From Neoroseomonas alkaliterrae (GTDB lineage Bacteria > Pseudomonadota > Alphaproteobacteria > Acetobacterales > Acetobacteraceae), in the NCBI RefSeq assembly GCF_014199195.1, contig NZ_JACIJE010000005.1, forward strand, positions 62,001 to 126,000: a stretch of DNA of 64,000 nucleotides. The letters run 5' to 3'. How positions within the stretch are numbered: position 1 is the first letter of the stretch; every line of letters begins with the position of its first letter. This document shows positions 1 through 64,000 of the stretch, one piece after another. Both the position numbers and the translations under genes were made by a program. The notes under the pieces were generated by a model, which made no database searches, was not told where the DNA came from, and saw only the letters and a list, made by a program, of their open reading frames with translations.

Positions 1-484
1 CAAAGGTGAAGAGGATCGAACGCCGCACACGCGGGGCAAGGCCGGCCAGAGCCTTCACGGCGTCCGTGGCGCGGTAGTGGATCAGGCTGTCCATCGCCAC
101 GACGTGGTCGAAGCTCCCAAGGCCCGGGTCGAGCATGTCACCGACCTCGAAGCGCAAGCCGCGCACGCCGTCTCCAACGCGCTCGCGCGCCACCTCCACC
201 AGCGAGCGCGAGACATCGATCGCCAGCACCTCGGCGCCGCGCCGCGCGGCCTCCAGCGCCAGCGCCCCGGTGCCGCATCCGGCATCGAGCAGCCGGAGGC
301 CGCGCATGTCCTGCGGCAACCAGCCGAGAAGCGTGGTGCGCATCGCCTCGCGCCCCGCGCGCACCGTCGCCCGGATGGCGGAAACGGGTGCATCCGAGGT
401 CAGCCGCGCCCAGGCCTCCGCCGCCGTGCGGTCGAAATAGGTCTCGATCTCGCCGCGGCGCGCGGCCCAACTGCCCGAGTTCAT
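1..484 (-). CDS. bchM: Mg-protoporphyrin IX O-methyltransferase BchM (3' end outside window)
   Basis: SAM-dependent methyltransferase that methylates the ring C propionate of Mg-protoporphyrin IX, the step after Mg insertion in bacteriochlorophyll synthesis. About 161 N-terminal residues are present; the C-terminus lies beyond base 1. The class I SAM-binding glycine motif LLDAGCGTGALALEA is visible around residue 65, followed by an acidic strand end (LAIDVS). The ATG lies one base after the bchL stop (TGAgATG), so translation is probably coupled. It is the last visible gene of the leftward bchFNBHLM unit, and this position after bchL is the usual one for bchM. Identification is from context and the SAM motif; the missing C-terminus limits certainty slightly. 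Confidence 0.9.
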   Translation of the reverse strand, partial: MNSGSWAARRGEIETYFDRTAAEAWARLTSDAPVSAIRATVRAGREAMRTTLLGWLPQDMRGLRLLDAGCGTGALALEAARRGAEVLAIDVSRSLVEVARERVGDGVRGLRFEVGDMLDPGLGSFDHVVAMDSLIHYRATDAVKALAGLAPRVRRSILFTF

Positions 485-485
485 C

Positions 486-4967
<4,482 letters not shown>

Positions 4968-4993
<26 letters not shown>

Positions 4994-6482
4994 CGTAGAG
5001 CGTCTCGAGGGTGATGGTGCGAAGCCCGCGCTCCTGCGCGAACCTTTCGGTGTTGCGGCGCGCCTTTCCGCGCACGAAGAAGGGGATCTTGCGGAGTTCG
5101 TTCTCCGCCTCGGCGGCCCAGGCAGCCGGCCCGGCGGGAATGGGCTCCGGCGGCGGGACGGCCGCCGTGCCATGGCCAAGATGCGAGGGGCCCGCGCCGT
5201 CCGCGAACTCGAAATCCTCGCGGAACATGCCGAGCAGGTGTTCCTCGAGGCCCATCATCAGCGGATGGACCCAGGTGTCGAACAGCACGTTCGCGCCCTC
5301 GAAGCCCATCTGCGGCGAATGGCGCGCCGGGAAGTCCTGCACATGCACGGGGGCCGAGATCACCGCGCAGGGAATGCCGAGGCGCTTCGCGACATGCCTT
5401 TCCATCTGCGTGCCGAGCACGAGCTCGGGCCTCAGCGCCGCGATCGCCTCCTCGACCTTCAGATAGTCGTCGGTCAGCAGGGCCTCGATCCCGTGCGCGC
5501 GCGCGGCCTCGCGCAGTTCGCGGGCGAATTCCCGGCTGTAGCTGCCGAGGCCCACCACCTCGAAGCCCAGCTCCTCCGCGCAAACCCGGGCCGCCGCGAT
5601 CGCATGGGTCGCATCGCCGAACACGAAGACGCGCTTGCCCGTCAGGTAAGTCGAGTCCACCGAGCGCGAGTACCAGGGCAGCCGGGAACTGACCGCCACC
5701 CTTCCAGCGTCGAGCCCCGCCAATGATGCGACTTCCGCCAGGAAATCCCGCGTCGCGCCGACGCCGATCGGAACCGTCCGCGTCTGCGGCATCCCGAACT
5801 GCCGCTGCAGGTAGGCAGCGGCCATGCCCGCGACCTCGGGGTAGAGCACCACGTTGAAGTCGGCCTCGCAGAGCCGCGCGAGGTCCGCCGGCGCAGCGCC
5901 CAGCGGGGCCACCACATTCACCGCGACGCCGAGCGCGCGGAGCAGACCCTCCACCTCCGTCACGTCGTCGCGATGCCGGAAGCCGAGGCTCGTCGGCCCC
6001 AGGATGTTGGCGCGCGGCGGCCCGACTTCCCGCGTGCCGCGCGGCGCGGCGAACGCCCGCACCAGGCGATAGAAGGTCTCCGCCGCGCCCCAGTTCTCCT
6101 TCTTCTGATAAGCAGGCAACTCCAGTGGCACGACCGGCACCGGAAGCCCGAGCGTGCGGGCGAGGCCGCCGGGATCGTCCTGGATGAGCTCGGCCGTGCA
6201 GGAGGCGCCGACCAGCATCGCCTCGGGCCGGAAGCGTTCGCACGCATCGCGGGCGGCATCCATGAACAGTGCGGCGGTGTCCCTCCCGAGGTCGCGCGCC
6301 TGGAAGGTCGTGTAGGTGACGGGCGGGCGCGAGGCACGCCGCTCGATCATGGTGAAGAGCAGGTCCGCGTAGGTGTCGCCCTGCGGCGCGTGCAGCACGT
6401 AATGGACACCGCGCATCGAGGCCGCGACGCGCATCGCCCCCACATGCGGCGGCCCCTCGTAGGTCCAGAGGGCGAGTTCCAT
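4968..6482 (-). CDS. bchB: Light-independent protochlorophyllide reductase subunit BchB
   Basis: Beta subunit of the NifK-like catalytic heterotetramer (BchN-BchB)2, which reduces the C17-C18 double bond of protochlorophyllide without light. It has 504 residues and begins [20 protein letters not shown], typical of the family. The [17 protein letters not shown] segment carries a conserved cysteine region near residue 95. The C-terminus has the small domain seen in BchB/ChlB. It starts three bases after the bchN stop and overlaps bchH by 26 bases at the end. Having L, N and B in one operon shows that a complete dark-operative enzyme can be made from this window. Confidence 0.96.
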
Positions 6483-6485
6483 GGC

Positions 6486-8362
<1,877 letters not shown>

Positions 8363-8540
8363 TGCTTGACTTCTCCTCCCGCGGGGCGTGGGCTAGCCGG
8401 GCACCGAGAAGCCGCGTCCAGGCGGCGGATCGCACCGGGGAAACGGGCCAGAACCATGCATCTCTTGAAGGACTGCGAGTCATCCGGCCCTCCCTCGGCG
8501 GCGTGCTGGCTCAGGGAGGCTAAGTGTCGCGGCGATCGAG

Positions 8541-8574
8541 TGTCAAGGAAGATTGACGTATTGATTCCTTGACA
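8541..8574. promoter_or_regulatory. Inverted repeat operator in the bchF/ppaA divergent promoter
   Basis: Perfect 10-bp arms TGTCAAGGAA (8541-8550) and TTCCTTGACA (8565-8574) are separated by 14 bases. Each arm contains a TTGACA hexamer reading outward, one toward bchF and one toward ppaA, so both promoters could use an arm as the -35 box. No strong -10 box is evident 17 bases downstream on either side. The first arm with its flank, TGTC-N10-GACG, differs from the known PpsR/CrtJ consensus TGTN12ACA at one position. I infer an operator for PpsR, whose gene lies just downstream. Binding is not shown by the sequence. Confidence 0.65.
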
Positions 8575-8615
8575 TCCGCGCGCCCAGGGAATGAAGTCGG
8601 CAAGGGAGAGACTTC

Positions 8616-9560
8616 ATGGCCGCTAAGCCGATGACCGGTCACGAACGCAGTAGCGAGGCCGAGGCGGCGGGCAGCGAGGCTGCACCCCTATTCCCACCGG
8701 CTTCCGAGATTCGCGTCACCGTCCCTCCGGCCGCGACCTCGGCCTCCGAAACCGCCGCCGCGGCCGTCAAGCGGCGCAGGCACCGCGTCTCGGTGATCGC
8801 GCGCACGCTCGAGACCGACATCATCCCGCGCCTGATGCTCGCGCACCGCGCGGCCTCGCCCGCCGCCTATCTCGACAGCCGCGTCACCGACGCGCCCACC
8901 GAGGCGGACATCGAGGCGGTGCTCGGCCTCGCGATGCGTGCCGACCTGCAGGGCGCGCTCGCCTATCTCGAGGCGCTGCGCGCGCGCGGCCTCGGGCTCG
9001 AGCGCCTCTACATCGAACTCCTCGCCCCGGTCGCGCGCAGGCTCGGCGTGATGTGGGAGGAGGATCTCTGCGACTTCACCGCGGTCACAATCGGCCTGTC
9101 CTGCCTGCACCAGATCGTGCGCGAATACAGCCCGACCTTCGTCACGCGCACGCCCCGCGCCGAGCCCGACCGGCGCGCGCTGCTCGCGACCATGCCGGGC
9201 GAGCAGCACAGTTTCGGCCTGCTCGTCGTCGAGCAGTTCTTCCGCGGCGCCGGCTGGGATGTGTGGTCCGGCTCCGGCGCCGACCGGGCCGAGATCATCG
9301 AGGCCGTGAGCCGCGTCTGGTTCGGTGTCGCCGGCTTCTCGATCGCGAGCGAGATGCACCTGAACGGCCTCGCGATGCTGATCCGCGATGTCCGCCGCGC
9401 CTCGCGCAATGCCGGTCTCGGCATCCTGGTCGGCGGGCCACTCTTCCTCGAGAAGCCCGAACTGGTGGGGCTGGTCGGCGCCGACGCCACCGCCACCGAC
9501 GGGCGCGACGCCACGCTCCAGGCCGAGACCCTGCTGGCCCTGCTCGGGCGGCAAGTCTGA
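8616..9560 (+). CDS. ppaA: Cobalamin-binding photosynthesis regulator PpaA/AerR
   Basis: PpaA/AerR proteins bind B12 and act as light- and redox-responsive antirepressors of PpsR/CrtJ. The protein has 314 residues: a low-complexity N-terminal part, a helical region around residues 75-175 typical of the B12 cap domain, and a C-terminal B12-binding Rossmann-like domain. The motif GEQHSFGLLVVEQFF supplies the histidine expected to ligate cobalt, in place of the full DxHxxG motif. The later GGPLF is the glycine turn of the fold. The ATG is preceded by AGGGAGAG. It lies directly upstream of ppsR, the conserved order in purple bacteria, and divergent from bchF. Confidence 0.9.
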   Translation: MAAKPMTGHERSSEAEAAGSEAAPLFPPASEIRVTVPPAATSASETAAAAVKRRRHRVSVIARTLETDIIPRLMLAHRAASPAAYLDSRVTDAPTEADIEAVLGLAMRADLQGALAYLEALRARGLGLERLYIELLAPVARRLGVMWEEDLCDFTAVTIGLSCLHQIVREYSPTFVTRTPRAEPDRRALLATMPGEQHSFGLLVVEQFFRGAGWDVWSGSGADRAEIIEAVSRVWFGVAGFSIASEMHLNGLAMLIRDVRRASRNAGLGILVGGPLFLEKPELVGLVGADATATDGRDATLQAETLLALLGRQV

Positions 9561-9654
9561 TGCGGCGCCGGGGCCACACCCCGCCGATCGTTCCGCAAGC
9601 CGCGGCGAATCCTGCGCCTTTGCTTGGATTCGGCCGGTTGCGGGGGCCGGGCCA

Positions 9655-11121
9655 ATGAATAGAAATGGGGAGACGAGGAAGGAAAAGGCGGACCGCGCGG
9701 TGAAGTCCTTCAGCACGCCACGGAAGACCGTCGGGGATCTGGATGCGGATGCCGCCGCCGCGCTGATCAGCGCCGCCGCCGACATCGCGCTGATCCTCGA
9801 TGCCGAGGGCATCATCCGGGATGTCGCCTTCAGCAGCGCCGAGCTCGCCGCGGAATTCGTGGCGCATGGCTCCTGGCTCGGCCAGCCCTGGATCGAGACC
9901 GTCGCGCGGGACAGCCGGCCCAAGGTCGAGGAACTCACCCAGGGCGCGGCGCCCCAGGGGTCGCGCTGGCGCCACGTCAATCAGTTGTCGGGTGACGGCA
10001 ACTCGGTGCCGATCCTCTATTCCACGGCGCCGATCGGCAAGGCCGGCCGCATCGTCGTGTTCGGGCGCGACCTGCGCCCCGTCTCGCGGCTGCAGCAGCG
10101 CCTCGTCGAGGTGCAGCAATCCATGGAGCGCGACTATTCGCGCCTGCGCCAGGCCGAGACGCGCTACCGCCTGCTGTTCCAGATGTCGCCCGACCCCGTC
10201 CTGATCCTGGACGGGACCACACAGCGCGTCACCGAGGCCAACCCGGCCGCCCTGCGCCTCTTCGGCAAGGAACCGCGGCGCGCCGTCGGACGGCCGATCA
10301 CCGAGATCCTCACACCCGACACGCGCCCGGCCGTGCAGGCTCTGCTCGCCGCCGTGCGCACCGCCGGCCGGGGCGACGACGTGCCCGCACGCCTCGCCGA
10401 GGGCGAGGCGGAGGTGAGCATCTCGGCCTCCACCTTCCGGCAGGAAGGCGCGCTGTTCTACCTGGTCCGCATCGCGATGTCGGACCCCGGCGCGGTCGCC
10501 CTGCCCCCGGCCAAGACGCAGCTTCTCAAGCTGATCGACGCGGTGCCCGACGCCTTCGTGGTGGCCGGGCCGGACGGGCGCATCGTCACCGCCAACGCCG
10601 CCTTCCTCGACATGATCGAGCTGGCCTCCGAGGACCAGGTGCGCGGCGAACCGCTCGACCGCTGGCTCGGCGCGCAGGATGTCGAGACCGAGGTGCTGCT
10701 CGGCCATCTGCGCAACCGCGGCTCGGTGCGCCTCTACAGTTCGACGCTGCGCGGCGAGCACGGGCTGCGCACGGAGGTCGAGATATCGGCCGTCACGGTC
10801 ATGAGCGGCGGCAAGCCGTGCTTCGGCTTCTCGATCCGCGACGTCGGCGCGCGCCTCCGCCCGCCGCCGAGCACCGGCATCCGCCCCACCCGATCGGTCG
10901 AGCAGCTCACCGAGCTGATCGGCCGCGTGCCGCTCAAGGACCTGGTGCGCGAGGCGACGGATGCGATCGAGCGCCTGTGCATCGAGGCCGCGCTGGAGCT
11001 CTCCGGCGACAACCGCGCTGCCGCGGCCGAGATGCTCGGCCTGTCGCGACAGAGCCTTTACGTGAAGCTTCGCCGCTATGGCCTCGGCGACCTCGGGGCC
11101 GAGCCGGGCGAGGCGGGATAG
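9655..11121 (+). CDS. ppsR: Photosynthesis gene repressor PpsR/CrtJ
   Basis: Redox-responsive repressor of bch, crt and puc genes. The 488-residue product has an N-terminal PAS-like region (about 45-150), a coiled linker (about 150-180), two further PAS domains (about 180-290 and 300-400) and a C-terminal Fis-type helix-turn-helix (about 440-480, AAAEMLGLSRQSLYVKLRRY). Only two cysteines are present, about residues 389 and 442; the second is in the DNA-binding domain, as in CrtJ. A GTG at 9700, preceded by AGGAAGGAAAAGG, is an alternative start giving 473 residues, closer to the usual length. It sits between ppaA and bchG, as in many purple bacteria. Confidence 0.92.
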   Translation: MNRNGETRKEKADRAVKSFSTPRKTVGDLDADAAAALISAAADIALILDAEGIIRDVAFSSAELAAEFVAHGSWLGQPWIETVARDSRPKVEELTQGAAPQGSRWRHVNQLSGDGNSVPILYSTAPIGKAGRIVVFGRDLRPVSRLQQRLVEVQQSMERDYSRLRQAETRYRLLFQMSPDPVLILDGTTQRVTEANPAALRLFGKEPRRAVGRPITEILTPDTRPAVQALLAAVRTAGRGDDVPARLAEGEAEVSISASTFRQEGALFYLVRIAMSDPGAVALPPAKTQLLKLIDAVPDAFVVAGPDGRIVTANAAFLDMIELASEDQVRGEPLDRWLGAQDVETEVLLGHLRNRGSVRLYSSTLRGEHGLRTEVEISAVTVMSGGKPCFGFSIRDVGARLRPPPSTGIRPTRSVEQLTELIGRVPLKDLVREATDAIERLCIEAALELSGDNRAAAAEMLGLSRQSLYVKLRRYGLGDLGAEPGEAG

Positions 11122-11128
11122 GGGCCGG

Positions 11129-12052
11129 GTGTCGGGCCGCGCAGAACTCGACGCCGCGCCCGCCACGCAAACCCGCGCCTACCCTGCGCCCGGGGCGGTG
11201 CTGGAACTGCTCAAGCCCATCACCTGGTTCCCGCCCATGTGGGCCTTCCTGTGCGGCGCGGTGGCTTCGGGCGCCGCCTTCGGCGAGGCGTGGCTGCTGA
11301 TCGCCGCGGGCATCCTCCTCGCCGGGCCGCTGGTCTGCGGCATGAGCCAGGCCGTGAACGACTGGTTCGACCGCCATGTGGATGCGATCAACGAGCCGCA
11401 GAGGCCGATCCCTTCGGGCCGCATGCCCGGCCGCTGGGGGTTGTGGGTGGCCGTGGCCTGGACCGGCGTCTCGCTCGCCTGGGGCGCGATGCTCGGCGCC
11501 TGGGGCCTGATCGCCACGGCCTGCGGCGTCGCGCTGGCCTGGGCCTATTCGGCGCCGCCGCTGCGGCTGAAGGCGAATGGCTGGTGGGGCAACCTCGCCT
11601 GCGGCCTCGCCTATGAAAGCCTGCCCTGGATCACCGCCGCAGCGGTGCTGACGCAGGCGGCGCCGAGGCCCGCGGTGCTCGCGATCGCGCTGCTCTACGG
11701 CCTCGCCGCGCACGGGATCATGACGCTGAACGACTTCAAGGCGATCGAGGGCGACCGCCGCAGCGGCATCCGCTCGCTGCCCGTGATGCTGGGGCCGGAG
11801 CGCGCGGCGCGCGTCGCCTGCTGGTTCATGGCGGTCCCGCAGGCGGTGGTGGTGGCACTGCTGCTCGCGATGGCCGCGCCGCTGGAAGCCGCGATTGTCG
11901 CCGCGCTGCTCGCCGGGCAGGCCTGGGCCATGCGGCGCATGCTGACCGACCCGAGGCGGCTCGCCCCCTGGTACAACGGCACGGGCGTCGTGCAATTCGT
12001 GCTCGGGATGCTGGCGAGCGCCTTCGCCCTGCGCGCGGGGGCCGGGCTGTGA
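11129..12052 (+). CDS. bchG: Bacteriochlorophyll synthase BchG
   Basis: UbiA-type prenyltransferase that esterifies bacteriochlorophyllide a with geranylgeranyl or phytyl diphosphate in the membrane. The 307-residue protein has the family segment LELLKPITWFPPMWAFLCG near the N-terminus, the first Asp-rich motif NDWFDRHVDAIN, the second motif NDFKAIEGDRRSG, and about eight hydrophobic helices. I chose the GTG at 11129, eight bases after the ppsR stop, because the upstream ATG (11078) lies inside ppsR and adds residues not found in relatives. The stop overlaps the next gene as GTGA. It is probably transcribed with ppaA and ppsR. Confidence 0.94.
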   Translation: MSGRAELDAAPATQTRAYPAPGAVLELLKPITWFPPMWAFLCGAVASGAAFGEAWLLIAAGILLAGPLVCGMSQAVNDWFDRHVDAINEPQRPIPSGRMPGRWGLWVAVAWTGVSLAWGAMLGAWGLIATACGVALAWAYSAPPLRLKANGWWGNLACGLAYESLPWITAAAVLTQAAPRPAVLAIALLYGLAAHGIMTLNDFKAIEGDRRSGIRSLPVMLGPERAARVACWFMAVPQAVVVALLLAMAAPLEAAIVAALLAGQAWAMRRMLTDPRRLAPWYNGTGVVQFVLGMLASAFALRAGAGL

Positions 12053-13362
12053 CGGCGCGCGGCCTCTCCTGGGGTGGCATCCTGCGCGTCGGCCTCGTGC
12101 AGACCGCACTCGGCGCGGTGGTGGTGCTGACCACCTCGGCGCTGAACCGCGTGATGGTGGTCGAACTCGCCCTGCCCGCCACTCTGCCGGGGCTGCTCGT
12201 CGGCATCCACTACGCGCTGCAGATGCTGCGGCCGCGCTGGGGCTACGGCTCCGACATGGGCGGCCGGCGCACGCCCTGGATCCTGGGCGGGATCGCGGTT
12301 CTGGCCCTGGGCGGGCTTCTCGCGGCCTGCGCGACCGCGCTGATGGGGGTTGCGCTGTGGCCGGGGGTGGCGCTGGCGGCGGTCGCCTTCGCGCTGATCG
12401 GCCTCGGCGCCGGCGCGGGCGGGACATCGCTGCTCGTGCTGCTCGCCGCGCGCGTGGACGAGGCGCGGCGCGCCGCGGCGGCCTCCATCGTCTGGATCAT
12501 GATGATCGCGGGCTTCGTGCTGACCACCGCGATCGCCGGGCGCTTCCTCGATCCCTACACGCCGGAGCGGCTGATCGCCGTCTCTGCCTGCGTCTCGGTC
12601 ATCGCCATGCTCGTCGCCACGCTCGGCGTCATCGGCATCGAGGGCCCGGCCGCGGCGCGCGCGGCGCCCGAACCGGCCAGCAAGCCGCCCTTCCGCCAGG
12701 CGCTCGCCGAGGTCTGGGCGGAACCGGAGGCGCGCCGCTTCACCGTGTTCATCTTCCTCTCCATGCTCGCCTACAGCGCGCAGGACCTCATCCTCGAACC
12801 CTTCGCCGGCACCGTCTTCGGCCGCACGCTCGGGCAGAGCACGCAACTCTCCTCGCTGCAGAACGCCGGGACGCTGATCGGCATGATCCTCGTCGCGGTG
12901 GTCGGCTCGGCCTTTGGCGGGCGCTTCGCGCACACGCTGCGCGGCTGGGTGGTGGGCGGCTGCCTGTTCGCCGCGGCAGTGCTGGCGCTGCTCGCCGCGA
13001 GCCCGATGCTCGGCGAGGCCTTCCCGCTCGCCGCCGCCTTCTTCGCGCTCGGCCTCGGCAACGGTGTCTTCGCGGCGGCCGCGGTGGCCTCGATGATGAA
13101 GATGGTCGGCGAAGGCCGCGGCCGGCGCGAGGGCACGCGCATGGGCCTCTGGGGCGCGGCGCAGGCGGTCGCCTTCGGCATCGGCGGCCTCGCCGGCGCG
13201 GCAGCGGTGGATGTCGCGCGCCTCGCCCTCGGTGCGCCGGACGCCGCCTATGCCCTCGTCTTCGCGGTGGATGCCGGGCTGTTCGTGGCCGCCGGCATCC
13301 TCGGCGCGCGCATCGGGCGCGCGCGCCGGGCGGCCTTCGGCCCGATGGTCGCGGCGCGATAG
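12049..13362 (+). CDS. PucC/LhaA-family MFS transporter (Bch2-like)
   Basis: Twelve-helix MFS-like membrane protein of the BCD/PucC family, whose members help assemble light-harvesting complexes or handle bacteriochlorophyll. The 437-residue product has LNRVMVVELALPATLPGLLV, then RPRWGYGSDMGGRRTPWILG, a motif shared by PucC, LhaA and the Bch2 (orf428) protein. The position between bchG and bchP is the one occupied by bch2 in Rhodobacter. It starts with GTG overlapping the bchG stop. The exact role of Bch2 proteins is not settled, so I give no symbol. Confidence 0.88.
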   Translation: MTARGLSWGGILRVGLVQTALGAVVVLTTSALNRVMVVELALPATLPGLLVGIHYALQMLRPRWGYGSDMGGRRTPWILGGIAVLALGGLLAACATALMGVALWPGVALAAVAFALIGLGAGAGGTSLLVLLAARVDEARRAAAASIVWIMMIAGFVLTTAIAGRFLDPYTPERLIAVSACVSVIAMLVATLGVIGIEGPAAARAAPEPASKPPFRQALAEVWAEPEARRFTVFIFLSMLAYSAQDLILEPFAGTVFGRTLGQSTQLSSLQNAGTLIGMILVAVVGSAFGGRFAHTLRGWVVGGCLFAAAVLALLAASPMLGEAFPLAAAFFALGLGNGVFAAAAVASMMKMVGEGRGRREGTRMGLWGAAQAVAFGIGGLAGAAAVDVARLALGAPDAAYALVFAVDAGLFVAAGILGARIGRARRAAFGPMVAAR

Positions 13363-13377
13363 GCCGGGGAGGACAGG

Positions 13378-14565
13378 ATGCAGGCCCATGACCCCTTCGA
13401 TGTCGTGGTGGTCGGCGGCGGCCCTGCCGGCGCCACCGCGGCCGAGGATCTCGCCCGCGGCGGGCGGCGGGTCGCGCTGCTCGACCGTGCCGGGCGCATC
13501 AAGCCCTGCGGCGGCGCCATCCCGCCCCGCCTCGTGCGCGACTTCGCCATCCCCGACCACATCATCTGCGCGCGGGTGAACAGCGCGCGCATGATCGCGC
13601 CCTCCGCCAGGACCGTGGACATGCCGATCGAGGGCAATGGCTATGTCGCCATGGTGGACCGCGAGCATTTCGACGAATTCCTGCGCGCCCGCGCCGCGCA
13701 TGAGGGCGCCGTCCGGTTCACCGGCACCTTCGAGGCCATCGAACGCGAGGCGGACGGCAGCCCCGTCGTCGTCTTCGAGGACAAGGACGGCGCCTTCCAT
13801 CGCCTGCGCACGCGCCTCGTGATCGGCGCCGATGGCGCGCGCTCGAAGGTGGCGAAGCAGGAGGTGCCGGCGGCGGCGAAGATCCCCTTCGTCTTCGCCT
13901 ATCACGAGATCATCGAGGCACCCGCCCCTTCCGATGCCTACGACCCTCGGCGCTGCGACGTCTTCTACCAGGGCAAGCATTCGCCGGATTTCTATTCCTG
14001 GATCTTTCCCCACGGCGCCACGGCGAGCATCGGCACGGGCTCGGCGCAGAAGGGCTTCGCGCTGCGCGCCTCGATCGCCGAACTGCGCCGGACCACGGGC
14101 CTCGACGCCGCGCGCACGATCCGCCACGAAGGCGCGCCCATCCCGATGAAGCCGGCGAGGCGCTGGGACAATGGGCGCGACGTGCTGCTCGCCGGCGATG
14201 CCGCGGGCGTGGTGGCCCCAGCCTCGGGCGAGGGCATCTACTACGCCATGCTCGGCGGTCGCCTTGCCGCCGAAGCCTGCGAAGCCTGCCTAGCGACCGG
14301 CGACGCCCGCGCGCTGAAGCTCGCGCGCAAGCGCTTCATGAAGGGCCACGGCACGGTCTTCATGATCCTCGGGATCATGCAGTACTTCTGGTACTCCTCG
14401 GAGAATCGGCGCGAGAAGTTCGTGAAGATCTGCGCCGACAAGGACGTGCAGCGCCTGACCTGGGAATCCTACATGAACAAGGAACTGGTGCGGCGCGACC
14501 CGATGGCTCATGTGCGGATCTTCTTCAAGGACCTCGCGCATCTCTTCGGCTTCGCGCGGGCATGA
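13378..14565 (+). CDS. bchP: Geranylgeranyl diphosphate reductase BchP
   Basis: FAD enzyme that reduces the geranylgeranyl tail of bacteriochlorophyll (or its diphosphate) to phytyl. It has 395 residues. The dinucleotide-binding motif VVGGGPAGATAAEDLARGG is at residues 11-29, followed by KPCGGAIPPRLV, which is characteristic of ChlP/BchP. The second FAD motif is DVLLAGDAAGVVAPASGEGI. An SD-like GGGAGG precedes the start closely. It lies 15 bases after the PucC-family gene, and its stop overlaps the hemC start as ATGA. This is the usual bchG-bch2-bchP order. Confidence 0.96.
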   Translation: MQAHDPFDVVVVGGGPAGATAAEDLARGGRRVALLDRAGRIKPCGGAIPPRLVRDFAIPDHIICARVNSARMIAPSARTVDMPIEGNGYVAMVDREHFDEFLRARAAHEGAVRFTGTFEAIEREADGSPVVVFEDKDGAFHRLRTRLVIGADGARSKVAKQEVPAAAKIPFVFAYHEIIEAPAPSDAYDPRRCDVFYQGKHSPDFYSWIFPHGATASIGTGSAQKGFALRASIAELRRTTGLDAARTIRHEGAPIPMKPARRWDNGRDVLLAGDAAGVVAPASGEGIYYAMLGGRLAAEACEACLATGDARALKLARKRFMKGHGTVFMILGIMQYFWYSSENRREKFVKICADKDVQRLTWESYMNKELVRRDPMAHVRIFFKDLAHLFGFARA

Positions 14566-15533
14566 GCGGTATTGCCGTCCGCGCGCATCCGGCGCCGCTG
14601 CGCATCGGCACCCGCGCCTCGCCGCTCGCGCTGTGGCAGGCGCGGCACTTCCTCGGCGTGGTCGGCGGCTTCTGCCCGATGCTGCGCGGCGACACCTTCT
14701 TCGAGGAATGCGCGCTGTCCACCGCCGGGGATCGCATCCTCGACCGGCGGCTGGCCGAGATCGGCGGCAAGGGCCTGTTCGCCAAGGAGATCCACGAGGC
14801 GTTGCTCGACCGGCGGATCGACTTCGCCGTGCACTCGCTCAAGGACCTCGAGACGGAACTCCCCGCCGGGATCGTGCTCGCCTGCACGCTGCGGCGCGAG
14901 GATCCGCGCGACGCGATCGTGCTCGCCCCCGGCGGCCGCGCCGGCCTGCCCGGCGCGCCCTTCGCCGCCCTGCCTGCGGGCGCGGTGGTCGGCACCTCCT
15001 CCGTGCGGCGGCAGTCGCAGCTCCTCCACGCGCGCCCGGATCTGCGGGTGGAGACGATCCGCGGCAATGTGCAGACGCGGCTGCGGAGGCTCGCGGAGGA
15101 GGGTTTCGATGCGACGATGCTCGCCTTCGCGGGCCTGAAGCGGCTCGGCATGGACGAGGTGGCGAGCGCCGTCCTGGACCCTGAGGAGATTGTGCCCGCC
15201 GCAGGCCAGGGCATCGTCGGGGTGACGGTCCGCGCCGACGACACGGCGCTCCTGGACCTGCTCGCGGCCGTCGAGGATCCTGCCGCGCGCGCGGTCGCGA
15301 CGGCCGAGCGCGCGCTGCTCGCGGCCCTCGACGGATCCTGCCGCACGCCGATCGGCGGCCATGCGCGGATCCTGATGGATGGCGCGCTCTATCTCACCGG
15401 CCTGATCGCGCGCCCGGACGGGTCCTTCCTGCTGCGCCGGCGCGTCAGCGGCCCGGTGGCCGATGCCGAGCGGATCGGGCGCGAACTCGGCGCCGCCCTG
15501 CGCCGCGACGCCCCGGCCGACATCCTGGCGTGA
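14562..15533 (+). CDS. hemC: Hydroxymethylbilane synthase (porphobilinogen deaminase)
   Basis: Polymerises four porphobilinogens into hydroxymethylbilane, an early shared step of haem, cobalamin and bacteriochlorophyll synthesis in the cytoplasm. The 323-residue product shows RIGTRASPLALWQA at the N-terminus, GGKGLFAKEIHEALL, HSLKDLE, GTSSVRRQSQL and RGNVQTRL, with the dipyrromethane-binding cysteine in LDGSCRTPIGG. The ATG overlaps the bchP stop (ATGA), so it is translated with the photosynthesis operon. hemC is usually beside hemD or argH; idi is more often found after bchP. It could be the only hemC or a photosynthesis-dedicated second copy; the window cannot tell. Confidence 0.94.
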   Translation: MSGIAVRAHPAPLRIGTRASPLALWQARHFLGVVGGFCPMLRGDTFFEECALSTAGDRILDRRLAEIGGKGLFAKEIHEALLDRRIDFAVHSLKDLETELPAGIVLACTLRREDPRDAIVLAPGGRAGLPGAPFAALPAGAVVGTSSVRRQSQLLHARPDLRVETIRGNVQTRLRRLAEEGFDATMLAFAGLKRLGMDEVASAVLDPEEIVPAAGQGIVGVTVRADDTALLDLLAAVEDPAARAVATAERALLAALDGSCRTPIGGHARILMDGALYLTGLIARPDGSFLLRRRVSGPVADAERIGRELGAALRRDAPADILA

Positions 15534-15544
15534 ACGCCCTCGGG

Positions 15545-15823
15545 TCAGCGGCTATGGTCGCGACGCAGCCGGCGGCCAAGGTCATAGAGATGCGCCGCCA
15601 GCGCGCCCGCGAGCGCGACCGGCACCCAGGGCCAAGCCGGGCCCGCGAGGGCGAATCGCAGCGCCAGCGCGAGGAACACGCCCGGCAGGATGATTGCCGC
15701 GACATCCGCCACGCCCGGCCCACGCCCCGTCAGGCGCCGGCGCGTGAGCAGCAGGACCGCCTCGGCCGCGAGGCAGAACAGCACCAGGTCGGCCACCCTG
15801 CCGCTCTGGATGAGGGCTTCCAT
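15545..15823 (-). CDS. Small hypothetical membrane protein
   Basis: I do not recognise this 92-residue protein. It has about three hydrophobic stretches (VADLVLFCLAAEAVLLL, a middle VAAIILPGVFLALALRF and WPWVPVALAGALAAHL) and ends with the basic DLGRRLRRDHSR, so it is probably an inner-membrane protein with a cytoplasmic tail. Two adjacent ATGs (15826 and 15823) follow GGAGG, and the second has the better spacing. An earlier in-frame ATG at 15871 is possible. It converges on hemC with only 11 bases between the stops and is divergent from the cytochrome gene. Its reality rests on the SD sequence, hydrophobic pattern and compact fit. Confidence 0.65.
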   Translation of the reverse strand: MEALIQSGRVADLVLFCLAAEAVLLLTRRRLTGRGPGVADVAAIILPGVFLALALRFALAGPAWPWVPVALAGALAAHLYDLGRRLRRDHSR

Positions 15824-15972
15824 CATCGGCCTCCGCGCGCCATGCGTCGTCCTGACTTGCCAGATCGGCAAATGGGCCTAACTCCGGGGTTGCCGGTCAA
15901 CATGGTCAGCGATTTCGTCCGGCGGCCTTTGCCCACGGCTGCCCGTGCCTGGCCAAGCGGGAGGAGTACCTG

Positions 15973-16359
15973 ATGCGACGTCTCGTGGTTTCCATGGCGG
16001 TTGCGGCCGCTGCGATGCTGCCCGGAACGGTGCTGGCGCAAGGCGGCGATCCCGCGGCCGGCCAGCGCGTCTTCAACCAGTGCCGCGCCTGCCACACCTC
16101 GGAGCAGGGCGGGCGCAACGGTGTCGGCCCCAACCTCTGGGGCATCGTCGGCCGGCGCGCCGCCTCGATCGAGGGCTTCCGCTATTCCGCCAACATGCGG
16201 GAACTGGCCGAGGGCGGCCTGACCTGGACCGAGGACCGGCTGCGCGCCTACCTCACCAATCCGAAGGATCTGGTGCCGCGCGGCACCATGGCCTTCGCCG
16301 GCATTCGCAATCCCGAGCAGCTCAACAACCTGATCGCCTACCTCAACACGCTGAAATAG
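15973..16359 (+). CDS. Periplasmic class I cytochrome c (c2-like)
   Basis: Soluble electron carrier. The 128-residue precursor has a Sec signal peptide (basic MRR, hydrophobic core, TVLA near residue 22), the haem-binding CRACH at 37-41, and a probable Met axial ligand at 106 in PRGTMAFAG. The mature protein of about 105 residues resembles the mitochondrial/cytochrome c2 group. GGGAGGAG precedes the ATG. It lies just beyond the photosynthesis cluster, so it may donate electrons to the reaction centre or carry them to oxidases; this is inference. The 149-base upstream gap holds a short palindrome TTGCC-N5-GGCAA (15857-15871) of unknown meaning. Confidence 0.88.
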   Translation: MRRLVVSMAVAAAAMLPGTVLAQGGDPAAGQRVFNQCRACHTSEQGGRNGVGPNLWGIVGRRAASIEGFRYSANMRELAEGGLTWTEDRLRAYLTNPKDLVPRGTMAFAGIRNPEQLNNLIAYLNTLK

Positions 16360-16371
16360 GCCGATCCCCCG

Positions 16372-16390
16372 CCGGGCGCGCGGCGCCCGG
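16372..16390. terminator. GC hairpin between convergent genes
   Basis: An 8-bp perfect stem (CCGGGCGC / GCGCCCGG) with a 3-base loop lies 12 bases after the cytochrome stop and 11 bases after the end of the oppositely oriented hydroxy-acid dehydrogenase gene. There is no T-tract, so it may be a weak or factor-assisted bidirectional terminator or only an mRNA end stabiliser. Confidence 0.4.
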
Positions 16391-16401
16391 TGGCCGTGGC
16401 C

Positions 16402-17637
16402 TCAGCCCACCCTCATCAGGAACTCGGGACCCAGTTCCTGCATGCTGTTCGCACCGATCAGCGCGAGGTCGCGGTGGATCTCCTCCTGCAGGAGGTCGAT
16501 CGCGCGCTCCACGCCCGGCTGGCCGCGCACCGCCGCCGCGCAGAGCATCGGCCGCCCCACGAAGACGAAGGACGCGCCGAGGCAATAGGCCTTCATCACG
16601 TCCGTGCCGCGCCTCACGCCGCCGTCGTAGATCACCGGCAGGCCGCCCGCCACCTTCACGATCTCCGGCAACATGCGCAGGCCCGACACCGCGCCGTCGA
16701 GCTGCCGACCGCCGTGGTTCGACACCATGAAGCCGTCCACCCCGATCTCCTTCGCCCGCACCACGTCGTCGGGGTGCAGAACGCCCTTGATCAGCAGCTT
16801 GCCGGGGAAGCGGCGGCGGATCAGTTCCAGGTGCGGCCAGGAGAGCCCATCGCGGGCGCCGAAGGCGCGCTCCAGGTCGCGCGAGAGGATCGGCGGGCCG
16901 CGCCCGGCGTCCATGTTCTCGAAATGCGGCATGCCGTGGTTGCGCAGCGTCCTGAACCAGGTGCCGAAGGCCCAGCGCGGATGCGTCGCCCCCTGCCAGA
17001 ACAGCCGGAAGGTCGGCTTCAGCGGGATGGTGTAGCCGTTGCGGATGTTGTTCTCGCGGTTGGAGGAGACCTGCACGTCCACCGTGAGCACGAAGGTCTT
17101 GAAGCCGGCGGCGATCACGCGGTCCACCAGCGGTTCGATGCGCGCGGGCTCGCCCGGCAGGTAGGCCTGATACCAGGCATCCGGGTTGGCTTTGGCGATC
17201 TCCTCCAGCCTGATCAGCGAGGAGGCCGACATGATGAAGGGGATGTTCTTCGCCCGCGCCGCCTGCGCCAGAACGATGTCGCCGCGATAGGCGAGCAGCG
17301 CCGAGGAGCCCATGGGCGGGATGCCGAAGGGCGCCGCATAGTCCCTGCCGAACAGGCTTGCCGCGGTGGTCCGCGCCCGGGCATCGACCAGCACGCGCGG
17401 GATGAAGCCCCATTCGGCGAAGGCGCGGCGGTTGTCGGCGAGCGACCAGTCGGTCTCCACGCCGCCGGCAAGGTAGCCGTGCAGCATCCTCGGCAGGTGC
17501 CGCGCGGCCGCCTTCTCGAAATCCTGCAGCGAGAGGAAGCCGCGCAGGTTCGGCGGCACCGGCGGGGCCGCGCGCTTCTGCGAGAGGGTGCCTGGATTGA
17601 CGGGCGCGCGGGACTGCGCGGGGCCTTCGGCGGTCAT
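16402..17637 (-). CDS. FMN-dependent alpha-hydroxy-acid dehydrogenase (LldD-like)
   Basis: TIM-barrel flavoprotein that oxidises L-2-hydroxy acids such as lactate or mandelate, passing electrons to the membrane quinone pool. It has 411 residues with a Pro-rich N-terminal tail. The active-site block SNHGGRQLD places the catalytic His near 308 with its Arg neighbour, and IYDGGVRRGTDVMKA is the FMN phosphate region. GSSALLAYRGD and SASSLIRLEEI are family landmarks. The substrate cannot be fixed; lactate is the commonest guess, but the long DNVQ-type loop (NNIRNGYTIPLKPT) is shared with other clades. It stands alone on the minus strand, with a 109-base gap to the monooxygenase-like gene upstream. 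Confidence 0.87.
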   Translation of the reverse strand: MTAEGPAQSRAPVNPGTLSQKRAAPPVPPNLRGFLSLQDFEKAAARHLPRMLHGYLAGGVETDWSLADNRRAFAEWGFIPRVLVDARARTTAASLFGRDYAAPFGIPPMGSSALLAYRGDIVLAQAARAKNIPFIMSASSLIRLEEIAKANPDAWYQAYLPGEPARIEPLVDRVIAAGFKTFVLTVDVQVSSNRENNIRNGYTIPLKPTFRLFWQGATHPRWAFGTWFRTLRNHGMPHFENMDAGRGPPILSRDLERAFGARDGLSWPHLELIRRRFPGKLLIKGVLHPDDVVRAKEIGVDGFMVSNHGGRQLDGAVSGLRMLPEIVKVAGGLPVIYDGGVRRGTDVMKAYCLGASFVFVGRPMLCAAAVRGQPGVERAIDLLQEEIHRDLALIGANSMQELGPEFLMRVG

Positions 17638-17746
17638 GGACGTCTCACCCGGAACAAGATGGTCTGGATTCTGCCGCCTCGCGGCGCATCGGGCCAGGGG
17701 CGGAGGGGCGCGCCCGCCGCAGGGCTGGCCCGAGGCGCCCTCGCGC

Positions 17747-18049
17747 TCAGAGCTCGCACATGGTCAGGGTGCGGGCCTCGATCAGCGGCGCATAGGCCTC
17801 GCGCACCCTGGGCATGCGCGGATTCGCGACATGCGCCTTCACCGCCTCCTGGTCGCGATAGACCTCCACCAGCATGATCCGGCCCTCATCCTTCGTGCCG
17901 TCGGACTTCAGCGGCTGCAGCACCTCGAAGCGCTCGCAGCCCGGCTCCTCCTGCAGAGTCAGGCGCGCATGCTCGCGGATCAGCGCGTCGAAGGCAGCGT
18001 GCTGGCCCGGCTTCAAGCGGAATTCGACGTGGATGGCGACCTTGGGCAT
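17747..18049 (-). CDS. Putative quinol monooxygenase, ABM domain
   Basis: One hundred residues forming a single antibiotic-biosynthesis-monooxygenase (YgiN-like) ferredoxin-like domain: VEFRLKPGQHAAFDALIREHA, then EEPGCERFEVLQP and LVEVYRDQEAVKAHV, the usual strand-helix-strand pattern. Such dimeric proteins act on quinols or small aromatics without a cofactor, or have no known activity. The ATG is preceded by AAGGAG (rightward of the start). It lies between the hydroxy-acid dehydrogenase and the D-amino-acid dehydrogenase genes, all on the minus strand, but the gaps do not prove an operon. Confidence 0.78.
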   Translation of the reverse strand: MPKVAIHVEFRLKPGQHAAFDALIREHARLTLQEEPGCERFEVLQPLKSDGTKDEGRIMLVEVYRDQEAVKAHVANPRMPRVREAYAPLIEARTLTMCEL

Positions 18050-18108
18050 GGCGGCTCCTTCCCTGGCGTATGCCGCCAGGGTGGCCCGGAACCGCCCTGC
18101 GGGAAAGA

Positions 18109-19368
18109 TCAGGCCGCCGCGTAGCGCGCCAGCGCCAGATCGGCCGTCTCGATCTCCGGCTTCCGGCCGGTCACGAGGTCCGCGAGCACGCGCCCCGAGC
18201 CGCAGGCCATGGTCCAGCCGAGCGTGCCATGTCCGGTGTTCAGGTAGAGGTTGCGCAGCCGCGTCGGGCCGACCACCGGCGTGCCGTCGGGCGTCATCGG
18301 CCTGAGGCCGGTCCAGAAGGCGGCCTCCGCGACGTCGCCGCCGCGCGGGAAGAGGTCGGTCACGGAATGCTCGAGCGTCTCGCGCCGCGGCTTGCGCAGT
18401 TGCAGGGAGAAGCCCGCGAGTTCCGCGGTGCCGCCGACGCGGATGCGGTCGCCGAGCCGGGTGATCGCGACCTTGTAGGTCTCGTCCATGACGGTGGAGA
18501 CCGGCGCGCCGTCCTCGTCGCGGATCGGGATGGTCAGCGAATAGCCCTTCACCGGATAGACCGGCACGCGCACGCCGAGCGGCGCGAGCAGTTGCGGCGT
18601 GAAGGAGCCGAGCGCGGCGACATAGGCATCCGCCGTCTCGATACCCGCATCGGTGACGACGCCGCTGATTCGGTCGCCATCGGTCCGCAGGCCGCGGATG
18701 CTGACGCCGTAGCGGAAGCGCACGCCGATGGCCTCGGCCATGGCGGCGAGGCGCTGGGTGAAGATGTGCGCATCCCCGGTCTCGTCGCCCGGCATGCGCA
18801 GGCCGCCGACGAACCGGCCCTGCACGTGGCGCAAAGCGGGCTCGGCGGCGATGCAGCCGGCCGGGTCCAACACCTCGTAGGGCACCTTGAAGGTGTCGAG
18901 CACCGCGGTGTCCTCGGCCACATGGTCGAGCTGCTTCTGCGTGCGGAAGAGCTGAAGCGTGCCCTGGCTGCGCCCGTCATAGGCGATGCCCGTTTCGCGC
19001 CGCAGGTCGCCGAGGCAGTCGCGCGAGTACTCGGCCAGCCGCACCATGCGCGTCTTGTTGAGGCGGTAGGCGGCCTCGGTGCAGTTGGCGAGCATCATCG
19101 CCAGCCAGGAGTAGAGGCGCCGGTCCGCGCGCGGCCACAGCACCAGGGGGCGGTGGCGCATCATCAGCCATTTGAGCGCCTTGACCGGGATCCCCGGCCC
19201 CGCCCATGGCGCCGAATAGGCGTAGGAGAGCTGCCCGGCATTGGCGAAGGAGGTCTCCATCCCCGCCGCTTTCTGCCGGTCGAGCACGGTGACCTCGTGA
19301 CCCGCCCTGGCGAGATACCAGGCCGAGGTCACGCCGACGACGCCGCTGCCAAGGACGATGACGCGCAT
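18109..19368 (-). CDS. dadA: D-amino-acid dehydrogenase (DadA family)
   Basis: FAD-dependent membrane-associated oxidase/dehydrogenase that deaminates D-amino acids to 2-oxo acids. It has 419 residues from the ATG at 19368, where the N-terminal Rossmann motif [21 protein letters not shown] begins at residue 3. [22 protein letters not shown] is the DadA signature, and [16 protein letters not shown] with [17 protein letters not shown] closes the FAD domain. The open frame extends upstream through the regulatory region, but that part has no homology pattern. It is divergent from an Lrp/AsnC regulator gene 124 bases away, the common arrangement for amino-acid catabolic genes controlled by such regulators. 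Confidence 0.92.
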
Positions 19369-19474
19369 GGGGCACCTGCTGGGAATGGAGACGATCCGCG
19401 CCGGGAATGCTGCGCCTGCGTGCCTCGCAGGTGCTGCCGGAATGGCGCAGGAAGTTCCAATGGGCTCGCCATGC

Positions 19475-19491
19475 TTCGCAGATTCTGCGAA
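19475..19491. promoter_or_regulatory. 17-bp palindrome upstream of the Lrp/AsnC-type gene
   Basis: TTCGCAGATTCTGCGAA is a perfect inverted repeat of 8-bp arms around one central base, ending one base before the chosen ATG of the regulator. A partial copy (TCGCAGA) recurs at 19496-19502. Its place between dadA and the regulator gene suggests an autoregulatory operator also controlling dadA; this is inferred from position and symmetry only. Confidence 0.55.
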
Positions 19492-19492
19492 A

Positions 19493-19957
19493 ATGTCGCA
19501 GATCGTGCCAAGCCTCGACGACGCCGACCTCCGCATCCTCCGCGCCCTCCGCCAGGATGGGCGCATCACCAATGCCGCGCTGGCCGCGGCCGTCGGCCTT
19601 TCGCCCTCGGCCTGCCTGCGCCGGCTGCGGCTGCTCGAACGCAGCGGGGTGATCCGCGGCTACACCGCGATCATCGAGGAAGCGCCGCAGCAGGACACGG
19701 TGACGGTGATCGTGCAGATCACCCTCGACCGCCAGACCGAGGAACACCTCTCGCGCTTCGAGGCCGCGGTGCGGCGGCTGCCGGAAGTCCGCGAATGCTT
19801 CCTCATGACCGGCATGTCGGACTACCTGCTGCGCGTGGAGGCGCGCGACGCCGCCGACTACGAGCGCATCCACAAGGAGCAGCTGTCCCGCCTGCCCGGC
19901 GTGGCGCGGATCCAGTCCTCCTTCGCGATCCGCCGCGTCATCGGCAGCCGCGGCTAG
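19493..19957 (+). CDS. Lrp/AsnC-family transcriptional regulator
   Basis: Feast/famine regulator of 154 residues. The N-terminal helix-turn-helix (about 8-55) reads [20 protein letters not shown] then [20 protein letters not shown]. The C-terminal RAM/AsnC effector-binding domain spans about 70-145, with [21 protein letters not shown] chose the ATG at 19493 because it gives the family N-terminus; it has no SD and may be leaderless. The ATG at 19460 has AGGAAG upstream and adds 11 residues, but then the palindrome at 19475 would be coding. It is divergent from dadA, so it probably controls D-amino-acid use. The stop codon overlaps the convergent lyase gene's stop. Confidence 0.88.
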
Positions 19958-20877
19958 GCCGCCGCCTTCAACGGCTGCACCCGCGAGAGCCGGCCGAGCA
20001 GGTAGTCCACCTCGCCCGCCGTCTCCGCCGTCAGCTTCGGCCCCGGCGCGCGCAGCGTGTCATGCGCGATGATGCCGCGCCGCTTCAGCACGTATTTGCG
20101 AATGGCAAGCCCGAGGCCGGGCTGCACCTCGGTGCGGATCAGCGGCAAGTGCGCATCGAAAAGGTCCTGCGCCTCGTCACGCTTGCCCGCCCAGATCAGT
20201 TCGCAGACCTTCACCAGCATCTCGGGGAAGGCGTAGCCGGTCATGATGCCGTCCGCGCCGCGCGCGAGTTCCTCCGGCAGGAACTGCCCGCCGACGCCGC
20301 CGAGGATCGCGATGCGCGGCATCTTCCCCTCCGCCTCCAGGCGCCGCACCGCCGTCAGCTTGTCGAGGCCCGGCCAGTCCTCGGCCTTCAGCATCACCAC
20401 GCGCGGGTCGGCGGCCATGCGCGCGATCATCGGCGCGGTCATGGTGATGCCCGAGAGCTGCGGGTAGTCCTGCAGCACGAAGGGAGCATCCACCGTCTCC
20501 ACCGCCTGCGCGATGTAGGAGACCACCGCCTCGTCGCCCTTCAGCCCCGGCGGGGGGGATACCATCACCCCCGCCGCGCCGAGGTCCATCACCGCGCGCG
20601 CGAGCGCCTTCATCGGCGCGAAGCCCGGCGCCGAGGCGCCCACCACCACCGGCACCCGCCCGGCCACGCGCTTCAGCACGCGGGCCACGAAGGCCACGCT
20701 TTCCTCCTGCGTCAGCTTCGGCGCCTCCCCCATCACGCCGAGCAGCGTCAGCCCCGAAGCTCCGGCCGCGAGGAAGGCGTCCGTCATGCGGTCCGCGCTG
20801 TCGAGGTCGAGCGCGCCATCGGGCAGGAACGGCGTCGGCGCGATGACGAAAACGCCCTTGGCGGAACGGTCGAGCAT
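19954..20877 (-). CDS. Dihydrodipicolinate synthase-family lyase/aldolase
   Basis: Class I (Schiff-base) TIM-barrel enzyme of 307 residues in the DapA/N-acetylneuraminate lyase superfamily. The pattern is clear: FVIAPTPFLPDGALDLDS, LGVMGEAPKLTQEE (the usual GTTGE/S loop is altered to GVMGE), the Tyr in LQDYPQLSG and the lysine nucleophile in VVMLKAEDWPG. GVGGQFLPEELARGADGIMTG follows. The changed loop argues against lysine biosynthesis and for a catabolic aldolase or dehydratase acting on a pyruvate-derived keto acid. I chose the ATG at 20877, with AAGGGA five bases upstream, over 20883. It is divergent from the prpF-like gene with 58 bases between them. Confidence 0.87.
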   Translation of the reverse strand: MLDRSAKGVFVIAPTPFLPDGALDLDSADRMTDAFLAAGASGLTLLGVMGEAPKLTQEESVAFVARVLKRVAGRVPVVVGASAPGFAPMKALARAVMDLGAAGVMVSPPPGLKGDEAVVSYIAQAVETVDAPFVLQDYPQLSGITMTAPMIARMAADPRVVMLKAEDWPGLDKLTAVRRLEAEGKMPRIAILGGVGGQFLPEELARGADGIMTGYAFPEMLVKVCELIWAGKRDEAQDLFDAHLPLIRTEVQPGLGLAIRKYVLKRRGIIAHDTLRAPGPKLTAETAGEVDYLLGRLSRVQPLKAAA

Positions 20878-20935
20878 GGGCATCCCTTGATGCTGATTTC
20901 CGCTCCACCATACCGCGCGCAGCAGGAACGACCAG

Positions 20936-22075
20936 ATGGACCAGGCCTTCATTCCCGCCGTCTTCATGCGCGGCGGCTCCTCCAAGGGCGTGTTCTTCCA
21001 CGCCAGGGACCTGCCGGCCGACCCCGCTCAGCGTGATGCGATCCTGCTCGCCGTGCTCGGCAGCCCCGATCCCTATGGTCGGCAACTGGATGGGATGGGC
21101 GGCGGCATCTCCTCGCTCTCCAAGGCCGTCATCATCGGCCCGCCCACGCACCCCGAGGCGGATTTGGACTACCTCTTCGCCCAGGTCGCGGTGGACCGGC
21201 CGCTGGTGGACTGGTCGTCCAACTGCGGCAACCTCTCCGCCGCCGTCGGCCCCTTCGCGGTAGACGAGGGGCTGGTGCGCGCCTCGGATGGCGAGGCGCT
21301 GATCCGCATCCACCAGGTCAACACGAAGCGCATCATCCACGCGCGCTTCGCCGTGCGCGGCGGCCGGGCCGCGGTGGCGGGCGACTTCGCGATGGCCGGC
21401 GTGGCCGGCACGGGCGCGCGCATCCGCCTCGACTTCCTCGCCCCCGGCGGCGGCGCGACCGGCGCGCTGCTGCCCACGGGCCACGCGATGGAGGCGCTGG
21501 AACACGACGGCCGCCGCTATCGCGCCACGCTCATTGACGCCGCCAATGCCTGCGTCTTCCTCGACGCGCGGGAAATCGGCCTCGCCGGCACCGAAAGCCC
21601 CGATGCGATCGAGGCCGACCCGGAGCGCATGGCGCTGCTCGATGCGCTGCGGCGCATCGCCGCAGTGCGCATGGGCCTCGCCCGCACGCCCGAAGAGGCG
21701 CCGCTCGCCATCCCCAAGGTCGCGGTGGTCGCCGCGCCCGCCGCCTATCGTGCCCTCGATGGCGCCGAGCACGCCGCCGACACGCACGACATCGCGGTGC
21801 GCATGATCTCGATGGAGCGCGCCCATCGCGCGGTGCCGCTGACCGGCGGCATGGCGCTCGGCGTCGCGTGCCGCATCGCGGGCACGCTGCCGCATGCCCT
21901 GGCGACGCAGGCGCTGCCGGACGAGGTCCGCCTCGCCAACCCCTCCGGCCTGCTCTCGGTCGGCGCCGAGGTTTCGCGCCGCGAAACCGGCTGGTTCGCC
22001 GAGAGCGCGGTGGTGTTCCGCACCGCTCGCAGGCTGATGCAGGGCGCGGTCGCGGTGCCGATGCGCCTGCTTTGA
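20936..22075 (+). CDS. PrpF-family isomerase (aconitate/4-oxalomesaconate type)
   Basis: Two-lobed diaminopimelate-epimerase-fold protein of 379 residues. PrpF-family members move double bonds in unsaturated tricarboxylates: methylaconitate isomerase (PrpF) and 4-oxalomesaconate tautomerase (GalD). Family marks are FMRGGSSKGVFFHARDLP at the N-terminus, LDGMGGGISSLSKAVIIGP, and the DWSSNCGNLSAAVGPFAV block carrying the active-site Cys. A second part with KVAVVAAPAAY and MISMERAHRAVPLTGGMALG completes it. No prpC, prpB or acnD accompanies it, so propionate use is unlikely; the neighbouring LigI-like hydrolases fit an oxalomesaconate-like substrate better. It heads a rightward gene set. Confidence 0.86.
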   Translation: MDQAFIPAVFMRGGSSKGVFFHARDLPADPAQRDAILLAVLGSPDPYGRQLDGMGGGISSLSKAVIIGPPTHPEADLDYLFAQVAVDRPLVDWSSNCGNLSAAVGPFAVDEGLVRASDGEALIRIHQVNTKRIIHARFAVRGGRAAVAGDFAMAGVAGTGARIRLDFLAPGGGATGALLPTGHAMEALEHDGRRYRATLIDAANACVFLDAREIGLAGTESPDAIEADPERMALLDALRRIAAVRMGLARTPEEAPLAIPKVAVVAAPAAYRALDGAEHAADTHDIAVRMISMERAHRAVPLTGGMALGVACRIAGTLPHALATQALPDEVRLANPSGLLSVGAEVSRRETGWFAESAVVFRTARRLMQGAVAVPMRLL

Positions 22076-22134
22076 GCGCGGCCCTGCCCATGCGATACCA
22101 GCGGCAAGGACCATAAGGGGGAAGGACGCCACCG

Positions 22135-23115
22135 ATGATCAGCCGCCGCATGGCCATCGCCGCTGCCGCCGGTGCATCGCTCGCCGGCCCGGCGCGCGCG
22201 CAGACCGCCTGGCCCGACCGCCCGCTCCGCGTCATCGTGCCCTTCGCCGCGGGCGGCAATGCCGACACCATCGCGCGCATCCTCCAGCCGCGCCTGCAGG
22301 ACCGGCTCGGCCAGCCCGTGGTGGTGGAGAACCGCCCCGGCGCGGGCGGCAGCCTCGGCGCGGAGACGGTCGCGCGATCGCGCCCCGATGGCTACACGCT
22401 GCTGATCGGCTCGAACGGCCCGCTCAGCGTCAACCCCGCCGTCCAGGCGCGCCTCCCCTACGATGCGGAGCGGGACTTCGCGCCCGTCGCCATGGCGATG
22501 CAGGTGCCGCATTGCCTGATGGTGCAGTCCGCCGCGCCCTGGCGCAGCGTCGCGGATGTCGTCGCCGCCTCGCGCGCGCGGCCCGACGCGCTGGGCGCGG
22601 GCACGGCCGGCGTGGCGAGCGCGACCCATCTCTCGCTCGAAGCCTTCAAGGCCGCGAGCGGCGCGCAGATCCTGCACGTCCCCTATCGCGGCGGCGGCGC
22701 CGCGGTGCCGGATTTCGTCGCCGGCAACGTGCCGCTGCTGTTCACCGAGTTCTCCACCGCCCTGCCGCTGCATCGCGACGGCAAGGGGCGCATCGTCGCC
22801 GTGGCCTCGGCCGCGCGCCTCGCCGCCCTGCGCGAAGTGCCGACCATGATCGAACAGGGCATCGCGGGCTTCACCGCCGCCTCCTATGTGGGCCTGGTCG
22901 CGCCGGCCGGCACGCCGGCCGAGGTGCTGCAGAAGCTCGGCGCGGCCATGGCCGCGATCGTAGCCGATCCCGATTTTCGCGCGCGCATGGAAGCAATGGG
23001 CGGCGAGGCCGCGGCCGGCCCGCTCGCCACGCCCGAGGGCTTCGCCGCCTTCATCCGCGAGGATCTCGCGCGCTCGCGCAGCGTGGTCCGCACGGCCGGG
23101 ATCACGATGCAATGA
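22135..23115 (+). CDS. Tripartite tricarboxylate transporter substrate-binding protein (TctC/Bug family)
   Basis: Periplasmic solute-binding protein of 326 residues with an export signal (MISRRMAIAAAAGASLAGPARA, a twin-Arg-like start and Ala-X-Ala end near 22). It shows the Bug-family hallmarks WPDRPLRVIVPFAAGGNADT, VVENRPGAGGSLGAE and PDGYTLLIGSNGPLS. Bug proteins bind carboxylates, often through a two-water motif. The membrane parts TctA and TctB are absent from the window, so it must pair with proteins encoded elsewhere or act as a sensor. AAGGGGGAAGG lies upstream. Its stop overlaps the next gene as ATGA, linking transport to the downstream hydrolases. Confidence 0.9.
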   Translation: MISRRMAIAAAAGASLAGPARAQTAWPDRPLRVIVPFAAGGNADTIARILQPRLQDRLGQPVVVENRPGAGGSLGAETVARSRPDGYTLLIGSNGPLSVNPAVQARLPYDAERDFAPVAMAMQVPHCLMVQSAAPWRSVADVVAASRARPDALGAGTAGVASATHLSLEAFKAASGAQILHVPYRGGGAAVPDFVAGNVPLLFTEFSTALPLHRDGKGRIVAVASAARLAALREVPTMIEQGIAGFTAASYVGLVAPAGTPAEVLQKLGAAMAAIVADPDFRARMEAMGGEAAAGPLATPEGFAAFIREDLARSRSVVRTAGITMQ

Positions 23116-23963
23116 GCGGACGCGAGACGCCGCCGGGCGCGACCGACTGCCACTGCCACATCTTCGGCCCCGCCGCGAAGTTCCCCTACGCCGAGCCGCG
23201 TTCCTACACGCCGGAGGACGAGACGCTCGAGGATTACCTCGCCCTGCTCGACCGTCTGGGCCTCGACCGCGGCGTGATCGTCCAGCCTTCCGCCTATGAC
23301 CGCGACAATGCCTGCACGCTCGATGCGCTGCGCCGGGCGCCGGAGCGTCTGCGCGGCATCGCGGTGGTGGGCGCCGAGGCCACCGCCGACACGCTGCGCG
23401 CCATGCACCGCGACGGCATCCGCGGCCTGCGCGCCAACGAATACCGCCGCGACGGCCAGGCCGCCTACCACGGCGGCGTCCGGCTGGCGGAGATCGAGCC
23501 CTTCGTCCCGCTGATGGCCGAACTCGGCTGGCATCTCCAGCTCTGGATCGACGCGCGCCACCTGCCGGAGATCGAACCGCGCCTCGCGAAGCTGCCGGTG
23601 CGGATCGTGGTGGACCACATGGGGCGGATGCACCACAGCCACGGCATCAACGACCCCGGCTTCCAGGCGCTGCTCCGCGGCGTCGGCGAGGGCCGCTACA
23701 TGGCGAAGCTGTCCGGCACCTACCGCCTCGGCGCGACGGCACCGGACTACCTGGAGGCCAAACCCTTCCACGATGTGCTGGTCGCGGCCAATCCCGACGC
23801 GCTGGTCTGGGGCACCGACTGGCCGCATCCGCGCCCCGAAGGCGGCCGCCCCGACGCCGCGCGCCTGCTGCGCGTCTTCCTCGACTGGACCACCGACCCC
23901 GTGCTGCGAAGGAAGATCCTGACCGACACGCCCGCGCGGCTCTACGGCTTCCCCGGAGTCTGA
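23112..23963 (+). CDS. Amidohydrolase, LigI/COG3618 type (first of two)
   Basis: TIM-barrel metal-type hydrolase of 283 residues related to 2-pyrone-4,6-dicarboxylate hydrolase and other lactonases of COG3618. The HxH motif is in ATDCHCHIFGPAAKFPYA near residue 15, the second His is in VVDHMGRMHH, and the catalytic Asp is in VWGTDWPHPRPEGGRPD. The ending ARLYGFPGV is typical. It is coupled to the TctC-like gene by ATGA and followed after two bases by a paralogue. A dicarboxylate lactone or related ester is a reasonable substrate class; the exact compound is unknown. Confidence 0.85.
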   Translation: MSGRETPPGATDCHCHIFGPAAKFPYAEPRSYTPEDETLEDYLALLDRLGLDRGVIVQPSAYDRDNACTLDALRRAPERLRGIAVVGAEATADTLRAMHRDGIRGLRANEYRRDGQAAYHGGVRLAEIEPFVPLMAELGWHLQLWIDARHLPEIEPRLAKLPVRIVVDHMGRMHHSHGINDPGFQALLRGVGEGRYMAKLSGTYRLGATAPDYLEAKPFHDVLVAANPDALVWGTDWPHPRPEGGRPDAARLLRVFLDWTTDPVLRRKILTDTPARLYGFPGV

Positions 23964-23965
23964 GC

Positions 23966-24805
23966 ATGGCGTCCGACCGCCGCCCCGGCTTCACGCTTCC
24001 GCCCGGAAGCTGCGACACGCATGTGCACATCTGGGGCCCCTTTGACCGCTTCCCGCTGGCCGAGGGCGCGCCCTACACGCCGCCCGAGCGCACGAAGCAC
24101 GACCTTCGCGCGCTGCATCGCCGCCTCGGCATCGAGCGCGCCGTCATCGTGCAGACCACGGTCTATAAGGCCGACAACCGCGCGATGCTCGACGCCATCG
24201 CGGATGACCCCGCGCGCTATCGCGGCGTCGCGCTGGTGGACGAGACCTTCGGCGATGCCGAGTATCGCGCTCTGCACGAGGGCGGCGTGCGCGGCGTGCG
24301 CTTCGGCTTCCTCAAGCACCTCGGCGGCGTGCCGGACCTCGCGCTGCTGCGGCGAACCGCCGACCGCATCGCGGAGATGGGCTGGCATCTCGTGCTGCAT
24401 CTCGATGCGGAAAGCCTCCTGGCCTTCGAGGAGCTGCTGCGCGGCCTGCGGGTGACCGTCGTGGTGGACCACATGGGCCGTGTCCCGGCGCCGCAGGGCA
24501 CGCATCACCCCGCCTTCCGCCTTCTGCTCGACCTGCTGGAACGCCCGAACTGGTGGGTGAAGGTCTCGGGCGCAGAGCGGATCTCGGCGGAGGGCCCGCC
24601 CTTCCGCGATGCCGTCCCCTTCGCGCGCCGGCTCATCGAAGCCGCACCGGACCGCACGCTCTGGGGCACCGACTGGCCCCACCCGAATGTGCGCTGGGAA
24701 CCGGACGAGGCCGACCTCGTGGACCTGCTGCCCGAGTTCGGCGACGCGACGGCGCTCCGGCGCGTGCTGGTGGACAACCCCGCGAGGCTCTACGGCTTCC
24801 CATGA
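23966..24805 (+). CDS. Amidohydrolase, LigI/COG3618 type (second of two)
   Basis: Second TIM-barrel hydrolase, 279 residues. HxH is in SCDTHVHIWGPFDRFPLAEG near residue 18, the second His in VVVDHMGRVPAPQG, and the catalytic Asp in LWGTDWPHPNVRWEPDE, ending ARLYGFP. It shares architecture and end motifs with the preceding gene but differs through most of the barrel, so the two are diverged paralogues, not a recent duplication. It starts two bases after its neighbour and ends with ATGA overlap into the hydratase-like gene. The pair may act on successive or isomeric lactones, or form one enzyme of two chains. Confidence 0.85.
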   Translation: MASDRRPGFTLPPGSCDTHVHIWGPFDRFPLAEGAPYTPPERTKHDLRALHRRLGIERAVIVQTTVYKADNRAMLDAIADDPARYRGVALVDETFGDAEYRALHEGGVRGVRFGFLKHLGGVPDLALLRRTADRIAEMGWHLVLHLDAESLLAFEELLRGLRVTVVVDHMGRVPAPQGTHHPAFRLLLDLLERPNWWVKVSGAERISAEGPPFRDAVPFARRLIEAAPDRTLWGTDWPHPNVRWEPDEADLVDLLPEFGDATALRRVLVDNPARLYGFP

Positions 24806-25650
24806 CCGGCAACCTGCATTCCTGGATCGGCCGCAAGCGCCGCATCGCCGACGAAATGGCGACACCGCTCGTCCGCCGGATGGCGGCGCTGACCGACCGC
24901 GCCGATGTCGCGCTCGACCGCGGCGCGCCGGTGCCGAACCACTGGCTCTCGATCCTGTTCGACGATGCCGCCCCGCAATCCCAGCTCGGCCCCGATGGCC
25001 ATCCGGCGAAGGGCGATTTCCTGCCGCCCGTGCCGCTGCCCCGGCGGATGCTCGGCGGGCGGCGCGTGACCTACCACGCGCCCCCGCGCGTCGGCGACAC
25101 GCTCGAGCGCGAGACGGAGATCGCCGCCATCACGCCGAAGGTCGGGCGCAGCGGCGCGATGATCTTCCTCCTCCTCCGCCACACCATCACCGGCCCGAAC
25201 GGGCTGGTGGCCGTGGAGGAACAGGACATCGCCTACCTCGAAGCCAAGCGGAACGCGCCCGCGCCGAAGGAGGCACCCGCCGTCGTCCCAAACGCCGCCT
25301 GGCGCGAGCCCTGGGCGCCCGACCCGGTGATGCTCTTCCGCTTCTCCGCCCTCGCCTTCAACGGCCACCGCATCCACTACGACGCCGACTATGCGCGCGA
25401 CGTGGAAGGCTACCCGGCCCTGGTCGTGAACGGCAGCGTCAGCACGCTCTTCCTGTTCGAGGCGGCGCTGCGCCACACCCCGGGCGCGCAGGTCCGGCGC
25501 TACGACGCGCGCACCATGCAGCCGGTGTTCTGCGGCCGCCGCGCCACCCTCTGCGGCGATCCGCCGGATGCCGAGGGGCGCAGCACGCTCTGGGTCGAGG
25601 ACGAGGCCGGCGCGATGGCGCTGCGGATCGGCGCGACGATCACGCCATGA
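24802..25650 (+). CDS. MaoC/HTD2-like acyl-CoA hydratase
   Basis: Double hot-dog protein of 282 residues resembling the HTD2 / mesaconyl-C4-CoA hydratase group. The N-terminal hot-dog begins WIGRKRRIADEMATPLVRRM and has NHWLSILFDDAAPQSQLGPDGHP then LPRRMLGGRRV. The C-terminal hot-dog has the catalytic-type FSALAFNGHRIHYDADYAR, with Asn-His and Tyr of the hydratase motif, followed by YPALVVNG. Such enzymes hydrate mesaconyl-CoA or itaconyl/citraconyl thioesters. The start overlaps the hydrolase stop (ATGA) and the stop overlaps the CoA-transferase start (ATGA), so CoA activation and hydration are translated together. Confidence 0.85.
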   Translation: MTGNLHSWIGRKRRIADEMATPLVRRMAALTDRADVALDRGAPVPNHWLSILFDDAAPQSQLGPDGHPAKGDFLPPVPLPRRMLGGRRVTYHAPPRVGDTLERETEIAAITPKVGRSGAMIFLLLRHTITGPNGLVAVEEQDIAYLEAKRNAPAPKEAPAVVPNAAWREPWAPDPVMLFRFSALAFNGHRIHYDADYARDVEGYPALVVNGSVSTLFLFEAALRHTPGAQVRRYDARTMQPVFCGRRATLCGDPPDAEGRSTLWVEDEAGAMALRIGATITP

Positions 25651-26849
25651 GCGGCCCGCTCGACGGCATCCGCGTGCTCGACCTCTCCGCGGTGGTGGTC
25701 GGGCCGATCTGCAGCCATGTGCTCTGCGAGCACGGCGCCGAGGTCATCAAGGTCGAGGCGCCGGGTGGCGACCTGTTGCGCTGGCTCGCCGGCAAGGGCC
25801 GCAGCCCCGGGATGAACGGCAAGTTCCTCAACTTCAACCGCGGCAAGAAGTCGCTCGCCCTCGACCTCAAGAAGCCGGCGGGCATCGCCGCGCTGAAGCG
25901 TCTCGCGGCGACCGTGGATGTCTTCCTCACCAACATCCGGCCCGACGCGCAGGAACGCCTCGGCGTGGATGCGGCGAGCCTCCGCGCCCTCGCGCCGCGG
26001 CTCATCCACTGCTCCATCACCGGCTTCGGCACCCGTGGGCCCTATGCCGGGCGCCCCGCCTACGACACGGTGATCCAGGGGGTCTCGGGCGTCGCCGGCA
26101 CCTTCGAGGCCTCGACCGGCGAACCCCGCTACGTGCCCTTCCTCGTCGCCGACCACACGGTCGGGCTGATCGCGGCGCAGATGATCGGCTTCGCCCTCTA
26201 TCGCCGCGAGAAGACCGGCACGGGCGAGGCGATCGAGGTGCCCATGTTCGAGAACATGGCCGCCTACATCATGCAGGAGCATCTCGGCGCGCATTCCTTC
26301 CGCCCGCCGCTCGGCCCGCCCGGCGACCACCGCGTGCTGAGCCCGGACGGCAAGCCGCTGCCGACGAAGGATGGCTACATCTGCGTCTCGGCCAACACCG
26401 ATGCGCAGGCGCACGCCTTCTTCGACGCCATCGGGCGCCCGGACCTCAAGACCGACCCGCGCTTCGCCACCGTCGCGCAGCGCGTGCAGCACACGAAGGA
26501 GTATTTCCACATCCGCGCCACCTCCCTTGGCGGGCGGACCACGGCGGAGTGGCTTGAGATCTTCGACCGGATGGACGTGCCGGCCGCGCCCTACAACACC
26601 ATCGCCTCGCTGATCGAGGATCCGCATCTGCGCGCGGTCGGCATGGTGCGTGAGGAGGAACACCCGACCGAGGGCCCGACATGGGCGATCGGTGCGCCGA
26701 ACCGCTTCTCGGGCGGCGATGCCCCGCCGCGCCCGCCCGCGCCGCGCCTCGGCGCCGATGGCCGCGCGGTGCTTGCGGCGGCGGGCCTCACCGAGGCGGA
26801 GATCGCCGCGCTCGTCGCGGACGGCGTGCTCATCGAAACCGCAGCCTGA
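25647..26849 (+). CDS. CaiB/BaiF family III CoA-transferase
   Basis: Interlocked-dimer enzyme of 400 residues that moves CoA between carboxylic acids, often from succinyl-CoA. LDGIRVLDLSAVVVGPICSH at the N-terminus, EVIKVEAPGGDLLRW, NFNRGKKSLALDLKKP and the nucleophile Asp near 140 in GRPAYDTVIQG identify it. VPMFENMAAYIMQEHLG is the following landmark. Beside a mesaconyl-type hydratase it may activate mesaconate, itaconate or citramalate; this is inferred from family associations. It is joined to the hydratase gene by ATGA and followed after 19 bases by a VOC gene. Confidence 0.9.
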   Translation: MSGPLDGIRVLDLSAVVVGPICSHVLCEHGAEVIKVEAPGGDLLRWLAGKGRSPGMNGKFLNFNRGKKSLALDLKKPAGIAALKRLAATVDVFLTNIRPDAQERLGVDAASLRALAPRLIHCSITGFGTRGPYAGRPAYDTVIQGVSGVAGTFEASTGEPRYVPFLVADHTVGLIAAQMIGFALYRREKTGTGEAIEVPMFENMAAYIMQEHLGAHSFRPPLGPPGDHRVLSPDGKPLPTKDGYICVSANTDAQAHAFFDAIGRPDLKTDPRFATVAQRVQHTKEYFHIRATSLGGRTTAEWLEIFDRMDVPAAPYNTIASLIEDPHLRAVGMVREEEHPTEGPTWAIGAPNRFSGGDAPPRPPAPRLGADGRAVLAAAGLTEAEIAALVADGVLIETAA

Positions 26850-26868
26850 ACCCGATGGAAACCCGCCG

Positions 26869-27243
26869 ATGACGACCTTCACCTTCGACCACATCCATCT
26901 CCGCAGCCCCGACCCCGAGGCGACCGCGGCCTTCTACGAACGCGCCTTCGGCGTCACGCTGCGCCGCAGCCCGCAGCGCATCGACTTCGTGCTCGGCGGC
27001 CAGACCGTGTTCATCTCGCCGGTCAACGAGGCCGCAACCGGCGAGGCCCCCACCGCGCCCTACCAAGGCCTCGAGCATATCGGCCTTGCCGTCACCGGGA
27101 TCGATGCGGTGGTCGCGTCGCTCAAGGCGAAGGGCGTCACCTTCACCATGGAGCCCACCACCATCCGTCCCGGCGTGCGCATCGCCTTCCTGCGCGCGCC
27201 GGAGAACGTCTCGATCGAACTCCTCGAACGGAGCGCCACCTGA
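26869..27243 (+). CDS. VOC-family (glyoxalase-fold) protein
   Basis: Single-module pair of beta-alpha-beta-beta-beta repeats, 124 residues: FDHIHLRSPDPEATAAFYER at the start, LGGQTVFISPVN, LEHIGLAVTGIDAVVASLKA and the ending NVSIELLERSAT. Candidate metal ligands are His near residue 8, His in LEHIGL and Glu in SIELLE, as in methylmalonyl-CoA epimerase and glyoxalase I. The function is unknown; epimerase, isomerase or dioxygenase activities all occur in this fold. It is in the same rightward set as the CoA enzymes and overlaps the next frame at its stop. Confidence 0.82.
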   Translation: MTTFTFDHIHLRSPDPEATAAFYERAFGVTLRRSPQRIDFVLGGQTVFISPVNEAATGEAPTAPYQGLEHIGLAVTGIDAVVASLKAKGVTFTMEPTTIRPGVRIAFLRAPENVSIELLERSAT

Positions 27244-28469
27244 ACGCGCCGCAGCGCCAGACCGGAGCGCGATGCGTCATCGTCATCGGCGCCGGTCCCG
27301 CGGGGCTGATGGCGGCGGAGGCAGCGGCCGGGACTGGTGCGCCGGTCACCATCCTCGACCACATGCCTTCGCCCGCGCGCAAGCTGCTCATCGCCGGACG
27401 CGGCGGGCTGAACCTGACGCATTCCGAAGCGCTCGACCGCTTCCTCGGCCGCTACGGCGCGGCGCGCGAGCGGCTCGAACCGCATATCCGCGCCTTCCCG
27501 CCATCGGCGCTGATCGCCTGGTGCGAGGCGCTCGGGCAGGAGACCTTCATCGGCTCCTCCGGCCGCGTCTTTCCGAAGGCGATGAAGGCCTCTCCCCTGT
27601 TGCGCGCCTGGCTTGCGCGTCTCGCCGAACATGGCGTCGGTCTGCGCACGAGGCATCGCTGGCTCGGCTTCACGGAAGACGGGCTGCTGCGGGTGGCGAC
27701 GCCACAGGGAGAGACGCGGCTGGCGCCGGGTGCGACCGTGCTGGCGCTGGGTGGCGCATCCTGGCCGGGGCTCGGCGCGGATGGCGCCTGGACCGCGCTG
27801 CTGCCCGGCTGCGCGATCGCCCCGCTCCGCCCATCGAACATGGGCTTCGCGGTCGCGTGGTCCGAGCATCTCCGCAACCGCTTCGCCGGCGCGCCGCTGA
27901 AGCGGATCGCCCTCAGCTTCGGCGAACACGCCGCACGGGGCGAAGCGGTGATCACGCAGCGGGGGATCGAGGGTGGAGTGATCTACGCGCTCTCGGCCCC
28001 GCTGCGCGAGGCCATCGCGGCCACGGGCGAGGCGACCGCGCTGCTCGACCTGCGGCCCGACATCTCAGCCGAGGATCTTGCGCGGCGCATCGCCCGCCGG
28101 GCGCCGGCCACCACGCTCTCGAACCACCTGCGCCGCGCAGCGGGGCTTTCCCCGCCCGCCATCGCGCTGGTGCAGGAGGCCATCCGCGGCGGCGCCCCAG
28201 CCGAGGACATCGCCGCGCTGATCAAGGCCCTGCCGCTGCGCCTCTTTGCGCCTTTCGGCCTCGATCGCGCCATCTCCTCCGCCGGCGGCCTTGCGTGGCA
28301 GGAAGTCGAGCCCGACCTGATGATCCGCCGCCTCCCCGGCGTCTTCGCCTGCGGCGAAATGCTGGACTGGGAGGCTCCGACCGGCGGCTATCTCCTGCAG
28401 GCCTGCTTCGCGACGGGCCGCGCCGCTGGTCAAGCGGCGGCGGCCTGGGCGCTCAGCGCGCCGCGCTGA
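27240..28469 (+). CDS. NAD(P)/FAD-dependent oxidoreductase, TIGR03862 (HI0933-like) family, CTG start
   Basis: Flavoprotein of 409 residues in the HI0933/BaiN-like family. The Rossmann motif VIVIGAGPAGLMAAEAAAG begins near residue 13, followed by ARKLLIAGRGGLNLTHSE, the family hallmark. GVFACGEMLDWEAPTGGYLL with QACFATGRAAG closes the FAD domain. No ATG, GTG or TTG precedes the Rossmann motif in frame; the only sensible start is the CTG at 27240, which overlaps the VOC stop as CTGA, mirroring the ATGA joints elsewhere in this set. The first in-frame ATG (27309) would delete the FAD motif. Physiological substrate unknown. Its end overlaps the convergent Mo-hydroxylase gene by 17 bases. Confidence 0.82.
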   Translation: MNAPQRQTGARCVIVIGAGPAGLMAAEAAAGTGAPVTILDHMPSPARKLLIAGRGGLNLTHSEALDRFLGRYGAARERLEPHIRAFPPSALIAWCEALGQETFIGSSGRVFPKAMKASPLLRAWLARLAEHGVGLRTRHRWLGFTEDGLLRVATPQGETRLAPGATVLALGGASWPGLGADGAWTALLPGCAIAPLRPSNMGFAVAWSEHLRNRFAGAPLKRIALSFGEHAARGEAVITQRGIEGGVIYALSAPLREAIAATGEATALLDLRPDISAEDLARRIARRAPATTLSNHLRRAAGLSPPAIALVQEAIRGGAPAEDIAALIKALPLRLFAPFGLDRAISSAGGLAWQEVEPDLMIRRLPGVFACGEMLDWEAPTGGYLLQACFATGRAAGQAAAAWALSAPR

Positions 28470-30750
28470 TCGCGCGCCACAGCTTCTCGGGCGTAGCCGG
28501 CATGTCGGGCGCGGTGGCGCCGATCTGCGACAGCGCATCGGCCACGGCGTTCATCACCACCTGCGGCGCGGCGATCGCCCCGGCCTGGCCGACGCCCTTC
28601 ACGCCGAGCGGATTCGCCGCGGTCGGCGTGCCTTCCAGAAGCACCTCGAGATCGGGCAGGTCGTCCGCGCGCGGCACCGCGTAGTCCATCAGCGAACCGG
28701 TGAGCAACTGCCCGGACTCCGGGTCATGCACGATCTCCTCCAGCAGCGCCTGGCCGATCCCCTGCGCCAGTCCGCCCTGAACCTGACCTGCGGTGAGCAT
28801 CGGGTTCACCAGGCGCCCGTAGTCATCCACCGCGACATAGCGCCGCAGCGTCGCGACGCCCGTCTCCCGGTCGATCTCGACTTCCGCAGCATGGCAGCCA
28901 TTGGGGAAGGTCACGAGGTCGCCGGCATTGTGCGCCTCGACACTAAGGCCAGGCTCCATGCCCTCCGGCAGGCTGGCGGGATCGGCGGCTGCGCGCGCGA
29001 TGGCGGCCAGATCCACGAAGCGGTCGGTTCCGCGCACCGCGAATCTTCCGTCGGCGAAGTCGAGCGAATCCTCACTGGCCTGCAGCAGATGCGCCGCAAT
29101 GCGCCGTGCCTTCGCGAGAAGCGCATCCACGGCAAGCACCAACGCATGCCCGCCCATATGCAGCGATCGCGCGCCGCCATGCCCATGCCCGTTCGAGAGC
29201 AACCCGGTATCGGCTTGCCGGAAGACGATCCGCTCGGCCGGAATGCCGAGCCGGTCGGCGGCAACCTGCGGGAAAGCGGTCTCGTGCCCCTGCCCGTTGG
29301 AATGGGTGCCGACGGCGATGGTCGCGGTGCCATCGGCGTCCAGCCGCGCGCTCGCCCATTCGCCCGGGGCGCCGCGGGCGGTCTCGAGAAAGCAGGCGAC
29401 GCCGCGGCCAAGCAGCGCGCCGCGTGCCGCCGCCTCCGCCCGCCGGCGTGCGAAGCCCGCGGCATCCGATGCCCGCGCGAGCACTGCGAGATTCTCCGCG
29501 AAACGCCCACCATCCACCTTCATGCCCATCGCCGTGACATGCGGCGCATTGGGCAGCATGTTCACCTCGCGAAGCGCGACGGGATCGCGGCCCGCGGCAC
29601 GTGCCGCCGCGTCAACGAGGCGCTCGATCAGGTAGTTCGCCTCCGGCTTGCCCGCGCCGCGATAGGCATCGATCGGCACGGAATTGGTGAAGGCGCCGCG
29701 CACCGTCAGGTGCATCGCGGGAATGGCATAGACGCCGCCCATCGCCGTGGAGAAGGCGTTGGTCGGGCAATGCGGCCCGACCGCCGAGAGATAGGCGCCC
29801 ATGTCGGCCACCGTCTCGACATCAAGGCCAAGGAAACGCCCCTCCGCGTCGAGGGCAAGGCGCGCATGCCCGCGAAGGTCGCGCCCATGCACGGCGGCCG
29901 CGAACTCCTCGCTCGCCTCCGCCACCCATCGCACCGGGCGGCCGCTGCGCCGTGCCGCGACCAGCGCGCACACATAGTCGGGGAACAGCAGATTCTTCAG
30001 TCCGAAGCCTCCGCCGACATCGGGGCAGCTCAGGTGGAAGGCGGACTCCGGCAGGCCGAAAACGGTGGCGAGTTGCCGCCGCACGCCATGCACGCCCATG
30101 CCGGTGAAGACGAGGTCGAAGCGGCCATCGGCGAAGCGGGCGACGCAGGCACGCGGCTCGATGGGCAGGGCGTGGACGCGGTTGTTGTAGAGGTCGAGTG
30201 AAACCACATGCGCCGCGCGCGCGAAGGCCGCGTCGGTCGCGGCGCGGTCGCCCTTCTCGAACCGGAACACCAGATTGCCCGGCGCCTCCGGCCATATCTG
30301 CGGGGCATCCGGGGCCAGCGCCTCGGCCGCGTCCACCACCGCCGGCAACGGCGCGTATTCCACGGCGATGAGCTCCGCCGCATCCCGCGCCGCCGCCTCC
30401 GTCTCGGCGACGACGAAGGCGACGGGCTGGCCGACATGACGCACGCGCGCTTCCGCCAGCACGGGACGGCGCGGCACCACCATCGGCGTGACCGAGGCGA
30501 CGACGCTCGTGCAGGGAAGCGGGCCTATGCCCTCCGCCGCGAGATCCGCCGCGGTCAGAACGAGCGCCACGCCCGGCGCCGCACGGGCCGCCGCGGTGTC
30601 GATCGAGCGGATCTCCGCATGGGCATGGGGCGAGCGCAGCGTCACGGCGTGCAGCGCGCCGGGGATGTCGAGATCCGCGACGAAACGCCCGCGCCCGGTC
30701 AGCAGTCGCGCATCCTCGAAGCGGCGGATGGATCGGCCGGTGTAGGTCAC
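28453..30750 (-). CDS. Xanthine dehydrogenase/CoxL-family molybdopterin-binding subunit, altered active site
   Basis: Large subunit of a molybdenum hydroxylase, 765 residues from the GTG at 30750 (preceded by GGGGGA); the family usually begins as here, YTGRSIRRFEDARLLTGRG. The first domain ends near residue 130. Mo-pterin motifs include DVGGGFGLKN and IDAYRGAGKPEA, placing it in form II of the CoxL group. The motif normally GVGEAG, whose Glu is the catalytic base, reads GVGQAG with Gln near residue 722. No CoxS (2Fe-2S) or CoxM (FAD) subunit gene lies nearby. It may use partners encoded elsewhere, catalyse a different reaction, or be impaired. Confidence 0.86.
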   Translation of the reverse strand: MTYTGRSIRRFEDARLLTGRGRFVADLDIPGALHAVTLRSPHAHAEIRSIDTAAARAAPGVALVLTAADLAAEGIGPLPCTSVVASVTPMVVPRRPVLAEARVRHVGQPVAFVVAETEAAARDAAELIAVEYAPLPAVVDAAEALAPDAPQIWPEAPGNLVFRFEKGDRAATDAAFARAAHVVSLDLYNNRVHALPIEPRACVARFADGRFDLVFTGMGVHGVRRQLATVFGLPESAFHLSCPDVGGGFGLKNLLFPDYVCALVAARRSGRPVRWVAEASEEFAAAVHGRDLRGHARLALDAEGRFLGLDVETVADMGAYLSAVGPHCPTNAFSTAMGGVYAIPAMHLTVRGAFTNSVPIDAYRGAGKPEANYLIERLVDAAARAAGRDPVALREVNMLPNAPHVTAMGMKVDGGRFAENLAVLARASDAAGFARRRAEAAARGALLGRGVACFLETARGAPGEWASARLDADGTATIAVGTHSNGQGHETAFPQVAADRLGIPAERIVFRQADTGLLSNGHGHGGARSLHMGGHALVLAVDALLAKARRIAAHLLQASEDSLDFADGRFAVRGTDRFVDLAAIARAAADPASLPEGMEPGLSVEAHNAGDLVTFPNGCHAAEVEIDRETGVATLRRYVAVDDYGRLVNPMLTAGQVQGGLAQGIGQALLEEIVHDPESGQLLTGSLMDYAVPRADDLPDLEVLLEGTPTAANPLGVKGVGQAGAIAAPQVVMNAVADALSQIGATAPDMPATPEKLWRAISAAR

Positions 30751-30921
30751 GGGAGTTCCCCCACGCGCCGTGGCGGCGCGGCAGGGCAACGGAGCCCCTC
30801 GCCGAAGGCCGGCATCCTCGCCCTTTTCCCGGCATTCCGGACGAGCGCCCTTCGGCGCAGCGCGGGCAGTTCCGTCATTCGCGTCTCCCGGGTCACGAAC
30901 ACCGTCATGATGCGATGCCCT

Positions 30922-31521
30922 CTACCCCCGCGCCAGACGCCGCGCCACGAAGTCGAGCCGGTCCTGCCCCCAGAAGATGTCCTCGCCGATGACATAGGAC
31001 GGGGCGCCGAACACGCCACGCTCGAGAGCCGCCCTGGTATCGGCCGCGCGCCGTTCGAGCCAGCGCGGATCGGCGCCGAGCGCCATCACCTGTCCCGCAT
31101 CGAGCCCCGCCTCGGTGATCAGCGCGGCAAGCGTCGAAGGCTCGGCAGGGTTCTTCTCCTCCTCCCACAGCGCCTTCAGCACGCGATGCGCGAGCCGGAT
31201 GGCCGGCGCATCGCCCATCGTCTCCCGCACCGCGATCACGCAGGCGGCGGCTGGCAACTCATCGTGCGGGAAATGCCTCGGCTGGATGGTGATGGGAATG
31301 CCGAGCGCCTCGCGCCAGCGCGCCAGTTCCTGCAGCCGGTAGGCCTGGCGCTGCGGCGAGCGCTTCGGCAGCGGCAGCCCGCCCGAGGCGGCGAAGATCG
31401 TGCCGAAATCCACCGGATGGATGCGCAGGCTCGCGCCATGCTGGGCGGCCAGCGCCTCGATTCGCGCCGCGCCGAGATGCGTCCAGGGCGAGTTGAGCGA
31501 GGCATAGTAGTCGATGTGCAT
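30922..31521 (-). CDS. DsbA-fold 2-hydroxychromene-2-carboxylate isomerase family protein
   Basis: Kappa-class glutathione-transferase-like protein of 199 residues. HIDYYASLNSPWTHLGAARI has the SxxSPW-type active site where Ser replaces the DsbA cysteines, as in NahD isomerase. GVFGAPSYVIGEDIFWGQDRL is the cis-Pro end of the thioredoxin fold. NahD isomerises hydroxychromene carboxylate in naphthalene breakdown with glutathione; many relatives have other roles. I chose the ATG at 31521, eight bases from GGAG; a GTG at 31530 overlapping the upstream CoA-transferase stop is possible. It follows the CoA-transferase genes in the same direction. Confidence 0.83.
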   Translation of the reverse strand: MHIDYYASLNSPWTHLGAARIEALAAQHGASLRIHPVDFGTIFAASGGLPLPKRSPQRQAYRLQELARWREALGIPITIQPRHFPHDELPAAACVIAVRETMGDAPAIRLAHRVLKALWEEEKNPAEPSTLAALITEAGLDAGQVMALGADPRWLERRAADTRAALERGVFGAPSYVIGEDIFWGQDRLDFVARRLARG

Positions 31522-31526
31522 GGCCT

Positions 31527-32156
31527 TCACTCCGTCACCGGCGCGGCGGTCGCCGCACGCAGTTCATCCATCGTGACGCCGGGGGCGAGATCGCGCACCC
31601 TGAAGGCAGTCCCGGTCGGCTCGAACAGGCCGAGTTCGGTGATCACCAGCTTCACCACGCCGCGCGCCGTGACGGGCAGGGCACACTGCGCGAGCAGGCG
31701 CGGCGCCCCGTCCCGTGTGCGATGCTCCATCATCAGGAACACGTTCTTCGCGCAGGCGGCGAGGTCCATCGCACCGCCGATCACGCCACCCTTGGCACCC
31801 TTCACCTTCCAGTTGGCAAAGTCGCGGTTCGCGGCCGCCTCGTAGCTGCCGAGCACCGTCACGTCGATGCGGCCGCTGCGGATCAGCGCGAAACTGTCGG
31901 CGTGATGCACGATCGCCCCGCCCGGCGGCAGCGTGATGTAGCGGCGGCTCGCATCGACGAGGTGGATGTCCTCCTGCCCCTCCGGCGCCACCGGCCCGAA
32001 GCCGATCACGCCGTTCTCGGCATGGAAGACAATCTCCTTCCCGCCCAGATCCACATCCGCGATCAGCGTCGGCATCCCGACGCCGAGATTGACGATCCAT
32101 CCGTCCTGGAACTCGCGTGCCAGCCGCTCGGCCATCTCGGGGCGGGACCAGGGCAT
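31527..32156 (-). CDS. CoA-transferase subunit B (family I)
   Basis: Beta subunit of a family I 3-oxoacid-type CoA-transferase (acetate, acetoacetyl or 3-oxoadipate type), 209 residues. The catalytic glutamate lies in IVFHAENGVIGFGP near residue 48, and VNLGVGMPT and KGGVIGGAMDLAACAKNV are typical. The ATG shares one base with the stop of subunit A (TGATG), so the two are made together. Substrate cannot be read from sequence; the neighbouring isomerase suggests aromatic or dicarboxylate catabolism. Confidence 0.9.
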   Translation of the reverse strand: MPWSRPEMAERLAREFQDGWIVNLGVGMPTLIADVDLGGKEIVFHAENGVIGFGPVAPEGQEDIHLVDASRRYITLPPGGAIVHHADSFALIRSGRIDVTVLGSYEAAANRDFANWKVKGAKGGVIGGAMDLAACAKNVFLMMEHRTRDGAPRLLAQCALPVTARGVVKLVITELGLFEPTGTAFRVRDLAPGVTMDELRAATAAPVTE

Positions 32157-32890
32157 CAGCGGGTCTCCTTCAGCGTCGGCCAGATGGCCGCGGGCGCGGG
32201 TGGGATGTGCACCAGGCGGTGCACCAGGATCCCCGGCGTATGCACATCATCGGGATCGATGGCGCCGACAGGCAGGATCGGTTCCTCGACCTCGACGATG
32301 ACGAGCTTCGCGGCCATGGCCATGATCGGGCCGAAGTTCCGCTGCGCGCGGCGGAAGCGCAGGTTGCCCGCCTCGTCGGCCTGGTAGGCGCGCAGCAGCG
32401 CGACATCGCACGGCAGCGCGTACTCCAGCAGGTATTCGCGCCCGTTGATCACCCGCGTCTCGCGCCCTTCGGCGATCTCGGTGCCCACGCCGGCCGGTGT
32501 GTAGAAGGCCGGGATTCCCGCACCGGCCGCGCGCAGGCGTTCGGCGAGCGTGCCCTGCGGCACCGTCTCGGCATCCACCTCGCCCCGTTCGTAGTATGGC
32601 GTGAAGGGCAGCACGTCCGAGGCGCGCGAACCCGCGGTGAAGGAGCAGATGACCTTCGCCACCTGGCCGTTCTCCACCAGCATGCCGATGTCCGGATTGC
32701 GCGGCTTGCGCGGCCCGCCGGTGGTGTTGCCGACGCAGACCAGCCGCTTCGCGCCCTGGCGCAGCAGCGCGGCGATCAGGTTGAAGGGCGAACCGGGCAG
32801 CGCGAAGCCGCCGAAAGCGATGGTGGAGCCGTCCTCGATGCCCTGCACGGCAGCGTCGAAATCGGCCACGATCTTGCTGCGTCGCGCCAT
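32156..32890 (-). CDS. CoA-transferase subunit A (family I)
   Basis: Alpha subunit partner of the preceding entry, 244 residues. The N-terminal IEDGSTIAFGGFALPGSPFN is the conserved CoA-binding start, followed by LVCVGNTTGG, VICSFTAGS and the NGREYLLEYAL segment. I chose the ATG at 32890, which has AGGGAGGGG upstream; the ATG at 32914 lacks this. It forms a heterotetramer with subunit B. The gene lies 57 bases downstream of the exporter gene on the same strand, so all four minus-strand genes (exporter, A, B, isomerase) might be one transcript. Confidence 0.9.
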   Translation of the reverse strand: MARRSKIVADFDAAVQGIEDGSTIAFGGFALPGSPFNLIAALLRQGAKRLVCVGNTTGGPRKPRNPDIGMLVENGQVAKVICSFTAGSRASDVLPFTPYYERGEVDAETVPQGTLAERLRAAGAGIPAFYTPAGVGTEIAEGRETRVINGREYLLEYALPCDVALLRAYQADEAGNLRFRRAQRNFGPIMAMAAKLVIVEVEEPILPVGAIDPDDVHTPGILVHRLVHIPPAPAAIWPTLKETR

Positions 32891-32947
32891 GCGCCCCTCC
32901 CTTCCCGTCCGCACATCGTCCGGCGGGGCGCGCGGGCTGTAAAGGGA

Positions 32948-33829
32948 TCAGCGGCGGCGGCTTTCCGCCACCGCGATGGTGATGCCGGCAGCGATGATGA
33001 TGCTCGCACCGAGCCAGGTGAAGGCATCCGGGAACAGCCCCGTGATGACGTAGCCCACAGCGACGGAGCCGATCATCTGCCAGTACTGGAAGGGGGAGAT
33101 GACCGACGCCTGCCCGTAGGTCATGGCCTTCGCCACGCACCAATGCCCGCCCGCGCCGAGGCAACCGAGCGCCAGATGCAGCAGGATGTCGTGCAGGTTG
33201 TCCGGCGCGGTCCAGACGAAGGGCACCACGCAGCTCATCAGCAGCGTGCCGATCAGTGCGGAGTACATCACCGAGGTCTCGGGCCGGTCGAGCCCCGCCA
33301 CCCTGCGCGTCAGGATCTGATAGACCGCGTAGCAGAAGGCCGAGCCGACGATCAGCAACGACGCGGGCTGGAATACCTCGCTGCCCGGACGGATCACCAC
33401 GAGCACGCCGAGGAAGCCGACGATCACGGCGGCAAGGCGCTTCGGATCGATCCGCTCCCCGAGCATCGGCAGGGCAAGGAGCGTGACGAAGAACGGCGCC
33501 ATGAAGGAGATGGACGCGGCCTTGGCCAGCGGCACATCCTTGACCGCGAAGAAGAACAGCGTCGTGGAGGCGAGCAGCAGCAGCGAGCGCGCGATCTGCG
33601 CCCCCGGCCGCTTCGTCGCGAGCACGCCGAAGCCGTAGCGCGGCACCACCAGCGCCAGCACGATCGCGAGATGGCCCGCAGTCCGGGCCCAGATGATCTG
33701 CTCGGACGGATAGCTGCGCGAGAGCACCTGCACGATCCCGTTCATGATCGGGAACAGCGTGGTCGCCGCACACATGAAGAAGATGCCGAGCAGGAGCCGC
33801 TGCCGCGCCTGCGCCGCGGCCTCGCTCAT
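32948..33829 (-). CDS. EamA/DMT-family membrane transporter
   Basis: Drug/metabolite transporter of 293 residues with ten predicted hydrophobic helices in two EamA repeats. The first repeat has IMNGIVQVLSRSYPSEQIIWAR and AKAASISFMAPFFVTLLALPML, the second HWCVAKAMTYGQASVISPFQ. The end is AVAESRRR. These inner-membrane exporters move amino acids, purines or other small metabolites; the substrate is not evident. It lies just downstream of tRNA-Lys and upstream of the CoA-transferase genes on the minus strand. Confidence 0.88.
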   Translation of the reverse strand: MSEAAAQARQRLLLGIFFMCAATTLFPIMNGIVQVLSRSYPSEQIIWARTAGHLAIVLALVVPRYGFGVLATKRPGAQIARSLLLLASTTLFFFAVKDVPLAKAASISFMAPFFVTLLALPMLGERIDPKRLAAVIVGFLGVLVVIRPGSEVFQPASLLIVGSAFCYAVYQILTRRVAGLDRPETSVMYSALIGTLLMSCVVPFVWTAPDNLHDILLHLALGCLGAGGHWCVAKAMTYGQASVISPFQYWQMIGSVAVGYVITGLFPDAFTWLGASIIIAAGITIAVAESRRR

Positions 33830-33857
33830 GCCCGGCCCGCCGGCGCTTGGGCGGCGT

Positions 33858-33933
33858 TGGTGTGCCCGCGGGGACTCGAACCCCGGACCCCATGATTAAA
33901 AGTCACGTGCTCTACCGGCTGAGCTACGGGCAC
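33858..33933 (-). tRNA. tRNA-Lys (anticodon TTT)
   Basis: A 76-base cloverleaf on the minus strand, CCA encoded. The acceptor stem GTGCCCG pairs with CGGGCAC, the D arm is GCTCAGCCGGTAGAGC, the anticodon stem CGTGA/TCATG (one G-T pair) closes the loop CTTTTAA with anticodon TTT, and the T arm is CGGGG-TTCGAGT-CCCCG. All standard invariant bases are present. Confidence 0.97.
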
Positions 33934-33976
33934 GCCGGACCCGGCGCCGGGTCCTGATGGCGCCGGGGTCATAGCC

Positions 33977-34480
33977 TCAGGCCGCGTCCGCCGCCACCCT
34001 CATGCTGCGGATCCGGTCCGGCTCCTGCACCATGCCGGACATGCCGGCGCCGCGCTTGATCCGGTCCACCGCCTCCATGCCCGAGGTGACCTGACCCCAG
34101 ATCGTGTACTGGCCATCGAGGCTCGGCGCCGGGGCGAACATGATGAAGAACTGGCTGTTCGCGCTGTTGGGATCCTGGGTGCGCGCCATGCCGCAGGTGC
34201 CGCGCTGGAAGCGCGCGACGGAGGGCTGGCTGAACTCCGCCTCGATGTCGGGCAGGTCGGACCCGCCGCGGCCGGTGCCCGTCGGGTCGCCGCCCTGGGC
34301 CATGAAGCCCTCGATCACGCGGTGGAAGGGCACGCCATCGTAGAAGCCGCGGCGCGCGAGCGTCTTGATCTGCTCAACATGCTTCGGCGCAAGGTCGGGG
34401 CGGAGCGCGATGGTGACGGTGCCGTGCTCGATCTCGAGGATCAGGGTGTTCTCGGGATCGGCGGCCGGTGTGTCGGACAT
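33977..34480 (-). CDS. Cytoplasmic peptidyl-prolyl isomerase (cyclophilin)
   Basis: Cyclophilin of 167 residues without a signal peptide, so probably cytoplasmic. It catalyses proline cis-trans isomerisation during folding. FYDGVPFHRVIEGFMAQGGD holds the catalytic Phe-His-Arg, and NSANSQFFIMFAPAPSLDGQ with TIWGQVTSGMEAVD completes the fold. Its start is 12 bases after the stop of a second, exported cyclophilin gene, with which it shares long identical stretches (ANSQFFIMFAPAPSLDGQYT), indicating tandem duplication. The order exported cyclophilin, then cytoplasmic cyclophilin, near coaD and gyrA is common in alphaproteobacteria. Confidence 0.93.
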   Translation of the reverse strand: MSDTPAADPENTLILEIEHGTVTIALRPDLAPKHVEQIKTLARRGFYDGVPFHRVIEGFMAQGGDPTGTGRGGSDLPDIEAEFSQPSVARFQRGTCGMARTQDPNSANSQFFIMFAPAPSLDGQYTIWGQVTSGMEAVDRIKRGAGMSGMVQEPDRIRSMRVAADAA

Positions 34481-34492
34481 GGTGTCGCTCCT

Positions 34493-35053
<561 letters not shown>

Positions 35054-35066
35054 GCGTGTGGCTCCT

Positions 35067-35568
35067 TCAGCCCTGTGTGGCGCGGATCTTCGCCATGGTG
35101 GCATCGAGCGTCGCCTTGGGGACGAAGCCCGAGATGTCCCCGCCCAGCCGCGCGATCTCCTTGACGAGGCGGGAGGCGATGAACTGGTTGGTCTCCGAGG
35201 CCATCAGGAAGACGGTCTCGATCTCCTGGTCCAGGCGGCGGTTCATGCCGACCATCTGGAACTCGTAGTCGAAATCGGCCACGGCGCGCAGGCCGCGGAT
35301 GATTATGCGGGCGCCGATCTGCCGCGCATACTGCACGAGCAGCCCCTCGAAGGGCCTCACCTCGATCACGGTGCCGTTGCGCGCGGCGAGCGGCGCGACC
35401 TCGGCCTCGACCAGCGCGACCCGCTCCTCGAGGTCGAAGAGCGGCCCCTTGCCGATGTTGATCGCCACGCCGACCACGAGCCTGTCCGCCAGGCGCGCGG
35501 CGCGGCCGATGATGTCGAGATGCCCGTTCGTCACCGGGTCGAAGGTGCCCGGATACAGGGCGATGCGT

Positions 35569-35576
<8 letters not shown>
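35067..35576 (-). CDS. coaD: Phosphopantetheine adenylyltransferase CoaD
   Basis: Penultimate enzyme of coenzyme A synthesis: transfers AMP from ATP to 4'-phosphopantetheine. It has 169 residues, the usual size. The nucleotidyltransferase motif [20 protein letters not shown] (TxGH) begins at residue 6, and [20 protein letters not shown] and the ISxTxxR-type end ([13 protein letters not shown]) are visible. The ATG at 35576 lies eight bases inside the end of gyrA, so the genes overlap. coaD directly after gyrA is a known alphaproteobacterial order. Confidence 0.95.
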
Positions 35577-38310
<2,734 letters not shown>

Positions 38311-38379
38311 GCGGTCGGGCTCGATTCGGTCGGGATTGCGGTGCGGCGCACACGCCTGCGGGAATGCGGCGTCATAGGC

Positions 38380-38413
38380 ACCGCGCGGCGGCCTGCGTCA
38401 ACCGCCGCGCGGT
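38380..38413 (-). terminator. GC-rich hairpin after ssb
   Basis: A perfect 12-bp stem (ACCGCGCGGCGG at 38380-38391 and CCGCCGCGCGGT at 38402-38413) with a 10-base loop starts seven bases past the ssb stop in its direction of reading. No U-tract follows. It probably ends or attenuates the ssb transcript before gyrA, or protects the mRNA 3' end. Confidence 0.5.
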
Positions 38414-38419
38414 CATGGA

Positions 38420-38929
38420 TCAGAACGGGATCTCGTCGTCGAGGTCGGACTTCTTCGAATCCCAGCCACCGCCACGGCCGCCACCGCCGGGACGCTGCCC
38501 GCCGCCGCCCTCGTAGCCGCCGCGCGAAGGCCCGCCGGACGGGCGTTCGGCATAGCCGCCCTCATCGGCGCCGGCCGCGCCGCCGCGCCCGCCGACAAGT
38601 TGCAGCTCGCCGCGATACTGCCGCAGCACGATCTCGGTGGTGTAGCGGTCCTGCCCGTCCTGGCCCTGCCATTTCCGGGTCTCGATCTGGCCCTCGATGT
38701 ACACCTCGCTGCCCTTGCGCAGGTACTTCTCGGCCACCTCGCCCAGGCGCTCGTTGAAGATGGCGACGGAGTGCCACTCCGTCCTCTCTTGCTGATTGCC
38801 GTCGCGGTCCTTGTATCGCTCGCTGGTTGCAATCCGCAGGTTCACCACCTTGCCGCCGTTCTGGAAGTTGCGGACCTCCGGATCGCGACCGAGCCGCCCG
38901 AGAATGATCGCCTTGTTCACGCCAGCCAT
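38420..38929 (-). CDS. ssb: Single-stranded DNA-binding protein
   Basis: Homotetrameric protector of single-stranded DNA in replication, repair and recombination. It has 169 residues: an OB fold at about 1-112 ([20 protein letters not shown] at the start and [20 protein letters not shown]), a Gly-rich linker (about 115-158) and the partner-binding acidic tip DDEIPF. The ATG at 38929 matches the family start; upstream in-frame residues have no family pattern. It is divergent from uvrA, and the 181-base gap holds a LexA box. This ssb-uvrA arrangement is common across bacteria. Confidence 0.96.
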
Positions 38930-39056
38930 GCGTCGTCCGTCCCAGGTTTTCCGGTGCGAAGTTCTAGCCTTTCCGGCGCCTCGCGGCCATCCCCGACGCC
39001 GATTCCGGCATCCCGGCCCCCTTCCCAAGCGGCCAGGGCGCGGGCATATAGAAAGA

Positions 39057-39071
39057 GAACATCACCGGAAC
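39057..39071. promoter_or_regulatory. LexA (SOS) box upstream of uvrA
   Basis: GAAC-N7-GAAC (39057-39060 and 39068-39071) is, on the other strand, exactly GTTC-N7-GTTC, the known LexA box of alphaproteobacteria. It is about 40 bases before the uvrA ATG and 128 bases before the ssb start, beside the AT-rich CATATAGA that may be a -10 box. I infer SOS control of uvrA and perhaps ssb. Confidence 0.75.
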
Positions 39072-39110
39072 ATACCCGGCCGGCCCAGCCGTGCCGCGCG
39101 GAGCCCCAGC

Positions 39111-41972
<2,862 letters not shown>

Positions 41973-42024
41973 CAGGACAGGCGCGCACGCGTCAACGCCA
42001 TCGCCACGACCGGCGCAGCATCCG

Positions 42025-42834
42025 TCACACCCCGCCGCGAAGCCCCGCGAGCGTCACCGCCAGCCGGTCGCCGAGGCCCCTTGCGCCGGCATCGCGCCCC
42101 GCCGCAAGCCTCGCGAGATCGCGGCGCGCCAGCACCGCCGGCAAGGCGGCGGCGATCGCGGCACGCGGCACGTCGCGCCGCGCCGCGCGCAGCGCCTCCA
42201 GCCCCTCCGCCGCAATCTCGCGCAGCAGCCCGGCCAGCGCGGCGCCTCCCGCCCCGCGGATAACCGCCTCCGCGTCCAATCCGGCGCGCGCCAGCCGGTC
42301 CCGCGGCAGCAGGCAGCGCCCGCGCGCGGCCTGCGCGCCCAGGCTGCGCAGCACGCCCGCGAGGCCATAGGCCGCACCCAGCCCGCGCAGCACCTCGGCC
42401 GCAGCGGGATCCGCGCCGAGCGCCCGGCCCGCCGCCGCGCACCACCCCCCGGCGGTGCCGCGCAGCCAGGCGACGAACTCCTCCTCGCCGGCGATGCCGT
42501 CCTCCTCCGCCTCGATCTCGCGCGCATCCACCATGGCCAGCAGCGCATCGGCATCGAGCGCGCCGGCCGCGACGGCCTCGTGCAGCGGGCCCGCCACCTC
42601 GTGCCGCCGCGCCGCGGCGCCGCCGCGCGCGCCCTCCACCACCTCGCGCCACCATTGCAGGCGGATCAGCGCCGCCATGGGGTTCGAGGCCGCCTCCCGC
42701 GCGCGGGCGAGTTCGTGGTTGAAGGCGATCAGGGCGAAGACCGCCTCGCGCCGCTCCGCCGGGGCGAAGAGCGCGCAGAGGAAGCGGTCCAGGTCGTGGC
42801 GGCGCGCGAAGGCGCCGATGGCGGAGAGGCTCAC
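42025..42834 (-). CDS. Squalene/phytoene synthase-like protein, NDUFAF6 group
   Basis: All-helical isoprenoid-synthase-fold protein of 269 residues. The N-terminal FLCALFAPAERREAVFALIA with FNHELARARE, then ALIRLQWWREVVEG, fit the family. The Asp-rich motifs of true phytoene synthase (DXXXD) are replaced (NHELA in the first motif, EEDGIAGEEEF in the second area), as in the NDUFAF6/Sicily group tied to respiratory complex I assembly. It is thus unlikely to be crtB despite the phototroph setting. It lies alone between uvrA and sodB; its start codon is 125 bases from sodB in divergent orientation. Confidence 0.75.
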   Translation of the reverse strand: MSLSAIGAFARRHDLDRFLCALFAPAERREAVFALIAFNHELARAREAASNPMAALIRLQWWREVVEGARGGAAARRHEVAGPLHEAVAAGALDADALLAMVDAREIEAEEDGIAGEEEFVAWLRGTAGGWCAAAGRALGADPAAAEVLRGLGAAYGLAGVLRSLGAQAARGRCLLPRDRLARAGLDAEAVIRGAGGAALAGLLREIAAEGLEALRAARRDVPRAAIAAALPAVLARRDLARLAAGRDAGARGLGDRLAVTLAGLRGGV

Positions 42835-42959
42835 CGCGCCGATATGCGCCCGCGCACCGCCGCGCGAAAGCCCGCCTCCGGTTGACGGCCCTCATCGCCC
42901 CGCCTACCTCGGCCGGGTGGCGCGGCCCGCGCTTCGTCCGACGATCGGGAGAGACACCC

Positions 42960-43601
42960 ATGGCCTTCAGCCTGCCCCCGCTGCCCTATTCCACCGGCGC
43001 GCTTGCTGCCAACGGCATGTGCCAGGAGACGCTCGAACTCCATCACGGCAAGCACCACAACGCCTATGTCACCGCGCTGAACGGCCTGATCGAGAGCAAG
43101 GGCCTCGCCGGCAAGTCGCTCGAGGCCATCTGCGCCGAGGCCGGCAGGCAGGGCGCCGACGGCCTGCCCGTGCTGAACCAGGCCGGCCAGCACTGGAACC
43201 ACTGCCTGTTCTGGCAGGTCATGACGCCCGGCGGCAGCCATGGCGAGAGCGTCCCGGCCGCGCTGGCCGCGAAGATCGACAGCGACCTCGGCGGCCTCGC
43301 CGCCTTCAAGGAGGCCTTCAAGACCGCGGGCGCCACGCAGTTCGGCTCGGGCTGGGCCTGGCTCGTGATCGGCACCGACGGCAAGCTCAAGGTCACCAAG
43401 ACGCCGAACGGCGCGAACCCGCTCTCGACCGGCGAGGGCCAGCCGATCCTCGGCTGCGACGTGTGGGAGCACGCCTACTACCTCGATTTCCGCAACGTGC
43501 GGCCGAACTACCTCGCGAACTTCCTGGACAGGCTGGTGAACTGGGAGGTCGTGGCCGACCTCCTGGCCAAGGGCGGCTTCACCGCCGGCCAGTCGGCCTG
43601 A
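42960..43601 (+). CDS. sodB: Superoxide dismutase, Fe/Mn family
   Basis: Converts superoxide to peroxide and oxygen in the cytoplasm; 213 residues. Metal ligands: His in LHHGKHHNAY, His in QHWNHCLFW, and Asp and His in GCDVWEHAYYLDF. The Gln in NQAGQHWNH is in the position usual for iron-type enzymes, so an Fe or cambialistic enzyme is likely. GGGAGAG lies about eight bases before the ATG at 42960. A strong terminator follows. A phototroph producing reactive oxygen needs this enzyme, but no link to the photosynthesis genes is visible. Confidence 0.95.
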   Translation: MAFSLPPLPYSTGALAANGMCQETLELHHGKHHNAYVTALNGLIESKGLAGKSLEAICAEAGRQGADGLPVLNQAGQHWNHCLFWQVMTPGGSHGESVPAALAAKIDSDLGGLAAFKEAFKTAGATQFGSGWAWLVIGTDGKLKVTKTPNGANPLSTGEGQPILGCDVWEHAYYLDFRNVRPNYLANFLDRLVNWEVVADLLAKGGFTAGQSA

Positions 43602-43624
43602 TCCGCCCTCACCGCGAATGCGCG

Positions 43625-43655
43625 AAGGGCGCCGGGAATGATCCCGGCGCCCTTT
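43625..43655. terminator. Rho-independent bidirectional terminator after sodB and yajC
   Basis: A perfect 13-bp stem AAGGGCGCCGGGA / TCCCGGCGCCCTT with a 4-base loop (ATGA) and a flanking TTT sits 24 bases past the sodB stop and 25 bases beyond the yajC stop. The A/T ends let it work for both convergent genes. Confidence 0.85.
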
Positions 43656-43679
43656 CTCATGGGGCGAAACCCGCCTGGT

Positions 43680-44045
43680 TCAGGAGGATTTCTCGTCGTT
43701 CGCTGCCTGCGGCTTGATCACGCTGGTGATCGTCCCGCGAACCACCGTCACGCGCACATTCGGCGCGATCTCCGCCTCGATCTCGTCCGAGCCCTCCTTC
43801 ACCTTGGTGATGGTGGCGACGATCCCGCCCGCGGTCACGATGCGGTCGTTGCGCTTGAGCTGGCCGAGCATCTCCCGATGCTCCTTCATCTTCTTCTGCT
43901 GCGGGCGGATCAGCAGGAAGTAGAAGACGACGAAGATCAGCACCAAAGGCAGGAGCTGCATCACGATCCCGGCGCCTCCGGCGGCGTCCTGGGCATAGGC
44001 GGGAGAGATCCCGAAGGGGGTCCACATGGGGCTTTGTTCCGTCAT
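43680..44045 (-). CDS. yajC: Preprotein translocase accessory subunit YajC
   Basis: Single-span inner-membrane protein of 121 residues that associates with SecDF-SecYEG. The hydrophobic helix GIVMQLLPLVLIFVVFYFLL is near residues 26-46, immediately followed by IRPQQKKMKEHREM, the family hallmark, then DRIVTAGGIVATITKV and a charged tail. secD and secF, usual partners downstream, are not beside it. It is divergent from the DUF815 ATPase gene with 72 bases between them. Confidence 0.95.
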   Translation of the reverse strand: MTEQSPMWTPFGISPAYAQDAAGGAGIVMQLLPLVLIFVVFYFLLIRPQQKKMKEHREMLGQLKRNDRIVTAGGIVATITKVKEGSDEIEAEIAPNVRVTVVRGTITSVIKPQAANDEKSS

Positions 44046-44117
44046 CCGGCGTGAAGGCGCGGCAACCTAGCCGCCCGCCCCTTCCCGTCAATAGCATCCC
44101 GGCCTATTCCGCCCGCC

Positions 44118-44981
44118 ATGCACGACGCCGACCTGCTCCCCGCCCTGACCCGCATCGCCGAGGCGCTCGAACGCCTCGCCCCGCCGCCTGCCGGCGCCCT
44201 CGACCTCACCGCCGCCGATGCCTTCGTCTGGCACCCCGCGCCGCGGCCCCTGCTGGCCCCGGTGCCGCGGGTCGCGGCGGTGCCGATCGGCCTGCTGCGC
44301 GGGGTGGACCGGCAGAAGGACCTGCTGCTCGAGAACACGCTGCGCTTCGCGCGCGGCTTCACCGCCAACAACGCGATGCTGTGGGGGGCGCGCGGCACCG
44401 GGAAATCCTCCCTGGTCAAGGCCGCGCACGCCGCCGCCAATGCCGAGATCCCGGGCGCGCTCGCGCTGATCGAGATCCATCGCGAGGACATCCGCACCCT
44501 GCCCGACCTGCTCGGCCAGCTCCGCGCCCAGCCCCGCCGCTGCCTTGTCTTCTGCGACGACCTCTCCTTCGAGCGCGAGGATTCCGACTACAAGGCGCTG
44601 AAATCGGTGCTCGACGGCGGCATCGAGGGCCGCCCGCCGAATGTGCTCTTCTACGCCACCTCGAACCGCCGGCACCTGATGTCGCGCGACATGATCGAGA
44701 ACGAGCGCAGCACCGCCATCCACGGCAGCGAGGCGATCGAGGAGAAAGTCTCGCTCTCGGACCGCTTCGGCCTCTGGATCGGCTTTCACAACGCCGACCA
44801 GGACACCTTCTTCGCCATGGTCGAGGGCTACGCGGCCCATTTCGGCCTACCGGTGCCGCAGGAGGAGCTGCGCGCCCAGGCGGTGGAATGGTCGGTGACG
44901 CGCGGCGGGCGCTCGGGCCGCGTCGCCTGGCAGTTCATCCTGGATCTCGCCGGGCGGCTCGGGGTGCGGATCGAGGCCTGA
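44118..44981 (+). CDS. DUF815-family AAA+ ATPase
   Basis: Cytoplasmic ATPase of unknown role, 287 residues. Walker A is WGARGTGKSSLVKA near 89-102, Walker B is CLVFCDDLSFE near 140-150, and a sensor-like YATSNRRHLM near 188 is followed by SLSDRFGLWIGF. The N-terminal 55 residues form a variable cap. DUF815 genes beside yajC are a recurrent alphaproteobacterial pair, so a link to membrane-protein handling is possible but unproved. Confidence 0.88.
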   Translation: MHDADLLPALTRIAEALERLAPPPAGALDLTAADAFVWHPAPRPLLAPVPRVAAVPIGLLRGVDRQKDLLLENTLRFARGFTANNAMLWGARGTGKSSLVKAAHAAANAEIPGALALIEIHREDIRTLPDLLGQLRAQPRRCLVFCDDLSFEREDSDYKALKSVLDGGIEGRPPNVLFYATSNRRHLMSRDMIENERSTAIHGSEAIEEKVSLSDRFGLWIGFHNADQDTFFAMVEGYAAHFGLPVPQEELRAQAVEWSVTRGGRSGRVAWQFILDLAGRLGVRIEA

Positions 44982-45005
44982 CGCCCGCCGCACCGCGGCG
45001 CGGCG

Positions 45006-46274
45006 TCACCCGATCCGGCTGACGCCGCCCATGAACGGCAGCAGCACGTCCGGCACGCGCACGCTGCCATCCGCCTGCTGGTAGGTTTCCAGCACCGCGA
45101 TCAGCGCGCGCCCCACCGCCACGCCCGAGCCGTTCAGCGTGTGCAGGAAGACATTGCCCTTGCCGTCCTTGGGCTTCATGCGCGCGTTCATCCGCCGCGC
45201 CTGGAAGTCCCGGCAGTTGGAGCAGGAGGAGATCTCCCGCCACGCCCCCTGCCCCGGCAGCCAGACCTCGAGGTCGTAGGTCCGCGCGGCGCTGAAGCCG
45301 GTGTCGCCGGCGCAGAGGAACACCCGTCGCCAGGTCAGCCCGAGATCGGTCAGCACGCGCTCGGCGCAGCGCGTCATGCGCTCGTGCTCCTCCGCCGAAT
45401 GCTCGGGCGCGGTGATGGAGACCAGCTCGACCTTCGCGAACTGGTGCTGGCGCAGCATGCCGCGGGTGTCGCGCCCGGCGCTGCCGGCCTCGGAGCGGAA
45501 GCAGGGCGTGAGCGCCGTCAGGCGGATCGGCAGCGCCGACTCCGGCAGGATCTCGCCCGCGGCGAAGTTGGTCAGCGGCACCTCGGCTGTCGGGATCAGC
45601 CAGCGCCCGTCGGTGGTGCGGAACAGATCCTCCGCGAATTTCGGCAACTGGCCGGTGCCGTGGATGGTCGCATCGTTGACCAGCAGCGGGACCGAGGCCT
45701 CGGTGTAGCCATGCGCCTCGGTGTGCAGCGCGAGCATCCACTGCCCGAGCGCGCGCTCGAGCCGCGCCAGCGCCCCCTTCAGCACGGTGAAGCGCGCGCC
45801 GGCGAGCTTCGCGGCGGTGCCGAAATCCATCAGCCCGAGCGCCTCGCCGATCTCGAAATGCTGCTTCGGCGTGAAGGGAAAGACCAGCGGCTCGCCGCTC
45901 TGGTGCAGCACGACATTGGCCGTCTCGTCGCTGCCCTCGGGCACCTCGGGGTCGAGGATGTTGGGCAGCACTTCGAGCAGCGCCGCTTGCTCCCGCTCGG
46001 CCGCAGCGGCGGCGGCGTCGAGCGCGGCCATCTCCTCGCGCAGCGTCACCGCCTCGGCTTCCAGCGCCGCGGTGTCGGCGCCCTGCCGCTTGGCGATGCC
46101 GATCTCCTTCGCGATGGCGTTGCGCCGCGCCTGCTTCTCCTGCAGCGCGGTCTGCGCGGCCCGCCGCGCCTCGTCATGGCGCAGGACAGCGGCCGCCGCC
46201 GGCGCCAGCCCCCGGCGCGCCAGAGCCGCGTCGAAGGCCGCGGGATCCGCCCGCACCGCCCTGATGTCATGCAT
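45006..46274 (-). CDS. serS: Seryl-tRNA synthetase
   Basis: Class II synthetase of 422 residues that charges tRNA-Ser and tRNA-Sec. The N-terminal coiled coil for tRNA binding (about 30-105) is rich in Ala, Glu and Arg. Motif 2 is [20 protein letters not shown] near 265, and motif 3 is [18 protein letters not shown] near 385. [20 protein letters not shown] is the serine-binding loop. I chose the ATG at 46274 as the family start ([11 protein letters not shown]). It follows tatC by 11 bases, the usual tatABC-serS order. Confidence 0.97.
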
Positions 46275-46285
46275 GGCCGAAGCCC

Positions 46286-47098
46286 TCAGTTCTGCTCGGT
46301 CTTGGGCGTCATCCAGCGCGCCGCGAGGATCGAGATCTCGTAGAGCAGGATCAGCGGCAGCGCGAGGCCGATCTGGCTGATGATGTCCGGCGGCGTGATC
46401 ACGGCGGCCACCACGAACATGCCCACGATCGCATAGCGCCGGCCCTTGCGCAGGCTGTCCACGTTCAGGATGCCCACGCGGCAGAGCAGCGTCAGCAGCA
46501 CCGGAAGTTGGAAGGCGATGCCGAAGGCGAGGATCAGGTGCATCACCAGCGAGAGATACTCGCCCACCTTCGCCTCGAGCTGCACCGGGATGCCGCCCGA
46601 GCCCGGCGGCGTCTCGAAGGAGATGAAGAAGCTCCAGGCCAGCGGGAAGATGAAGTAGTAGACCATCGCCGCGCCCAGCACGAAGAGGAATGGCGAGGCG
46701 ATCAGGAAGGGCAGGATCGCCCGCTTCTCGCTGCGGTAGAGGCCGGGTGCGACGAACAGCCAGAGCTGCGTCGCCCACATCGGGAAGGAGAAGAACACCG
46801 CCCCGAAGAAGGCGACCTTCAGGTAGGTGAAGAAGGCCTCGTAGAGCGCGGTGTAGATCATCCGCCGCTCTCCGCCGCCGGGCTGCGCGGCCAGGATGTC
46901 GGCCAGCGGGCGGGCCAGGAAGCCGTAGATCTGCTGCGCGAAGTAGTAGCAGACCGCGAAGCACAGGATGAAGGCGCCGATCGACCACAGGAGCCGCTGC
47001 CGCAGCTCCTTCAGGTGGTCCATCAACGGCATGGGCTTGTCGTTGATGGGATCGTCGTCGGTGTCGGTGTCGCGGGGCAAGGACCCGGTTCCCCTCAA
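46286..47098 (-). CDS. tatC: Twin-arginine translocase subunit TatC
   Basis: Six-helix inner-membrane receptor for folded twin-Arg precursors; 270 residues from a TTG at 47098 overlapping the tatB stop (TTGA). The acidic stretch [20 protein letters not shown] precedes the first helix, as in relatives, so the internal ATG at 47032 is probably not the start. Conserved Glu and Pro in [14 protein letters not shown] and FETPPGSGG are visible. Six hydrophobic segments end with [13 protein letters not shown]. It is between tatB and serS. Confidence 0.95.
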
Positions 47099-47610
47099 AC
47101 GCTCGGGGTGGTGCCGGCGGGCTTCGCGGCGGCGCTCTGGGCTGGCGGGACGAAGGCGGGTGCGGGCGGCGCCTCGGCCACGGGCGCGGGCGGCGGCGGG
47201 GGCGGCGGCGCCCAGCGCGCCACCTCGGGCGGCACGAAGGCCGGCGCGTTCTCCGGCACCGGCGGGGGCTCATAGCTCGGCGGCGTGTAGCTGCTGCCGG
47301 CCATCGGGTCCTCGAAGGCCTTGCGCACCGTGCCGTCGGCGTCCACCGCCTTCTCGATCTCGCCCTTGAGGTCGAAGTTGCGGATGTCGCTGATCGTGTT
47401 GCGCACGTCCGCGATCTGGTTGCGCACATCCTCGAGCTTCGCCTCGCGCACCAGCTCGTCGGCCTGCTGCTGGAACTCCGCCACCTTGCGGCGCAGCGAC
47501 TGGATGCCCTTCGCGACGCCCTTGATGGCGTCGGGCAGGTCCTTGGGGCCGATGACGACGAGCGCCACCACGGCAATCAAGGCGATCTCCGACCAGGCGA
47601 GGTCCAGCAT
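47095..47610 (-). CDS. tatB: Sec-independent translocase subunit TatB
   Basis: Partner of TatC in twin-Arg precursor binding; 171 residues. One N-terminal transmembrane helix (about 5-20: [15 protein letters not shown]), then the hinge [20 protein letters not shown] and an amphipathic helix, followed by a Pro/Ala-rich disordered tail. The ATG at 47610 has AAGGGA three bases upstream; 47622 would place the SD on the codon. It is coupled to tatC. No tatA lies upstream; instead an ABC ATPase gene occupies that place, unlike the usual scpB-tatA-tatB-tatC order. Confidence 0.94.
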
Positions 47611-47695
47611 GGGTCCCTTCATCCCCCGGCGCGACTGCCGGCGGGGCAGCCCCGTTAGCAGGAAGCCGGCACGCCGCCAATGCGGCGCACTTTAT

Positions 47696-48742
47696 CTAGG
47701 AAGCCTCGAGGGGAAAGACGAAGGCCCGCTCGGGGTCCAGGCCGACCGTTACGCGATCGCCCCGGGCGAGGCGCCGGCCCGCCTGCAGCCGGGCATGCAG
47801 GTGCAGCACGCCGCCCTGCCCGTCCGGCAGCGCCAGGTGGACCATGGTGCTCGCCCCGAGCAGGCGGCAGGCCTCGACCTCCGCGACCTCCCCTTCGAGG
47901 CTGCCGAGGCAGAGCCCCTCGGGCCGGACCAGGACCTCGGCGGCGGTGGCCTCGGCCAGGCCCTTCGCCGGCAGGCTGCCCAGGGCGGTCTCCGCCCGGC
48001 CCTCGCGCACCCGGGCGGGCAGGCGGTTCACCTCGCCGAGGAAGGTCGCGACATAGCGGTCGGCCGGGGAGAAATAGAGCGCCTCGGGCGTGCCGAGCTG
48101 CAGGATCCGCCCCTCCCGCATCAGCGCGATGCGGTCGGCCATGAACATCGCCTCCTCCGAATCGTGGGTGACGAGCAGGGTGGCGATCCCGGCAGTCTGG
48201 AGCACGTGCAGCGTGTCGTCGCGCACCTGCTCGCGCAGCCGCGTGTCCAGGCTCGCGAAGGCCTCATCGAGCAACAGCACCGAGGGCAGCGGCGCGAGCG
48301 CGCGCGCCAGCGCCACCCGCTGCTGCTGCCCGCCCGAGAGCATGTGCGGGAAGGCATCCCGGTGCGAGGTCAGCCCGACGCGCTCCAGCGCATCGGCGAC
48401 CCGCGCCGCCCTTTCGCCGCGGGCCGCGAAGCGCAGCCCGAAGGCGACGTTCTCCGCCACCGTGAGGTGGGGAAACAGCGCGTAGTCCTGGAACACGAAG
48501 CCCACGCCGCGGCGCTCGGGCGGCACCTCCCGCCCCGGCTCCGCGATGACCTGCCCGCCCAGTTCGATCCGCCCCTCCTGCAGGGGCTCGAGCCCGGCGG
48601 CAAGGCGCAGCAGCGTCGTCTTGCCGCAGCCCGAGGCGCCGAGCAGGCAGACGATCTCCCCCGGCGCGACCGTCAGGTCCACGCCCTTGAGCACCTGGTT
48701 CGCGCCATAGGCATGGCGCACGCCGCGAAAGACCAGCGTCAT
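47696..48742 (-). CDS. ABC transporter ATPase, Fe(3+)/polyamine importer type (FbpC/PotA-like)
   Basis: ATPase of 348 residues of the importer group with a regulatory TOBE-like C-terminus. Walker A is GASGCGKTTLLRL near 37, Q-loop VFQDYALFP, ABC signature HMLSGGQQQRVALARALAP, Walker B LLLDEAFASLD and H-loop LVTHDSEEAMF. After about 240 the OB/TOBE region is visible (LVRPEGL). The FbpC-like pattern suggests ferric iron or another small ligand. No permease or binding-protein gene lies nearby, so it is orphaned. It lies between scpB and tatB where tatA usually is. Confidence 0.9.
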   Translation of the reverse strand: MTLVFRGVRHAYGANQVLKGVDLTVAPGEIVCLLGASGCGKTTLLRLAAGLEPLQEGRIELGGQVIAEPGREVPPERRGVGFVFQDYALFPHLTVAENVAFGLRFAARGERAARVADALERVGLTSHRDAFPHMLSGGQQQRVALARALAPLPSVLLLDEAFASLDTRLREQVRDDTLHVLQTAGIATLLVTHDSEEAMFMADRIALMREGRILQLGTPEALYFSPADRYVATFLGEVNRLPARVREGRAETALGSLPAKGLAEATAAEVLVRPEGLCLGSLEGEVAEVEACRLLGASTMVHLALPDGQGGVLHLHARLQAGRRLARGDRVTVGLDPERAFVFPLEAS

Positions 48743-48773
48743 GGCCGCCCCTGGCGCGCGGGCCGCGAAAGCC

Positions 48774-49595
48774 TCATGCCTCCCCTGCCCTCCCGCCGGG
48801 CGCGGGCGCATCGCCGTCCTCCGCGCCGGACGGCGCCCCGGGGGCGAGGCCGGGCAGGGCGGGGCCGGTCTCGGCGGTCACCAACTCCTCCTTGCGCGGC
48901 AGGTCGCCCAGGGATTTCAGCGCAAACTGCTCGAGGAATTTGGGCGTCGTCCCCCACAGCGTGGGCCGGCCCGGCACCTCGCGCCGCCCGCGCGGGGCGA
49001 TCAGGCCGAGTTCCAGCAGCGCCTCGAGCGTCGTCTGCGCGAGCGCCGCGCCGCGGATCTCCTCGATCTCGCCGCGGGTGCAGGGCTGGTGGTAGGCGAC
49101 GATGGACAGCGCCTCCATCGCCGCGCGGGGCAGCCGGCGCGGTGCCTGCACCACCTTGGTCAGCCGTGGCGCGAGGTCGGGCGCGGTGCGGAAGGCCCAG
49201 CCGCCCGCGACCTCGGCCAGCACCACGCCGCGCCCCTCGCAGGCCTCGGCCAGTGCGGCCATCACGGCGGCAGGCGACAGCCCGCCGGGCAGAACGGCGG
49301 CGAGCATGGCCGGCGAGACCGGGCGGTCCGAGGCGAAGACCAGGGCTTCCGCGAGCCGCACCGCCTCGGCCAGCAGCGCCGGATCGGCCGGGGCCTCCCC
49401 GGTCGCGGCGGCGTCGCCGGCCCCCTCCCCGGCAGCGCCGCCGTCGCCAGCGCCCGGCGCCTCGCCGCCGCCATCGGCCTCGGCGGCGGCGCCGGGCGCC
49501 ACCCCGTCCGGCTCGGCGGGCATGGGCGGCAGGGCCTCGGGCTCGGCGGGCGGCCCGGACGGCGTCCCCTGCTCCTCAGCCTGCTGGTTGGTCAT
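48774..49595 (-). CDS. scpB: Segregation and condensation protein B
   Basis: Winged-helix partner of ScpA and Smc in chromosome condensation; 273 residues. The first about 70 are low-complexity Ala/Gly/Pro/Glu. The core starts at ALLAEAVRLAEALVFASDRP and includes ALSIVAYHQPCTRGEIEEIRG then RREVPGRPTLWGTTPKFLEQ, the family hallmark. I chose the ATG at 49595, nine bases from GGAGGAGG, over 49604. It overlaps scpA by 20 bases. The tail is also low complexity. Confidence 0.93.
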   Translation of the reverse strand: MTNQQAEEQGTPSGPPAEPEALPPMPAEPDGVAPGAAAEADGGGEAPGAGDGGAAGEGAGDAAATGEAPADPALLAEAVRLAEALVFASDRPVSPAMLAAVLPGGLSPAAVMAALAEACEGRGVVLAEVAGGWAFRTAPDLAPRLTKVVQAPRRLPRAAMEALSIVAYHQPCTRGEIEEIRGAALAQTTLEALLELGLIAPRGRREVPGRPTLWGTTPKFLEQFALKSLGDLPRKEELVTAETGPALPGLAPGAPSGAEDGDAPAPGGRAGEA

Positions 49596-50337
49596 CCGCG
49601 GCATCCTCCTCCGGCCGGCGGCGCACCAGGATCGGGCCGAAGGCCTCCTCCTGGCGCAACTCGATGCCGCCGCCGCGGGCCATCTCCAAGCCTGCCACGA
49701 GCGTGCTGGCAAGGGCCGCCCGCCGCTCGAGCGGATCGAGGATCGTCTCCGGCAGGAAGCCCTGCAGCACGGACCAGGAGGGCAGCGCGCCGACCAGCCG
49801 GCCGAGCCGCTCCAGCGCCTCCTGCACGGTGAACAGCTTGCGCGGCTTGGGCCGGTAGGGGCGCCGCGCCAGCGCCCGCCGCCGCGCCGCCACATAGGCC
49901 TGCAGCAGCGAGGGCAGGTCGGCATGCAGGCCGGAGCGGTCCTCGACGCGCAGGCTCTCGGGCGCGCCGCGCGGGAAGACATCGTGGCCCAGCCAGGGGC
50001 GGCGGTTGAGCCACAACGCCGCGGCCCGCATCCGCTCCAGTTCCGCCAGCCTCTCGGTCAGCGTCTCGGCCAGCGCCTCGGCATCCTCGCCCTCGGCCTG
50101 ATCGGGCGGCACGAGCAGGCGCGATTTCAGCCAGGCGAGCCAGGCGGCCATCACCAGCCAGTCGGCGGCGAGTTCGAGGCGCACCCTGCGCGCGCCCTCG
50201 ATCACGGCGAGATACTGGTCCACCAGCGCCACGATCGAGATGCGGGCGATGTCCACCTTCTGCGCCCGCGCGAGTTCGAGCAGCAGATCGAGCGGCCCCT
50301 CGAACCCGTCCAGCCGCAGGTGCAGCGACTCGCTCAC
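49576..50337 (-). CDS. scpA: Segregation and condensation protein A
   Basis: Kleisin subunit linking Smc heads; 253 residues from a GTG overlapping the protease stop as GTGA. SESLHLRLDGFEGPLDLLLE and ARAQKVDIARISIVALVDQY at the N-terminus are diagnostic, followed by WLVMAAWLAWLKSRLLVP. The C-terminal winged helix includes FLPETILDPLERRAALASTL and LRQEEAFGPI. It is made together with scpB. Order nagZ, protease, scpA, scpB is common in alphaproteobacteria. Confidence 0.94.
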   Translation of the reverse strand: MSESLHLRLDGFEGPLDLLLELARAQKVDIARISIVALVDQYLAVIEGARRVRLELAADWLVMAAWLAWLKSRLLVPPDQAEGEDAEALAETLTERLAELERMRAAALWLNRRPWLGHDVFPRGAPESLRVEDRSGLHADLPSLLQAYVAARRRALARRPYRPKPRKLFTVQEALERLGRLVGALPSWSVLQGFLPETILDPLERRAALASTLVAGLEMARGGGIELRQEEAFGPILVRRRPEEDAADDQPAG

Positions 50338-51044
50338 CGCCCGATGCCTCCATGCCCGGCGAGCCACAGCACGGTATCGAAGACCGGCGCGACGATGCCG
50401 CGGACGAACCACCCCATGGGGTCCCAGGCCGGCACGGCCATGGGCAGGACGAAAAGGCCCAGGATGACGATCAGGAGTCCATAGGGCTCGACACGCGCCA
50501 GCGCGATGGCCGGCCCGCGCGGCAGCAGCCCCACCATGATCCGCCCGCCGTCGAGCGGCGGCAGCGGGATCAGGTTGAACAGCCCGAGCACCAGATTCGC
50601 GAGCATGGACAGCGCCACGAAGCGCAGCAGGAAGCCCGTCGCCTCGGGCCCCAGCATGGCCTGCCCGCCGATCACCGCATGGGCCAGCAGCGCCGAGGCG
50701 AAGGCCAGCACGGCATTCACCGCCGGCCCCGCGGCCGCCACCAGCACCATCCCCATCCGCGGGTCGCGCAGGCGCCAGATGTCCACCGGCACCGGCTTGG
50801 CCCAGCCGAACAGCCCCTGGATCTGGCCGATGGTCAGCAACTGGCCCAGGATCATCACCCCCGGCACCAGCAGCGTGCCCACCGGGTCCACATGGCGGAA
50901 GGGATTGAGGCTGATCCGCCCCATCCGCTCGGCCGTGTCGTCCCCGAGCGCGCGCGCGGCATAGCCATGCGCCGCCTCGTGCAGGGTGATGGCGAGGACC
51001 ACGGCGATCACCGCCGCGGCCACCTCCGGCAGCCAGGCGGGCAT
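50334..51044 (-). CDS. Site-2 protease family zinc metalloprotease
   Basis: Intramembrane protease (M50 family) of 236 residues. The zinc motif HEAAH lies in AVVLAITLHEAAHGYAARAL near residue 22, and the second metal region is NLIPLPPLDGGRIM near 165, with the Asp ligand. About five or six hydrophobic helices are visible. The substrate is unknown. The start shares a base with the nagZ stop (TGATG), and the stop overlaps scpA. This gene beside scpA is typical. Confidence 0.91.
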   Translation of the reverse strand: MPAWLPEVAAAVIAVVLAITLHEAAHGYAARALGDDTAERMGRISLNPFRHVDPVGTLLVPGVMILGQLLTIGQIQGLFGWAKPVPVDIWRLRDPRMGMVLVAAAGPAVNAVLAFASALLAHAVIGGQAMLGPEATGFLLRFVALSMLANLVLGLFNLIPLPPLDGGRIMVGLLPRGPAIALARVEPYGLLIVILGLFVLPMAVPAWDPMGWFVRGIVAPVFDTVLWLAGHGGIGR

Positions 51045-52072
51045 CAGGCGGGCCGGGCCGTCGGGTCGTCGCCCGCCACCGCCGCGGGGGCGCGCAGCGC
51101 GGCGTCGCGCAGCGCCCGCAGACGCGCCGGGTCGCGGTCACGCAGCGCATCCCGGGCGAGACGCGCCGCCGCAAGCCGTTCCGCCGCGCGGTCGGTCAGC
51201 GCCGGGCAGTCGGCCAGCACCGCCGCGCTGTCCGCCAAGCGGCCCGTGCAATGCAGCACGATGTCGCAGCCGGCCGAGAGCGCCGCCGCCGCCAGATCGT
51301 TCGAGGCGCCCTTGAGTGCCCCCATGGCGAGATCGTCCGTCACCAGCACGCCGTCGAACCCCACCTCGCCGCGGATGATGTCCCCTATCACGGCGGGGGA
51401 GATGGTGGCAGGCCGCGCCGCATCCCAGGCCTCGTAGAGCACATGCGCGGTCATCGCCCAGGCGCCGGAGGCCGCCAGCGCCCGGAAGGGCAGGAGATCA
51501 TCGGCCAGCGCCGCGCGGGGCGCGCCGACCCGCGGCAGTTCGTGGTGGCTGTCGGCCGTTGCGCGCCCATGCCCGGGAATGTGCTTGATGACCGGGATCG
51601 CGCCGCCGGCCTGCAGCCCCGCCGCGAAGGCCGCGCCGCAGCGCGCGACCTCGGCCGGATCGGCCGAGAAGGCGCGGTCCCCGATCACGCCATGCGCGCC
51701 GGGGATCCGGAGGTCGAGCACCGGCGCGCAGACCACGTCGAGTCCCGCCGCGGCGCAGGCGGCCCCGAGCAGCAGCGCATTGGCCAGGATGGCCGGCGCC
51801 GGCGCGCCCTCCAGCGCGGCGGCGGGCGGCCAGGCCTCCCATGCGGGCGGCCTCAGCCGGGCCACACGGCCGCCTTCCTGGTCCACCAGCACCGGCGCCT
51901 CGGCGCCGAGGATGGCGCGGACCTCCTCCGTCAGCGCCCGGAGCTGGGCGGCATCCACGACGTTGCGGGCGAAGAGGATGACGCCGAGCGGCCGTCGCGC
52001 GCGCAGCAGGGCGGCCTCCTCGGCCGAGAGCCGCGGCCCGGAGAGCCCGATGATCGCCGCGCGCGGGGTCAT
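51044..52072 (-). CDS. nagZ: Beta-N-acetylhexosaminidase NagZ
   Basis: Family 3 glycosidase of peptidoglycan recycling, releasing GlcNAc from GlcNAc-anhydromuropeptides in the cytoplasm; 342 residues. The conserved loop IPVIKHIPGHGRATADSHHE holds the His of the general-acid pair, LVDQEGGRVARLRPP precedes, and the nucleophile Asp is in GVLVTDDLAMGAL. ATG chosen at 52072 (MTPRAAIIGLSGPRL), the family start. Its product can control AmpC-type beta-lactamase via anhydromuropeptides in bacteria with ampR; no such gene is here. Confidence 0.94.
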   Translation of the reverse strand: MTPRAAIIGLSGPRLSAEEAALLRARRPLGVILFARNVVDAAQLRALTEEVRAILGAEAPVLVDQEGGRVARLRPPAWEAWPPAAALEGAPAPAILANALLLGAACAAAGLDVVCAPVLDLRIPGAHGVIGDRAFSADPAEVARCGAAFAAGLQAGGAIPVIKHIPGHGRATADSHHELPRVGAPRAALADDLLPFRALAASGAWAMTAHVLYEAWDAARPATISPAVIGDIIRGEVGFDGVLVTDDLAMGALKGASNDLAAAALSAGCDIVLHCTGRLADSAAVLADCPALTDRAAERLAAARLARDALRDRDPARLRALRDAALRAPAAVAGDDPTARPA

Positions 52073-52133
52073 GCGCGGGCCGTGACGCGCAGGCTGGCCG
52101 CCCGACGCCGGCGCGGACGCCCTGCCCGGAGCG

Positions 52134-52865
52134 TCAGCGCACCACGAGGCAAGGAATCCGCTCGGCGCGCAGGCGCTCGCAATACTCGCGGGCGGAGGCG
52201 ATGTCCGCGAAGCCACCGGTGCGCAGGCGGAAGAGCGGCGGCTGACCCTCCCGCTCGAACCGCACCACCTGCGGCCGGAAGGCGCCGAGCAGGTCGGGAT
52301 GCCGCCGCGCGAGGCGGTCCCATTCCGCGCGCGCCGCCTCCTCCGAGGTCAGCGCGCCAAGCTGGATGCGAATCGCGCCATTCGGCGCGGGCGCGACACG
52401 CGCGGGCGGCGCGGCGGCCGGCGCCGTGGCGGGAGCGGGAGCGGGTGCCGCCTGCGGCGGCGCCTCGGCGGCCGGGGCGCGGGCGGGGGCCGAGGGCGCC
52501 GGCGCGGCAACCGGCGGCGGCTGCGCCACCTGGGCGCGCAGCGCGTCGATGCGCGGCGCCTCGGGCTCCGGCGCGAGGCGCGCGGGCGGCGGCTGCGCGG
52601 TGCTGCCGCGGCTGCGCTCGAAGATCAGCTCGTCCTGGTTCGGCACGCGCAGCCCGCCGGGATCGTCCGGGCGCACCTTGAAGGGGCGCGCATCGGCCTC
52701 GATCAGCGGCACCGTCCGCGCGCCGCCGCGCGAAAGGCCCCAGGCGATCGCGCCGCCCGCCACCAGCATCGCCGCCAGCCCGCCGCCCACCGCGATCATC
52801 CGCCAGGGCGGCCCGCCGCCATGCGACGGCCGCATGCGATAGGACGGCACCGGAATGTCTGTCAC
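52134..52865 (-). CDS. SPOR-domain inner-membrane protein
   Basis: Protein of 243 residues with one N-terminal membrane helix (about 23-43: IAVGGGLAAMLVAGGAIAWG), a long Ala/Pro linker (about 95-160), and a C-terminal SPOR domain (about 163-243: GAIRIQLGALTSEEAARAEW to IPCLVVR). SPOR domains bind denuded glycan at division sites. It lies between argS and nagZ, where such genes are often found in alphaproteobacteria. The FtsN-like architecture suggests a role in septal peptidoglycan, though no ftsN motif upstream of SPOR is clear. Confidence 0.9.
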   Translation of the reverse strand: MTDIPVPSYRMRPSHGGGPPWRMIAVGGGLAAMLVAGGAIAWGLSRGGARTVPLIEADARPFKVRPDDPGGLRVPNQDELIFERSRGSTAQPPPARLAPEPEAPRIDALRAQVAQPPPVAAPAPSAPARAPAAEAPPQAAPAPAPATAPAAAPPARVAPAPNGAIRIQLGALTSEEAARAEWDRLARRHPDLLGAFRPQVVRFEREGQPPLFRLRTGGFADIASAREYCERLRAERIPCLVVR

Positions 52866-52898
52866 GCCCCACCCCCTGGGGCCCGACCCCCGGCCCCG

Positions 52899-54737
52899 TC
52901 AGCGCATCTCCTCCACGGGCGTCACCCCCATGACGCCAAGGCCCGAGCGGATCACCGTCGCGGTCGCCGCGACGAGGGCCAGCCGGGCCCGGGTCGCCTC
53001 CGGTTCCTCCGCGCGGATGAAGCGCAGCGTCGAATCGTCGCGACCACGGTTCCACAATACATGAAAGTCCGCGGCCAAGTCTTGGAGAAAGAACGCGATC
53101 CGGTGCGGCTCACGGGCTGCCGCGGCGGCCTCCACCGTCCGTGGCCATGCTGCGATGCGGCGAATGAGCGCCATCTCCGCCGGATCGGTCAGCGCCGCGA
53201 GCGGGGCCGAGGCCAGCTCCGCCGCCTTCGGGTCCCCCGCCTGGCGCAGCACGGAGCGGCAGCGCGCATGCGCGTACTGCACGTAGAACACCGGATTGTC
53301 GCGCGTCTGCTCGACCACCTTGTCGAGGTCGAACTCCATCTGCGCGTCGGACTTGCGGGTGAGCATGGTGAAGCGCACCGCGTCGCGCCCCACCTCCTCG
53401 ATCAGGTCGCGCAGCGTGACGTAGGTGCCGGCGCGCTTGGACATGCGCACCGGTTCGCCCGCCTTCATCACGTGCACGATCTGGCAGAGCACCACCTCGA
53501 GCGGCACCTTGCCGTCCGAGAGCGCGCGCACCGCCGCCTGCATCCGGTTCACGTAGCCGCCGTGATCGGCGCCCCAGACATCGATCAGCAGCGCGTGGCC
53601 GCGCGCGATCTTGTCGGCATGGCAGGCGATGTCGTTGGCGAAGTAGGTGTTCGTCCCGTCCGACTTGCGCAACGGACGGTCCACGTCGTCGCCGAAATCG
53701 GTCGCGCGGAACAGTGTCTGCGCGCGCGGCTCCCAGTCCTCGGGCGTCTTGCCCTTGGGCGGCTCGAGCACGCCCTCGTAGATCAGCCCCTTGTCCTGCA
53801 GCAGCCTGACCGCGCCTTCCACCGCGCCGGCCTCGACCAGCGCGCGCTCGGAGAGGAACACGTCCTGCGTCACGCCGAGCAGCGCGAGATCCTCGCGGAT
53901 CTCGGCCATCATCATCGCCACCGCCGTCTCGCGCGCGGTGTCGAGCCAGGCCGTGCGGACCAGCCAGCCGCGCTCGAGCGCCGGGGCGAAGACCGAGACG
54001 GTCTCCTCGGAGGGCGGGGCGCCGGCCTCGATCCGCTGCGGCATCATGCTCGCGCCGTGGCGCTCGGCCAGCGCCTCGCCCACCGCGACGAGGTAGTCGC
54101 CGCGATACTGCAGCGTGACGCCGAAGCGCCGCTCGGCGGCTTCGGCGTTCCACTCGTCGGCGTCGAGCGTGACCGCGCGCAGGTAGCGCCAATAGGCCGC
54201 CCAGCCGAGGGCGGCGACCTGGTTGCCCGCGTCGTTGACGTAGTATTCCTTGGTCACCGCGAAGCCCGCCTTGGCAAGCAGGTTGGCGAGCGCATCGCCC
54301 ACCACAGCGCCGCGGCAATGGCCCACATGCATCGGCCCGGTCGGGTTGGCCGAGACGTATTCCACATTCACCTTGAGCCCGCCGCCGAGCGTGCTGTCGC
54401 CAAAGGCCTCGCCCGCGCGCAGCACGGCGGGGATCTGGGCGCGCAGGAAATCCTCGCGCAGACGGAGGTTCACGAAGCCCGGCCCGGCCGGCGCGGCCTC
54501 GGCCACCATCGGCAGGGCGAGCAGCCGCTCGGCCAGCGCCGCGGCGAGTTTCGGCGGCGGCATCCGGGCAGGCTTCGCCGCCACCAGCGCGGCGTTGGTC
54601 GCCATGTCGCCATGGGCGGCCTCGCGCGGCGGCTCGACCTGCACGCGCGCCAGCGTCTCGGCCGGCAGGTCGGGCACCAGGGCGGCCAGCGCGCCGCGCA
54701 CCTCCTGCGCCAGCAGGGTGAAGATGTTCTCGGTCAT
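52899..54737 (-). CDS. argS: Arginyl-tRNA synthetase
   Basis: Class I synthetase of 612 residues. The N-terminal additional domain (about 1-110) is present; the HIGH-type motif is [21 protein letters not shown] near 133-147; the KMSKS-like region is [16 protein letters not shown] near 400. The C-terminal DALR anticodon-binding domain includes [19 protein letters not shown] and ends [11 protein letters not shown] at 54737 ([13 protein letters not shown]) is the family start. It is downstream of the possible deaminase-fold gene and upstream of the SPOR gene. Confidence 0.96.
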
Positions 54738-54820
54738 GGGGACTCGGCAGTTCGGATCGGGCGCTTGATACGCCAGAGCGGGCGGCAGGCGTAGCCCGCC
54801 CGCCGAGGGGCAGCCCCGCG

Positions 54821-55345
54821 CTACAGATGCAGCCGGTCGAAATCCCTCTGGAGGCTGGCTTCCAGCCCGTTGATGGACTCCATCGTCAGGTGGCACGGCC
54901 CGCAGAGGAACTCCTTCACCCGGGCCGACAGGCCCCAGGCGCCGCCGGCCAGCATCGTGTTGCGCGTCTTGGTCGTCGCCCCGCTCAGCGGCCGGACGCC
55001 GAGGAAGCCCAGCAGGGTCGAGCAATGCACGCAGCACGGCTTGCCGGCAGCCTCGACATAGACGAGCCCGCCGCGGAACAGCGCCGCCGCCCCTTCCGCG
55101 CCCTTGCTCCCGATCAGCGCGTCGAGCGCCGTCATCTCGGCGTGGCCCTTGCCCTTGCCGGTCTCGCCTTCGAACACCTCCGGCCGCTCGCCGCCGGCGA
55201 CGACCAGGCGCGCGCGGAATGTGGGCGCATGGTCGTCATGCTCGCCCTCCTGCTCGGCGGCCGCGAAGTTCCGCCAACTGGCCCTGATGTCGAGGTCGGT
55301 CCGGGCGATCCTGGTGCGTTGCGATCGTCCGTCATGGCCGCTCAT
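54821..55345 (-). CDS. Uncharacterised Cys/His-rich protein, possible deaminase fold
   Basis: I do not recognise this 174-residue protein. It has [10 protein letters not shown] at 68-77 and [16 protein letters not shown] at 102-117, which resemble the HxE and PCxxC zinc motifs of cytidine-deaminase-like enzymes in order and spacing, with one extra Cys between Pro and CxxC. A second CGPCH is at 148-152. The Gly/Lys-rich GETGKGKG before HAE and the basic N-terminus could contact nucleic acid. The start ATG has a plain upstream sequence. It lies alone between argS and dgt on the minus strand. A metal-binding structural role is an alternative. Confidence 0.7.
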
Positions 55346-55433
55346 GGCCGCCTCCGCCGGTTGCCGCCGGGATGCTAGAAGCGCCGGACGGCTTCAACAA
55401 CCATTGCGGGTATCCGGCCCACCCGGCTCGCCC

Positions 55434-56582
55434 CTAGCCGGGCACGTCCGGGTCCGTCAGGCGCCTGTATTCCTCGAGCGCGTAGCGGTCGGTCATTCCG
55501 GCGATGTAGTCGCAGACGACCAGCGCGCAGGCCGGCGAGCCCGGATCGCCCGCCCTTGCCCGCCAGGCGGGGGGCAGCATCTGCGGCCCGCCATGCAGCG
55601 TGCTGAACAGGATCTGCACCACGCGCTTCGACTTCGCCATGGTGCGGTTGACGCGCCAGTGGCGGTACATCCGGGTGAACAGGAACTCCCGCAGCGCCGC
55701 ATTGGCCTCGGCCATGCCGGGGGAGAAGGCGACGACCGGCTCGCGCGCGCGGCGGATGTCGTCCACCGTCCGCGGCTGCAGCGCGGCGAGGCGGCGGCGC
55801 GTCTCGGCCACCACATCGCCCACCATCATGCCGATCACGCGGCGGGTCGTCTCGGGCGCGGCGCGCTCGGGCGGCATATCCGGCCCCGCGCGGCGCGCCT
55901 CCGCGAGCGCCTGCCCGATCAGCGGCAGCGCCGCCACCTCTTCCAGCGTGAAGAGGCGCGCGCGCAGCCCGTCGTCGAGGTCGTGGTTGTTGTAGGCGAT
56001 GTCGTCCGAGATCGCGGCGACCTGCGCCTCGGCGCTGGCATGGGTGTCGAGGTCGAGCGGATGGCGCGCGTCGTATTCGGCGATGTAGGGCGCGGGCCGG
56101 CGCAGCGGGCCGTTGTGCTTGGCGAGGCCCTCCAGCGTCTCCCAGGTCAGGTTCAGCCCGTCGAAGCCGGCATAGCGCGCTTCGAGCCGCGTCACGGCCT
56201 TGAGCGACTGCGCGTTGTGGTCGAAGCCGCCATGCGGCTTCATCGCGGCGTTCAGCGCATCCTCCCCCGCATGGCCGAATGGCGGGTGGCCGAGGTCGTG
56301 GGCCAGCGCCAGCGCCTCGGCGAGATCCTCGTCGAGCGCGAGCAGCCGCGCGATCGAGCGGGCGATCTGCGCCACCTCGATGCTGTGGGTCAGGCGGGTG
56401 CGGAAATGGTCGCCCTCGTGATAGACGAAGACCTGCGTCTTGTACTGGAGCCGCCGGAAGGCGGTCGAGTGGATGATGCGGTCGCGGTCGCGCTGGAAGG
56501 GCGAGCGCAGATCGCCCGCTTCCTCAGGATGGAGCCGGCCGCGGGAGGTCTCGGGCCGGACGGCATAGGGCGCGAGGCTCAT
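55434..56582 (-). CDS. dgt: Deoxyguanosinetriphosphate triphosphohydrolase-like protein
   Basis: HD-domain dNTP triphosphohydrolase of 382 residues, YfkA/Dgt-like type 2. The metal-binding pattern is LTHSIEVAQIARSIARLLAL then LAHDLGHPPFGHAGEDALN, with HNAQSLKAVTRLE and SDDIAYNNHDLDDGLRA. RDRIIHSTAFRRLQYKTQVF is typical of the N-terminus. ATG at 56582 chosen as family start. It is divergent from erpA with 110 bases between; the dgt-erpA-xth block is common in alphaproteobacteria. Confidence 0.93.
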   Translation of the reverse strand: MSLAPYAVRPETSRGRLHPEEAGDLRSPFQRDRDRIIHSTAFRRLQYKTQVFVYHEGDHFRTRLTHSIEVAQIARSIARLLALDEDLAEALALAHDLGHPPFGHAGEDALNAAMKPHGGFDHNAQSLKAVTRLEARYAGFDGLNLTWETLEGLAKHNGPLRRPAPYIAEYDARHPLDLDTHASAEAQVAAISDDIAYNNHDLDDGLRARLFTLEEVAALPLIGQALAEARRAGPDMPPERAAPETTRRVIGMMVGDVVAETRRRLAALQPRTVDDIRRAREPVVAFSPGMAEANAALREFLFTRMYRHWRVNRTMAKSKRVVQILFSTLHGGPQMLPPAWRARAGDPGSPACALVVCDYIAGMTDRYALEEYRRLTDPDVPG

Positions 56583-56692
56583 GGCCGCGGGCCGTAGCAC
56601 CGGGCCGCGCCGGCGGGCAACCGTGTGCCCGCGCGGCGCGTTGGAAGCGGCCGCGCAAGGCCCTATGTTGCTCGCGAGGAGTCCGCATCGCC

Positions 56693-57046
56693 ATGCCTGA
56701 CGGAACCACCCCCGCATCCGCCTTCCGCGTCACCGAGCGCGCCCGCGCCCAGATCATCGAGATCGCCGGCCGCGAGGGCCGCCCCGGCGCCGGGCTGCGC
56801 CTGTCCGTCGAGGCGGGCGGCTGCTCGGGCTTCCAGTACCGCTTCGGCCTCGAGGACGAGCCTTCCGAGGAGGATCTGGTGGTGGGCGAGGGTCCGGGCC
56901 GCGTCTTCGTGGACCCGGTCTCGCTCGAGCTGCTGGCCGGCGCCGAGCTCGACTGGGCCGAGGAGCTGATCGGCGCGCACTTCGCCATCCGCAACCCGCA
57001 GGCGGTCTCGGCCTGCGGCTGCGGCACATCCTTCTCGGTCGGATGA
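56693..57046 (+). CDS. erpA: Iron-sulfur cluster insertion protein ErpA (A-type carrier)
   Basis: A-type Fe-S carrier of 117 residues that passes clusters to apo-enzymes. Its three cysteines are in VEAGGCSGFQYRFGL and SACGCGTSFSVG, the exact family motif. FRVTERARAQIIEIAGREG begins the fold. The ATG at 56693 is weakly preceded by GAGGAG about 12 bases upstream. In this genome, targets would include IlvD encoded nearby and perhaps BchL/N/B clusters, but that is only inferred. Whether this is ErpA or IscA cannot be fully settled; the dgt-erpA-xth location supports ErpA. Confidence 0.9.
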   Translation: MPDGTTPASAFRVTERARAQIIEIAGREGRPGAGLRLSVEAGGCSGFQYRFGLEDEPSEEDLVVGEGPGRVFVDPVSLELLAGAELDWAEELIGAHFAIRNPQAVSACGCGTSFSVG

Positions 57047-57143
57047 CGTCCACCGCAGCCGCCCCCTCCCCGCCGACCCGGTTCGGGAAAAGGTCGAGGG
57101 GGGCGCGGCGGGAGAAGGTCCTTTCTTCCGCCGGATGGTCGCC

Positions 57144-57911
57144 ATGAGGCTCGCCACCTTCAACGTCAACTCGATCCGCCAGCGCGCCGGCCATGTCGCG
57201 CGCTTCCTGGAGCGCCGGCAGCCCGACCTGCTGTTCCTGCAGGAGACGCGCTGCACGCCCGAACAGGTTCCGGCCATGGAATTCGAGGCGCTGGGCTACC
57301 GCACCCATGCGGTGGGCCAGGCCGGCGGCCGCAACGGCGTCGCCGTGCTCGCGCGCGTGCCCTTCGACGTGGTCGCCGAAGCCCTGCCGGGCGACCCCGA
57401 GGACGGCCAGGCCCGCTACATCGAGGTGCGCGCAGGCGGGATCCACGCCGCCGGCATCTACCTGCCCAACGGCAATTCGGGCGGCGAGGCCGGCTTCGCC
57501 TACAAGCTCGCCTGGATGGACCGCCTGCGCGCGGTCGCGGCCGATCGCCTGGACGCCTTCCTGCCCTTCGCGATCCTCGGCGATTTCAACGTGTGCCCGA
57601 CCGAGGCCGACCTCGCCCCCGGCGCGCTGCCGCCGACCGATGCCCTGGTCCGCCCCGAAGTCCGGGCCCGCTTCCGCGCGCTGCTGCATCTCGGCCTGAC
57701 GGACGCGCTGCGCGCGCTGCATCCGGCCGAGACGCTGTTCACCTACTGGGACTACGGCGCGGCCTTCGAGATCAACCGCGGCCTGCGCATCGACCACGTG
57801 CTGCTGAGCCCGGACCTGGCCGAACGACTGGAATCCTGCGAGGTGGACACGATGCCGCGCAGCGAGGCCCAGCCCTCCGACCACACGCCGGTGATCGCGA
57901 CCCTTCGCTGA
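57144..57911 (+). CDS. xth: Exodeoxyribonuclease III (AP endonuclease, XthA)
   Basis: Mg-dependent phosphodiesterase of base-excision repair; 255 residues. RLATFNVNSIRQRAGH begins the fold with the catalytic Asn; LFLQETRC holds the metal-binding Glu; AILGDFNVCPTEADL gives Asp and Asn; the terminal QPSDHTPVIATL gives the Asp-His pair. The ATG at 57144 gives the family start; ATG 57135 three codons earlier is also possible. It is 97 bases downstream of erpA on the same strand and converges with a small lipoprotein gene. Confidence 0.93.
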   Translation: MRLATFNVNSIRQRAGHVARFLERRQPDLLFLQETRCTPEQVPAMEFEALGYRTHAVGQAGGRNGVAVLARVPFDVVAEALPGDPEDGQARYIEVRAGGIHAAGIYLPNGNSGGEAGFAYKLAWMDRLRAVAADRLDAFLPFAILGDFNVCPTEADLAPGALPPTDALVRPEVRARFRALLHLGLTDALRALHPAETLFTYWDYGAAFEINRGLRIDHVLLSPDLAERLESCEVDTMPRSEAQPSDHTPVIATLR

Positions 57912-57917
57912 CCGCCG

Positions 57918-58238
57918 CTACCAGCGGCGATGGGGACGGCCCCAATAGCCCCACGGCGCCCAGTAGCCGACGCCCCAGCCGATGCCGAGGCTTACCGACG
58001 GGCTCACCACGACCGGGGGCGCCACCGGCACCACCTGGACCGGCACGCCGGGCGAGGCGGCATAGCCATAGGCCGGCGGCGCATAGACCACCGGCGGCGC
58101 GGGCGGCGGCACCGTGGCGCCGGGCGGCGGCGCGGCCGGCAGCGGGCCGAGCGAGCCATCCGGATAGACCGCGCAGCCGCCGAGCAGCATCGCCGAGGCG
58201 AGGGCCGGGAGAACGGCGGAACGGGCGCGCATCGTCAT
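57918..58238 (-). CDS. Small Pro/Val/Tyr-rich lipoprotein
   Basis: Exported protein of 106 residues with a lipobox signal (LASAMLLGGC, Cys about residue 20), then a Pro/Ala/Val/Tyr-rich stretch (PPVVYAPPAYGYA) and a Trp/Gly-rich end (GYWAPWGYWGRPHRRW). Function unknown; similar small surface lipoproteins occur in Acetobacteraceae and Rhizobiales. ATG 58238 is followed by another at 58232. It lies 19 bases after a second lipoprotein gene of the same style and may be cotranscribed with it. Confidence 0.72.
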   Translation of the reverse strand: MTMRARSAVLPALASAMLLGGCAVYPDGSLGPLPAAPPPGATVPPPAPPVVYAPPAYGYAASPGVPVQVVPVAPPVVVSPSVSLGIGWGVGYWAPWGYWGRPHRRW

Positions 58239-58257
58239 GCTGCCTCGCCCTCCCCGC

Positions 58258-58479
58258 TCAGCGCCAATACCCGCCCCAGCACCGCCCCCAGCGGTCGCAT
58301 CGCCGCGGCACCCAGACACGGCGCGGCGCCGGCGCGACATAGACCGGCCGCGGCGGCGGCGCGTAGTAGGGGGTGGGTGCGACATAGACCGGGGCGGGCG
58401 CGGGCGCGACCACCGCCGGCTCGACCACGCAGCCGCCAAGCCCCAGCAGCACCGGCGCCCAGAGCAAACGCTTCACCAT
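58258..58479 (-). CDS. Small YXPP-rich lipoprotein
   Basis: Exported lipoprotein of 73 residues with a lipobox (APVLLGLGGC, Cys about residue 17) and a repetitive Pro/Val/Tyr/Ala tail (PVYVAPTPYYAPPPRPVYVA) ending in CDRWGRCWGGYWR. AGGAGG lies six bases before the ATG. It matches the style of its downstream neighbour (Pro-rich middle, Trp/Gly/Arg-rich end), so the two are probable divergent tandem paralogues. Function unknown. Confidence 0.74.
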   Translation of the reverse strand: MVKRLLWAPVLLGLGGCVVEPAVVAPAPAPVYVAPTPYYAPPPRPVYVAPAPRRVWVPRRCDRWGRCWGGYWR

Positions 58480-58575
58480 ACCGAGCCTCCTGCATCGCGG
58501 AGCCGGCGAGGCTGGCCCGCTGCCTCGGCCGTCACCGCGTTGCGGCACGATCAGCCGCAACGCAGTCTAGCCCGG

Positions 58576-60294
58576 CTACTGGTCGGCGTAGCAATGCGTC
58601 TCCGCGCCGGCGCCGGGGTGGGTGACGGCGCCGAGATGCGCCGGCCCGACGAGCTGGGCGTATTTCCACAGCACGCCCGAGTTGTAGTCGTGCCCGCGCG
58701 GCTTCCAGGCGGCACGGCGGCGCGCGATCTCCTCCTCGGGCACGATCATGTCGATGGTGCCCTTCTCGGCATCGATCACGATGCGGTCGCCGTTCTGCAG
58801 CAGCGCGATCGGCCCGCCGACAGCGGCCTCGGGGCCGACATGGCCGATGCAGAAGCCGCGCGTGGCGCCCGAGAAGCGGCCATCGGTGATCAGCGCCACC
58901 TTGTCGCCCATGCCCTGGCCGTAGATCGCGGAGGTGGTCGAGAGCATCTCCCGCATCCCCGGCCCGCCCTTGGGCCCCTCGTAGCGCACGACGATCACAT
59001 CGCCCGGCTGGTAGGCGCGCGCCTCGACGGCGGCGAAGGCATCCTCCTCGCAGTCGAAGCAGAGCGCCTTGCCCTCGAAGCGCAGGTTCGTCATGCCCGC
59101 GATCTTCACGATGGCGCCATCCGGGGCGAGGTTGCCGTGCAGCGCGACGACGCCGCCGATCGGGCTGATCGGGTCGGAGGTCGGGCGCACCACGTCCTGG
59201 CCGGAGGGGATGATCACCTCGCGGTGGTTCTCGGCGATGGTGCGGCCGGTGACGGTGAGGCAATCGCCCTTGATGTAGCCGCCATCGAGCAGCGCCTTGA
59301 TGATGACGGGCACGCCGCCGATGCGGTGCACATCGGCCGCGACATATTTCCCGCCCGGCTTGAGGTCCGCGATGTGCGGCGTCTTGCGCATGATCTCCGC
59401 GACATCCTGCAGGGTGAAGCGGATGCCGGCCTCGTGCGCCATCGCCGGCAGATGCAGCGCAGCGTTGGTCGAGCCGCCGGTGGCCCCCACGATCGCCGCG
59501 GCGTTGTGCAGCGCATCGAGCGTCACGATGTCGCGCGGGCGGAGGTTGCGGCGGATGAGCTCCACCACCGCCTTGCCCGATTCCACCGCCCAGCGGTCGC
59601 GGTCCTCATCCGGCGCAGGCGCGCCGGCCGAGAAGGGCAGCGCGAGGCCGATCGCCTCGCTCACGCAGGCCATGGTGTTGGCGGTGAACTGCCCGCCGCA
59701 GGCGCCCGCGCCGGGGCAGGCGTGGCGCTCGAGCTCGTCCAGCTCCTCGTCCGACATGTTGCCCGCGGCGTGCTGGCCGACCGCCTCGAAGACATCGAGC
59801 ACCGTCACGTCCCGCCCGTGATGCTTCCCGGGCATGATCGAGCCGCCATACATGAAGACGCTCGGCACGTTCAGCCGCAGCATCGCCATCATCACGCCCG
59901 GCAGCGACTTGTCGCAGCCCGCGATGCCGACCAGCGCGTCGTAGCAATGCCCGCGCATCGTCAGCTCGATGGAATCGGCGATGGTCTCGCGCGAGGCGAG
60001 CGAGGACTTCATGGACTGGTGGCCCATGGCGATGCCGTCGGTCACCGTGATGGTGGTGAACTCGCGCGGCGTGGCGCCGGCCGCCTTCACACCCTTCTTG
60101 GCGGCCTGCGCCTGGCGCGAGAGCGCGATGTTGCACGGCGCGGCCTCGTTCCAGCAGGAGGCCACGCCGACCAGCGGGGCGGCGATCTCCTCGGCCGTCA
60201 GGCCCATGGCGTAGTAGTAGGAGCGATGCGGCGCGCGCTCCGGGCCCATGGTGGTGTGGCGGCTCGGCAGGCGGGACTTGTCCCAGGTCGGCAT
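58576..60294 (-). CDS. ilvD: Dihydroxy-acid dehydratase IlvD
   Basis: Fe-S dehydratase of branched-chain amino-acid and pantothenate synthesis: makes 2-oxo acids from dihydroxy acids. It has 572 residues. Cluster cysteines are in [28 protein letters not shown] and [18 protein letters not shown]. The ATG at 60294 ([17 protein letters not shown]) is preceded by GAGGAA. It follows valS by 23 bases on the same strand, so both may share a transcript; a link between valine synthesis and valyl-tRNA charging is neat but not evidence of shared control. Confidence 0.96.
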
Positions 60295-60317
60295 GGCGGT
60301 TCCTCTGGTTCTCTCGA

Positions 60318-63017
<2,700 letters not shown>

Positions 63018-63067
63018 GGGGCGCATCCCTTCCCCGCCCGCCGCCCCGCGTCAAGGGCGGCGCCGGG

Positions 63068-63625
63068 TCAGCCCAGCGCGCGGCCGACCACGCGCTCGAT
63101 CTCGGCGCGCACCAGGCGCTCGACCAGCGGCGGCAGATGCTGGTCGAGCCAGTCCTTGAGCAGCGGGCGCAGCTCCTCGCGCACCACATCCTCGATGGTC
63201 GGGCCGCCGCGGGTCACGGCGCTGCCGCGCTCGGCGCTGACCGCGCGCAGCAACTGGCCGACCGAGGCCGCCGCCGCCGCGGCCGCGGCGGGCGCGAGCA
63301 GGCTCTCCGCCGCCGGGGCCACGGACGGGGGCGCCGGCTCGGGCTGCGGCGCCGATGCGGGGGCGGAGGGCGGACCCTCGGGGGGCGAGACCATCATCTC
63401 CTCCGTCAGCAGGAATGGCTCCTCGGCGCCGGCCATGCCGGCCTCCGGCGTGTCGGCCGCCTCGGCGGGCGCGGGCTCCTCCGGCGTGCCCGCCCCGGCG
63501 GCGACAGGCGCCTCGTCCTCGTTCAGGATCCGCCGGATGGAGGCGAGGATGTCCTCCATGGACTGGTCGCTCGCCGCGGTCTGCGTTCCCGGCGCGGCCC
63601 CGGGCTTGCCGGCCGCGTCGCTCAC
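63068..63625 (-). CDS. popZ: PopZ-family (DUF2497) polar organising protein
   Basis: PopZ forms polar condensates that tether the chromosome centromere in Caulobacter. This protein has 185 residues: an N-terminal helix with SMEDILASIRRILNEDEA (about 22-39), a long acidic Pro/Ala-rich disordered middle (about 40-130), and the C-terminal helical oligomerisation part with IEDVVREELRPLLKDWLDQHL and PPLVERLVRAEIERV. These three parts match PopZ architecture. It starts with GTG overlapping the tolC-like stop. Adjacent to valS and tolC, as in other alphaproteobacteria. Confidence 0.9.
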   Translation of the reverse strand: MSDAAGKPGAAPGTQTAASDQSMEDILASIRRILNEDEAPVAAGAGTPEEPAPAEAADTPEAGMAGAEEPFLLTEEMMVSPPEGPPSAPASAPQPEPAPPSVAPAAESLLAPAAAAAAAASVGQLLRAVSAERGSAVTRGGPTIEDVVREELRPLLKDWLDQHLPPLVERLVRAEIERVVGRALG

Positions 63626-64000
63626 GGCCGGGTCCTCGCCTGCGGGCCGGGTGCAGCGGGCGCGAGGCTCTGCACCTGCACCGCCCCTGCCGGCCGCGCC
63701 GGCGCCGCGACATCCGAATAGTCCCCCGTGCCCACCCAGCGGTCCCGCACCGCGTTGTAGTAGGCGCGCGGGTCGTAGATCTGCACCGGCAGGCCGAGAT
63801 CCTGCGCCGTCAGCCGCCCGATCGTGGCCGCCAGCGCATAGGAGGCGTTGATCAGCGTCGCGAGCGAGCGGACGAGCTGCACGCGCGCGTTGAGCAGTTC
63901 CTGCTCGGCGTTCAGCACGTCGAGCGTGGTCCGGCTGCCGACGATCGCCTCGCGCTGCACGCCGTCGAGCGCGATCTCCTGCGCGCGGATCTGGGCGCGC
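63622..64000 (-). CDS. TolC-family outer-membrane efflux protein (C-terminal part only)
   Basis: The last about 126 residues of a TolC-like protein; the N-terminus is beyond the window. The end of an outer-membrane factor coiled coil is seen as TTLDVLNAEQELLNARVQLV and SLATLINASYALAATIGRL, typical of the second TolC repeat. A tail with YDPRAYYNAVRDRWVG follows. TolC forms a trimeric channel for type I secretion and multidrug efflux. It is coupled to the PopZ-family gene by GTGA. Confidence 0.88.
   Translation of the reverse strand, partial: RAQIRAQEIALDGVQREAIVGSRTTLDVLNAEQELLNARVQLVRSLATLINASYALAATIGRLTAQDLGLPVQIYDPRAYYNAVRDRWVGTGDYSDVAAPARPAGAVQVQSLAPAAPGPQARTRP

Follow-up and report, generated by a model that had tools for sequence, protein, structure and literature searches.

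The 64,000-nucleotide stretch of Neoroseomonas alkaliterrae DNA that was analysed as a whole (the window) contains an inverted repeat in the gap between bchF, which is read on the minus strand, and ppaA, which is read on the plus strand and is followed directly by ppsR. PpsR (CrtJ) is a light- and oxygen-responsive repressor of photosynthesis genes, and PpaA/AerR is its B12-binding coregulator. The domain search with the ppaA product found no DNA-binding domain. Between bchG and bchP there is also a PucC/LhaA-type gene (12049-13362; PF03209, 305 bits), which was missing from the earlier operon list. The features of the locus are as follows.

7775-8362, minus strand: bchF, first gene of bchFNBHLM (PF07284, 210 bits; TIGR02020, 192.9 bits)
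8354-8371, plus strand: second PpsR-type site, TGTAGGCATTGCTTGACT, a weakened copy of YGTAARCATNGCTTGACA over the bchF start codon (matrix rank 3 of 63,983)
8517-8522, minus strand: -10 box (TAGCCT) of the predicted bchF promoter, conserved in 74 loci
8541-8546, minus strand: -35 box (TTGACA) of the predicted bchF promoter; the spacer to the conserved -10 is 18 bp in Acetobacteraceae-like loci and 17 bp in others
8541-8574, no strand: 34-bp candidate composite operator TGT-N12-ACGT-N12-ACA, here TGTCAAGGAAGATTGACGTATTGATTCCTTGACA, with conserved outer TGTCAA/TTGACA and ACG core at fixed spacing
8541-8558, plus strand: left PpsR-type site TGTCAAGGAAGATTGACG (TGTN12ACG; matrix rank 1 of 63,983)
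8556-8559, no strand: central ACGT common to both sites (ACG in 26/26 and ACGT in 25/26 family gaps)
8557-8574, minus strand: right PpsR-type site TGTCAAGGAATCAATACG (CGTN12ACA on the plus strand; matrix rank 2 of 63,983)
8569-8574, plus strand: possible -35 box (TTGACA) of a ppaA promoter, a tentative role; as a half-site invariant in the family and near-invariant beyond
8592-8597, plus strand: possible -10 box (TGAAGT) of a ppaA promoter, 17 bp from the -35, with only A-A and T partly conserved
8616-9560, plus strand: ppaA/aerR (PF02310, B12-binding, alone), ppsR next
9655-11121, plus strand: ppsR/crtJ (ORF 9388-11121, start inferred; TIGR02040 equivalog, 465 bits against a cut-off of 275)

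The repeat itself was exactly as the preliminary description had claimed: the arms 8541-8550 (TGTCAAGGAA) and 8565-8574 (TTCCTTGACA) form a perfect 10+10 inverted repeat around a 14-nt spacer (GATTGACGTATTGA), and each arm carries an outward TTGACA (8546 to 8541 on the minus strand, 8569-8574 on the plus strand). The accompanying statement that it lies in the only sizeable gap of the window does not agree with a crude gene call, which gives several other gaps of 230-630 bp. The significance of the bare palindrome was also dropped: perfect repeats with arms of at least 10 and a spacer of at most 20 number 10 in the window and 3-14 in 20 Markov resamples, so a 10+10 repeat is ordinary for a GC-rich window. 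The 8541-8574 repeat is the sole AT-rich one among the 10. The inner GGAA/TTCC of the arms is not conserved, and pairing of the inner arms (positions 7-12 with 23-28) is barely above the expectation from column composition, so the 10+10 length is a chance extension. TGTCAA-N22-TTGACA occurs once in the N. alkaliterrae genome, all other places having 2 mismatches.

What is conserved in the Acetobacteraceae is the outer boxes and the centre, and on this count the element stands well apart from chance. PpaA was detected in 81 of 249 family genomes, and all 26 gaps in which both bchF and ppaA were readable contained TGTCAA-N22-TTGACA with the ACG core (ACGT in 25), while positions 7-12 and 23-28 were variable. 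The comparison of bchF-ppaA gaps of relatives that the preliminary description had proposed thus found outer boxes and core in 26/26, and the objection from lack of conservation failed. The conserved unit is TGTCAA-N9-ACGT-N9-TTGACA, equivalent to TGT-N12-ACGT-N12-ACA. This exact 16-base pattern was present in 79 of the 249 genomes, in one copy each except for one genome with two, and the reversed-pattern control gave 0 matches across the same 249 genomes. The two-copy genome (G017) has near-identical sequences on contigs C122 and C201, possibly from a duplicated or mixed assembly.

Written in this form, the element contains two PpsR-type sites that overlap by C8557-G8558 and have their centres 16 bp apart. 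Each departs once from the consensus TGT-N12-ACA (TGTcaN8tgACA), where its inner end reads ACG or CGT; since only one of three canonical bases is thereby lost from each site at the common edge, the ACG/CGT ends are a symmetrical compromise. The inner half of the right site (CGTATT) is degenerate in N. alkaliterrae. The earlier picture of a 10+10 palindrome under one repressor is therefore replaced by two overlapping PpsR-type sites with a common ACGT core, the inner arm bases being free.

To score the sites, we used a weight matrix of 12 R. sphaeroides PpsR ChIP sites (Table 2, PMC4344238), which come from an order without the composite in our data. Over 63,983 window positions the left site (19.9), the right site (11.0) and the bchF start-codon site took ranks 1, 2 and 3. 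Among 127 distinct elements the median scores were 18.9 for the left half and 18.2 for the right half, and 127/127 left and 125/127 right halves were above the top 0.1% of the window, high half-scores that are partly built in by the selection of these elements on outer boxes and core. Both outer half-sites are near-invariant across the 127 elements. When compared with random middles of equal composition, 83% and 86% of the halves scored higher than the median control, which makes the inner bases a modest additional argument; their composition is biased towards the PpsR half-site (T 73%, T 62%, G 63%, then A or C, A, A). At genome level, TGTMARN6YTKACA with at most 1 mismatch had 8 matches, compared with 5 in the reversed control, and 4 of the 8 fall in the photosynthesis cluster (the bchF/ppaA composite, bchE, crtE and bchC). 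Genome counts of plain TGTN12ACA were uninformative (160 matches, 174 in the reversed control), and a loose window scan with YGTMARN6TTGACA at 3 mismatches gave a count below chance.

The preliminary description had called one arm plus flank one base away from the PpsR consensus, which understates the match: TGTN12ACG and CGTN12ACA are established PpsR variants, bound in R. gelatinosus in the pucB and crtI footprints (PMC4452267), and a CGT-type site is a PpsR ChIP target at prrA in R. sphaeroides (PMC4344238). The bchC promoter of N. alkaliterrae, outside the window (L051, about 1475-1518; G000:C5), has two TGTN12ACG sites 8 bp apart, the spacing seen at R. capsulatus bchC, and neither is a strict TGTN12ACA. 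The bchF/ppaA region is occupied by CrtJ/PpsR in Rhodobacter (PMC5362033, PMC4344238), and in Dinoroseobacter bchF is derepressed when PpsR sites are mutated (PMC10890935). Matrix ranks 1 and 2 support the proposal of a non-standard PpsR layout, with PpsR as the likely binder.

A consensus sigma-70 scan gave no match on either strand, which leaves conservation as the evidence for promoters. On the bchF side, conservation is strong for TTGACA-N18-TAGCCT among Acetobacteraceae-like loci and for TTGACA-N17-TAnnnT elsewhere, and the left outer half-site is therefore taken as the bchF -35. The -10 in 74 loci reads T 88%, A 86%, G 81%, C 78%, C 64% and T 93%, and the transcript start is predicted near 8510. 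On the ppaA side the predicted leader is about 12 nt, with traces of a -10 alone conserved there. The earlier reading of the TTGACA boxes as promoter elements is supported on the bchF side, with its conserved TAGCCT at 18 bp, and is less certain on the ppaA side, with its weak -10 and short leader. On these patterns, occlusion by the predicted operator is well supported for the bchF promoter and plausible for that of ppaA. Another short block conserved across Acetobacteraceae lies at 8384-8396, some 25-35 nt ahead of the bchF start codon (GGCGGTCCGCT in relatives, for example, and GGGCGTGGGCT here).

The YGTAARCATNGCTTGACA site over the bchF start codon (CAT being the complement of ATG) was found in 46 Acetobacteraceae loci, 30 of them with TGT..ACA, at a median of 181 bp from the composite. 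At its 3' end the window copy TGTAGGCATTGCTTGACT has ACT in place of ACA, which weakens it. Since PpsR/CrtJ site pairs 45-500 bp apart are in use in R. capsulatus (PMC6199135), looping between the two elements is plausible in Acetobacteraceae.

Outside the family, the exact composite pattern was found in 10 of 385 class genomes, and its reversed control in none of them. All 10 have bchF, which is present in just 27 of the 385, and the best match upstream of bchF had at most 2 mismatches in 23 of these 27 loci. Among named loci, from a scan that kept the best 80 of 555 matches and so an uneven sample, 75 of 90 were within 2 mismatches of the composite, nearly all with divergent ppsR or ppaA-ppsR; shuffled upstream sequence typically gave best scores of 6-7 mismatches. 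The named loci with the composite include Bradyrhizobium, Rhodopseudomonas, Sphingomonas and Caulobacteraceae (alphaproteobacteria), Rubrivivax, Rhodoferax and Variovorax (betaproteobacteria), and Thiorhodococcus, Thiocystis and Thiodictyon (gammaproteobacteria), a spread across classes that may be due to horizontal transfer of the photosynthesis cluster. The composite was absent from all 10 named Rhodobacterales loci (Rhodovulum, Roseobacter, Tateyamaria, Sulfitobacter, Roseinatronobacter and Thalassococcus), where separate canonical sites lie about 95-145 bp apart in most; 13 of the 15 composite-lacking loci carry canonical TGTN12ACA sites instead. PpsR was above the TIGR02040 cut-off in 16 of 16 phototroph genomes tested, a set with no PpsR-free phototroph for contrast. 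The alphaproteobacterium G592 has two composites, one with a single mismatch in the bchF-ppaA gap and one that is exact (L037, 1501-1534) in the ppaA-ppsR gap, 21 bp before a ppsR start codon. In Thiodictyon, which has no ppaA beside bchF, the composite separates bchF from ppsR. Because of these two cases, the comparison favours PpsR over PpaA as the protein that reads the composite.

The reading that we consider very probable is that the 34-bp element is a PpsR operator for the divergent bchFNBHLM and ppaA-ppsR transcripts, occupied by a tetramer on two overlapping sites. Two 18-bp outward-pointing sites overlapping by CG, with centres 16 bp or about 1.5 helix turns apart, would place two PpsR dimers on opposite faces of the DNA, and a dimer of dimers could span both. 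Bound PpsR would cover the -35 of bchF and, probably, of ppaA as well, so that the bacteriochlorophyll genes and PpsR's own synthesis would be repressed together; PpaA with B12 would then modulate the DNA-bound PpsR. In Acetobacteraceae the start-codon site, some 180 bp distant, probably makes repression stronger, either through looping or as a roadblock. Simultaneous filling of all four half-sites is uncertain, because there may be no room for two recognition helices over the common ACGT. The same difficulty is met by a toggle, in which one PpsR dimer sits on either the left or the right site and represses bchF or ppaA-ppsR preferentially: the central CG would otherwise need reading by two recognition helices, and the two sites are unequal in N. 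alkaliterrae (19.9 and 11.0). However, the half medians over the 127 elements are similar, both outer half-sites are near-invariant, and a tetrameric form of CrtJ on paired sites has been described (PMC9144470), which makes the toggle rather unlikely.

In Rhodobacter, PrrA and FnrL take part in the control of photosynthesis genes, and a reading of the element by FnrL, PrrA/RegA or another factor, with an incidental likeness to PpsR sites, would fit some copies (L007) that hold TTGAC-N4-ATCAA, one base off an FNR-type site. As an FNR/FnrL site, TTGAT-N4-ATCAA was rejected, its second half not being conserved across the 127 elements (positions 22-26 at about 79, 54, 28, 31 and 50%). Matrix ranks 1 and 2, the divergent ppsR beside bchF in nearly all loci and the second G592 composite before ppsR also speak against another regulator, which we regard as very improbable. 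Still less credit can be given to two divergent sigma-70 promoters whose -35 boxes merely happen to face outward at a fixed distance. This would account for TTGACA on both sides and the conserved -10 on the bchF side, but it leaves unexplained the ACG core, the exact 34-bp spacing over three classes and the inner half-site bias, and the ppaA -10 is weakly kept despite a near-invariant TTGACA. If the element is the PpsR operator that we prefer, it is quite possible, though short of probable, that proteobacterial photosynthesis clusters ancestrally used the overlapping operator as their PpsR autoregulation switch, that alpha-, beta- and gammaproteobacteria have retained it with unchanged geometry and Rhodobacterales have come to use separate sites in its place, and that the shared core, with dimers on opposite faces, gives PpsR a binding mode (cooperative or mutually exclusive) unlike that of the bchC type. 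The geometry of the ancestral switch would then depart from the bchC type that underlies models of redox and B12 control.

The PpsR consensus and spacing rules come largely from Rhodobacter, plus one Rubrivivax study. Most of the non-Rhodobacterales lineages read here have the overlapping layout at the junction that controls repressor, coregulator and bchFNBHLM, and a TGTN12ACA scan is blind to it. Published PpsR site counts may for this reason be underestimates, and inferences based on them may have to be revisited. One example is Sediminicoccus sp. KRV36 (Acetobacterales), which was compared by means of its published survey and also has bchFNBHLM and ppaA-ppsR: from database sites, PpsR sites were reported only at bchC and puc and none at bchF/ppaA, and the study reasoned from this low number (PMC10949492). 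In the literature searched, mostly without subscription work (such as earlier studies of Bradyrhizobium, Rhodopseudomonas and R. capsulatus), we found no description of overlapping PpsR sites. The regulator, the site type and the genes are already known, and the overlapping layout is new within that literature. It makes the effect of spacing on PpsR cooperativity and redox response testable with a short probe, one core and many natural variants.

The bchF-ppaA region of Rhodobacterales has the regulator family, the genes and the intergenic location in common with the composite, but its canonical sites are separate whereas those here are merged; four PpsR sites, two of them tested by mutation, are known in Dinoroseobacter shibae (PMC10890935), and PpsR ChIP sites in R. 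sphaeroides (PMC4344238). CrtJ/PpsR operators occur over the -10/-35 boxes of bch, crt and puc promoters, and paired ones likewise have two TGTN12ACA-type sites per promoter and tolerate ACG/CGT variants. The two sites are 8 bp apart at R. capsulatus bchC, 9 bp at R. gelatinosus pucB and 8 bp at crtI (PMC5362033, PMC4452267, PMC9144470). Known pairs thus lie 7-9 bp or 45-500 bp apart, whereas the composite has a spacing of -2 bp, that is, an overlap, and its centre distance is 16 bp compared with 26-27 bp in the known close pairs. Unlike those paired operators, the composite pair would serve two divergent promoters.
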